Part shown: piece after piece, positions 1 through 42,274 of the stretch | Numbering within the stretch: position 1 is the first letter of the stretch | Layout: the number at the start of each line of letters is the position of its first letter | Source of the DNA: Theionarchaea archaeon | Lineage (GTDB): Archaea; Methanobacteriota_B; Thermococci; Methanofastidiosales; SZ-28-30 | Direction of reading: 5' to 3' | Assembly: GCA_018992685.1 (NCBI GenBank) | Contig: JACVGT010000006.1 | Coordinates: forward strand, 1-42,274 | Length of the DNA stretch: 42,274 bases | Made by a program: the position numbers and the translations under genes | Notes under the pieces: model-generated | Seen by the model: the letters and a program-made list of their open reading frames with translations, nothing else | Databases searched by the model: none | Told to the model about the DNA's origin: nothing

Positions 1-4
1 CAAC

Positions 5-1297
5 ATGGCTGAAGATAAACCCCACCTGAACGTGGCGTTCATTGGACATGTCGATCACGGAAAGTCCACGCTCATTGGAAGAATGATGTTTGAGCATGGA
101 GATGTCCGAGAAGCCCTGATCAAGAAGTTCGAGGAGATGGGTGAGAAAGGAAAGACATTCAAGTTTGCATGGGTTATGGACAATCTCAAGGAGGAGCGTG
201 AGCGAGGTGTTACCATTGACCTGGCTCACAAGAAGTTTGAGACTGACCACAATTATATTACCATTGTGGATTGTCCAGGTCACAGAGACTTTGTTAAGAA
301 CATGATTACCGGAGCTTCTCAGGCTGATGCTGCTGTGCTTGTCGTGGATGTCAAAGATGGTATCATGCCTCAAACCATTGAACACGGGTTTCTAGCGAAG
401 ACACTGGGAATCACCCAGCTAATCGTCTGTGTCAACAAGATGGATCTCGTCAACTACGACCAGAAGAAGTGCGAGGAACTAGAAGAGGAGCTGTCCAAAC
501 TCTTGAAGCGTATTGGATATGATCCTGAAAAAACGCCTTTCATTCCGACCTCTGCCTTCAATGGTGACAATGTGATAAAGGCATCTGACAGGATGGCCTG
601 GTATAAAGGAGATACCATGTTCCAGGCGCTTGACAAGCTGAAATCACCAGAAAAACCAATTGACAAACCTCTGAGATTACCCGTACAGGACGTATTCACT
701 ATCAAGGGTGTCGGTACTGTACCTGTAGGTCGAGTAGAAACAGGAATCATGAAAGTAGGAGATATGGTGACGTTCGAGCCTGCTACTACCATTCTCAGCA
801 AGCCCATTTCGGGTGAAGTGAAGTCAATTGAGATGCACCACGTGTCTCTTCCAGAGGCAACTCCCGGCGACAATGTCGGATTTAATGTGAGAGGAGTTGG
901 AAAACAGGATATCAGACGAGGAGACGTAGTTGGACATTCAGATACACCACCCAGCGTCATCAGGCCAAAAGACAGCTTCAGAGCTCAGATCCAGGTTATC
1001 AGACACCCCACAGCTATCACCGCAGGGTATACGCCTGTGTTCCACTGTCACACAGCCCAGGTTGCCTGTACATTTGAGCAGCTGGCGGCAAAGCTCGACC
1101 CCAGAACGGGTGGAGTCCAGGAGGAGAATCCAAGCTTCCTGAAGACAGGCGATGCTGCGCTGGTTGAGATCAGGCCAACCAAGCCCATGGTCATAGAGGT
1201 TTTCAAGGAACTACCTCAGATGGGTCGATTCGCTATCCGGGACATGGGTCAGACTGTGGCTGTCGGTGTCTGTGTCGCCATTCACAAAGCAGGCTAA
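5..1297 (+). CDS. tuf: Translation elongation factor 1A (EF-1 alpha)
   Basis: GTPase that brings aminoacyl-tRNA to the ribosomal A site in the cytoplasm. At 430 residues it has the usual archaeal length. Visible G motifs are the P-loop GHVDHGKS (14-21), DCPGH (89-93) and NKMD (144-147), with a G5-like SAFNG further on. The two beta-barrel domains follow, with typical EF-1A blocks such as [11 protein letters not shown] and the C-terminal [15 protein letters not shown]. The switch II region reads QTIEH where archaeal and eukaryotic EF-1A usually have QTREH, a small oddity. The ATG lies four bases from the window edge, so its promoter and any upstream partner are not visible. The S10 gene follows after 9 nt, the standard archaeal tuf-rps10 pair, so co-transcription is expected. 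The family call is certain. Confidence 0.98.
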
Positions 1298-1306
1298 GAG
1301 AGGATC

Positions 1307-1618
1307 ATGGTGCAGAAAGCCAGAATACGCCTTGCAGGTACCGAACCGCGGAAACTCAACGACGTCTGCGAACAGGTGAAGAAGATTGCAGAAAAGACTG
1401 GGGTGGACCTCTCAGGGCCCATTCCCCTGCCCACCAAGAAACTGAGAGTTCCGACTCGGAAGTCTCCAGACGGTGAAGGTACTGCGACTTGGGAGCGTTG
1501 GGAAATGCGCATTCACAAGCGGTTGATAGAAATCGACGCTGACGAGAGGACCATGAGACAGATCATGAGGGTTCGAGTACCTGAGGGTGTGAATATCGAA
1601 ATCGAATTGATATCTTGA
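1307..1618 (+). CDS. rps10: Small ribosomal subunit protein uS10
   Basis: Component of the 30S head. At 103 residues it has normal archaeal length, with the S10 beta-alpha-beta pattern: an N-terminal [11 protein letters not shown] strand, then the [19 protein letters not shown] loop and the [11 protein letters not shown] block. The ATG at 1307 sits 9 nt after the EF-1A stop, with gagag upstream. It is the last gene of the tuf transcript. A six-T run begins at its stop codon, and the next gene is on the opposite strand. Confidence 0.97.
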
Positions 1619-1628
1619 TTTTTTCAAT
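1615..1628 (+). terminator. Oligo-T terminator of tuf-rps10
   Basis: A run of six T (1619-1624) starts immediately at the S10 stop codon, and the next gene is convergent. Archaeal RNA polymerase terminates on short oligo-dT runs without needing a hairpin. Assignment is by position and composition only. Confidence 0.45.
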
Positions 1629-1713
1629 TCTTACTTTGAGGTTTCACGCGAATCCCGTGCACTGGTAATCTAGGTAATAGATTCCACACTATCCTCCTTT
1701 TTACAGTCTCGTA

Positions 1714-2592
1714 TCAGGGTTGAATGGTATCTACATTCTGCAGGTGCTTCATTGTTCCGTACATTCTTTCCAGGTTCTCATATTCTTCTACAGTGTAGAA
1801 TGCACATGTTCCTCCCGTATATTCCTTTGCCACCTCCACACAGAACCTCGCAGCTGCTTCCACATCCAGTAATTGATTCGTCCCCGTTGCACATCCAGGA
1901 ACCACAACCTCGGACGTGATGGCAACTCCGACCACAGGCGCACTGGTTTTTGTGCAGGGCTGCATTATAGCATTGAGATGATATACTTCGTTGGAATAGG
2001 GAGTGATGTCCTGCATTGTAATGGGAAATACGACAGGGTGCTTCCCTGTCACCCGCTCCTGTATGCTCAGCAGGTCTTCACTGACCCGCAGGATCCACCC
2101 CTCTTTCACCGTGGGAGAAAGAGCAAACCCCCTGTAGTTGATGATCCTGTTGCCCCTCGTGGTGTCCACGGACAGGATAGCGTCCATTTTCTCTTCTACC
2201 AGATGTTCCATCATCGTACTCACTGAAAGGGGTGATCCCATGAAATCGACGAGGTCATGGGGGATGATGGGTGCTCTGGGGCATACATGGGTGGTAACGA
2301 TGACAGTTCCATTCACCAACCCCTTTTCCAGCTGCAGTGCGCAGGCAAGCACAGTCAGTGCACCTTCAGCATCCGATACCAGACCTTTTCGTTCTTCAGC
2401 TCCAATACCTCCCAGTTGCCCAACAATACCAAGAGTGGGAGAACCTGATCCAAATTCAATGCGAACAAAATCCGTAGATTTCTGTTCAGTGACTGTTTTT
2501 ACCTCAGCTCTTGAAAAAAGACTTGCTACATCTTCCCCGGTTACCCCGGGGTTATCGAGCACCTCGTATACGTCCAGCACATTTTTCAACAT
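1714..2592 (-). CDS. DUF1177 family protein
   Basis: About 292 residues from the internal ATG at 2592 (MLKNVLDVYEVLDN...). Recognised as DUF1177 from remembered family blocks: an early STDFVRIEFGSGSPTLGIVGQLGG segment, then VVTTHVCPRAP, DAILSVDTTRGNRIINYRGFA, SPTVKEGWILRVSEDLL, VVFPITMQDITPY and a C-terminal YGTMKHLQ. The function is unknown; related sequences occur in bacteria and archaea and are sometimes listed near amidohydrolases. No signal peptide or membrane segment is seen. An in-frame ATG at 2616 lies almost on the TATA-like sequence, so the shorter, near-leaderless start is preferred. The gene stands alone, convergent with rps10 and divergent from the HTH regulator. An enzyme role is only a guess. 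Confidence 0.85.
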   Translation of the reverse strand: MLKNVLDVYEVLDNPGVTGEDVASLFSRAEVKTVTEQKSTDFVRIEFGSGSPTLGIVGQLGGIGAEERKGLVSDAEGALTVLACALQLEKGLVNGTVIVTTHVCPRAPIIPHDLVDFMGSPLSVSTMMEHLVEEKMDAILSVDTTRGNRIINYRGFALSPTVKEGWILRVSEDLLSIQERVTGKHPVVFPITMQDITPYSNEVYHLNAIMQPCTKTSAPVVGVAITSEVVVPGCATGTNQLLDVEAAARFCVEVAKEYTGGTCAFYTVEEYENLERMYGTMKHLQNVDTIQP

Positions 2593-2616
2593 GGTACCAC
2601 ATGCTGCAGTGTGCAT

Positions 2617-2630
2617 ATCTTGTTTTATCC
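2617..2630 (-). promoter_or_regulatory. TATA-like promoter of the DUF1177 gene
   Basis: On the minus strand an A-rich stretch followed by GGATAAAACAAG lies about 30 nt upstream of the ATG at 2592, the spacing expected for a leaderless archaeal transcript. Confidence 0.4.
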
Positions 2631-2754
2631 TTTTCGCCTGTGAGAACCACTTTCTCTATCTCCATATCCCTCGGAGAACCCACCTCCCCTGAGTGTAACC
2701 ACCTGGCGCAGCAGTTGTTCAACCAGTTGTCTTTCCCATCTATGGCAAAAGCCG

Positions 2755-2769
2755 AAAACCTTAAATAGG
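2755..2769 (+). promoter_or_regulatory. BRE/TATA promoter of the HTH regulator, leaderless
   Basis: AAAACCTTAAATAGG ends 21 nt before the ATG at 2791, and its first T is 30 nt upstream of that ATG. With a transcription start about 25-28 nt after the TATA box, the mRNA would begin at or next to the start codon. The same AACCT-ATAA pattern recurs at other genes in this window. Confidence 0.6.
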
Positions 2770-2790
2770 AATTGAAAGAGACTATCGCAC

Positions 2791-3507
2791 ATGATTGATG
2801 ATTACAAAGAGAGGCTTGCCAAACGTATGGCTGGTGAAATTACTCTTTCTGAAGATCCCGGGAAAACTATGAAGAAATGGCGGGAAGTGTTTGGCATCAC
2901 CCAGACCCAGCTGGCAGACCATCTCAACATCTCATCATCTGTCATCAGTGACTACGAAGGGGGCAGGAGGAAATCACCAGGGTCTTCCACCATCAAGAAA
3001 ATTGTGGAAGGATTGATTGACCTTGATGAACTCAATGGGGGTCATGTCATCCATGCCTTCAGCAGAATGATGGATACAGAACTCTCCACTGATGTCATTA
3101 TTGATATGCGTGAGTTCGCAGTTCCCATTGATGCACGTATGGTTCAGAAGGCGGTCCAGGGAGATATTATTGTGAATGAACAGTTGATGGACCGGGAAAT
3201 CTTTGGCTACACAGTCATTGACAGTATCAGGTGTATTTCTGAAATGACGTCTGATGAATTCACAAAGCTGTATGGCTGGACCACAGAGCGGGCTCTGATT
3301 TTCACCCAGGTCTCCAGGGGGAGATCTCCCATGATTGCCATACGCGTAAAGGGGCTGAGACCCGCCCTCATCATTCTTCACGGCCCCTCAACGATAGATG
3401 ATCCTGTCGCGATCAAGCTTGCAGAAGTAGAGCGTATTCCACTGATTCTTTCCAGAGCCGACTCCGTGGATACCATGATTCGTGGGTTGCGTTCTCTCCC
3501 CATGTAA
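2791..3507 (+). CDS. HTH transcriptional regulator, COG1709 type
   Basis: A 238-residue cytoplasmic DNA-binding protein. Residues about 28-80 form an XRE/Cro-like helix-turn-helix (MKKWREVFGITQTQLADHL followed by ISSSVISDYEGGRRKSPG). The C-terminal half has alternating alpha/beta pattern and ends in a segment with VKGLRPALIILHGP and ERIPLILSRA that may bind a small ligand. This architecture matches COG1709 predicted regulators, which I recall as neighbours of HMG-CoA synthase in methanogens and Thermococcales. It lies here 142 bp upstream of the HMG-CoA synthase and is codirectional, so control of the mevalonate operon is a reasonable inference. The ligand is unknown; acyl-CoA would be a guess. 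The start is the ATG 22 nt after a clear promoter, with no Shine-Dalgarno. Confidence 0.85.
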   Translation: MIDDYKERLAKRMAGEITLSEDPGKTMKKWREVFGITQTQLADHLNISSSVISDYEGGRRKSPGSSTIKKIVEGLIDLDELNGGHVIHAFSRMMDTELSTDVIIDMREFAVPIDARMVQKAVQGDIIVNEQLMDREIFGYTVIDSIRCISEMTSDEFTKLYGWTTERALIFTQVSRGRSPMIAIRVKGLRPALIILHGPSTIDDPVAIKLAEVERIPLILSRADSVDTMIRGLRSLPM

Positions 3508-3558
3508 CCTGACTTTTCGTCATTTTACCCTTTTATCATCATAAAATACATCGAAGAT

Positions 3559-3569
3559 AATAGACTATT
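3559..3569 (+). promoter_or_regulatory. Candidate operator upstream of the mevalonate operon
   Basis: AATAGACTATT is a perfect 5+1+5 palindrome about 32 bp upstream of the TATA box at 3601, flanked by two TCGA tetramers. Its position suits an operator for the HTH protein encoded just upstream, but it is AT-rich and could arise by chance. Confidence 0.25.
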
Positions 3570-3597
3570 GTCGAACTCCAATAAGTTAATCACCGTA

Positions 3598-3609
3598 ATC
3601 TTTATATGG
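3598..3609 (+). promoter_or_regulatory. TATA promoter of the mevalonate operon
   Basis: TTTATATGG at 3601-3609 is a strong archaeal TATA box. The predicted transcription start is near 3628-3632, which places the ATG at 3620 upstream of it and supports the ATG at 3650 as the real start of HMG-CoA synthase. Confidence 0.6.
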
Positions 3610-3649
3610 ACCGGAGGGTATGCTTACGGAGATTGTGCTTGGTGACGAT

Positions 3650-4696
3650 ATGAAACCGAATCAGCATACAGGCATCGTGGGATACGGTGTGTACATCCCA
3701 CGGTACAGGATCAGTGGTTGTGAGATTGCACGAGTCTGGGGACAGGACGCAGGTAGTGTTCCTGTCCAGGAGAAATCTGTGCCAGGCCCTGACGAGGACG
3801 CAATCACCATCGGTATCGAGGCTGCGCAGAACGCTTTGAAGAGGGCTCAGGTCCCGCCTGAGAAGATAGCTGCCGTGTGGGCAGGATCCGAGTCAAAGCC
3901 CTATGCAGTCAAGCCTTCTTCGAGCATCATTGCAGAAGCCATTGGGGCCACACCTCACGTGGAAGCGGCAGACTGGGAATTTGCCTGCAAAGCAGGGACA
4001 GAGGCCATGCAGGCATGTTTTGCCTTGGTGGGGTCAGGCATGGGATTATATGCTCTGGCTCTGGGAATTGACACTGCCCAGGGGAGGCCGGCAGACCCCC
4101 TGGAATATACAGCAGCTGCAGGTGGGGCTGCCTTTCTCATAGGAAAAGGGGAAGAGAGCCTTGCCGTCCTGGAAGCATCTCATTCTTATGCATCTGACAC
4201 TCCTGATTTCTTCAGACGAGAGAGTAATCGCTATCCGGTGCATGGTTCCCGATTTACCGGAGAACCGGCCTACTTTCATCATGTAGTCCAGGCAGCCAGT
4301 GAATTGATGGAGGACATAGGGCGGACACCAGAGGATTATCAGTATGTGGTCTTTCATCAGCCCAACACGAAATTTCCCTTGACAGCAGCCAAAATCTTGA
4401 AATTTCCTCCAGAAAAAGTAAAACCCGGATTAATAGCTCCTTATATCGGAAACACCTACTCGGGCTGCTCAGTGTTGGGACTGGCTGCAACCCTGGATAT
4501 TGCATCACCTGGAGATAGGATTCTGTGCGTTTCCTATGGAAGCGGGGCAGGAAGTGATGCCTTCTCCTTCATAGTCACAGACCTCATCGAGGAACGGAGA
4601 ATGCGAGCTCCCCATGTTTCTGTCTACATTGAGAGGAGAAAGGCAGTTGATTATGCGGTCTATCTCAAGTACACAAAGGCTCTGGTGATGAGATGA
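3650..4696 (+). CDS. Hydroxymethylglutaryl-CoA synthase, archaeal type
   Basis: Condenses acetoacetyl-CoA with acetyl-CoA to HMG-CoA for mevalonate and isoprenoid lipid synthesis. From the chosen ATG the protein is 348 residues, the archaeal size. The catalytic triad of the family is in place: Glu81 in [11 protein letters not shown], Cys113 in [15 protein letters not shown], and His236 in [12 protein letters not shown]. The ATG at 3620 was rejected because it falls before the predicted transcription start; the ATG at 3650 has GGTGA upstream. Its stop overlaps the start of the thiolase-like gene (ATGA), and a DUF35 gene follows. In archaea these three proteins form one complex that passes acetoacetyl-CoA between active sites. 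The family call is secure and the active site intact. Confidence 0.95.
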
Positions 4697-5841
4697 ATAT
4701 GAGAGAGGTGGTCATTGCAGGAGTGGGACAGATCGCAGTTCGCGAACACTGGGAGACTTCTCTGCGCGATCTGGCATACCAGTCAATCAAGAAGGCAGTG
4801 TCTGATGCGGGGACAGACAGTGTGGATGCACTGTACATTGGCAATATGCTGGCAGGTGAATTGTCTGGTCAGGAGCACCTGGGAGCCCTCATCAGCGACT
4901 ATTGCGGATTTGATGGCATTGAAGCGGTGAGGATTGAGGCTGCAGCAGCCTCAGGAGGAGCAGCTCTGCGGCAGGGAGCAATGAGCGTGGCGTGCGGGCT
5001 CAATGACTGTGTGGTAGTAACAGGAGTGGAGCAGATGACTGACGTGCTCCAGGACAAGGTAACAGCAGGCCTTTCTCTGGCACTGGACACTGAATATGAG
5101 CTGGCCAGTGGTATCTCCCTGGCTGCATTGTTTGCCATACTGACAAGACGGTATGTTCATGAAGGGTGCTGCAGTCCAGAGGATCTTGCCCTCTTCTGTG
5201 TCAATGCTCAGAAGAATGCTGTTGGAAATGACTACGCCATGTTCAGAAGAGAAATCACGGTAGACACTATCATGAGGTCACCCATGGCTGCAGACCCCAT
5301 CCATGTTCTGGAATGTCCCCCCGTATGTGATGGTTCTGCGTCAGTGGTCTTGCTGCCTGCAGAAAAGGCAGACCTTGAAGCTCCGGTGAAAATCACAGGA
5401 AGTGCAGTGGCCACTGGAACAATTGGTGTAAACAACAGGCCTGATCCTCTAGTTTTTGAGTCAGTGAGAGACTCCACAGAAAAAGCACTGCGCATGGCAG
5501 GCAAGACCAGGGAAGATGTTGATTTTTACGAGCTCCACGATCTGTTCCCCGTGGTAGCTGCATTATCGCTGGAAGCCAGTGGATTTGCAAAGAAAGGAGA
5601 AGGCGCCCTCATGGCCAGAAATGGTGATATTGCACTTGAAGGAAAGATACCCATTACAACCATGGGGGGCTGTAAGGCCAGAGGGAATCCAGTAGGAGCC
5701 TGCGGCATATACCAGGCTGCAGAAGCTGTTCTTCAACTCAGGCAGCAAGCGGGAAAGAACCAACTCCCCTGTGAGGTGGGAATGATCCAGTGTATGGGGG
5801 GAACTGCTGCCACAACAATAACTCACATATTGGAGGTGTAA
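4693..5841 (+). CDS. Thiolase-like protein (acetyl-CoA acetyltransferase family) lacking catalytic Cys and His
   Basis: A 382-residue SCP2/archaeal-type thiolase fold, placed where archaea encode the acetoacetyl-CoA thiolase that partners HMG-CoA synthase and DUF35. Overall blocks fit: an N-terminal [30 protein letters not shown] with His282, and a C-terminal MGG-rich block. The family normally shows EAACASGG, with the nucleophilic Cys at the third position after Glu. Here residues 82-89 read EAAAASGG, with Ala85 encoded by gca. The usual GHPVGATG reads GNPVGACG, so the catalytic His is Asn332. Normal thiolysis or Claisen chemistry therefore looks impossible unless another Cys (for example 327, 337 or 367) substitutes. 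The frame is intact and translationally coupled on both sides, so it is not an ordinary pseudogene. It may be a structural subunit of the complex. Confidence 0.9.
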
Positions 5842-5843
5842 AT

Positions 5844-6245
5844 TTGGAAATATCGCGAAACTGGAGGTTACGGAACCAGCGTTACCGGCTGGTAGGAACG
5901 GAGTGTGGATGTGGGCACAGGAGTTTTCCACCCAGGAGAATCTGCCCCACATGCAGGGAAAATCCCCAGAACCCTGTTCAGTTTTCGGGAACTGGGACAG
6001 TCTATTCGTACAGCACCCTCTACGAAGCACCGGAAGGGTTCGAACAGTTCATTCCCTACACGGTGGCTCTAATTGACCTGGACGAAGGCCCCATGATCTC
6101 AGCACAGTTAACGGATGTTGACCCTGAAGATGTTGCCATCGGGATGCGGGTGGAGATGGTGACCCGAAAACTTAAAGAACAGGGGGAGTCAGGACTTATT
6201 GTGTATGGATACAAGTTCAGACCAATCGTAGGGTGTTACCCATGA
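5844..6245 (+). CDS. DUF35 zinc-ribbon/OB-fold protein (thiolase-HMGCS complex subunit)
   Basis: A 133-residue protein with an N-terminal zinc ribbon (Cys21, Cys23, Cys34 and Cys37 in CGCGH...CPTC) and a C-terminal OB fold ([43 protein letters not shown]). In the archaeal thiolase/HMG-CoA synthase complex DUF35 bridges the two enzymes and lines the shared CoA site. The start is TTG at 5844, with GGAGGTG 6 nt upstream overlapping the thiolase stop; no ATG suits. The first ribbon knuckle is C-x-C rather than the usual C-x2-C. The stop overlaps the HMG-CoA reductase ATG (ATGA), keeping all four mevalonate genes coupled. Confidence 0.92.
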
Positions 6246-7489
6246 CGTCCGAATTGAAAGGATTCTATAAGCTCCCTCTGGAAGAGAGGCTACGTACTGT
6301 ACAGGAGTTTTCTGAGCTCTCAGCAGAGGATGTTGAGATTCTCAGGAACAGAGGACTGGGCATGGACCAGGCCCAAAAGATGATTGAAAATGTGGTGGGT
6401 ACTTTTGAGCTGCCGTTTGGGATAGCAGTCAACTTCTTGATTAATGGGAAAGACTATCTTGTTCCCATGGTCATTGAAGAGCCATCAGTGGTAGCTGCTG
6501 CCAGTAATGCAGCAAAGCTGGCCCGTCCTGCAGGAGGATTTTCCACATCTTCTACAGATCCCATCATGATCGGTCAGATTCAATTGGTGAATGTTGACAG
6601 TCCTTCATCAGCACGATTGCAGATTCTGGAACAGAAACAGAGGATACTGGATCTGGCGAACCAGCAGGATCCGGTGTTGCTTCGGTTCGGTGGGGGATGT
6701 AAAGATCTTGATGTGAAGGTTTTAGACAACGGCATGGTAGTCACCCATCTGTTGGTGGACTGCAGGGACGCCATGGGCGCCAATGCTGTCAATACCATGG
6801 CTGAAGCTGTGGCACCATTAATCGAAGAGATTACAGGCGGGCAGGTGTACCTGAGGATTATCTCGAACCTTGCAACATACAGACTGGCCAGAGCGCGGGC
6901 AACCTTTGCAAAAGAGGTCATCGGACCTGAGACGGTTGACGGCATTGTTGAGGCATATGAGTTTGCCAGGGCTGATCCTTTCCGGGCAGCAACCCACAAT
7001 AAGGGGATCATGAACGGAATCACCGCAGTGGTGCTGGCCACGGGGAATGATACTCGCGCTGTAGAAGCAGGTGCCCATGCGTATGCTTCCCTGACTGGAA
7101 GATATACATCTCTAACACACTGGGAGAAAGACAGTAACGGTGACCTGAAAGGAAGTATCGAGATTCCGATGGCTGTGGGGCTGGTAGGGGGCGCCACCAA
7201 GTCACATCCAGTGGCCCGGGTAGCAGTGAAGATTCTGAAGGTGAAAACTGCACGTGAACTGGGAGAAACCATGGCTGCTGTGGGACTTGCCCAGAATTTT
7301 GCCGCGCTCCGTGCACTGGCTACCGAGGGGATACAGCGCGGGCACATGAAGCTGCATGCCAAGAATATTGCACAGATGGCAGGGGCAACAGGCGACTTCA
7401 TAGAGAAGGTGGCAAGCCAGATGGTAAAAGAAGGTATGGTAAGAGCAGACCGAGCAGAAGAGATCCTGAAGGAAATGACCTCCTCCTAA
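6242..7489 (+). CDS. hmgA: HMG-CoA reductase, class II (bacterial-type)
   Basis: Reduces HMG-CoA to mevalonate with NAD(P)H, the committed step of archaeal lipid synthesis. 415 residues from the ATG at 6242. Class II is indicated by [17 protein letters not shown] (Glu79/80), where class I has ENVIG and EGALVAST-type blocks. Catalytic residues by family alignment are Glu79 or 80, Lys254 in THNKGIMNG, Asp270 in ATGNDTR, and His368 in [12 protein letters not shown]; the dinucleotide-site block [13 protein letters not shown] is also present. Most archaea use class I. Class II enzymes occur in bacteria, Archaeoglobus and Thermoplasmatales, suggesting old transfer into an otherwise archaeal operon. 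It is the last gene of the operon, its stop 12 nt from the convergent mcm stop. Confidence 0.95.
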
Positions 7490-7501
7490 CCACTTTGTCA
7501 T

Positions 7502-10500
7502 CTAATATTCCCGAAGTACTTTCAGAAATCCAGGCCGGGGCTCATAAATATCTCCATCGTGCTTGAACTTTGCCAGCCACTCTCTGACAAAACTCTCAGA
7601 CAGCCCTTTGTCCTGGCTAATTCTAAAAACGTCTTCCTGCTGTGCTCCGTTGCCCTGATTGCCTTTGTCCAGGTCTTCAATGATATCTCTCAGTATGAGT
7701 ATCTTGTCACGCTGTGATTTCCGGGTTCCCGTCATTAAGGTGTCAATATCCATCTTGCCAGTTTCTGTGTCCATGGCTACTTTAACCAGGCACTCTCTGA
7801 ACAGTCTGATAACCTCTTCTGAGTCCTCTTTTTCCACTCTTTCTGCAAGGCGCATCCGTGCCCTCGCTTCTGACAGCCTGATCAAGGCTTCAAGCTGTCG
7901 AGCAGTGATGGGAACAGGGGCATCTTCTGATTCCCCACCTTTCCGCATCTGCATGTAAAAGTTCAGCAATTTCTGGGCAGCTTCCTTTGTCAGTAGTGGC
8001 TTCACATTATTCTTTGCATACATGATGTATTTTTCCAGCAGATCAAGCGAAATGGGCTGGGTCACAGCTTCGTCAGGGCGCCTGTGTATGTTAACAATAT
8101 GCTCTGCAATACGCCGATCGGTGTCTTCGTGCGGTCTGTCTGTGATTATGTACACCAGGTCAAATCGGGACAGTAACGTAGAAGGAAGGTCAATCTGGTC
8201 AGTAATTGACTTATAACTATCAAAACGTCCATACTTAGGGTTGCAGGCTGCCAGAACTGATGTTCTCGCATTCAATGTGGCCACTACTCCTGCTTTTGCT
8301 ATGGAGATGGTATTGTGCAGGAGAAGGCCTGCGGCTGCAAACATGTGGTCGGTCACTGTCACATCATACACCCATTGGGCTGTGTGATTGGCGATTTCGT
8401 CCACCTGCTCCACCTTCAGCACACTTACCCCCTCCTGGCCCAAGGGTCCAGCTTCACCTTTGAACCCACTATGCTCTTGGCTCATGGTGGTTTCAGCCAG
8501 GTGTACGACTGGTGTCTGTTCAGTGCTGTCCGGACTGCCCAGAACAGTCATGAGGCCGCTAGCACCCCTCTGTACTGTTACTGCATGTTCTAAATCCGGA
8601 GGACCTGACTGGATAGAGAGTGCATAGAGACTCCTTCCATGAACGTCCTGAGAATGAATTGAAGCGTGCATTCCCATGCACAGAAAGGCATCCTGGAAGT
8701 CTTCCGCCAGCTCCCGAGAACGTACCAGGATCTGACTGTTCTCAGCGGGAGTCCAGAGCTTATCCTCTGGGTTGGTACTGGTATTGTCCCTGATGACAGC
8801 ACTCTTCAGGAATTCACCTATCAATTGAGGAGAACACTGCAGTATCTTGTGAGGAACGCGTTTTTTCGAGAATAGTCCAACCAGTTCAGGAAAATTCATT
8901 TTGATGAACTCATATAGTGGCATACAGGGACATCTCAGTTTAAAAACAGGGGTACCCTTCCTCTTTCTATCATGAATGAACGAGTATGCTCCAAATTCCT
9001 CTTGAAGGATGCTTTTTGCGTCCTCTATGATCTTTTTGTCACGACTGAAGATAATGACCTCCGAAATCTTGTTCTTCTTATTGAAATAGATATGACCAGC
9101 ACCGGTTATGTAACCCAACAGCCTGGCCAGTTTGTAGGTCATCTCTTGCGGAAATCGTATTCTGTTCATTGTGGCGGTGTGTTTCAAATGGCTGGCTCCA
9201 GGAATATGATATCTGGCCGCTCCTGGGACAAGTAGACCGGTACGTACCTTTTCTGCAGGAACAGTCTGGATTTTGCCTCTTTCATATATGAAAACGGGAT
9301 GCTCGGGCGTGACAGTGATTCCTCTTCCGTTTGAGTAGCGAATTCGAACAAATCGATCAGGAGCTTTGTGCCTGCTCACCCCTTCCACTGCCGTTGTTCC
9401 CCTGATGGACACCAGTTCATATCCCGACACGGGCAGAATTTCACAGTTCACTCCTTTAACAGGTTCCCGATTCTCCATCAGGTTATCCACGAATTCTCCA
9501 ATTCTGACCTTTTCCCCGGTTGACAGCAAAATTTCAGTTTCAGGATGATATGATTGCTGTTCCAGTGCTTCATGGATAGCCGATCTATCATCAGTGGACA
9601 TCTTATCTAATTCATCAATTGCACACAGTCCCCCATCTGCAAGCACCAGGGCGCCTGCCTCCAGAGCCCAGCCCCCTGTCAGCTCATCTCTTACCACGGC
9701 CGCCGTCAGTCCCACTCCGGACACTCCCTTTCCGGAGGTATACACTCCTCGAGGGGCCAACCGTGCTACATACTGGAGAATCTGACTCTTAGCAGTCCCT
9801 GGATCTCCCACAAGCAGTATGTTGGAGTCCCCACGCAGCCGCGTTCCATCTGAAAGGACTCTGAACACCCCAGAAAAGAGCTGGAGGGCAATAGCCTCCT
9901 TCACGTCTTCATGACCGTAGATGGCAGGAGCTATGGAAGACACAATTTTCTCACAAATGAAGGGTTCTGCACTCAACCTTCTGATTTCCTCCTCATCTTC
10001 CTTGGAAATCTCGATTTCTTCCACGACCTTCTCCCGCATTTCGACATGGTTGACTTCGGCATAAATATGAAAGGTTGTTTTCAATCCTCTTGAGGCCGTC
10101 TCCTGCTGCGTCTTGAGAATTCCCACAATGTTCACTCTGTTTCCTGCCTGTGCCCGATCTACAATATCATCCCGTATAATGCAGTCCACTGATCGAGGCA
10201 TCTTCCCCCCCCGCAGCCTCTCAGGCCGTTCCTGGACCTTCACCGACTGCCAGTCCACGAATTTGGATTGATTCTCAATAAGTTTGAAGGGCCCCTGTCT
10301 TCCGCAGGCTGGATTAGTACACATGGTGGGCTTCTGGAAGATGTGGGAGTCCTGTTCCACAATCAGGAGCTGACCACACCTCTGGCATTCAAATACTGCC
10401 TCTACAATCTCTGGTTTCACCTCGGATATCCGCCGTACCACCCCTTCGATTTGAACGAGTTTGTTGATGTGTTCAGAACGCAGGTCACGGATCTCCACTC

Positions 10501-10786
10501 TGGCCGGCGTCACATTATAAAATCGCACGTGCAAGTCAATTCTTTGTTCAGGACGGTACAACGTTTCAAAAGCAGCATCGCTGGCGGGAAGTGCAAACAT
10601 GGGTTCATCAATAATCAGCTGAGAAAGTTCATAATCATGATCCAGCACATGCTCAAAATCAACACTCAATGATCTCAAATAGTTAACCCTGCACCTGTTG
10701 ATCTCCTGCATGTAAACCGGGCTGTCCATGGAGGGAAATGTTTCTAGAAAGTCCCTAAATCTGTTCATCGCTTCTTCGAATTCCAT
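7502..10786 (-). CDS. mcm: Replicative helicase MCM with an in-frame intein
   Basis: Hexameric 3'-5' replicative DNA helicase. The precursor is 1094 residues; removing the 414-residue intein leaves 680, normal for archaeal MCM. Order: N-terminal A domain, zinc knuckle (Cys134, Cys137, Cys156, Cys161), OB region, AAA+ module with Walker A GDPGTAKS (327-334), Walker B DELD (391-394), arginine finger in LLSRFD (Arg874), and a C-terminal winged helix. The intein interrupts the conserved block EALEQQ/TISIAKAG directly after Walker B. The GINS gene lies upstream on the same strand, separated by about 400 bp. The start ATG at 10786 is followed by FEEAMNRFRDFLETF, typical of MCM. Splicing is needed for activity. 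Confidence 0.97.
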   Translation of the reverse strand: MEFEEAMNRFRDFLETFPSMDSPVYMQEINRCRVNYLRSLSVDFEHVLDHDYELSQLIIDEPMFALPASDAAFETLYRPEQRIDLHVRFYNVTPARVEIRDLRSEHINKLVQIEGVVRRISEVKPEIVEAVFECQRCGQLLIVEQDSHIFQKPTMCTNPACGRQGPFKLIENQSKFVDWQSVKVQERPERLRGGKMPRSVDCIIRDDIVDRAQAGNRVNIVGILKTQQETASRGLKTTFHIYAEVNHVEMREKVVEEIEISKEDEEEIRRLSAEPFICEKIVSSIAPAIYGHEDVKEAIALQLFSGVFRVLSDGTRLRGDSNILLVGDPGTAKSQILQYVARLAPRGVYTSGKGVSGVGLTAAVVRDELTGGWALEAGALVLADGGLCAIDELDKMSTDDRSAIHEALEQQSYHPETEILLSTGEKVRIGEFVDNLMENREPVKGVNCEILPVSGYELVSIRGTTAVEGVSRHKAPDRFVRIRYSNGRGITVTPEHPVFIYERGKIQTVPAEKVRTGLLVPGAARYHIPGASHLKHTATMNRIRFPQEMTYKLARLLGYITGAGHIYFNKKNKISEVIIFSRDKKIIEDAKSILQEEFGAYSFIHDRKRKGTPVFKLRCPCMPLYEFIKMNFPELVGLFSKKRVPHKILQCSPQLIGEFLKSAVIRDNTSTNPEDKLWTPAENSQILVRSRELAEDFQDAFLCMGMHASIHSQDVHGRSLYALSIQSGPPDLEHAVTVQRGASGLMTVLGSPDSTEQTPVVHLAETTMSQEHSGFKGEAGPLGQEGVSVLKVEQVDEIANHTAQWVYDVTVTDHMFAAAGLLLHNTISIAKAGVVATLNARTSVLAACNPKYGRFDSYKSITDQIDLPSTLLSRFDLVYIITDRPHEDTDRRIAEHIVNIHRRPDEAVTQPISLDLLEKYIMYAKNNVKPLLTKEAAQKLLNFYMQMRKGGESEDAPVPITARQLEALIRLSEARARMRLAERVEKEDSEEVIRLFRECLVKVAMDTETGKMDIDTLMTGTRKSQRDKILILRDIIEDLDKGNQGNGAQQEDVFRISQDKGLSESFVREWLAKFKHDGDIYEPRPGFLKVLREY
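8312..9553 (-). mobile_element. Intein in MCM with a decaying LAGLIDADG homing endonuclease
   Basis: 414 residues (precursor 412-825). It begins with Ser412 in block A (SYHPETEILLSTGE), has block B TPEHPVF (His496), a block F-like VYDVTVTDHMF, and ends LLLHN with Thr826 as the +1 residue, so splicing chemistry looks complete (Ser1, penultimate His, Asn, +1 Thr). The centre resembles a two-motif LAGLIDADG endonuclease, but motif 1 reads LLGYITGAGH with Ala563 where the catalytic Asp is expected. The motif 2 candidate FLKSAVIRDN (about 659-668) is poorly conserved. The endonuclease is probably inactive while self-splicing is retained. The insertion site is one of the known MCM intein positions, in the most conserved part of the ATPase. 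Confidence 0.93.
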
Positions 10787-10813
10787 GGTGACATCATCTC
10801 TCTCCTTACTGCT

Positions 10814-10830
10814 GGATTATGCAGGTTTTC
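10814..10830 (-). promoter_or_regulatory. Candidate promoter of mcm
   Basis: The minus strand reads GAAAACCTGCATAATCC, resembling the AACCT-ATAA promoters elsewhere in the window. It lies 28-44 nt upstream of the mcm ATG and predicts a leader of about ten nucleotides. A second TATA-like TTTTTATA lies near 10932-10939. Confidence 0.35.
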
Positions 10831-11190
10831 ATTTCCTGAAGACTATGCGACATAGATGCAGCGTAGCAAATAGCCTATTGGCTTCATACCCTATACGCTG
10901 GGTCTGGCAAAATTACTGATTTGGGAAGGGTATAAAAACTTATTTTTTACATCTTTGTAATGCTGGTGACGATTCTGCAAGGGCTCATCTCGGATTGTCT
11001 GGGTTGTTCCCCTCTGAAGACGGCTGCACCATTTTTGATACACCTTCTTACAACATCAGATTCTGCCTCACAGTTGGCATTTCGCGTAAGCGGTGGGTAA
11101 AATTGTATTGCACAATGAGTGGTATCTCAAAAAGCGCTCTTAAGAGTTTGCCGCCAGCACTGGAAAAGTAATCACTCCCCCGCTACCTGG
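10831..11190. other. Gene-poor spacer between GINS and mcm
   Basis: About 360 bp without a convincing gene. It contains a T-rich/TATA-like patch (10930-10950), a small inverted repeat ATTGT-ATTGC-ACAAT near 11103-11117, and a 10-bp palindrome CTCTTAAGAG (11137-11146). No tRNA and no obvious origin-recognition repeats were recognised. It may hold the mcm promoter region. Confidence 0.4.
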
Positions 11191-11616
11191 TCAATCCTGG
11201 TGGAGAACTCTTCTTACCATGTCTCTTTTCCACGCTGCAACGAGCTCCTGTATCTTGTCATACAGGATTTGCTCATCGTCAGGGAGCTCAAGCTCAACAG
11301 GATGACAGGACATTCTCGCTATCTTTTCCAACCTAACATCCAGTAACTGGAGGAAGGCCTTCTGGGTTTCCCTGTCCTGGGAGAATTCCATCCTGTCGTA
11401 GAAATCATCAGGGATTTCAGACAATCTTGGACCCCTCTCTTTCATGAGCATGGCTTTGATCTCGCTGGACTTTAAGGGGACACACTCTACATCCAACATG
11501 GGAACCAGCCATTTGGGCAGCTCAATAACTTCGCCTTCTTTCAGGATGTATTCTTCCCCATTCATTTCTATGACCTGCTCCCTTCTGGGTATCACCGGGA
11601 TCTTGGTGGTGTGCAT
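11191..11616 (-). CDS. GINS complex subunit, Gins23-like domain order
   Basis: GINS joins MCM and the Cdc45/GAN factor in the archaeal replicative helicase. About 141 residues from the internal ATG at 11616. The N-terminus resembles the small beta domain of GINS (MNGEEYILKEGEVIELPKW). A helical domain follows with the typical IPDDFYDRMEFS and RLEKIARMS segments. Beta domain before alpha domain is the Gins23 (Psf2/Psf3-like) arrangement rather than Gins51. An ATG at 11634 is also in frame, but a strong promoter just before it places the transcription start near 11616, so the shorter leaderless form is preferred. Neighbours are mcm downstream and pscS upstream on the same strand. The family call rests on pattern, not alignment. 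Confidence 0.75.
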   Translation of the reverse strand: MHTTKIPVIPRREQVIEMNGEEYILKEGEVIELPKWLVPMLDVECVPLKSSEIKAMLMKERGPRLSEIPDDFYDRMEFSQDRETQKAFLQLLDVRLEKIARMSCHPVELELPDDEQILYDKIQELVAAWKRDMVRRVLHQD

Positions 11617-11636
11617 CAGTGCTACTATGTTCATGC

Positions 11637-11650
11637 CTTAAAAAGGTTGG
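11637..11650 (-). promoter_or_regulatory. Promoter of the GINS gene
   Basis: The minus strand reads CCAACCTTTTTAAGG. Its first T (11644) is 28 nt upstream of the ATG at 11616, matching the leaderless spacing at the HTH regulator and carboxyltransferase genes. It lies in the 45-bp gap after pscS, so GINS can be transcribed independently. Confidence 0.5.
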
Positions 11651-11679
11651 ACTCTTTTGCTCTTGGCGTCTTGATGAAC

Positions 11680-13038
11680 CTATCCAACGTCGAGGTTGTA
11701 CTGCTGCGCAATCTCCAAGAATGCATTTGAAACCCACTTTATCTGGTCCCAGGTCAGCCCATACACATTTAATTTCCAGGTTCGGGTGGCTCCAGCAAAG
11801 GGACCCACAATTCCCCGTTTCTTTAATTCATCGCTGAAAAAATAACCCCGTCTCTTATGTGTCTTGGCTACCCTATCGAAGCTCCCGGACGTATCCACCC
11901 TGGACAGCGTATGGGCCCTGGGAGTTTCACTCAGGACTTTCGAGCCAGAAACTCGCTCAAACTGATTCACAAAATAGTTGCTCTTTTTTACTTCTTCATC
12001 CCAGGCCAGAACCCGGTCTTTGACATGGGGGAATGAAGCCATCATTGTCATGACTGTTACTCCCATCAGTGTGCACCCCAGCATTTCCACTTCCTTGATC
12101 CCAAATGTACGACCAGTGACATCTCCTGAAATGCCTGTGGTTCGGAACACCCGTTCTGCCCACTCCTCAGTTGTGGCCACGACTCCAGAAGGAGCAGCAG
12201 ATGCCATGCTCTTGTGTCCAGAGCCCACCACGAAGTCAACCCCCAGTTCCTTCGCATTGACCGGCAGAATTCCCACAGAATATGCTCCATTCAGAAGAAC
12301 AGGTATCCCATATTCTGATGCCACCTCCCCAATACCTCTGATGTCATGCTCATTTCCGTACATGTAGTCAAAATGATCCACCATCAACAGCACGGGAAGA
12401 GAACCCGTTTCCTTCTTCACCTCTTCAATAGTCTGTCTATATCCTTCTCCTGTCACCACATTGTTCTCAGAAGGAACCTCTCTTGCCACTCCACCTGCCT
12501 GTTCTATGGCGAGAAATTCTGTATAGTGGGCCAGGGACGACAAGATCACAACATCTCCCCTTTCCACCAGGGAGTTAACCACTACCTGAAACCCTCTCCG
12601 TGCTCCTGGCACAACTCTGGCTTCATCCATACCCAGGAATTTTGCCAGCTCCTGGTGAAACTGGTCCAGAGGTGGCTTCCTGATCTTATCAAGCCTGAAA
12701 GGGCTCAAACACTGGTCACAGACAGAATATCCATCAGCATATGAAATCAGAGCTTTTCTGGCTTCTGGAGTGAGTCTTCCTCCAGCCTGAATTGGCTGAA
12801 TGTTAATGTACGCTTCTTCCCGGATACGGGGCTCCAGGCTGTTCACAATGTACGTTTTCTGGCTACCCCTTCCTGATTCCAGCGATTCCAGTATATTTTT
12901 GAGCTTTTGGAGCTTATCATGAACTTCAAGTCCCTCTTCAGGATTCAAAACGGGAAGAGATGTTCTGTATACTTCTCTGATGTCCTCAAGTGTATAGAGA
13001 GCATCAAACAAAGCATATATTTGAGAGGATTTATCCAT
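11680..13038 (-). CDS. pscS: O-phospho-L-seryl-tRNA:Cys-tRNA synthase (SepCysS) with N-terminal extension
   Basis: PLP enzyme converting Sep-tRNA(Cys), made by SepRS, to Cys-tRNA(Cys). From the ATG at 13038 it has 452 residues. Family marks are Cys107 and Cys110 in GYSVCDQC, Lys276 for PLP in VGSGHKSMAS, and Cys322 in EMLGCTLMG, which match the three essential Cys of the methanogen enzyme. Compared with the M. jannaschii protein the conserved core begins about 68 residues late. The extra N-terminus is helical and charged (LYTLEDIREVY..., KLQKLKNILESLESG) and could be a fused equivalent of SepCysE, the factor that binds SepRS to SepCysS. An ATG 33 nt upstream overlaps the TATA box and is rejected. 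SepRS is not in this window. Confidence 0.93.
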   Translation of the reverse strand: MDKSSQIYALFDALYTLEDIREVYRTSLPVLNPEEGLEVHDKLQKLKNILESLESGRGSQKTYIVNSLEPRIREEAYINIQPIQAGGRLTPEARKALISYADGYSVCDQCLSPFRLDKIRKPPLDQFHQELAKFLGMDEARVVPGARRGFQVVVNSLVERGDVVILSSLAHYTEFLAIEQAGGVAREVPSENNVVTGEGYRQTIEEVKKETGSLPVLLMVDHFDYMYGNEHDIRGIGEVASEYGIPVLLNGAYSVGILPVNAKELGVDFVVGSGHKSMASAAPSGVVATTEEWAERVFRTTGISGDVTGRTFGIKEVEMLGCTLMGVTVMTMMASFPHVKDRVLAWDEEVKKSNYFVNQFERVSGSKVLSETPRAHTLSRVDTSGSFDRVAKTHKRRGYFFSDELKKRGIVGPFAGATRTWKLNVYGLTWDQIKWVSNAFLEIAQQYNLDVG

Positions 13039-13069
13039 GGTATTACCTACATAAGCCCTTCTGCAGAAC

Positions 13070-13078
13070 ATATAAATC
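13070..13078 (-). promoter_or_regulatory. TATA box of pscS
   Basis: The minus strand reads GATTTATAT. The predicted transcription start is near 13048, giving a leader of about 10 nt that includes a weak AGGTAA before the ATG at 13038. Confidence 0.55.
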
Positions 13079-13133
13079 TTTGTGCTTCCCTGTATGAATC
13101 ACCACCTTATACTGGTCTTGTCCCTAGGCAATG

Positions 13134-13148
13134 AAAAACCTTATTACT
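13134..13148 (+). promoter_or_regulatory. Leaderless promoter of the carboxyltransferase gene
   Basis: AAAAACCTTATTACT, with its first T 27 nt before the ATG at 13168. An in-frame GTG at 13162 falls too close to the expected start of transcription, which favours the ATG. Confidence 0.55.
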
Positions 13149-13167
13149 CCCTGTAAGAAGTGTGAGC

Positions 13168-14709
13168 ATGGACCCTGTAGAGCAATTGCGAGAAAAGGCA
13201 GAGCAGGCCACTCTCGGTGGTGGAAAAGAGGGCATTCAAAAACAGCACAATAAAGGCAAGCTCACCGCGCGAGAGAGAATAGAGACCCTGCTTGATGCTG
13301 GTAGTTTTGTGGAACTCGATCGATTTGTCGTTCATCAATGTCATGATTTTGGCATGGACAAAAAGAAGATACTCGGAGACGGAGTTGTCACGGGATATGG
13401 CACACTTGACGGTCGCCTCATATACATATTCGCCCAGGATTTTACCGTGTTTGGAGGGTCTCTGGGCGAAATGTACGCCCAGAAAATCTGCAAGATCATG
13501 GATCTGGCCATGAGGACAGGAGCCCCTGTCATTGGGTTAAATGATTCTGGAGGTGCTCGCATCCAGGAAGGCGTGACCAGCCTGGGAGGATATGCAGAGA
13601 TTTTCTGGAGGAACGTCATGGCGTCTGGTGTCATCCCGCAGATTTCAGCAGTCCTGGGCCCCTGTGCGGGAGGGGCAGTCTACTCTCCTGCCATGACTGA
13701 TTTTATCATCATGGTAGATGAAATCTCTCACATGTTTATCACAGGACCCGAAGTGATCAAGACAGTGACAAAGGAAGAAGTGACCTTTGAAGAATTGGGA
13801 GGGTCCCGCACTCATGCCGGAAAGAGTGGGGTGGCTCACTTTGCCTGCGGGGATGAGCAGGAGTGTTTCGCCACTATCAAGCGGTTGCTGAGTTTTATCC
13901 CTCAGAACAACATGGAAGATCCTCCAGTCATAAAATCGGAGGATGACCCAAACAGGAAAGACACTGAACTGGCATCTATCGTCCCTGATTCTCCGGAGAA
14001 GCCCTATGATATCAAAGATGTCATTACGCGAGTAGTAGATACTAATGATTTCTTGGAGATTCACAAGGACTATGCCCAGAATATTGTGGTGGGGTTTGCT
14101 CGCCTTGATGGGAGGCCGGTGGGCATTGTTGCGAATCAACCCAGCGTGCTGGCAGGTGTTCTGGATATTGCAGCCTCAATGAAAGGAGCCCGGTTTGTCA
14201 GGTTCTGTGATGCTTTTAACATCCCGCTGGTGACTTTTGTCGATGTTCCGGGATTCCTTCCAGGAACTGATCAGGAATGGGGAGGGATTATTTCCCATGG
14301 GGCAAAGTTGTTGTATGCATTTTGTGAAGCAACAGTACCCAAATTGACAGTGATTACCCGGAAAGCGTATGGCGGGGCCTATGATGTGATGAATTCGAAA
14401 CATGTGCGGGCAGATTTCAATATAGCCTGGCCACAGGCTGAGATTGCCGTGATGGGTCCCCAGGGTGCAGTGAATATCATCTTCAGAAGAGACGTTCAGG
14501 AAGCCGATGATCCTCAGAAAAAGGTGGAATCTCTGGTGGCTGAGTACAGGGAGAAATTCGCCAACCCATATGTAGCAGCAGAGCGAGGATATATCGATGA
14601 TGTTGTTGAGCCTCCCGAGACCCGGCCTCGACTGATCAGTGCACTGACCGCATTGCAGAACAAGAGACAGACCCTTCCACCCAAGAAGCACGGGAACATA
14701 CCCCTGTAG
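13168..14709 (+). CDS. Biotin-dependent carboxyltransferase / methylmalonyl-CoA decarboxylase alpha
   Basis: 513 residues of the crotonase-like carboxyltransferase family (PccB, AccD5, MmdA). It transfers CO2 between carboxybiotin and an acyl-CoA such as propionyl-CoA/methylmalonyl-CoA. The N-terminal half has [27 protein letters not shown] and [15 protein letters not shown]; the C-terminal half has [27 protein letters not shown] and [14 protein letters not shown], so both CoA and biotin half-sites look complete. No biotin carboxylase, biotin carrier or membrane beta subunit is adjacent, so whether it works as carboxylase or sodium-pumping decarboxylase cannot be decided. It is a single-gene unit with its own promoter, divergent from pscS. 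Confidence 0.93.
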
Positions 14710-14825
14710 GATACCTGCCTGTATGTACCGTCTGTGAAAGAGCCCAGCGTCCGTTTTCAGAACATGCGCTAGCGTGAGTTTCGGTTTCCTCTCTCTTTCT
14801 CAGTGGCCTGATGTCTGCCAATGCT

Positions 14826-14839
14826 AACCTTAATAAGGG
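14826..14839 (+). promoter_or_regulatory. Promoter of the DUF4388-like gene
   Basis: AACCTTAATAAGGG. The predicted transcription start is near 14857, which excludes an in-frame ATG at 14840 and supports the ATG at 14873, preceded by GAGGGAGAGG. Confidence 0.55.
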
Positions 14840-14872
14840 ATGTGTGCAATAGGGATCAGGAAGAGGGAGAGG

Positions 14873-15694
14873 ATGAACGTGCTTACACAGCGAGAATTTA
14901 AGGATTCGGTCATAGGATCGGATGAAGCTGGCCAGGTTCTGGAAAAGATCAGGAGGGAGAAACGTACTGGGTATTTGAAGATTGAATTTCGCCATTTGGA
15001 TTTCTTGTTGTTTTTTGAGAATGGAGTTTCTACCCACGGGTTCAGGATGGTAGAAGATGAGCTTTTCTCTTATTCTGGGTTGTCGGATTTGCTGCCCACT
15101 TTGAAGGAAGGCCAAATGGTTTTTTATGATACTCACCCAGGGGTCTTGCAGGCACTGCTGGACAAGAAATTCGGGGAGCGAATCTATGGAGACCTATACA
15201 CGAATTTTACAAATGCAGAAAAGTTTTTCGCGATGCTGAAACAGAAAACGCTCACAGGATGTGTGGAAATTGATCTATCCTCCACCCACTGCTTTATCCT
15301 TCTGGAGAAGGGTGACCCTGTTCAGGTATTATGCTCTTCAGATGAAGAAGAAAAAAGAGAGCCGTTCTCACTGGATTGCCTGATAAAGAGGATGGTTTCT
15401 GAAAACGGGGTTATCAGAGTATTTGAAAGGAAACCTCCCCCTACCGTGCTGTGTCCTGCTCCTGATAAAATCTTTGTGTGGTCAGACCCTCGCAGACTGA
15501 AACTTGAATTTGCATATGGGCAACTGGGAAAGGAATTTGAAGAATTGCTGGATCGGGAGATGAGTGTATCCCAGATTTTAAATACCTTGCATGTAGATTT
15601 TGAAGAAATAGCTGACATGTACACTTATTTATCCGCAAAGGGATATATTTCTACCAAAAAAGGTATTAACCAGGAATTTCACGCTATTCGGTGA
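14873..15694 (+). CDS. DUF4388-like protein with C-terminal winged helix
   Basis: About 273 residues, cytoplasmic. Two related segments are visible: TGYLKIEFRHLDFLLFFENG (about 37-56) and TGCVEIDLSSTHCFILLEKG (about 123-142), the strand-turn-strand signature of DUF4388-type domains in signalling proteins. A hydrophilic middle part follows, and residues about 225-265 (MSVSQILNTL, FEEIADMYTYLSAKGYIS) look like a winged helix. A regulatory or scaffold role is likely by analogy, but the partner and signal are unknown. No membrane segment is seen. It has its own promoter and ends 30 bp from the convergent ATP-grasp gene. Confidence 0.7.
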   Translation: MNVLTQREFKDSVIGSDEAGQVLEKIRREKRTGYLKIEFRHLDFLLFFENGVSTHGFRMVEDELFSYSGLSDLLPTLKEGQMVFYDTHPGVLQALLDKKFGERIYGDLYTNFTNAEKFFAMLKQKTLTGCVEIDLSSTHCFILLEKGDPVQVLCSSDEEEKREPFSLDCLIKRMVSENGVIRVFERKPPPTVLCPAPDKIFVWSDPRRLKLEFAYGQLGKEFEELLDREMSVSQILNTLHVDFEEIADMYTYLSAKGYISTKKGINQEFHAIR

Positions 15695-15724
15695 GTTTAG
15701 GTGAACGCGGGTACTTTTCTTCAG

Positions 15725-16579
15725 TCAGTCCAAGACGGAGGAAATCACTCTTTCTGCGATGCAGAAGTCAGTAACACCTTGGAGTCCTTTCCATCCAGGG
15801 ATAGAATTAACCTCCACAACATAGTTCTGGTCGGGGCCAGGGAGGATATCCACACCAGCATAATGACAGCCAAGGACCTCAGAAGCCGCAATAGCCACGT
15901 CTGTGATGTCATGAGGCAGCGTGATCGTCTCCACTGAGGCACCTCTGGCATAATTCGTCTTCCAGGTATCCCCTCTTCTTCTCATGGAGGATATCACCTC
16001 ATCTCCAACCACGAAGACTCGGTAGTCCTCGTTGCTGTGGGGAATAAACTCCTGGATGTAAAAAACACAGTTGCCGTAATCCAGAATGCGGAACAATCGG
16101 TGTGCCAGGTCCCTGTCCTGTATCCTCATCACCCCAATCCCCTGAGACCCGAAGAGAGGTTTCACCACTACATCACCCAGGTTATCGAAGGCATCCATTG
16201 CCTCCTGGTACTGTTCCGTACACACCGTCAGTGGAGTCGGGATACCTGCATCTTCCAGGAGGGAACAGGTATAGTACTTGTCAGCACACTGCTCAATACT
16301 CTTAGAAGAGTTGATGACGGTGATCCCCATGTTTTCAACCCGGTGAAGTACATCCATTCTGAACACAACTTGTTCTGCAGAACCCCCGGGGACCCACCTC
16401 ACAAAGATTGCATCCATTTCATCAACTGCAACATCACCCCAGGTGACCCTGTGCGATGCCGAAACCTGGGCAAGAACCTCAGTGATAGGAAATACTGTAT
16501 ATTCCCTGCCTTTACTGACGATTTCCCTCATCAATTCCCTGACATTCCAGTCGAGTTCGTTTGCAATGATGCCTATCAC
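15725..16579 (-). CDS. RimK-type ATP-grasp ligase (MptN/CofF-like glutamate ligase)
   Basis: 284 residues of ATP-grasp fold. Blocks: an N-terminal MIGIIANELDWN, VINSSKSIEQCADKYYTCSLLEDAGIPTPLT at the start of the ATP-grasp core, VVVKPLFGSQGIGVMRI (the ATP-binding lysine/glycine loop), FYIQEFIPHSNEDYRVFVVGD, and Mg-binding ADIL-like GVDILPG...VVEVNSIPGWKGLQG. In methanogens this family adds glutamate to H4MPT (MptN) or to F420 (CofF). It overlaps the MetE-like gene by 4 bp and is third in a unit starting with mch, so H4MPT modification to tetrahydrosarcinapterin is the favoured role. Substrate assignment is inference; RimK-like or LysX-like activity remains possible. Confidence 0.82.
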   Translation of the reverse strand: MIGIIANELDWNVRELMREIVSKGREYTVFPITEVLAQVSASHRVTWGDVAVDEMDAIFVRWVPGGSAEQVVFRMDVLHRVENMGITVINSSKSIEQCADKYYTCSLLEDAGIPTPLTVCTEQYQEAMDAFDNLGDVVVKPLFGSQGIGVMRIQDRDLAHRLFRILDYGNCVFYIQEFIPHSNEDYRVFVVGDEVISSMRRRGDTWKTNYARGASVETITLPHDITDVAIAASEVLGCHYAGVDILPGPDQNYVVEVNSIPGWKGLQGVTDFCIAERVISSVLD

Positions 16580-17634
16580 GATGCTACCGCCTCTTTCACC
16601 ATGTGTGCTGCTTTCACCATATTATTCAGCTTCTCCTCACAGATGGTCAGAGCTACATCCTCTGTCAGTCGCCCTCTAATATACCCTCTGAGTCCTCCAA
16701 ACCCACAATCAGGGTCCACAACAATGTTTTCTGCTCCCCATCGTTCAACAGCATCAGTAATTCGCTTTCTTATAGCAGAGACGGGTTCTACCACTCGCTG
16801 CCACGTTCCATCTTTCTGCACGTCCAAGAGTAGATTGGGTTCAACATTCGTTTCCACACAACCGTATCCCAGTACCTTCCCTCTGGATTCCAGATCCTCT
16901 CTGCTGTACATATCCAGGTTCTTGGGTAGGGCTGCAAACTCATGATCCAGAACATATGCTCTTGTGGATAGGACAATATCTGTTAAACTGGTATTCATCT
17001 CGCCGCAAACGTGGATGGAAGGAACAGCATTTCTAATACTTTCCATGGATTTATTAATCATTTCAATACAGAATTCGGGTTCTAACCCCACGTACAGTGC
17101 ATATACCAGAGATGGCTCATCCACGCTAATAATAGATGCACCTGCCTGATCGTATCCTCTGGCAATGTGGGCTGCAAAGGTGCTCAACTTCTCTACAACC
17201 TCAGGATACCCGATAGCAGGGGTTTCTCCCACTTTTACGGCTGCAGCCAGTGTGAGAGGTCCTGTTACCGGCATTTTAACCCCCTTTATCGGGAAAAACT
17301 TCTTGGCTATCTGCAGATATTCGATTCCAGGGAACCCGTGTGGGATATCGATGTCACCGACCACCTCAAATCCCTTTCCTGAAGGAGTCAGCCCGTGTCC
17401 CACGAGATGCCCTAAAAACATGGAGCACATGTCCTGAGGCTGGCCATAGCTGGGATAGTCAACACCAGAGCTGCACTGGATCCTCAGCGCTCTGAAAACG
17501 CCCGGTATGAAGGGATTATCTACCATCACTTCCCCATCAGGGACCACGTCAGTGTAGGGAGGAAAATCCTGTTTCACAGGATAGAAAGGGAGCACGGGAA
17601 AGCTCCCCACCACTGTTGTATCCAGTTCGTTCAT
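16576..17634 (-). CDS. Core MetE-like (folate-independent) methionine synthase
   Basis: 352 residues, corresponding to the C-terminal catalytic barrel of cobalamin-independent methionine synthase without the N-terminal folate half. Zinc ligands by spacing are His208 and Cys210 in HVCGEMN, Glu232 in LDHEFAA (22 residues after Cys210, as in E. coli MetE), and Cys310 in DPDCGFGGL. The homocysteine-binding opening TTVVGSFPVLPF and SVDEPSLVYALY are present. Archaeal homologues use methylcobalamin or a methylated corrinoid protein as donor. Start and stop overlap mch and the ATP-grasp gene by 4 bp each, tying it to the H4MPT pathway. The natural methyl donor here cannot be read from sequence. Confidence 0.88.
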   Translation of the reverse strand: MNELDTTVVGSFPVLPFYPVKQDFPPYTDVVPDGEVMVDNPFIPGVFRALRIQCSSGVDYPSYGQPQDMCSMFLGHLVGHGLTPSGKGFEVVGDIDIPHGFPGIEYLQIAKKFFPIKGVKMPVTGPLTLAAAVKVGETPAIGYPEVVEKLSTFAAHIARGYDQAGASIISVDEPSLVYALYVGLEPEFCIEMINKSMESIRNAVPSIHVCGEMNTSLTDIVLSTRAYVLDHEFAALPKNLDMYSREDLESRGKVLGYGCVETNVEPNLLLDVQKDGTWQRVVEPVSAIRKRITDAVERWGAENIVVDPDCGFGGLRGYIRGRLTEDVALTICEEKLNNMVKAAHMVKEAVAS

Positions 17635-18569
17635 TGTACACCCAGCGACGTTCTGAGAACATCCTCTTTGATTCCTCCTGCATGGTAGCAGTTCCCTGTC
17701 TTCACATTGTTTACAAAGATCTCTGCAGGAGAGAATAAATGGGGGTCTATCTTGTAGAAGTCCTTGTTGTATTTCTTAAAGATATCGTAGAAGGGCTGTC
17801 CATAGTCTCTTGAAGCAGAAGATGGGACCTCCTCAATAATGCTTTCAATCTGTTGATCTTCTGTGCTGACAAAGTACCGGGTTTGCCCACCGTACAGTAT
17901 ACAATCATTTGTAATACCCATTGCTTTCAGGTCTGACTTTGCAATGGGAGCTATGGGGCAGGTACCGTAGCCCGACAAGACTGCATCCAATGGAAATCCC
18001 AATTCGTGGAGCTTATGCAGCCCCGTTTCCACAATACGAGCTGAAATTTGAATGGAACCCACTAGACAGGCTGTGGGAGCCACCAGTATGTACAGCTTTT
18101 CAGGGGCAACTCCTGCCTTTTCAGCAATATAGGAAGCCACGTCACCCGAGGGGATTGTCCTTGTTTCCAGAGCAATTACAGCCTCAGGATAGTCATCCTG
18201 ATATCCCAATGTCTTGAACAGTTTCTCATCTCTAGCGAGGGAACGAGCAGGTCCGCTCCCCAGAGCAAAGAAATCTCCTACTTTGATTTTCCAGCCAGCA
18301 AACTGGGACCCCATGCATGCTTCCTTGGGGTAGTCTGTGGAGACATTGACATTCATCCCAAACCCGGTGTAGGAGAATTCCACCTGGGCCAGTCCACCCA
18401 TGCATGCTTCTGAGAAAAGCTTGCCAGCCATGATGCCACCCTCTCTGTCAACTCCACAGTCCACAAGCAGAGCGCCATTATCCAGGGATTTCACACCTAT
18501 TTTAAGTTCGTCTTTTTCCAGTATCATTTTCCTTGCTATGTGTGCTGCCTTTTCATTAACGCTAACCAC
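17631..18569 (-). CDS. mch: Methenyl-tetrahydromethanopterin cyclohydrolase
   Basis: Interconverts 5-formyl-H4MPT and methenyl-H4MPT in the archaeal C1 pathway. About 312 residues starting at GTG 18569 (VSVNEKAAHIARKM...), the family's usual N-terminus and length, with GGTGATT just upstream. In-frame codons before this overlap the TATA box and are rejected. Characteristic blocks are DCGVDREGGIMAG, FALGSGPARSLA, SGDVASYIAEKAG, LSGYGTCPIAPIAKSDLKAMGITNDCILYGG and the C-terminal GNCYHAGGI. It is first in a three-gene unit with 4-bp overlaps (MetE-like, ATP-grasp). It shows the organism uses H4MPT or H4SPT as C1 carrier, for a reverse Wood-Ljungdahl or biosynthetic route; no methanogenesis gene is nearby. 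Confidence 0.96.
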   Translation of the reverse strand: MVSVNEKAAHIARKMILEKDELKIGVKSLDNGALLVDCGVDREGGIMAGKLFSEACMGGLAQVEFSYTGFGMNVNVSTDYPKEACMGSQFAGWKIKVGDFFALGSGPARSLARDEKLFKTLGYQDDYPEAVIALETRTIPSGDVASYIAEKAGVAPEKLYILVAPTACLVGSIQISARIVETGLHKLHELGFPLDAVLSGYGTCPIAPIAKSDLKAMGITNDCILYGGQTRYFVSTEDQQIESIIEEVPSSASRDYGQPFYDIFKKYNKDFYKIDPHLFSPAEIFVNNVKTGNCYHAGGIKEDVLRTSLGVQ

Positions 18570-18597
18570 AGAATCACCACGTGATAGAAGATAAAGA

Positions 18598-18610
18598 CTC
18601 ATATAAATTT
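18598..18610 (-). promoter_or_regulatory. TATA promoter of the mch operon
   Basis: The minus strand reads AAATTTATATGAG, with the box at 18607-18601. The predicted start is near 18577, 8 nt before the GTG, leaving room only for the GGTGATT sequence. Confidence 0.55.
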
Positions 18611-19184
18611 TTGTATTGAGTGATTTTCCAGGCGGTATCCCTCTACAAACGTAAATATTCCTTTTTTGGACTGATGCCTGGGGACACATCCCGCGTGCTC
18701 CAGAGAAAAAGAGATGGGGGGCTCGAATGAGCCCCTTGTGATTTGCTCCAGCCAACCATTGACGCCTTCACAGCACAGGAATCTTTCCAGTTCTCCAGCG
18801 CCTCCCCTTCTCAAGCTGGATATTATTCCTAGTGAGTTTGTACTATTTAAAGATTTCTGAAAGTCCGCTGCAGAAAGAAATATCCGGATTCTCCTCTATG
18901 GTTTTCTGTATTTTGGCTGCAAAAAGGCTGCTGCATGATTCATGATCTGTATAGTAGGTTAAAACATTGCAGCATTTCTTAATGCACGGGTGTGAAGAAC
19001 TTATGCTGCTTCACTTTCGCTGATGAAAGACAGCGTTGGTGCTGAAAGTCTGTGACATCCGTGCACCTGTTGATAGATTTCACGATGTACTTGCCCCAAT
19101 CAGGGAGGAGCAAAGCCTGTTCCCCATGTCACACACCTGCTGTTCTCCTGGTAATCGTGGTCCAGGAGGTGTCAACGAAGACTA
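18611..19184. other. Long intergenic region between mch and the surface protein
   Basis: About 570 bp between divergent transcription units without a convincing coding frame. It holds a strong GC-rich hairpin (18718-18735) and otherwise unremarkable sequence. No tRNA fold, CRISPR array or tandem repeat was recognised. A non-coding RNA or regulatory region is possible but unsupported. Confidence 0.45.
18718..18735. other. Perfect GC-rich inverted repeat
   Basis: GGGGCTC-GAAT-GAGCCCC: seven perfect base pairs with a 4-nt loop, preceded by two further G. On the minus strand a T/C-rich stretch follows within about 15 nt, so it could be a terminator or an RNA stem. It is more than 140 bp from the nearest start codon. 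Confidence 0.5.
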
Positions 19185-19192
19185 TTTAAATA
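19185..19192 (+). promoter_or_regulatory. TATA box of the surface protein/AlaX unit
   Basis: TTTAAATA about 100 nt upstream of the ATG at 19288, predicting a leader of about 70 nt. GAGGTGA at 19274-19280 is the Shine-Dalgarno, 7 nt before the ATG. Confidence 0.5.
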
Positions 19193-19287
19193 CCGGTTAC
19201 TCTTGACGGATGGTCTAAAAGCCCTTTCACCAAGTATTTCAAACATACCATTACTAGAAGACTAACACCAACTGAGGTGAAAAAAAG

Positions 19288-21666
19288 ATGTGGAAAAGAA
19301 CCAGTATATTCATGTTTCTCCTCTTGATACTGACTGCAGTGCCTGACACTGCAGCGAGCCCTGCGCTCGACGTGCGAATGAGTGAGAATGTCGTGGCAGT
19401 CGCTGCAGGGAGTCCTGGTACAGTCCAGGTAACCTATGAGAATGTTGGAGATTCTCCTCTCCACATATACCTGGTAATTATTGATGATGGAAGCAATGCA
19501 CAATCACCCCGGCCTGTTCTGGTATACGACGGACAGCCCTTCACCACAGCCGTCAATACGGGAATTATCTTCGGTGAGATGGACTTGCCTGTAGGAGAAT
19601 TCGAGACCATGGACATTACCTTCCGGGTTTCTGACACCGTCACCCAGGGAGACTATGCCTTTCGCATGGCAGGATATCAGGAAAAGGTTGGAGATACCTA
19701 TATTGGGTACGGAGAAGAGAGTTTTGTCGTAAATGTTGGTTCTCCCACACTGTCTGCTCCCGCTTTAATAAGTCCTCAGAATGAAGCCCAGGTGACAGGC
19801 ACCCCTGTGCTGCAGTGGTCAGGCGTTCCTGGTGCAGAAGGATATGCGTACGAACTTTCCATGAGCCCTGATGTGGATGAGAATGGCCACTTTCTCGCGG
19901 GTGTTTGCTCTGGTTCCACTACCAGTGTCTCCATAGGAGTCACCTGCACTCTTCAGAAAAACACGTGGATTTACTGGCATGTGTGGGCGTACGCGGGGGA
20001 AAAGACGAGCCCGGTCAGTGCTGTTTTCAGGTTCATGATCACTGATGCGAATACAGCCCCTGTCATTCTCAGTGCTACAGTCACTCCACAAACAGGGGAT
20101 TCTGATACGGTATTTACCTTTACGGTCAAATACCAGGATCAGGACAATGATTCAGGAATAGTCCACGTCTATATTGATGGTATCGAATTCGACATGGTTC
20201 CCAGAGACCCCACAGACACGGTGTACACAGATGACTGCACATACCAGCATGAGACTGTGTTGCCTGAAGGCGTTCACAATTACTTCGTTGTCTGTGAGGA
20301 CGGGAGAGGAGGGACCAGCAGGTATCCTGAGTCTGGTACTGTGTCAGGGCCTGTTGTATCGAATGGAGCTGCACTGACTCCACCAATTCTGGTGAATCCT
20401 CAGAATGACGCCAGCATAGATGCTGTCCCTGTTCTGACCTGGTCAGTGGTGTCAGACGCTGAAGGGTATGCGTGGGAAATGTCACTGGGGTCTGATGTAG
20501 ACCAAAATGGTCGGTTCTTGAGCATCGTGTGCTCAGGCACGTCCACCACACCAAGTGCTGCCGTTTCCTGCGATCTGCAGAAGAATACGTGGATTTACTG
20601 GCACGTATGGGCCTACGCAGGAGAGGAAATAGGCCCCATCAGCAGTGTCTCTCGATTCGAAATCGTGGAGCTGTTACCCACTCCAGTTCTGAATTCGCCG
20701 GCCATCAATGCAGTGGATGTGGAATTGAGGCCCACGTTCTCCTGGAGTGCTGTAGAAAAAGCATCCTCCTATACTGTTCAACTGGCCACAGATTTCTCTT
20801 TTCTGAGGATTATCATTGATGAAACTGTGAGCGCCACCTCATATGTCCCCTCTTTTGATCTGCAACCGTCCACCACGTACTACTGGAGAGTGAGGACTCG
20901 CTCTGATGGGCAGACAAGTGAGTGGGCATCAGGATATTTCACCACACGGTCAGTTTCTGGGCTGATGCAGCCCCCCATCCTGTCCTATCCTTCTAATAAT
21001 ACGAAGGACGTGGAATTGCGTCCTATTTTTTCCTGGAGTGTGATGGAAGGGGCGGGAGCGTATGTCATCCAGGTTTCTACCAGTTCTTCTTTTTCCCACT
21101 TCGCCATCAATGAGAAGGTCACTGCGTCATCATACATGACCTCTTTTGACTTGGAGCCTGAAACTCAGTATTTCTGGAGAGTGAGAGCTGAAAATGAGGA
21201 GGGTCCCAGCGACTGGTCCCCGTACTGGTCTTTTGAAACAACGGTTGTGGAGAAAAATGTTCTTGAACCACCCATTGTGGCCACGCCAGATGGTGAAGAA
21301 GGAGAAGGGGGAATCAGGCTGTCCTGGAATGCAGTTGATGATGCTGATCTGTATGAGATCCAGGTGAATAAGACAAAGGCGTTTCCTGAGAGTTCACTGG
21401 AGAAGATGAGTTCTGTTACTACCATGGAGGTGACCACCACCTCTGCAGAGGTGAAGCTTGCAGCGGGGATCTACTACTGGAGAGTCAGAGCCAGGAATGA
21501 GGATGGAAGCAGTGATTGGTCAAAAGGCGACCACTGGTTTGTGATTGCCGAAATGAATACGCTTAAAAACGTGGTGTTTGATCCTTTGGTGCAGGGCATG
21601 GTGGTGATCTCAGCTGCCCTTTCTATCATCTACGTTCTGGTCCCCTTTTTCAGGAAGAAGAAATAG
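19288..21666 (+). CDS. Membrane-anchored surface protein with Fn3-like repeats
   Basis: 792 residues. A signal peptide (about 1-24, SIFMFLLLILTAVPDTAAS) precedes a CARDB-like beta domain (LDVRMSENVV...VTYENVGDSPLH). Two copies of a roughly 105-residue module follow, each containing the near-identical stretch LQKNTWIYWHVWAYAGE (about residues 225 and 430), with a PKD-like spacer between them. Next come two close fibronectin type III-like repeats sharing DVELRPxFSWS and TxYYWRVR/QYFWRVRAENE, and a third, more diverged one. The C-terminus is a transmembrane helix followed by FFRKKK, so the protein faces outside and is held by its tail. Likely an S-layer-associated or adhesion protein; no enzyme motif is seen. 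AlaX follows 8 nt downstream. Confidence 0.85.
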   Translation: MWKRTSIFMFLLLILTAVPDTAASPALDVRMSENVVAVAAGSPGTVQVTYENVGDSPLHIYLVIIDDGSNAQSPRPVLVYDGQPFTTAVNTGIIFGEMDLPVGEFETMDITFRVSDTVTQGDYAFRMAGYQEKVGDTYIGYGEESFVVNVGSPTLSAPALISPQNEAQVTGTPVLQWSGVPGAEGYAYELSMSPDVDENGHFLAGVCSGSTTSVSIGVTCTLQKNTWIYWHVWAYAGEKTSPVSAVFRFMITDANTAPVILSATVTPQTGDSDTVFTFTVKYQDQDNDSGIVHVYIDGIEFDMVPRDPTDTVYTDDCTYQHETVLPEGVHNYFVVCEDGRGGTSRYPESGTVSGPVVSNGAALTPPILVNPQNDASIDAVPVLTWSVVSDAEGYAWEMSLGSDVDQNGRFLSIVCSGTSTTPSAAVSCDLQKNTWIYWHVWAYAGEEIGPISSVSRFEIVELLPTPVLNSPAINAVDVELRPTFSWSAVEKASSYTVQLATDFSFLRIIIDETVSATSYVPSFDLQPSTTYYWRVRTRSDGQTSEWASGYFTTRSVSGLMQPPILSYPSNNTKDVELRPIFSWSVMEGAGAYVIQVSTSSSFSHFAINEKVTASSYMTSFDLEPETQYFWRVRAENEEGPSDWSPYWSFETTVVEKNVLEPPIVATPDGEEGEGGIRLSWNAVDDADLYEIQVNKTKAFPESSLEKMSSVTTMEVTTTSAEVKLAAGIYYWRVRARNEDGSSDWSKGDHWFVIAEMNTLKNVVFDPLVQGMVVISAALSIIYVLVPFFRKKK

Positions 21667-21674
21667 GTGATTTC

Positions 21675-22121
21675 ATGGATGTGAGGACCCATACAGCACT
21701 CCATGTGCTGAAGGGAGCAGTCCAGAAGGTTCTTCATGTGGAGTGGACTGCAGGAGTATGGGTTGAAGGCCTGCATGGAAGACTTGTTGTCCAGACTGAC
21801 AGGAATCCTTCTCAAGACGAGCTGGAAGAAATCCAACGCGAGGCCAATGAGAAGATACAAGAAGATCAGGAGATTGAAGAATACACACTGGATAGAAACG
21901 AGGCAGAGAATCGCTGGGGAGATTCAATATATGATTTATTTCCTCTTCCCGAGGGGATTACCACCGTGACGGTGATGTGCATTCCAGGCTGGAACGTCAA
22001 CTGCTGCAGGGAGAAACACACCAAAACAACGGGAGAGATTGGAAGAATCACAGTGAGGAAGTCCAGGTTCAGGAAAAATAAGAACCTGCTGGAACTCTCA
22101 TTTTATATTGAACCATATTGA
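21675..22121 (+). CDS. alaX: Alanyl-tRNA editing protein AlaX (short type)
   Basis: 148 residues, the size of the short archaeal AlaX. Zinc-site signatures of the AlaRS editing domain are present: His6 and His10 in RTHTALHVLKG, and Cys111 with His115 in CCREKHTKTTGEIGRI. It hydrolyses mischarged tRNA(Ala) in trans. The central part is strongly acidic and helical (ELEEIQREANEKIQEDQEIEEY). The ATG at 21675 follows AGGTGA overlapping the stop of the surface protein, so it is translationally coupled to a functionally unrelated gene. Assignment by motif spacing is good; precise substrate specificity (Ser or Gly) is unknown. Confidence 0.85.
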   Translation: MDVRTHTALHVLKGAVQKVLHVEWTAGVWVEGLHGRLVVQTDRNPSQDELEEIQREANEKIQEDQEIEEYTLDRNEAENRWGDSIYDLFPLPEGITTVTVMCIPGWNVNCCREKHTKTTGEIGRITVRKSRFRKNKNLLELSFYIEPY

Positions 22122-22176
22122 ACCAGGGTCCTAACTTCCAGGACTGACGGGTCTGTACCATACCTTGCACATGACG

Positions 22177-23730
22177 TTACTCCATTCTGCTGAACCGTCT
22201 TTTTCCCAGCAGGAGAACTGTGATTCCCACAACCCACATAACTGGAATGACGAAATAGAACACTCCGGTCTCACCGAAGGCAACCAGACTGCCAAGCACA
22301 AAGAAGGCTGACCCCTGAGCAGGTATCATCATGTTCATCATGAATTCACCACCTCGTTCGTCATAGGCAGGCTTCAACAAGAAAAGCCCCAGGGCTAGCA
22401 TGGTATGTGCTGCAACAAGTAGTATCACAGCTACCGTATACATGACACCTGCCATCAAGGTGGTCCCCGGTATCAATTTCACTGAAAGCACCATAAGTGT
22501 ACCCGCCACAACAGGAACAAGCAGCCACCCCTGGACAAGTCGTGTTTTGATCAGCTTCTCCACTCCAAAGGGGACTTTTTTATACAAAAAGAGTGTCTCT
22601 TTCCCCCGAAGCGTAACATCACTGGCAACTGCGACAGCCAGCAGTGGGAAAATGAAACTGCTCACCAGGAGGACAGGGAAAAGATCCTGTGGCTTCATCA
22701 AGAAAATGTTCATGAGTGCAGCGAGCGCTACGATGTAAACAATCCATGACAGGTTCTGAAACCTTCTCACGTAGATTTTGAATGTTGAAGCCAGGAGAAT
22801 ACCGAAAGGACCCGTTCCTCCGAGACGTTGGATAGTCCTGTAAAAGACACCATCTGGTCCGGCCCGTGCAGCAGTGAAGGTAGCAGTCTCCATGCTGTAC
22901 GCACGATCAGCCAGGTTCATACCGATCAAGAGGGAAGCTCCCAGAAAGAGAACGCTTCCTGCAAGCCGTGGCACGACATCGATCCCAACAGTCCCGGGAT
23001 GGGCTGCAAACTGCGTAATGATACCGGCTCCCCACGAGCTGGGAAACAATGAGAGTATGTCCTTGATCAGTGTGCTGGTTTTGGGATCTGCAAGTGCCCC
23101 AATCAAACCTCCTCCCATGAACGCGTACATGATGGCAACAAAGGGTACCACCAGGAGGAGTGATATGGCCTTGGCCACATCTTTGCTGCGGGATGTTCTC
23201 CCCAGCCTCGTTCTCAGAAGGGCAGCTATCACCGTGCCAATCCAGAGAGCAGATGTGAGCGTAATGACAAAGCTTACTACGATTATTGCTTTTTGCGCCC
23301 CACTCACTCCCAGGGGATCAAAAAGAGCCGTAATAAATCCTGTAATGATGGTGATCATCACGAGATAGAGGGGCAGCTCTCCCAGAAACTCTCCAAGGAG
23401 AATGTCACGAGGATTCACCGGAGCTGAGACCAGCAGTACCTGCTGTTCAGACCTGACGTCTCTCAACATAAAGGTAACAGGAAGCCAGATGAAGACAAGG
23501 AAAAACATCAGAAACAAAATGGGCACGAACGCCACAGCTGCCTGGGACAGGAAGAATGCGACCAGTTCACTTGTGAAGAGATCCACGATTGCCGGGGCAA
23601 TATACAAAACAAAGACTGCCAGAATCCCCAGTACCATGAAGGGGAAATACCTGCGTATGGATCGTATACTGCTGGTGCGAGCCCGATAGTCATTTCGTGC
23701 AATGACGAACCATTTATGTGACATTTTCAT
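22177..23730 (-). CDS. ABC transporter permease, ABC-2-like exporter
   Basis: About 517 residues with a short charged N-terminus (SHKWFVIARNDYRARTSSIRS) and eleven to thirteen hydrophobic segments spread through the protein. A cytoplasmic stretch with RGKETLFLYKKVPFGVEKLIKTRLVQGW lies in the second half. This is the long form of exporter permease where two six-helix halves are joined. It overlaps the ATPase gene by 17 bp, and GGAGGG precedes two possible ATGs (23730 and 23724), so the exact start is uncertain by two codons. The substrate is unknown; archaeal homologues are often annotated as lipid, peptide or drug exporters without proof. Confidence 0.85.
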   Translation of the reverse strand: MKMSHKWFVIARNDYRARTSSIRSIRRYFPFMVLGILAVFVLYIAPAIVDLFTSELVAFFLSQAAVAFVPILFLMFFLVFIWLPVTFMLRDVRSEQQVLLVSAPVNPRDILLGEFLGELPLYLVMITIITGFITALFDPLGVSGAQKAIIVVSFVITLTSALWIGTVIAALLRTRLGRTSRSKDVAKAISLLLVVPFVAIMYAFMGGGLIGALADPKTSTLIKDILSLFPSSWGAGIITQFAAHPGTVGIDVVPRLAGSVLFLGASLLIGMNLADRAYSMETATFTAARAGPDGVFYRTIQRLGGTGPFGILLASTFKIYVRRFQNLSWIVYIVALAALMNIFLMKPQDLFPVLLVSSFIFPLLAVAVASDVTLRGKETLFLYKKVPFGVEKLIKTRLVQGWLLVPVVAGTLMVLSVKLIPGTTLMAGVMYTVAVILLVAAHTMLALGLFLLKPAYDERGGEFMMNMMIPAQGSAFFVLGSLVAFGETGVFYFVIPVMWVVGITVLLLGKRRFSRME

Positions 23731-24496
23731 CTTCCCTCCATGCCAGCAATTCGCTTTCTCGCACACCGCCGGTCAATGCAATAAAAGCTTCCTCTAATGT
23801 GGTGGAATTACTCTGGCTGATAATATCACTGACACTCCCCACGGCAATGAGCGTGCCCTGGTGAATGATTCCAATTCTGTCACACAGTTCCTCTACAATG
23901 GGGAGGATGTGACTGCAGAGGAAGATGGTCCTGCCGGCCTTTTGTGACAAGTCCTTAATCAAATCCTTTACCATTAAGGCTGCTCGAGGATCCAGGGTAG
24001 ACGTGGGCTCATCCAGGAATAAGATGGGGGGGTCATGGACCAGAGCTGCGGCAATGAGAACTTTCTGTTTCATACCTCTGCTGTATCCTTCCAGGAGGTA
24101 GTCACGTCTTTCGTCAAGTCCGAAAAGTGTGAGTAGATCATCTGCCCTGCGGGGTAATATATCGCCAGGAACGTCATATAGAGCTCCCATGAACTCCAGG
24201 AATTCGCGAGCACTCAATTTCTCGAATAATCCAGGTGATTCAGCAAGTAATCCGGTAATTCGTTTCACCTCTTGTTCCTGAGTGAGTATGTCAAATCCGT
24301 TTACTGATGCTGTTCCAGAGGTCGGTCTGATGATGCAATTGAGCAGGTTGACAGTGGTGGTCTTTCCGGCCCCATTTGGACCCAGAAGACCAAACGTCTC
24401 TCCCTCGTATACTGTGAGGTCAAGACTGTCCACTGCTTTGATCTCGCCCTTGCCATAGTACTTGGAGAGGGCTTTCGTAATTATGAGGGGCTTCAT
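23714..24496 (-). CDS. ABC transporter ATP-binding protein
   Basis: 260 residues from the ATG at 24496 (MKPLIITKALSKYYGKGE). Walker A is GPNGAGKTT, the Q-loop lies around LLAESPGLFEKLSAREF, the signature is YSRGMKQKVLIAAALVHDP (SRGMKQ in place of LSGGQ, usual for the drug/Na exporter branch), Walker B is PILFLDEPTSTLDPRA, and the switch His is in FLCSHILPIVEEL. It pairs with the overlapping downstream permease to form an export complex. In-frame codons upstream to 24580 lie before the predicted transcription start and are excluded. Confidence 0.95.
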   Translation of the reverse strand: MKPLIITKALSKYYGKGEIKAVDSLDLTVYEGETFGLLGPNGAGKTTTVNLLNCIIRPTSGTASVNGFDILTQEQEVKRITGLLAESPGLFEKLSAREFLEFMGALYDVPGDILPRRADDLLTLFGLDERRDYLLEGYSRGMKQKVLIAAALVHDPPILFLDEPTSTLDPRAALMVKDLIKDLSQKAGRTIFLCSHILPIVEELCDRIGIIHQGTLIAVGSVSDIISQSNSTTLEEAFIALTGGVRESELLAWREDENVT

Positions 24497-24517
24497 AATG
24501 GCCCCCGTCTCAGGGAG

Positions 24518-24531
24518 GTTTAAGAATGTTT
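24518..24531 (-). promoter_or_regulatory. Leaderless promoter of the ABC exporter operon
   Basis: The minus strand reads AAACATTCTTAAAC. The TTAAA core is about 27 nt upstream of the ATG at 24496, so the transcript should begin at the start codon. Confidence 0.45.
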
Positions 24532-24796
24532 CCCCCCTGGTCTTGGTTAGTCCTATGAATCGAGAACAGATACTCTGCAAGAGTCATCAGTGAAGGTCAG
24601 GGAATCCCGGGCTTTTCTGGGTGTGAGGGTGAAGTCAGAGGGAGGCTGATCGGGATGAAGCTGCCGTAAGGAACGAATGAATGAAGGGTTGCTGGCCAGA
24701 CAGTTATCGAACCGTTCTGAGAAACCTGTGAGAACCAGGAAGTCAATGGATGATAAGTCAGTTATTGAAGAACCCTTTCTTTCAAAGGAAACCAGT
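24532..24796. other. Spacer between divergent ABC and molybdoenzyme promoters
   Basis: About 265 bp. An 85-codon open frame exists on the minus strand, but it starts with TTG inside the opposite promoter and has no Shine-Dalgarno. No RNA gene or repeat was recognised. Confidence 0.4.
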
Positions 24797-24804
24797 TTAT
24801 TAAT
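24797..24804 (+). promoter_or_regulatory. Leaderless promoter of the molybdopterin lipoprotein
   Basis: TTTATTAA preceded by AAACCAG. The box begins 28 nt before the ATG at 24825. Confidence 0.5.
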
Positions 24805-24824
24805 CGTCAACTGATTGTCGTATC

Positions 24825-25358
24825 ATGAGGTATTCAGTTATTTTTCTAATCCTCCTGGTAATAGGCTGCCTAGAGCAGCAACCGAAAAACGGGAATGAAG
24901 ACATAACTCCTCTTGAGGATTTTTTTGTAATAGATTCGGGAGTGGTTCCAGATATTGACAGTGCTCAATGGACACTTGAGGTGACGGGACTGGTGGAGTC
25001 CCAGCTTGCCATCACATATGAGCAGCTGCTGCAGCTACCATCTGTGACTCAGGTTACATACCTGTTTTGCATGCCTGGTTATGAAGGAACAGGGGAGTGG
25101 ACAGGTGTCCCCCTGAGATACGTGCTGGAGAAGGCAGGATACACAAAGGATGCAGGGTCTGTGACGTTCTATGCTGCTGATGATTTCTACTCCAGTATCT
25201 CCCTGGAAAAAGCGCTGCAGGAGGATACCATACTGGCCTACAAGATGAACGGAGTAGTCCTTCCTAAAGAACATGGATACCCACTCCGTCTCGTTGTGCC
25301 TGACGAAGTAGGTTCCAATTGGGTCAAGTGGATAGTACGGATTGAAATAGTGGAATGA
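24825..25358 (+). CDS. Lipoprotein with a sulfite-oxidase-type molybdopterin domain
   Basis: 177 residues. A short signal with lipobox LVIGC (Cys15) suggests lipid anchoring on the outer face of the membrane. The rest is a single oxidoreductase molybdopterin-binding domain of the sulfite oxidase/YedY superfamily: WTLEVTGLVE, ITYEQLLQLP, a Cys82 in YLFCMPGYEGTGEWTGVPL that corresponds to the molybdenum ligand, and HGYPLRLVVPDEVGSNWVKWIVRIEIVE. There is no heme or dimerisation domain and no adjacent membrane partner. The motif around Cys82 (FCMPG) differs from the usual xCxGNRR-like form, so cofactor type and substrate are open. It is a single gene on its own leaderless transcript. Confidence 0.85.
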   Translation: MRYSVIFLILLVIGCLEQQPKNGNEDITPLEDFFVIDSGVVPDIDSAQWTLEVTGLVESQLAITYEQLLQLPSVTQVTYLFCMPGYEGTGEWTGVPLRYVLEKAGYTKDAGSVTFYAADDFYSSISLEKALQEDTILAYKMNGVVLPKEHGYPLRLVVPDEVGSNWVKWIVRIEIVE

Positions 25359-25406
25359 AGCACCCGATCACCGGGTCTCTTGAGGGTTCTTTCACACATT
25401 CACACA

Positions 25407-25422
25407 GAAACCTTCATAAGGG
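25407..25422 (+). promoter_or_regulatory. Promoter of the GATase/TPR surface protein unit
   Basis: GAAACCTTCATAAGGG. Transcription should begin near 25440, giving a leader of about 55 nt that ends with GGGAGGTTGA before the ATG at 25495. Confidence 0.55.
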
Positions 25423-25494
25423 CGTACATTCAACATCATCAGATGGGTTGGGGAGTGAGGGTCGAAGCATTCCTTGAGATAGGGAGGTTGAATC

Positions 25495-27057
25495 ATGATG
25501 AACCGTAATGTGAAGAGGGCTTCAATCCTGTTTGTGTTGGTGCTGGGCGGTATCCATCCTATTTTCAGTACAGATCCTATCAAGGTTCTCGTTGATGAGT
25601 CTAGGATTGACATGGTAACAAACCCGGAACAGTGGATGATTGATATCCTGGAGGCTATCGGGGTTGAGTTTGAAGAGATCGAGGACCCCCGGTGTTCATT
25701 TGAGAACACGGTGGAGGGGTTTGGATTCGGAACTGCTGCAGAAAGGCTCAGAAGTGAATTCTCGCTGAGCCTCAGGAAATCAGGGCGGCTTGACTACTCG
25801 ACCCTGAAGAAGTATGATGTTCTTGTCATAACTTCTTTCAGTGAACGGTATTCTTCTCAGGAAGCAGAGGCCATTCGACAATTTGTAGAAAATGGAGGAG
25901 GGCTGTTTCTCGCTGCGGACTATAGTGCGCCAAATAACAGCGTTTCCGCGGTGTTTGACGTTTCTTTTCCTTCAAACATAAATATCCTGGATAAGAATGA
26001 CAAGAGTTCCTCTAATTGGAGAATCTATATAGATGAATTTGGATCTCATCCAATAACAGAAGGTATAGATCAGATTCTCCTGGATGATGGAGTTCCAATT
26101 GACAAGTTTGAGTATGGAGAGGTTCTTGTCAGAACAAGCGAAACCTCGTGGGCAAACAGAACAGACTTCGGAGCCTTCTATGACGAAGACGCAGAGGAGA
26201 AAAAAGGCCCGTTCGATGTAGTTTTGGCGCAGTCAGTAGGAGAAGGAAGAACAGTCATCTTTGGAGGCAGTGACAGTTTCATCAATTCTGTCGTGGATGA
26301 AGATGACCAGCAGAATCTGGATTTTCTCGTGAACGCTATACGATGGTTGGGGGAACCCGGAGGACCATATAGGCAATACGCAATGAGGAACCAGCAGGCA
26401 CAGCAATTAATGTCTGAAGCAACATCTCTCTTTGACAGCCATAGCTTTTCAGCTGCCAAGAAGAAATTCCAAGATGTAATTGACCTGTACACGGAATCAA
26501 ATGAGATTTACGCCAATGTAGAAGCTCAAGAAAGAATCCTGGAGGCAGAAAAGTTTTCTGCCTACTGTGAGACAGGCATGGAAGCTGACACGCTCTTTGA
26601 CGGAGCCCTAGGACTGTATCAGGAACGGCACCTTGAAGATGCTGTTGCAGAGTTCGAGAGGGCTCAGTCATTGTACCGGGACATTTCATATGAGGCACGA
26701 GTGTCAGAGTGCAGTTCACAGATTGAAGAATGTCAGCGACTGATGACTGTGCAGGAGGAAGCTGCCAGCTTGTTCAGCCAGGGACAGACCGCGCTCGAGA
26801 CGGGTTCCAGTGGATTCAGCGCTGCAGGCTATGAGAAGGCACAATCCCTGTTCGAACAGGCCAGGTCCAGGTGGCAGGAGTATGGCGATGAATCCAAAGT
26901 GGCAGACTGTGATGAACGGATCGCTGAATGTGAGAAAGGGATTTCCGCTGTCAGCAGGAACAGAATCGTCCTGGGTGGTATCATTGCAGCAGTAGTACTT
27001 GTTGGCGTCGTTTTCGTAGTAGTAGTAAAGAGGAGGAAAAAACCAGAATCTGAATGA
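25495..27057 (+). CDS. Extracytoplasmic GATase-like/TPR protein with C-terminal anchor
   Basis: 520 residues. Signal peptide at about 5-25 (KRASILFVLVLGGIHPIFS). Residues about 28-270 form a Rossmann-like class I glutamine-amidotransferase-fold (DUF4350-like) domain: IKVLVDESRIDM, YDVLVITSFSERYSSQEAEAIRQFVENGGGLFLAADYS and GEGRTVIFGGSDSFIN. No catalytic Cys is visible, so it is probably a binding domain. Residues about 300-480 are helical TPR-like repeats (MSEATSLFDSHSFSAAKKKF, YQERHLEDAVAEFERAQSLY). The C-terminus is one transmembrane helix (about 487-510) followed by KRRKK. It starts a run of membrane and secreted genes; the ATG of a small uncertain frame overlaps its stop. Function unknown. 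Confidence 0.8.
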   Translation: MMNRNVKRASILFVLVLGGIHPIFSTDPIKVLVDESRIDMVTNPEQWMIDILEAIGVEFEEIEDPRCSFENTVEGFGFGTAAERLRSEFSLSLRKSGRLDYSTLKKYDVLVITSFSERYSSQEAEAIRQFVENGGGLFLAADYSAPNNSVSAVFDVSFPSNINILDKNDKSSSNWRIYIDEFGSHPITEGIDQILLDDGVPIDKFEYGEVLVRTSETSWANRTDFGAFYDEDAEEKKGPFDVVLAQSVGEGRTVIFGGSDSFINSVVDEDDQQNLDFLVNAIRWLGEPGGPYRQYAMRNQQAQQLMSEATSLFDSHSFSAAKKKFQDVIDLYTESNEIYANVEAQERILEAEKFSAYCETGMEADTLFDGALGLYQERHLEDAVAEFERAQSLYRDISYEARVSECSSQIEECQRLMTVQEEAASLFSQGQTALETGSSGFSAAGYEKAQSLFEQARSRWQEYGDESKVADCDERIAECEKGISAVSRNRIVLGGIIAAVVLVGVVFVVVVKRRKKPESE

Positions 27058-27290
27058 GCGACCCAAGGTTCTATGAAGTCATCGTTGACCCTCTTACAAG
27101 AAAATCACGAGAGTATTCCCTCTCACTGATTGCACGAAGAGGTGAGTGCAGAAAGAGAGAAAGAAATCACTACCTATTTATGGAGGGAATGTCATATGGT
27201 TTCATGGATCAAGGATATATCTTCATGAGGAAACCGTCTCCACAATTGCGGAAGCAAGAATCGAGTCCTGGGGAGGGATTACATGGCTAA
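27054..27290 (+). CDS. Small uncertain ORF between surface protein and CPBP protease
   Basis: A 78-codon frame. Its ATG overlaps the preceding stop (ATGA) and its end overlaps the CPBP start by 8 bp, the geometry of a coupled gene. The product is polar and basic, with no recognised domain, and is rich in Arg, Ser and Met in its second half. A TATA-like TATTTATG (27175-27182) lies inside it and may instead serve the CPBP gene. Could be a chance frame. Confidence 0.25.
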   Translation: MSDPRFYEVIVDPLTRKSREYSLSLIARRGECRKRERNHYLFMEGMSYGFMDQGYIFMRKPSPQLRKQESSPGEGLHG

Positions 27291-28065
27291 CTGGCTCGTC
27301 TTTCTGTGCCTTCTTGCAGTATCCATTCCAGGGATTGTTGTCACCGTTCCGGGTGCAGTTAGATCAATGGAAAGCAGGATAACGGAAAGTGCGCCGCCTG
27401 GCAAGAAGATACCCTCCATGAAAGTGATAGTATTTCTTGGCATACTTCAGAGCCTCGTACTGGTGTTGATTGCAGATGCTGCAGGTACTGTTACCACTCC
27501 TTCCATAGGGTTTTCTGCACCTTTCTTTGAAGCCCTGGTAACGGGCGAGAATATATGGGCCTCTCTACAACCACAGCTCCTTCCTTCTCTTGCGCTTGGG
27601 ATTGGTGGCGGGGCTTTCTTTGTGGCTTTGTACTACCTTGTGTTTCGGCCGCGCCTTGACGAACACACTGTTAGAACCATGGAAAAGCTGAGAATGGACC
27701 TCGGTCTCCCGGGACGGGTCTTGTATGGCGGCATCGTGGAAGAGGTCTTAACCCGTTGGGGGTTGCAGAGTGTTATAATATGGGTGGGGAGTCTTATTAC
27801 CGGTGTCGTCACTCCGACGACCATCTGGATCTCGATCATCATTGCAGGAGTCCTCTTCGGACTTGGACACCTTCCTTCGTACGTGGGAGCAGGGTGCAAG
27901 AAAACGCCCTTGTTCATAACATTCGAGATAACCCTGAATTTACTGGCTTCTCTCATCTTTGGCTGGTTGTTCTGGAACTATGGGTTGCTGTCCTCGATGA
28001 TTGCCCATGCGTTGTTCCATGTGGTCTGGTATCCCTTTGACGTTCGCAAATTCGCAGAACTGTAG
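27283..28065 (+). CDS. CPBP (Abi/CAAX) family intramembrane protease
   Basis: 260 residues with about seven hydrophobic segments. Motifs of the CPBP/Rce1 glutamic protease family are all present: Glu153-Glu154 and Arg158 in VEEVLTRWG, His196 in FGLGHLPS, and His242 with His246 in AHALFHVVWY. The catalytic site therefore looks complete. GGGGAGGG lies 8 nt before the ATG. Archaeal members are linked to membrane-protein processing or bacteriocin-type self-immunity, but the substrate is unknown. It shares this 5-kb stretch with an M50 protease, making two intramembrane proteases close to the RHS gene. A T-rich terminator follows. Confidence 0.9.
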   Translation: MANWLVFLCLLAVSIPGIVVTVPGAVRSMESRITESAPPGKKIPSMKVIVFLGILQSLVLVLIADAAGTVTTPSIGFSAPFFEALVTGENIWASLQPQLLPSLALGIGGGAFFVALYYLVFRPRLDEHTVRTMEKLRMDLGLPGRVLYGGIVEEVLTRWGLQSVIIWVGSLITGVVTPTTIWISIIIAGVLFGLGHLPSYVGAGCKKTPLFITFEITLNLLASLIFGWLFWNYGLLSSMIAHALFHVVWYPFDVRKFAEL

Positions 28066-28080
28066 ATCGTCAGAATCCAC

Positions 28081-28094
28081 TTTTTTTTCTTTTC
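28081..28094 (+). terminator. Oligo-T terminator after the CPBP gene
   Basis: T8-C-T4-C beginning 16 nt after the stop. The same T-run with a central C recurs after the M50 gene and after the RHS gene. Confidence 0.6.
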
Positions 28095-28221
28095 TCAAGA
28101 ACTGATTGTCCCCTAGCAGAAGCTGCAGCCTCCCCATCAGTCACGACTATGAGAGCGACTCTCTGAATGGGTTATATCCTGCCCTGTTGTTCGAGGTCGT
28201 GAACGGTGCAACATGTGAGGA

Positions 28222-28240
28222 GTCAATCTTTTTATTGGCA
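28222..28240 (+). promoter_or_regulatory. Leaderless promoter of the LysE-type gene
   Basis: TCAATCTTTTTATTGGC, with the T-run about 27-30 nt before the ATG at 28258. Confidence 0.45.
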
Positions 28241-28257
28241 TTCGCCTCCTTTTGGGC

Positions 28258-28866
28258 ATGGTAGTAACCTTCTTCATACAAGGGTTCCTTATCGGTGTTG
28301 CAATCGCGGCTCCAGTTGGCCCTATTGGCCTTCTCTGTATCCAGCGGACTCTTTCTGAAGGATGGATTTCAGGGTTCGTCTCAGGGATGGGAGCTGCCAC
28401 TGCTGACGCCGTGTACGGGTGCATTGCTGGGTTTGGAGTAACAGTCGTCTCATCTTTCTTGGTCAGTCAGCAGATGCTACTGCGATTATTCGGTGGTGCA
28501 TTCATTATTCTCTTGGGTGGCAGGATCTTTGTTTCACCACCTGCAGAAAAGGCAGCTGTTCAAGGAGGGGGGAGTCTCATTACACGCTATGGTTCTACTC
28601 TTGTTTTAACACTCACCAACCCTATGACCATTCTTTCGTTTGCAGCCATTTGTGCGGGAGTGGGGATTTCTACCTATGGGGATGCAGGGCTGTTGGTTCT
28701 GGGGGTTTTCATGGGATCAGCAGTGTGGTGGTTCACGCTAAGTGGGTTGGTTCATCTGGTTCGATCTCGGATTGATCAGAAGAGAATGCAGTGGATAAAC
28801 AGGGCTTCTGGTGCTATTCTGATGGGAATTGGTGTTGTTATCCTTTTCAGCCTGGATGCTTCTTAG
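28258..28866 (+). CDS. LysE/RhtB family exporter
   Basis: About 202 residues, with six hydrophobic segments. The N-terminal block FIQGFLIGVAIAAPVGPIGLLCIQRTLSEG is the LysE family signature, and TLTNPMTILSFAAICAG in the middle is the second conserved block. Members export amino acids or related small solutes across the cytoplasmic membrane; the substrate here is unknown. Start chosen at the ATG 28258, not the TTG two codons earlier, because the promoter predicts a leaderless mRNA. The downstream leader repeat begins 27 bp after the stop. Confidence 0.9.
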   Translation: MVVTFFIQGFLIGVAIAAPVGPIGLLCIQRTLSEGWISGFVSGMGAATADAVYGCIAGFGVTVVSSFLVSQQMLLRLFGGAFIILLGGRIFVSPPAEKAAVQGGGSLITRYGSTLVLTLTNPMTILSFAAICAGVGISTYGDAGLLVLGVFMGSAVWWFTLSGLVHLVRSRIDQKRMQWINRASGAILMGIGVVILFSLDAS

Positions 28867-29051
28867 AATGAGGGGGTAAACTCGGTACTCAGTAGCATGA
28901 AAATGAGAAGATAAACCCTGAAAAGGACGGGATTACAGGGATGAGATACTGTTTCAATGTTTCTGTGAAAAGATTCTCGGGGTACCCAGCGGTACCTTTA
29001 TATGGTAATACTAGGATGAAGGCGCGGGTGAGACCCTTGAGAGATGAAAAG

Positions 29052-29156
29052 ATGCACAAGAAAGGATCAATTGTTGTAGTATTGATCCCATATCTGTTAA
29101 ATTCTTCAAATGAAGACGACGCTGTATCACCCTTGGAGCTGGAATGTTGGAGGTGA
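29052..29156 (+). CDS. Conserved 34-codon leader ORF, copy A
   Basis: Encodes a peptide with a hydrophobic core (SIVVVLIPYLL), then NSSNEDDA and a C-terminal LELECWR. The stop TGA (29154-29156) lies inside the Shine-Dalgarno of the M50 gene. Compared with copy B, three codon changes are silent and three replace residues (His/Tyr, Val/Ile, Trp/Leu), all in frame. Shine-Dalgarno for the ORF itself is weak. It could be a regulatory leader peptide or a tiny membrane peptide; alternatively the conserved object is the RNA. Confidence 0.4.
   Translation: MHKKGSIVVVLIPYLLNSSNEDDAVSPLELECWR
29064..29088 (+). promoter_or_regulatory. Perfect RNA hairpin in leader A
   Basis: GGATCAAT-TGTTGTAGT-ATTGATCC: eight base pairs and a 9-nt loop, unchanged in copy B. 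Downstream, ATCACC (29126-29131) can pair with GGTGAT (29152-29157), which is the Shine-Dalgarno of the M50 gene; a smaller stem TCTTC-AAAT-GAAGA lies between. Confidence 0.55.
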
Positions 29157-29160
29157 TGAT

Positions 29161-30324
29161 ATGCTTGAAACACCCCTTCTGTTGTCCCTTGCGAGCCTTT
29201 CGATGGCTCTAGTCAGCATAGCAATGTCAGTATGGGTCCTGACAAACCGTGAGGCACAACAGACCGAGGAACATCTCATTATGCCTAGAGACTTCATTCC
29301 TTGGTCTGAAATTGACTCAATAGATCTTAGACACAGCAAATCAAAGCCTAGGTGGCTGACTCTGTCTCTCAAAAACAAAGAAGAGAAAAAATACGACTTG
29401 AAGTTCTTCAGAAACCGGTGGGTTCTGGTCAGCTATCTGGACCAGATATCTGGAGAGAAGGGATTCACATTTTTCTCAGACATACCTGTTCCGCGACAAG
29501 AGGAACCGCTCGGTGCCTTGAGAACTGTGGAATACAAGGGGAAGGTGATACCCGATGTCAGTTTCCCCCCACGGATGAAACTAGCAGTATATGGATTCAT
29601 GGCTATTTTTGTGTTGGGATTATCCTATGTTTTCCTTGGAGTGGGGACCACGGCGCTTATTGCCATTGTGCTGATGGTACACGAGGCTGGTCATCTTGTG
29701 GCTTCAAGACTCGTGGGCCTGAAGCTGGCACTTTCGTCGCTCCTCCCGTTCGCAGGTGTGGGGACATGGACAAATCCATTTTCCTCGTCAGAAGCCGAAG
29801 CTGGGGTGGCCCTGGCAGGCCCAGTGGCATGTTTGGCCCTGTATGGAGTTACAGCATTGATCGATCCAGAACGCGGACTCTTCCATGAGGATGCGGTGAG
29901 AGGGTTATACTGGTGGATGGCCCTCCGTGGGCTTCCAATCGTCTTTCTAATAAATGTGGTGGATCTGTTGCCCATCTTCCCTTTGAACGGTGGAAAAATA
30001 CTGAAGGCAGTCCTTCTGAAAACAAGGAGAAATGCACTTGTAGTAACAGTAATTACCATGGTGGTCTGTGCAATCATGGGGATCGGGCAGAGGAGACTCT
30101 TCTTCTTTGCGGCCTTTGGCGTTGGTCTGTTTTGCCTAATGGCTAATAGTGGCATGTATGTCAACTGGAAGCGACTCAATGGGCCAGTGCCCGACAATGA
30201 CCGTCCCCCTTTGTGGAAATCTGCTGTGACTCTCCTGCTCTGGATAGCAGTTGTGGTACTGTACTGGGTAGCCCTCCCTATGCTATCTCGATTTTTGCTG
30301 CACGTGGATTATGGGATTCACTGA
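29161..30324 (+). CDS. M50 site-2-protease-type membrane protein with altered metal site
   Basis: 387 residues from the ATG at 29161, directly after GGAGGTGAT. One N-terminal transmembrane helix (about 5-27) precedes a soluble, possibly PH-like region (about 38-110: IPWSEIDSIDLRHSKSK, RWLTLSLKNKEEKKYDLKFF). Then comes a multi-helix M50 core with His174-Glu175-x2-His178 in MVHEAGHLVASRLVG. The second motif, normally NLLPxxPLDGG, reads DLLPIFPLNGG, so the third zinc ligand is Asn276 (codon aac, one transition from gac). It may be a weakened protease or a metal-dependent chaperone-like protein. Its promoter and leader are duplicated in front of the RHS gene, which suggests the two are co-regulated. 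Confidence 0.88.
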   Translation: MLETPLLLSLASLSMALVSIAMSVWVLTNREAQQTEEHLIMPRDFIPWSEIDSIDLRHSKSKPRWLTLSLKNKEEKKYDLKFFRNRWVLVSYLDQISGEKGFTFFSDIPVPRQEEPLGALRTVEYKGKVIPDVSFPPRMKLAVYGFMAIFVLGLSYVFLGVGTTALIAIVLMVHEAGHLVASRLVGLKLALSSLLPFAGVGTWTNPFSSSEAEAGVALAGPVACLALYGVTALIDPERGLFHEDAVRGLYWWMALRGLPIVFLINVVDLLPIFPLNGGKILKAVLLKTRRNALVVTVITMVVCAIMGIGQRRLFFFAAFGVGLFCLMANSGMYVNWKRLNGPVPDNDRPPLWKSAVTLLLWIAVVVLYWVALPMLSRFLLHVDYGIH

Positions 30325-30373
30325 CAGAAAACTCCATGAAGAGAGAGAGGGCAGATCACTGCAACTTGCCTGT

Positions 30374-30393
30374 CTTCTCTTTTTTTTCTTTTC
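30374..30393 (+). terminator. Oligo-T terminator after the M50 gene
   Basis: CTTCTCTTTTTTTTCTTTTC about 50 nt after the stop. Leader copy B begins two bases later, so the RHS gene is a separate transcription unit. Confidence 0.6.
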
Positions 30394-30555
30394 ATAGTAT
30401 GAAAATGAGAAGAGAAACCCTGAAAAGGACGGGATTATAGGGATGAGATACCACGTATCTACGTTTTTGTGAAAAGATTCTCAAGGGACTCAGCGGTACT
30501 TTTATATGGCAATACTGGTACAAAGGCGTGGGTGATACCCTTGAGAGATGAAAAG

Positions 30556-30660
30556 ATGTACAAGAAAGGATCAATTGTTGTAGTATTGATCCCATATCTG
30601 TTAAATTCTTCAAATGAAGACGACGCTATATCACCGCTGGAGCTGGAATGCTTGAGGTGA
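30556..30660 (+). CDS. Conserved 34-codon leader ORF, copy B
   Basis: Same peptide as copy A with Tyr2, Ile25 and Leu33. It ends in LELECLR and its TGA lies within the RHS Shine-Dalgarno, so translation of the short frame would open the SD-pairing stem and could couple to RHS translation. No similarity to a known RiPP or pheromone precursor is claimed. Confidence 0.4.
   Translation: MYKKGSIVVVLIPYLLNSSNEDDAISPLELECLR
30568..30592 (+). promoter_or_regulatory. Perfect RNA hairpin in leader B
   Basis: Identical to the copy A stem-loop: GGATCAAT-TGTTGTAGT-ATTGATCC. Within the predicted 5' untranslated region of the RHS transcript. Confidence 0.55.
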
Positions 30661-30664
30661 TGAA

Positions 30665-33600
30665 GTGAGAACATTGAAAACAAGTATGCTGGTGGTTGTA
30701 CTGTTTGTAGGATACATTGCCAGCACTCAGGTCATGGGAACTCAAGAGAGCGTCTCTTCAGAGAAGGCACTGGCTAGTCAGGAGGGGCTAGGGAGAGAAA
30801 AAACGAGAGGCAAAGTATTCACTTTTTTGAAGGACATTGACTCCAAAGAACAAAAGCCTTTTTCAAAGAACGCTGGAAACAGGGGATTTTTCTCAGATGA
30901 AACTGAAGAACAAGGATTCTTTTCAGAAGGCAGTGAACCCATTTCTTCACTCTACATTGATCCCCGCCAACCATCAAATCCTACCATCAATCCTTGCACC
31001 AATATGGAGTTTGACTATGAAGCAACGTCGCCCTATTACAAGGCCTTATTCAGGGATGGGACACTTCGAATCTACGTCGCAGGGAACTACATTGAATTTA
31101 GACTGAAAGAGAATTACCTGACAGCAAAAGAAAGCACTCGCATTGCTGAGGAGCCTTCAGTCAAGGAGAACTGTCTCTCAGTTAGTGAAAATACCATATC
31201 CGTCTCCGAGATTTTCGAAGCCATCGATCTCTCCTACAGAGTTGGAAGCTCTCAGATTGAGGAAGCTCTGACTGTCAAACAATTCAGGTCTATCGAGAGG
31301 CTCATATACGAGATTTCCTGGGAAGGACTCACACCAGAGGTTCAGGACGACGGTTCCATCATCTTCTCCGGTGACAAACCGCTCTTGGTGATCCTGCCCC
31401 CCTCCATGACTGACGCTCAGGGAGATGAATGCCGTGATCTTCATTACGAACTGATAGAGACAGAGAACGGGCATGAACTGCACAAGGTTGTGGATGAAAA
31501 AGGGGTGGAGTGGCTACAGCATGCGCACTTTCCTGTGGTACTAGATCCTCTGGTCGAAACCATTGAAGATGCATGGGAATCATCTGGGTTCACACCATAC
31601 GGGAAATACTTCGACAACTTCCAAGAACATGTCAACATTCTGAATGGTCATCTCATCGTATCACAGACGGATCTTGATATTCCAGGAAGAGGTCTGGACC
31701 TTGTGATATCGAGGATATATGAGACACCAGCTGTATTTTATCAGGCAGAGCCCTATGATTATACAGCACCACCTGTGAACGTCGGAATAGGATGGCGACT
31801 GGATTTTCCCTATGTCGGTGAAGAGTACCTCTACTCATGGGGCGGAGGAATATACAAGATTGAATGGTCAGGCGATACGTTCACGAACCATACCGGCAGC
31901 CACTTTGTTCTCGTGAAGAACGCCGACAACACGTACACACTGACAGGGGCAAACGGTACGGTATGTGAATTCGACACTACTGGTAAGATAACACACATGA
32001 GAGATTTGGACCAGAATACTATAACGTTCAATTACACCAGCGGAACTCTTACAAGCATCACTGATACCATCGGACGTACAGCTACTCTCAGCTACTCTGG
32101 CGGGTACTTGTCTGCAATTTCGTACAATGGTACTGTGATTGAATATGGAATCAATGGCTACGGCAACCTGGTTTGGGTGGACGATGTCCTGGACAGGAGA
32201 ACAACCTATAGCTACGACTCGGGGTGGACTGAGTGGTTCTACTATGGGTCAGGATACGCTCTGAAGGAGAATCTCTACCTGCTCACGCAAATAGGCTATC
32301 CCACAGGAGGTTACTCTCAATATGAATACGACAGGTTCTCTTACAATGACCTCTATGGCGGCAGTTCCTGTCTTGACTACTACAAGTACTTCGCGACAGA
32401 TCAACGAGTCTATGAAACGACCCAGGCAAGGCACAACGTGTACTCTTTTTACGGAAACTTCGACATCATCAGCGATTGTGATGTGACAACAAAGGACGAG
32501 TATGACATAACGCAGGGACTGTATGACTTCTCTCTGGATACATCCAGTGGCCTGGTTGTCCAGATGGCTCTTGAGAACGCATCACAGGCAACAATACGGA
32601 AATATGCATTTACATATAGTTCACAGAAACAGCTCAAAGAGGTGGAAGTCTACAACGACGGGGCAACTCTGTCGTACGTCAAATACTATGCCTACGATGA
32701 CTGGGGCAACCTGATATACTCAAAGGATCCAGAAGGGCACGAAGAATTCTTCTCCTATGCACATACGTCCACCTCAGGGTTCTTTGTTAATTACAGTGGA
32801 ACAGTGGTTCAGACCTTCACCAATGCGTTCTCAAATGACCCTGTGCCGGACTCCGTTCACACGGTCTTAATAGGCATGGCAGAGAAACAAGATGGTACCC
32901 ACGTAAGGGAAACCTACTTCGAGTACGATTCTGAGGCTCATCCAACACAGGAAAAGAGTTCCTTTGGAGCCTACACTACCTGGCTGACGGTTTCAGGTAC
33001 CTTCAATGAGAAGACTGGATCAACGAGCTTTCCTGTTGATCTGACAGGTCACACAGTGGTTGGAAATGCAGTCCTACGGATTGCAGGACTGCCTTCTGAC
33101 GATACGTATACAGAGACCCATTCAGTCCAATGTAACACCAACCCCTCTGTTCAATGTACGTGGAACGGTGGATACTGGTTAGGCAAATACTACAGTGTAT
33201 TGTGGATGTTCTGTAGCTTTCCTCTGGATTGTGACAGTGGAAGAGTCTCTATTGGTCCTTTCGTTCATTACCCTGGAACCTTTGGATACCAGAGTTACAC
33301 GACGAATCCAAGCCTAGGAGGAAAATCCAACTCGTTTGCCGTTACGACATACTGGAAAGCATATCCTGCTGAGGTGCAGTATAACCTCGACGGTTCTGAT
33401 TGGACAACGGTAACCACGAATCTGAGGAATTCTGCAGCGCAGGTGGCAGTCCCCATCACAGATGGAACACATACCTTGAACTTCACTGAATCTTCATCGC
33501 TGAAAACAAAATTCTCGTGGACCTTGTACGTCCCCGTGGACACCACTCCTGAAACATACATCACAACCACAGCATATGACGCGTATGGCAATGTAGAGTC

Positions 33601-36214
33601 TGTCACAGACCCTGGAGGACACACAACGACCTTTGGGTATTCGGCTGATTATGGACATGCCTACTTGACGAGTATTACCAATGCGCTTGGACACACAGCA
33701 TCTGCAACGTATGATTCTTCGACAGGAAGGATTCTCTCTTCAACAGATCCAAAGGGGAATACCGTCGCCTTTGAGTATGACCTCATGGGCAGAATAACAA
33801 AACGTATCCATGCAGATCTTTCAGAGGTTGAAGCTGTCTACGACGATTCGAATCTCATTGTTACTATCTTTGATGAACTGGATCACTACACCAAGACGCG
33901 CTACGACAAGATTGGCAGGCTCGTGCAGACTGACTACTACTTGAATGATACGCTCTATGCCACAGAGGTCTTCACGTACAACTACCTGGACAAGCACGTA
34001 TCGTATACAGATCCCCTCCTTCAAACGTACTACAATGAGTATGATTTCCTGGGCAGGACAGTTAAAACCACAAAGCCTGATAGCACGTTCACGACAACGC
34101 AGTACGATGACACCAACAATGTGAAGACGGTTCTTGACGAGAATGAGCACAAGAAGCAGTACAAGTATGACTGGATGGGCAGACTGCTGTGGGTAAGAGA
34201 ATTCATTGATGAAACCACCTACTATCTCACCGAGAGTACCTACAATGAGACAGGAAACATCACATCCATAACGGATGCCAATGGAACCACCACGAGCTGT
34301 GAGTATGACGCTCTTTTCGGCATGACGAGAACTTTATATCCAGACAGCACAACGGAAATCTTTGCCTACGATGTCGTGGGGAATTTCACATCGTATACAG
34401 ATGCCAATGGAAACACCACGAGCTATCAGTACAATGCTGTCTCGCAGCTGATCTCAGTTGAGTTTTCAGACGAATCATCTGTGGAACTTGACTATGATGC
34501 AAACGGTAACCGCACCCTCATGGTGGATCCAGCTGGAACTTCAACGTATGTGTACGACAACAGGAACCGCTTGTGTCAGGAGACGAGGACTATCGACGGA
34601 ATAGCATACACTGTCGGGAGACAATTCGACATAGCCTCTCGCACAGTGGCCACAACGTACCCCGAAGGAACGACCGTCACTTTTGTATACGACGATCTCA
34701 ATCGACTGACTTCCATTTCAGGCTACGCTGACTTCACTTACAACGCGAAATCTCAGGTTGAGAGTGTTGCCTATGCAAATGGTGTTCAACTGAGTATTTC
34801 CTACGGACCGTGCTGCAGCCAGCCGGCACGATTTCTTGCAACGAAGAGCGGAGCCACTCTCCTGGATCTGCTCTACACCTACGATGACGCAGATAATATA
34901 CTGGAAATCGAGAAATACATCTTCAATCCCGAAACACAGGTGCTCGAGGACTCTGTTGATCAATACACGTACGACTGGCTGGATCGAATAGTGACAGCGT
35001 CAGGTGATTTTGGCTCGCTCTCGTACAGCTACGATTCGGTGGGCAACAGGACGTCACTCAATGGAACGCAGTACGTGTACAACTCAATGAGTGAACTTGA
35101 ATCCACCAGTGAAGGGACGAGCTTTGCATATGACCAGAACGGGAATCTGGTCAGCAAGACCAATACTCACGTGTGGACATATCAGTACGATTTCAGCAAC
35201 CGACTTGTGGAGGCTGGCTACGATGGACAGATGATTGGCCAGTATGTGTACGATGGAGACGGAAGGCGTGTCAAGAAGACAGAATGGTCAGAATCGATGC
35301 AGGTATTCCAGAGCAGGATATACGTGTACGAGGGCATCAGCGTTCTGTATGAGAAGAATGTTGACGCAGGAATGGAAGCACTTTATATCTATGGAGCAAC
35401 TGGGCGAATTGCTGAGAAAACGGATGATATGACATTCTATTACCACAACGATTACCTGGGATCACCGAGGATTATCACAGATGAGGATGGCGTTGTAGTT
35501 ACGGGGATAGACTATCTTCCTTTTGGGGAAAGTGAGTTGAAGGGGGAGTCTGAGGACTATCTGTTCACAGGAAAAGAGGAGGATGTGTCTGAGCTGTACT
35601 ATTTTGGTGCACGGTACTATGATCCAACACTTGGGCGGTTCATCAGCAGGGATCCTATTCGAGGAGTAATGAGTGACCCGCGTAGTCTGAATCGGTACAC
35701 ATACGTTCTGAATAACCCTCTGAAATACCGTGATCCTTGGGGAGAGAAACCGGCAGATGAAGAATGCAGTTGTGAGTCAGACGTTGACGAACTTCTAGAC
35801 TTGTTGGCTGCCGCCGAAAATCAAATCAAGGAATTTGAACATGACATTGAGGAGGCAGAGTATCTTCTTGAACAGTATCAGCCACGAGTAGAGTGGTGCG
35901 ATAAAGCGCGTGAAGCCACTAGTTTCAGTATCGTTCAGAGTGTTCCAGAACTTGTTCTGACACTCTTCATATGGTACTACATAGAGGCGCCTTGCTGGAC
36001 ACAGAGAAGTGGAGTAGATAATACGCATCAACGCATAAAAGATCTGGAAAGATCAATTTCAGACCTCAAAGAGGACGCAAATAAATTCAGAGCGGAAATA
36101 AAGAAGAGGTGCTCCTGCGCGCTTCCTGAAGATGATGGGTTAGGGTCTACATCTTCAGATGATGATTCTCCGTTGCCACCAGGAGCAGGTCGTCCCGACA
36201 TTTTTGAGTGCTGA
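30665..36214 (+). CDS. Giant secreted RHS/YD-repeat protein
   Basis: 1849 residues starting at GTG. Signal peptide about 1-25 (KTSMLVVVLFVGYIASTQVMG). Then a beta-rich N-terminal domain ending PVVLDPLVE (about 295-302), a DUF6531-like entry (VNILNGHLIVSQTDLDIPGRGL, about 323-344), and many YD repeats (YDAYGNVESVTDPGGHTT, YDLMGRITKRIH, YDANGNRTLMVDPAG and others) forming the beta shell. The RHS core signature LFTGKEEDVSELYYFGARYYDPTLGRFISRDPI is near 1636-1668, and NPLKYRDPWG marks the end of the cage near 1683-1692. The last roughly 155 residues form the variable C-terminal domain: acidic coiled coil, a hydrophobic helix (VPELVLTLFIWYYIE), a second coiled coil, and a Ser/Asp-rich tail ending in Cys. 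I recognise no toxin fold in it. Likely displayed at the surface or released. Confidence 0.93.
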   Translation: MRTLKTSMLVVVLFVGYIASTQVMGTQESVSSEKALASQEGLGREKTRGKVFTFLKDIDSKEQKPFSKNAGNRGFFSDETEEQGFFSEGSEPISSLYIDPRQPSNPTINPCTNMEFDYEATSPYYKALFRDGTLRIYVAGNYIEFRLKENYLTAKESTRIAEEPSVKENCLSVSENTISVSEIFEAIDLSYRVGSSQIEEALTVKQFRSIERLIYEISWEGLTPEVQDDGSIIFSGDKPLLVILPPSMTDAQGDECRDLHYELIETENGHELHKVVDEKGVEWLQHAHFPVVLDPLVETIEDAWESSGFTPYGKYFDNFQEHVNILNGHLIVSQTDLDIPGRGLDLVISRIYETPAVFYQAEPYDYTAPPVNVGIGWRLDFPYVGEEYLYSWGGGIYKIEWSGDTFTNHTGSHFVLVKNADNTYTLTGANGTVCEFDTTGKITHMRDLDQNTITFNYTSGTLTSITDTIGRTATLSYSGGYLSAISYNGTVIEYGINGYGNLVWVDDVLDRRTTYSYDSGWTEWFYYGSGYALKENLYLLTQIGYPTGGYSQYEYDRFSYNDLYGGSSCLDYYKYFATDQRVYETTQARHNVYSFYGNFDIISDCDVTTKDEYDITQGLYDFSLDTSSGLVVQMALENASQATIRKYAFTYSSQKQLKEVEVYNDGATLSYVKYYAYDDWGNLIYSKDPEGHEEFFSYAHTSTSGFFVNYSGTVVQTFTNAFSNDPVPDSVHTVLIGMAEKQDGTHVRETYFEYDSEAHPTQEKSSFGAYTTWLTVSGTFNEKTGSTSFPVDLTGHTVVGNAVLRIAGLPSDDTYTETHSVQCNTNPSVQCTWNGGYWLGKYYSVLWMFCSFPLDCDSGRVSIGPFVHYPGTFGYQSYTTNPSLGGKSNSFAVTTYWKAYPAEVQYNLDGSDWTTVTTNLRNSAAQVAVPITDGTHTLNFTESSSLKTKFSWTLYVPVDTTPETYITTTAYDAYGNVESVTDPGGHTTTFGYSADYGHAYLTSITNALGHTASATYDSSTGRILSSTDPKGNTVAFEYDLMGRITKRIHADLSEVEAVYDDSNLIVTIFDELDHYTKTRYDKIGRLVQTDYYLNDTLYATEVFTYNYLDKHVSYTDPLLQTYYNEYDFLGRTVKTTKPDSTFTTTQYDDTNNVKTVLDENEHKKQYKYDWMGRLLWVREFIDETTYYLTESTYNETGNITSITDANGTTTSCEYDALFGMTRTLYPDSTTEIFAYDVVGNFTSYTDANGNTTSYQYNAVSQLISVEFSDESSVELDYDANGNRTLMVDPAGTSTYVYDNRNRLCQETRTIDGIAYTVGRQFDIASRTVATTYPEGTTVTFVYDDLNRLTSISGYADFTYNAKSQVESVAYANGVQLSISYGPCCSQPARFLATKSGATLLDLLYTYDDADNILEIEKYIFNPETQVLEDSVDQYTYDWLDRIVTASGDFGSLSYSYDSVGNRTSLNGTQYVYNSMSELESTSEGTSFAYDQNGNLVSKTNTHVWTYQYDFSNRLVEAGYDGQMIGQYVYDGDGRRVKKTEWSESMQVFQSRIYVYEGISVLYEKNVDAGMEALYIYGATGRIAEKTDDMTFYYHNDYLGSPRIITDEDGVVVTGIDYLPFGESELKGESEDYLFTGKEEDVSELYYFGARYYDPTLGRFISRDPIRGVMSDPRSLNRYTYVLNNPLKYRDPWGEKPADEECSCESDVDELLDLLAAAENQIKEFEHDIEEAEYLLEQYQPRVEWCDKAREATSFSIVQSVPELVLTLFIWYYIEAPCWTQRSGVDNTHQRIKDLERSISDLKEDANKFRAEIKKRCSCALPEDDGLGSTSSDDDSPLPPGAGRPDIFEC

Positions 36215-36236
36215 ACAGTGCGAACAGCTCTTCCTA

Positions 36237-36257
36237 TTTTTTTCTTTTTTTCCCTTT
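36237..36257 (+). terminator. Oligo-T terminator after the RHS gene
   Basis: T-rich stretch, T9-C-T7 with a short C run and further T, starting 23 nt after the stop. Same style as the terminators after the CPBP and M50 genes. Confidence 0.6.
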
Positions 36258-36611
36258 TGCCAATACTACTGATATCTGCATATTTTGTGGCGCCTCCAAA
36301 GGATTTGCAGAAATTACCTGCATGTCGATCTAGGACATATTTTCTCATCTGGGATATTTCGATGCCCCGGACTTGGACAGGATTAATCTGATAGCAACGC
36401 GAGACACTGCTTGCCAGCTGAATTATCTATGATCAACATCACTTTTTGCAGTTCCTGAGCAAAATTCATTTGGAGACACTGCATACCTGATCCTAGTTTT
36501 CCGTAGAATGGGAGTTGTACTCTTTCTAGAAGTGTCTAGGTTTGCACAAAGGAGATCACACCCAACTTTTATGAAGAGTAAAGACAAGGAAGAGATAGCG
36601 TAACACCCGAA
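36258..36611. other. Spacer between RHS and the AT-rich accessory segment
   Basis: About 350 bp without a supported gene. It holds a TATA-like CTTTTATGA (36567-36575) that may serve the next gene. A short minus-strand frame here has no start signals. From this point base composition is visibly more AT-rich than in the mevalonate and replication regions. Confidence 0.4.
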
Positions 36612-37370
36612 TTGTGTAAGCAGGAGGTGAGACAAATCACTGAAAAGAAAATCATTCAAAGGCAAATCGCTGAAAGATCTTATGTGAGTGTTACGGTTGC
36701 GACTCCTACTTTGAGTAGAGCAGAGGACTTGATAAGAGGTACATCATATAATGGCAAAGCAGGTTCATATCCCTTATATGCATTCTTTCTCTATAGTGAT
36801 ATGGATGAAGATCTCGCTGAATTCATAAAAAAGAAAGGATATTGGCTCCATTGTTTGAGTGGCGACGATTGCCTTATCGGCGCATTCGAAAACCCAGAAG
36901 ACTGGGGGAGAGGGTGGAAAAATCACTGGCAGGAAAAGCTCGGTTTTTTGTATTGGTCAGCTCAAGAAGAATGGACGAAATTGGAGGCATGTGACCGAAA
37001 TCTAGCATTCTGTTTGGCTGACAATCTGGGGATTGAGAAAAATGCTTTGCCATGCATGGTCTTTGCAGAATCTTCATTCAGCACAAGAATCTTGTGTTTA
37101 CCCATAGTTGCTGACAGAGACGACTATCAAAAGTACTTTCAGGACATCTTCGCTGCCGTTAGTACTGCCGCAAAAGCAGATACTGGTTGCAGACTTCAGA
37201 CCCTTCAATCTGAATGGGGAAAGATCTGGAGAAAATGGATTCTTCCTAAAAAAATTGAAAATCTGTCAGAAACAATCCAAGAATGGGGTTCCATCATTAG
37301 GGAGACGACATGCATTATCATAGGTGTTGCAGAACCTCTCAAATTCCTTTTTGGAAATAAAAGCATGTAG
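36612..37370 (+). CDS. Hypothetical protein, possible RHS-associated or defence gene
   Basis: 252 residues; not recognised. It is soluble, Trp-rich (WGRGWKNHWQEKLGFLYW, WGKIWRKWILP), with mixed alpha/beta character and no signal peptide. The start is unclear: the open frame begins with TTG at 36612, but GGAGGTGA at 36624-36631 would favour a start just downstream where only GTG (36627) or non-standard codons occur. It lies downstream of the RHS gene in the position where immunity genes of polymorphic toxins sit, but a terminator, a 397-bp gap and its own TATA-like box separate them. An immunity role is speculative; a separate accessory gene is equally likely. Confidence 0.65.
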   Translation: MCKQEVRQITEKKIIQRQIAERSYVSVTVATPTLSRAEDLIRGTSYNGKAGSYPLYAFFLYSDMDEDLAEFIKKKGYWLHCLSGDDCLIGAFENPEDWGRGWKNHWQEKLGFLYWSAQEEWTKLEACDRNLAFCLADNLGIEKNALPCMVFAESSFSTRILCLPIVADRDDYQKYFQDIFAAVSTAAKADTGCRLQTLQSEWGKIWRKWILPKKIENLSETIQEWGSIIRETTCIIIGVAEPLKFLFGNKSM

Positions 37371-37430
37371 TTTTGATTGGGCTTTCTCGAAGCTCTCAGA
37401 ATGATTGAAAGTTCTTCTTGATCATTTCAT

Positions 37431-37622
37431 TCAAGTCACCTTGCTTTCTTCAAATAGATCTCTTTCTGTGATCTCTATTCGTGTACCTTTAACAGCATAG
37501 ATATTCTCAATACTCCAGAAACAAGTATCTATGATATATTCATCGTCCCTATGTGAAGCAGCTATTTCTCTTATAATTGGTATGCCAATGAATATTCTTC
37601 TTGCCAAATATCCAGCCAGCAT
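37431..37622 (-). CDS. Small protein, last gene of the STAND operon
   Basis: 63 residues; not recognised. CAGGTGA lies 5 nt upstream of the ATG at 37622 and the gap to the preceding gene is 31 bp, so it is probably the third cistron of the nuclease-STAND operon. It begins with a moderately hydrophobic, Ile-rich part (MLAGYLARRIFIGIPIIREIA) and continues with a charged beta-like part (IENIYAVKGTRIEITERDLFEE). Function unknown. Confidence 0.55.
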   Translation of the reverse strand: MLAGYLARRIFIGIPIIREIAASHRDDEYIIDTCFWSIENIYAVKGTRIEITERDLFEESKVT

Positions 37623-37653
37623 TTTTTCACCTGTCCATTCGATCCACCGATAC

Positions 37654-38421
37654 CTAGACGCGTGAACCTACATCAATCATTTCCTTCTCTAAACATCTTG
37701 CCAAATATCTCATAATATCGATCACAACTTCAATAATCATCTCAGTTGTCATTCTTGGCGCTGGACCGGGATGTGGTCCCCCGTAACTAAGAAATCTACT
37801 CAAATCACTGGTCAGTTTCCTTAAATTCTTCAAAAACTCCTTATTCTCCTCTAGGTCTTTTAGTTCTATATTCTTTATGAATTTATCCCTGAGTATCTGA
37901 ACTGCATTTCTCAATGAGGTTCTTGCACCTTCAACATCATTTTCCTCCAGCCTTGAATGAGAATCAAAGAGATAGCTTGCAGCCTTATCCAAGATATCAT
38001 TCTTAACGACAAAGGATATCAACCTCTCTTCAATTCTTGACAGTGTTCCAGCAATTCTTTCTGAGCTGTAGTCAAGAGCTTTGATCTCAAAAGGAAAAAC
38101 AGGCTCACCGTTGTAGTCCACAACCAGGATTGAGATTGTGTAGTTTCTAGCCACATTGAGATCTAGTACATCCTTTTCAGGAAATGCTATACGGGGCACC
38201 CAGATTTTTTCCAGCATATCAAAGTAATTTTCTGGTTCTAGCTCCAATTTCCTCATGGGTTTGAATCTTTTTATCAGCTTGTTATTGTTATCAACAATCT
38301 CAATTATAAAAAACCTTAGAATCCCTCCTTTACTAATGAAAGGAAGTAATCGATATAGATTCTTTAGGTTTACGCAAAGACCTTCCTCAAATTCGATTCT
38401 CTCAGTCACAATAGCTGGCAT
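37654..38421 (-). CDS. Unknown protein with a HEPN-like helical C-terminus, STAND operon
   Basis: 255 residues. The first part (about 1-120) is beta-rich (FEEGLCVNLKNLYRLLPFIS, ILRFFIIEIVDNNNKL, NYTISILVVDYNGEPVFPFEI). The rest is helical: SYLFDSHSRLEENDVEGARTSLRNAVQILRDKFI, a linker, then SRFLSYGGPHPGPAPRMTTEMIIEVVIDIMRYLARCL, reminiscent of the helical C-terminal domains of abortive-infection and HEPN/DUF4145-like proteins. The canonical Rx4-6H RNase motif of HEPN toxins is not evident. AGGTGAG precedes the ATG. It lies 41 nt downstream of the STAND NTPase, so it is likely a partner, perhaps a sensor or effector. Not firmly assigned to a family. Confidence 0.65.
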   Translation of the reverse strand: MPAIVTERIEFEEGLCVNLKNLYRLLPFISKGGILRFFIIEIVDNNNKLIKRFKPMRKLELEPENYFDMLEKIWVPRIAFPEKDVLDLNVARNYTISILVVDYNGEPVFPFEIKALDYSSERIAGTLSRIEERLISFVVKNDILDKAASYLFDSHSRLEENDVEGARTSLRNAVQILRDKFIKNIELKDLEENKEFLKNLRKLTSDLSRFLSYGGPHPGPAPRMTTEMIIEVVIDIMRYLARCLEKEMIDVGSRV

Positions 38422-38462
38422 GTTGACTCACCTAGTTTTACTATTGATGATTTGGGAGTAGT

Positions 38463-41400
38463 TCACATCCTAGGATATAGCAATTCCTCATCGTGTTTTC
38501 GTTGGATATCAATCAGCATATCAATTTCTTCTATCTTTCTTTCAATCAATATTCTTATTCTTCCCGGTCTAATATTTTCATGGATTTTCTTGTACAGCTC
38601 TCTCTTTTGGATCAATTCTGGAGGTGGTTCACCCAGTTTTGAAATCCAAGCCATACCAGTATCCATTCCATGATCGAGTAGTTCTTCCACTTCTTTGAGC
38701 TCCTCTGAAGTTCTGGCCCCTTCCATAATCCTGATTAGTAAATCAGCCGTGTCTTCGTTGAAGGGTAAGAGTCGAAGTATTATCATAACGTTTCTGGCGT
38801 TACCAGCTTCAAGCTGTCTGTCTGTATACTCTTCAAGGTACAGTTTTCCATCCGCACTGCTGAAAGATTTTGCTTGTTCCATCAGACGTCTCAGTTCGTG
38901 CACTCCTAGACCCCTTTCATACCATTCGATGACTCTTTCCACGAGTCTCACATAATCTCTAAAGGATTTAATCTGACTTTCTATACAATCATCATCTTCA
39001 AAGGGAATGATATCGTATCTCTGACTCACTATTCCATTTCCTTTGGCCTCTATATACTTGGAGACTCTATAATTTATGAAATCAATAACTGAATCAAGGC
39101 TATTGAAAACGAAATTCCATAATTCTCCAGCGAGCCACTGAAACACTGGCACATCCTTCAATTTACATAACAATTCTTTTCGAAAGCTTTCTTTTGATCT
39201 TCCTTCAAAAGATGCAAGGTCTCCACTGCAATCATGAAGAACGAGTCCTAAGTTCTCTATTGTGCTGTCTCTCAGGACACCTTTTTCTGAGATAGTTAAA
39301 CATAGCAGTCTAAAAAAGGAATCGTGATTCTTGTTTTTATCAGGAAGAAGGAGATCTGCGAAGCGGATTACTCTATCTCTGATTTCTGGACTTTGCTTTG
39401 CCAACTTTGATAGCCAGTCTTCCAGAGTGGAGTTTGGAATATCATGTCTCCTGAGCAGCCTTAGGAAGTTGTCAATTTTGGAAATAGGTGTGATGGGAAG
39501 CTCGGAGAGCACCTCATCTGCCAATCCATATATAAAATCGCTGTTCAAATCGGCTAGAGCAAAATCGATTTCATTCTTGAATCTCCCTGGAACTAATTCC
39601 CAAAGTTCCCTGTCTTCTCGTATAATGAAAAATGGTCTTGATTTTAAGCTGACCCACCACGTAATTATAGGAGGATTATGTCTGACATCATCTTGAGATA
39701 TTTTTTCATCCATAAGTCTCAGGAAGTCTATTATTTCCGTTTCACTTTTGTATTTCTTACTAAGAGAATCAATTAACTGTCTAAAGTCCTCTAATTTTGG
39801 GTGGACAAATCTATCCATGGACATGTGAACAAACCAGTGCCATTTGCTTTCAATAGGTGCTTTCCTTTCTAATGAGCAGAAGTCTTCAAAAGCGTATTGG
39901 GGAGAGACAAAATGCCGGTAAACCATGTATTCAATGCTTCGTGGAAATGTTCGTAAATACTCCTCAACTCTTTTCGTTCCTGGCTTGTCCATAGCCCACC
40001 AATTCAGGAACAGATCTTCTATCGCACTCAAGAGTTTGAAATCGGTTTGGGGAGATATCAATTCGCCGACATCTTCAATGATTTCCTCTCTTTCGGCATT
40101 TGTTTTACTCAACAACGGTATGTTTTCTGCCGGCGTGTTGCCCAAGTTTCCTTTGCCTATGTTTCCCGCTATTTCGATAGCTGTCAGTCTGACTTCTAGT
40201 GATTGATGTCTAATCATCTCCTTCAGAATCTGCATCGCTCTATCTCTCATCCTCTGCACTTCGAATGTATTTTTCATTACTTTTGCACCAAAAGTCATTC
40301 CTCCAATGGTAGGTCTTGTATATTGGTGAGAAATCGCCAGTACCTCAGACAGCCCAGCTGAAATCAGTGTCAGTCTGCCACTTCTGGGATCATGTAACCA
40401 CTCAGCAAGAATGTCCAACGTTTCATGTATTTCATTGGTATTATTGAATGGAGGAGAAACAGAATCCCTGATCAGAGATACTGGTTTCCAGTTGTCAAAA
40501 TGCTCCTCAATGCCCTTCATTTTGATCTCACCAATTATCTCTACAACGTCTTTTCTCATAGAAGATATTCTCATTAGTTTTCTAATTACTGGACCAAAGT
40601 CATCGGCCTTCAGAGGAGCTTCCGTATTCAAGTAAACACGCACTAACGCAAGAGCACATTCAGGGACAATATTAGCTATTTTTCCAGCTAAATCCAGTTT
40701 TCTGGCTTTCGAATCAGCTGAAGTACTTTTAGCCTTTTCAACCCAGGAATAGATGACTCTTGACAAGGGATTCCGAATACTTTCGTTTTCAGAATAGTTG
40801 GCCGCTGCCTCTAAGTTTACAAACAGCTTTTCAGGTGAGATGGGCAATAATTCCTGTACTAGTTTTTCAATTTTGTCCATACTCATTTTTTCTAGTTGGT
40901 GGGCAAGATAGAGATCACCTTTCATATCTGGATTGAATCTATAGGAACGTCCTATCGTTCTTAAGATTCCGGTCTCTTGCAGTCTTTCAATTGCCTCTTC
41001 CATGTTCTTGCTAAGTTTTGTAGTTAAAAAATTAAAAACGTTGTCATTTTGTGAAAAAGGAACTAGAAAAACGAGATATGTTAAGAAATTTTCTAATTCA
41101 AGATTTTGAACGTCTCTTAAACATTTTCTTGCTTCAAAATACATTTCATTTGCAATTTTCTCTTTAATCTTCTTCAAGTCTACACTGGTGTCTTTCCTGA
41201 GTATCCTGCCTATCTGCACTATCAAATAGGGGTTGGAACAAGATGCAGCAATTGTCGCCTCATTCTCAATCACTTCACCTCCACAAACTAATCTCAGAAG
41301 TCTGACTAAATCCTCTCTTGACCAATCTGTGATCTTCGTTGCATCATAATGCTCTTCGAGTCTCAGCTCGCTTATTATGTTATAGACAGATTCAAATCCG

Positions 41401-42269
41401 GATGTTCTCAGTGCCAAGATCAGTTTGACCGAGTCACTCCTAGATCTGACAATAGATGAGAGTGGTTTGATTTCTTCTAGATACCTATCTGCGTCATCGA
41501 GAATCAAGAGGTACTTCCTGCCTTCTACTATTTCATCTTGAAAAGCATCCTGCACTTCTCGACGTCCTGGCCATATCATCCACAACTGCCTTTCACGATC
41601 TGTTTCATGAGTAATCTCAGCAATTTCTTTTAGCAGGTGAGACTTACCGTAGCCACCGGGAGAATGAATCAAATATATATACTTGCTTTCAGAACGTATG
41701 AATAATTTTGCTTCTCTGAGATAATCATGAAATCTGGGAATTTCGGTGACAGATACGTCGAGCAGATGCTTTTCAGTTTCACTGAAATATTCACATGAAG
41801 GAACAAACATGGGGTATTGGGGGTATCCAAAAAAGTGGTACCTCAGGTAAGGCTGTAGCTCAATTCTTCTCTCTAATTCCTCTCTATGCCAGACTTTCAA
41901 AGTAATTAATCCGTTATCATTCAGTTTTTCGAGTTCCTTCACTTGATTCACAGTGAGAACGGCATTTGTAGCAATCCTTAAATGATTAACCTCATTGTCT
42001 CTGGCCTTTTGGAGTTCCTCTTTTATTTCCTTGGTCAGATGGGAATAAGCATCAGTATGAGATTTTAATGTCCATTTTGATTGAATAGACCATGATCCTT
42101 CCTCATTCTCATAATCATAATAACCTCCATAACGGCCATCCCACCCTCCGTCTGCACCGATGTAAGGACTGCTCGGTATAAATCCAGGGGATCCACATTC
42201 TAAGGCAAATAAGTGATTAATTAGCCTTTGGAAAATATGGTAGTTGTCTATCTTGCTCCAATCAAGCAT
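38463..42269 (-). CDS. Nuclease-STAND NTPase, candidate anti-phage protein (Avs/NACHT-like)
   Basis: 1268 residues. An N-terminal PD-(D/E)XK/Mrr-like nuclease domain (about 1-150) shows FQRLINHLFALEC, GADGGWDGRYGG (Asp44) and SWSIQSKW (Gln63-x-Lys65), the usual D...QxK pattern. The NTPase follows: Walker A HSPGGYGKSHL (about 202-212), Walker B KYLLILDDADRY (Asp258-Asp259) and a sensor strand VKLILALRTSG. Residues about 400-1268 are helical, HEAT/TPR-like, as in the sensor region of STAND proteins. Nuclease-NTPase-superhelix order matches Avs-type and related immune NTPases that recognise viral proteins and then cleave DNA. The ATG lies 5 bases from the window edge; a longer N-terminus is unlikely but cannot be excluded. 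Two small genes follow on the same strand. Confidence 0.85.
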   Translation of the reverse strand: MLDWSKIDNYHIFQRLINHLFALECGSPGFIPSSPYIGADGGWDGRYGGYYDYENEEGSWSIQSKWTLKSHTDAYSHLTKEIKEELQKARDNEVNHLRIATNAVLTVNQVKELEKLNDNGLITLKVWHREELERRIELQPYLRYHFFGYPQYPMFVPSCEYFSETEKHLLDVSVTEIPRFHDYLREAKLFIRSESKYIYLIHSPGGYGKSHLLKEIAEITHETDRERQLWMIWPGRREVQDAFQDEIVEGRKYLLILDDADRYLEEIKPLSSIVRSRSDSVKLILALRTSGFESVYNIISELRLEEHYDATKITDWSREDLVRLLRLVCGGEVIENEATIAASCSNPYLIVQIGRILRKDTSVDLKKIKEKIANEMYFEARKCLRDVQNLELENFLTYLVFLVPFSQNDNVFNFLTTKLSKNMEEAIERLQETGILRTIGRSYRFNPDMKGDLYLAHQLEKMSMDKIEKLVQELLPISPEKLFVNLEAAANYSENESIRNPLSRVIYSWVEKAKSTSADSKARKLDLAGKIANIVPECALALVRVYLNTEAPLKADDFGPVIRKLMRISSMRKDVVEIIGEIKMKGIEEHFDNWKPVSLIRDSVSPPFNNTNEIHETLDILAEWLHDPRSGRLTLISAGLSEVLAISHQYTRPTIGGMTFGAKVMKNTFEVQRMRDRAMQILKEMIRHQSLEVRLTAIEIAGNIGKGNLGNTPAENIPLLSKTNAEREEIIEDVGELISPQTDFKLLSAIEDLFLNWWAMDKPGTKRVEEYLRTFPRSIEYMVYRHFVSPQYAFEDFCSLERKAPIESKWHWFVHMSMDRFVHPKLEDFRQLIDSLSKKYKSETEIIDFLRLMDEKISQDDVRHNPPIITWWVSLKSRPFFIIREDRELWELVPGRFKNEIDFALADLNSDFIYGLADEVLSELPITPISKIDNFLRLLRRHDIPNSTLEDWLSKLAKQSPEIRDRVIRFADLLLPDKNKNHDSFFRLLCLTISEKGVLRDSTIENLGLVLHDCSGDLASFEGRSKESFRKELLCKLKDVPVFQWLAGELWNFVFNSLDSVIDFINYRVSKYIEAKGNGIVSQRYDIIPFEDDDCIESQIKSFRDYVRLVERVIEWYERGLGVHELRRLMEQAKSFSSADGKLYLEEYTDRQLEAGNARNVMIILRLLPFNEDTADLLIRIMEGARTSEELKEVEELLDHGMDTGMAWISKLGEPPPELIQKRELYKKIHENIRPGRIRILIERKIEEIDMLIDIQRKHDEELLYPRM

Positions 42270-42274
42270 GAGTC

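Follow-up and report, generated by a model that had tools for sequence, protein, structure and literature searches.

A promoter-leader segment is duplicated locally in this genome, and its two copies end at the Shine-Dalgarno (SD) sequences of two genes with unrelated coding sequences, one encoding a membrane protein of the M50 family and the other an RHS protein. We give about even chances to the reading that this duplication, by copying a promoter together with a translationally gated leader, has put both genes under one control. The window, i.e., the whole stretch of 42,274 nucleotides analyzed here, is contig 20 of a 3.03-Mb genome in 45 contigs. Within it, BLASTN and alignment delimited two direct repeats, copy 1 at 28893-29159 (267 bp) and copy 2 at 30395-30663 (269 bp), with an offset of 1502-1504 bp from the first to the second. 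Between the copies there are 26 substitutions and a single 2-nt indel (∼90% identity; BLASTN E value of 2.8e-99), and their 3' ends coincide with the SD and start of the following genes:

29161-30324, forward strand: M50-family (site-2-protease-like) membrane protein gene, 387 amino acids from the ATG at 29161, SD GGAGGTGAT
30665-36214, forward strand: RHS/YD-repeat protein gene, 1849 amino acids from the GTG at 30665, SD GAGGTGAT, N-terminal signal-like segment

Similarity stops at the SD and start codons, and the coding sequences of the two genes are unrelated to each other; the similarity running into coding sequence that marks a paralogous gene duplication was thus not found between them. 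This agrees with the original prediction of two direct copies about 1.5 kb apart ending at two unrelated genes, and with its count for the terminal 127 bp (29033-29159 and 30537-30663), in which we found exactly six substitutions and no indel. The 267-bp direct repeats also bracket the M50 gene, and recombination between them would remove that gene and leave the RHS gene with a leader.

The assignment of the two proteins is based on Pfam matches to Peptidase_M50 (30.3 bits; cut-off, 27.2) and RHS_repeat (140.7 bits). The M50 protein has the HExxH zinc motif as HEAGH, and at the expected third zinc ligand it reads PLNGG, with Asn in place of the Asp of the (L/M)DG motif. Since its paralogues in this genome and in the sister genome described below keep the Asp (PLDGG or PMDGG), its activity is uncertain. 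The spacing from GAGG to the start codon is 7 nt in both genes. Between them lies a further element:

30325-30394, forward strand: terminator-like hairpin with a U tract, between the M50 stop codon and copy 2 (z score of -2.1)

A scan for consensus terminators did not list this hairpin. Given its position before copy 2, the M50 and RHS genes look like separate units, and copy 2 is probably the RHS gene's own promoter. Comparison of the RHS protein with viral contigs gave no match, and comparison of the M50 protein with GTDB genome contigs gave no relative. By reading, the C-terminal part of the RHS protein (35700-36214, after the core) contains a hydrophobic segment flanked by two charged stretches that resemble coiled coils, and it has no recognized toxin domain. 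Besides RHS fragments, the genome carries five or more long RHS genes. Two other RHS genes, on contig 18 (L089:7563) and contig 7 (L090:6510), share a different promoter-leader and N terminus and form an ordinary paralogue pair; two radical SAM genes (L089:7975-10764) lie directly upstream of the contig 18 member.

The duplicated unit is private to this genome. BLASTN found just the two copies in the genome itself and no copy in 60 relatives, where three weak matches span just 19-25 bp, and a search of 115 genomes from the phylum with the leader alone also found none. Neither the genome's other RHS genes, of which at least five are long, nor its M50 paralogues are preceded by the unit, and Rfam covariance models gave no match up to an E value of 1 in the region 28500-31000. 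With zero copies in relatives, the pattern is that of a local duplication rather than of a leader family. A search of related genomes had been put forward as a check of the original prediction, and a lack of further copies as what would speak against it. That lack does count against a leader family, but not against a control unit private to this genome and shared by the two genes. Of the transplanted leader originally proposed, then, what stands is a copied unit of a promoter and a leader of ∼130 nt ending at two SDs. A dispersed, MITE-like mobile repeat was considered and rejected, as there are two copies only, none elsewhere, and the ends have no terminal inverted repeats; an inverted repeat joining both ends of the duplicated unit was likewise not found.

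Differences between the copies are unevenly spread along the unit:

28893-28949, forward strand: far-upstream conserved block of copy 1, 3 differences in 57 bp from copy 2
28950-29032, forward strand: diverged core-promoter stretch of copy 1, 17 differences in 83 bp
about 28997-29005, forward strand: TATA-like TTTATATGG of copy 1, assigned by reading, identical in both copies
29033-29123, forward strand: leader core of copy 1, 1 difference in 91 bp
30395-30451, forward strand: far-upstream conserved block of copy 2, from the alignment with copy 1
30452-30536, forward strand: diverged core-promoter stretch of copy 2, with TATA-like TTTATATGG and the 2-nt insertion
30537-30627, forward strand: leader core of copy 2, from the alignment with copy 1

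The remaining 3' part of the leader (29124-29159) has 5 differences in 36 bp. Conservation is lowest in the stretch around the TATA-like box, yet TTTATATGG itself is unchanged. In permutations, a 91-bp run with at most one difference had a P value of 0.003 and 17 differences within an 83-bp window had a P value of 0.008, both for boundaries picked from the same data. Even conservation, which a very recent random duplication would leave and which had been named as a second outcome that would speak against the original prediction, was not what we saw (17/83 in the core promoter versus 1/91 in the leader core), and this unevenness argues against pure recency as its explanation. It had been proposed that conservation lies in the leader and not upstream of the TATA box; the former part is borne out by the leader core, but the far-upstream block is equally conserved (3/57), so conservation is not confined to the leader.

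The duplication is ordinary as an event, and what we find moderately noteworthy about it is its joint at the SD together with a predicted hairpin that faces the SD. This hairpin and a second inverted repeat, within the leader core, occur in both copies:

29125-29158, forward strand: predicted SD-sequestering hairpin of copy 1, ATCACC (29126-29131) against GGTGAT (29152-29157)
30629-30662, forward strand: predicted SD-sequestering hairpin of copy 2, ATCACC at 30630-30635, stronger than that of copy 1
29064-29088, forward strand: perfect 8-bp inverted repeat GGATCAAT N9 ATTGATCC in the leader core of copy 1
30568-30592, forward strand: the same perfect inverted repeat GGATCAAT N9 ATTGATCC in the leader core of copy 2

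The local hairpin had a z score of -4.34 before the RHS gene and -1.40 before the M50 gene, and folding of the whole leader gave -2.6 for copy 2 (RHS) and +0.29 for copy 1 (M50), the latter no better than shuffled sequences. Among 53 SD-bearing genes, the predicted energy needed to open the SD was highest for the RHS gene (9.2 kcal/mol) and seventh highest for the M50 gene (6.6 kcal/mol). ATCACC occurs upstream of the SD in both genes with the duplicated leader versus 0 of 58 other SD-bearing genes, in search regions and with thresholds that were set after the element had been noticed. The pattern ATCACC-N12-32-GAGGTGAT, which by our estimate is expected ∼0.5 times per genome, was found in this genome at the two copies only. 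The arms are identical in the copies, and five of the six leader differences fall beside the arms or in the loop. These two near-identical sequences contain no compensatory pairs, and with two sequences only, the covariance modelling that had been suggested is impossible. Moreover, since the two copies are not independent, each feature counts as one observation.

A candidate upstream open reading frame (uORF) runs through the hairpin in each copy:

29052-29156, forward strand: candidate 34-codon uORF MHKKGSIVVVLIPYLLNSSNEDDAVSPLELECWR, whose TGA stop lies within the M50 SD
30556-30660, forward strand: candidate 34-codon uORF MYKKGSIVVVLIPYLLNSSNEDDAISPLELECLR, before the RHS gene

In both copies the stop is separated from the downstream start by 4 nt, within the distance of ∼10 nt used to recognize uORF coupling (PMC10666635). 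Termination-reinitiation in Haloferax volcanii works at distances that include 4 nt (PMC10666635), and translation of an upstream frame is an established way of freeing an occluded SD (PMC6728339). A uORF at least as long with its stop near the start was present in 9 of 60 control genes (15%) when ATG starts were counted and in 16 of 60 with any start, some of which may be the ends of real genes. Because uORFs as long as the candidate occur in 15% of control genes, we rejected it as a statistical finding. The candidate is without a clear SD of its own, and another possible start is the GTG at 29028 in copy 1 and 30532 in copy 2, which would lie near where the TATA-like box predicts transcription to begin. 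Three of the six substitutions in the uORF are synonymous, against 26% expected (P = 0.18), and a search for homologues of its peptide in 60 relatives gave none that was credible (best E value, 0.145). We also rejected an N-terminal extension of the downstream proteins via the frame MKTTLYH.., which is open into the M50 gene in copy 1 and stops after 13 codons in copy 2; GGAGG and GAGG, placed 7 nt before ATG and GTG, respectively, further favor the starts at 29161 and 30665.

From these features we infer promoter activity, hairpin gating, uORF translation, and co-regulation, as follows. The local duplication would have copied an archaeal promoter with a transcribed leader of ∼130 nt, so that the M50-family gene and the adjoining RHS gene came to be transcribed separately, each from its own copy of this promoter and leader. 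The SD is a natural joint for such an event, since GGAGGTGAT is common to unrelated genes and everything up to the SD is needed for expression; the joint may have arisen by recombination through the short GGAGGTGAT identity or may have been favored by selection. In the transcript, AUCACC is predicted to fold back onto the SD sequence GGUGAU and would thereby hold translation down, and a ribosome translating the uORF, whose stop is inside the SD, would open the hairpin (translational coupling). Shared control is the natural reading of two units whose promoter and leader are the same, and the outcome would be co-expression of the M50 and RHS genes.

The history of the locus can be followed in the sister genome (G001), the only same-genus relative among the genomes compared and, like this one, fragmented. 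There, a syntenic run contains an ABC transporter, a molybdopterin oxidoreductase, a CAAX protease, and LysE. Past LysE, over a 105-bp gap of N, it continues with a promoter and an M48 protease gene in place of M50 and RHS. The duplication appears to postdate the divergence of the two genomes. An M48 ortholog of comparable similarity was not found in the genome studied here. The M48 gene (L110:4284-6007) is preceded by a 28-codon upstream ORF, MGRRKVVLFGYESVRGFSSDFELLEVVF, which has a good SD and whose stop overlaps the M48 start in TTGA. Of 60 SD-bearing upstream regions, the leader of the M48 gene aligned best with copy 1 (global score of -8; next, -13), with a shuffle P value of 0.003; against copy 2 the P value was 0.016 and it was not the best match. 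The peptide of the 28-codon ORF showed no significant similarity to those of the 34-codon uORFs (P = 0.13-0.20). We take homology between the M48 leader and the duplicated leader as a lead only. In its widest form, this lead would describe archaeal leaders with uORF gating as modules that pass from gene to gene and are joined at the SD; the possibly homologous leader would have kept its place after LysE while the gene behind it changes, that of the sister genome encoding a membrane metalloprotease of another family (M48). We consider this very unlikely.

Two further observations concern the same pair of genomes. Three radical SAM/SPASM genes follow the sister's M48 gene on the other strand. 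Separately, a conserved microprotein of 22-24 amino acids (MFMEYTIARTRMEDIQRTYQKK / MNLEYALAKLRIEESHKNAFQKK) with a strong SD, GAGGTGAT-tacaATG, occurs three times in the sister genome (contigs 138, 140, and 77) and twice in the genome studied here (contigs 22 and 3), at loci L128:1629, L131:1629, L129:1627, L132:1619, and L134:1499. Its copies differ by mostly conservative changes, and two of the sister's copies share 242 bp at 95% identity including the promoter.

It is quite possible, if we would not presume it, that the event was a plain, fairly recent segmental duplication whose only regulatory effect was to supply the second gene with a functional promoter; chance or patchy gene conversion would then explain the uneven conservation. 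Such an event fits a unit private to one genome that appears younger than the sister split, the sister's syntenic segment having another gene after LysE, and it fits an unevenness that reaches P values of only 0.003-0.008 with data-chosen boundaries. It accounts less well for a leader core that is nearly unchanged beside a stretch diverged by 20%, for a 3' boundary at the SD in both genes, and for an SD-facing hairpin that is unusual among this genome's genes. An artefact of the assembly or binning of this metagenome-assembled genome is hardly conceivable: the genome is in 45 contigs and its sister is fragmented too, but the copies are 10% different, lie 1.5 kb apart in one contig, and are each joined to a different intact gene, a combination that neither repeat collapse nor a duplicated read path can yield.

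Two other explanations read the conserved core differently. It could be a short gene for a microprotein of 34-42 codons, cotranscribed with and translationally coupled to both genes, in which case it is the protein that would be conserved. In both copies the ORF is open, starts and stops at the same points, and is free of indels; of its six differences, three are synonymous and two more are conservative (H/Y and V/I); and the sister's M48 gene after LysE is also preceded by an ORF, MGRRKVVLFGYESVRGFSSDFELLEVVF, in a leader that is copy 1's best match among the 60 upstream regions. Nevertheless, we think a microprotein unlikely, given a likeness between the peptides that is not significant (P = 0.13-0.20), a DNA match of only P = 0.003 for copy 1 and 0.016 for copy 2, for which it is not the best, the lack of a homologue in 60 relatives, and a synonymous excess that is not significant either. 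Alternatively, the inverted repeat GGATCAAT-N9-ATTGATCC could be a DNA operator for a dimeric repressor, making the duplicated unit a two-gene regulon. Its 8-bp arms are perfect in both copies, and elsewhere in the genome just one imperfect site was found with up to 2 mismatches allowed. However, the repeat is confined to the duplicated unit and so offers no independent site, no regulator gene was identified, and as RNA the arms also make a stem in the predicted leader fold; an operator is therefore decidedly unlikely in our view.

Duplication or transfer of a promoter or 5' leader can rewire a second gene, a process referred to as regulatory rewiring by noncoding DNA. The locus resembles such cases in that a noncoding upstream unit was copied before a gene with an unrelated coding sequence, presumably bringing its control with it; it is unlike rewiring by transfer in being a tandem local archaeal copy with no sign of a source in another genome. 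Literature searches on horizontal transfer of regulatory DNA and on RHS proteins of archaea yielded nothing directly relevant. Tandem paralogues that carry their upstream region along, such as the RHS pair of contigs 7 and 18, likewise have a conserved promoter and leader before two genes, but there the coding sequences are homologous, whereas the M50 and RHS genes are unrelated. With translationally coupled systems in which the SD is sequestered (PMC6728339, PMC10666635), the leader has in common an SD in a predicted hairpin and a uORF that runs through this hairpin and ends 4 nt before the start. In contrast to those systems, the uORF here is a 34-codon candidate for which neither an SD nor a homologue is evident, and its occurrence does not exceed chance.

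The duplicated promoter-leader unit is, at present, one private duplication in one uncultured genome. If the leader does gate translation, the locus would exemplify how copying of an archaeal leader can supply an unrelated gene with a complete means of control. The M50-family protein would then be regulated together with the RHS shell protein, suggesting a putative link between the two.
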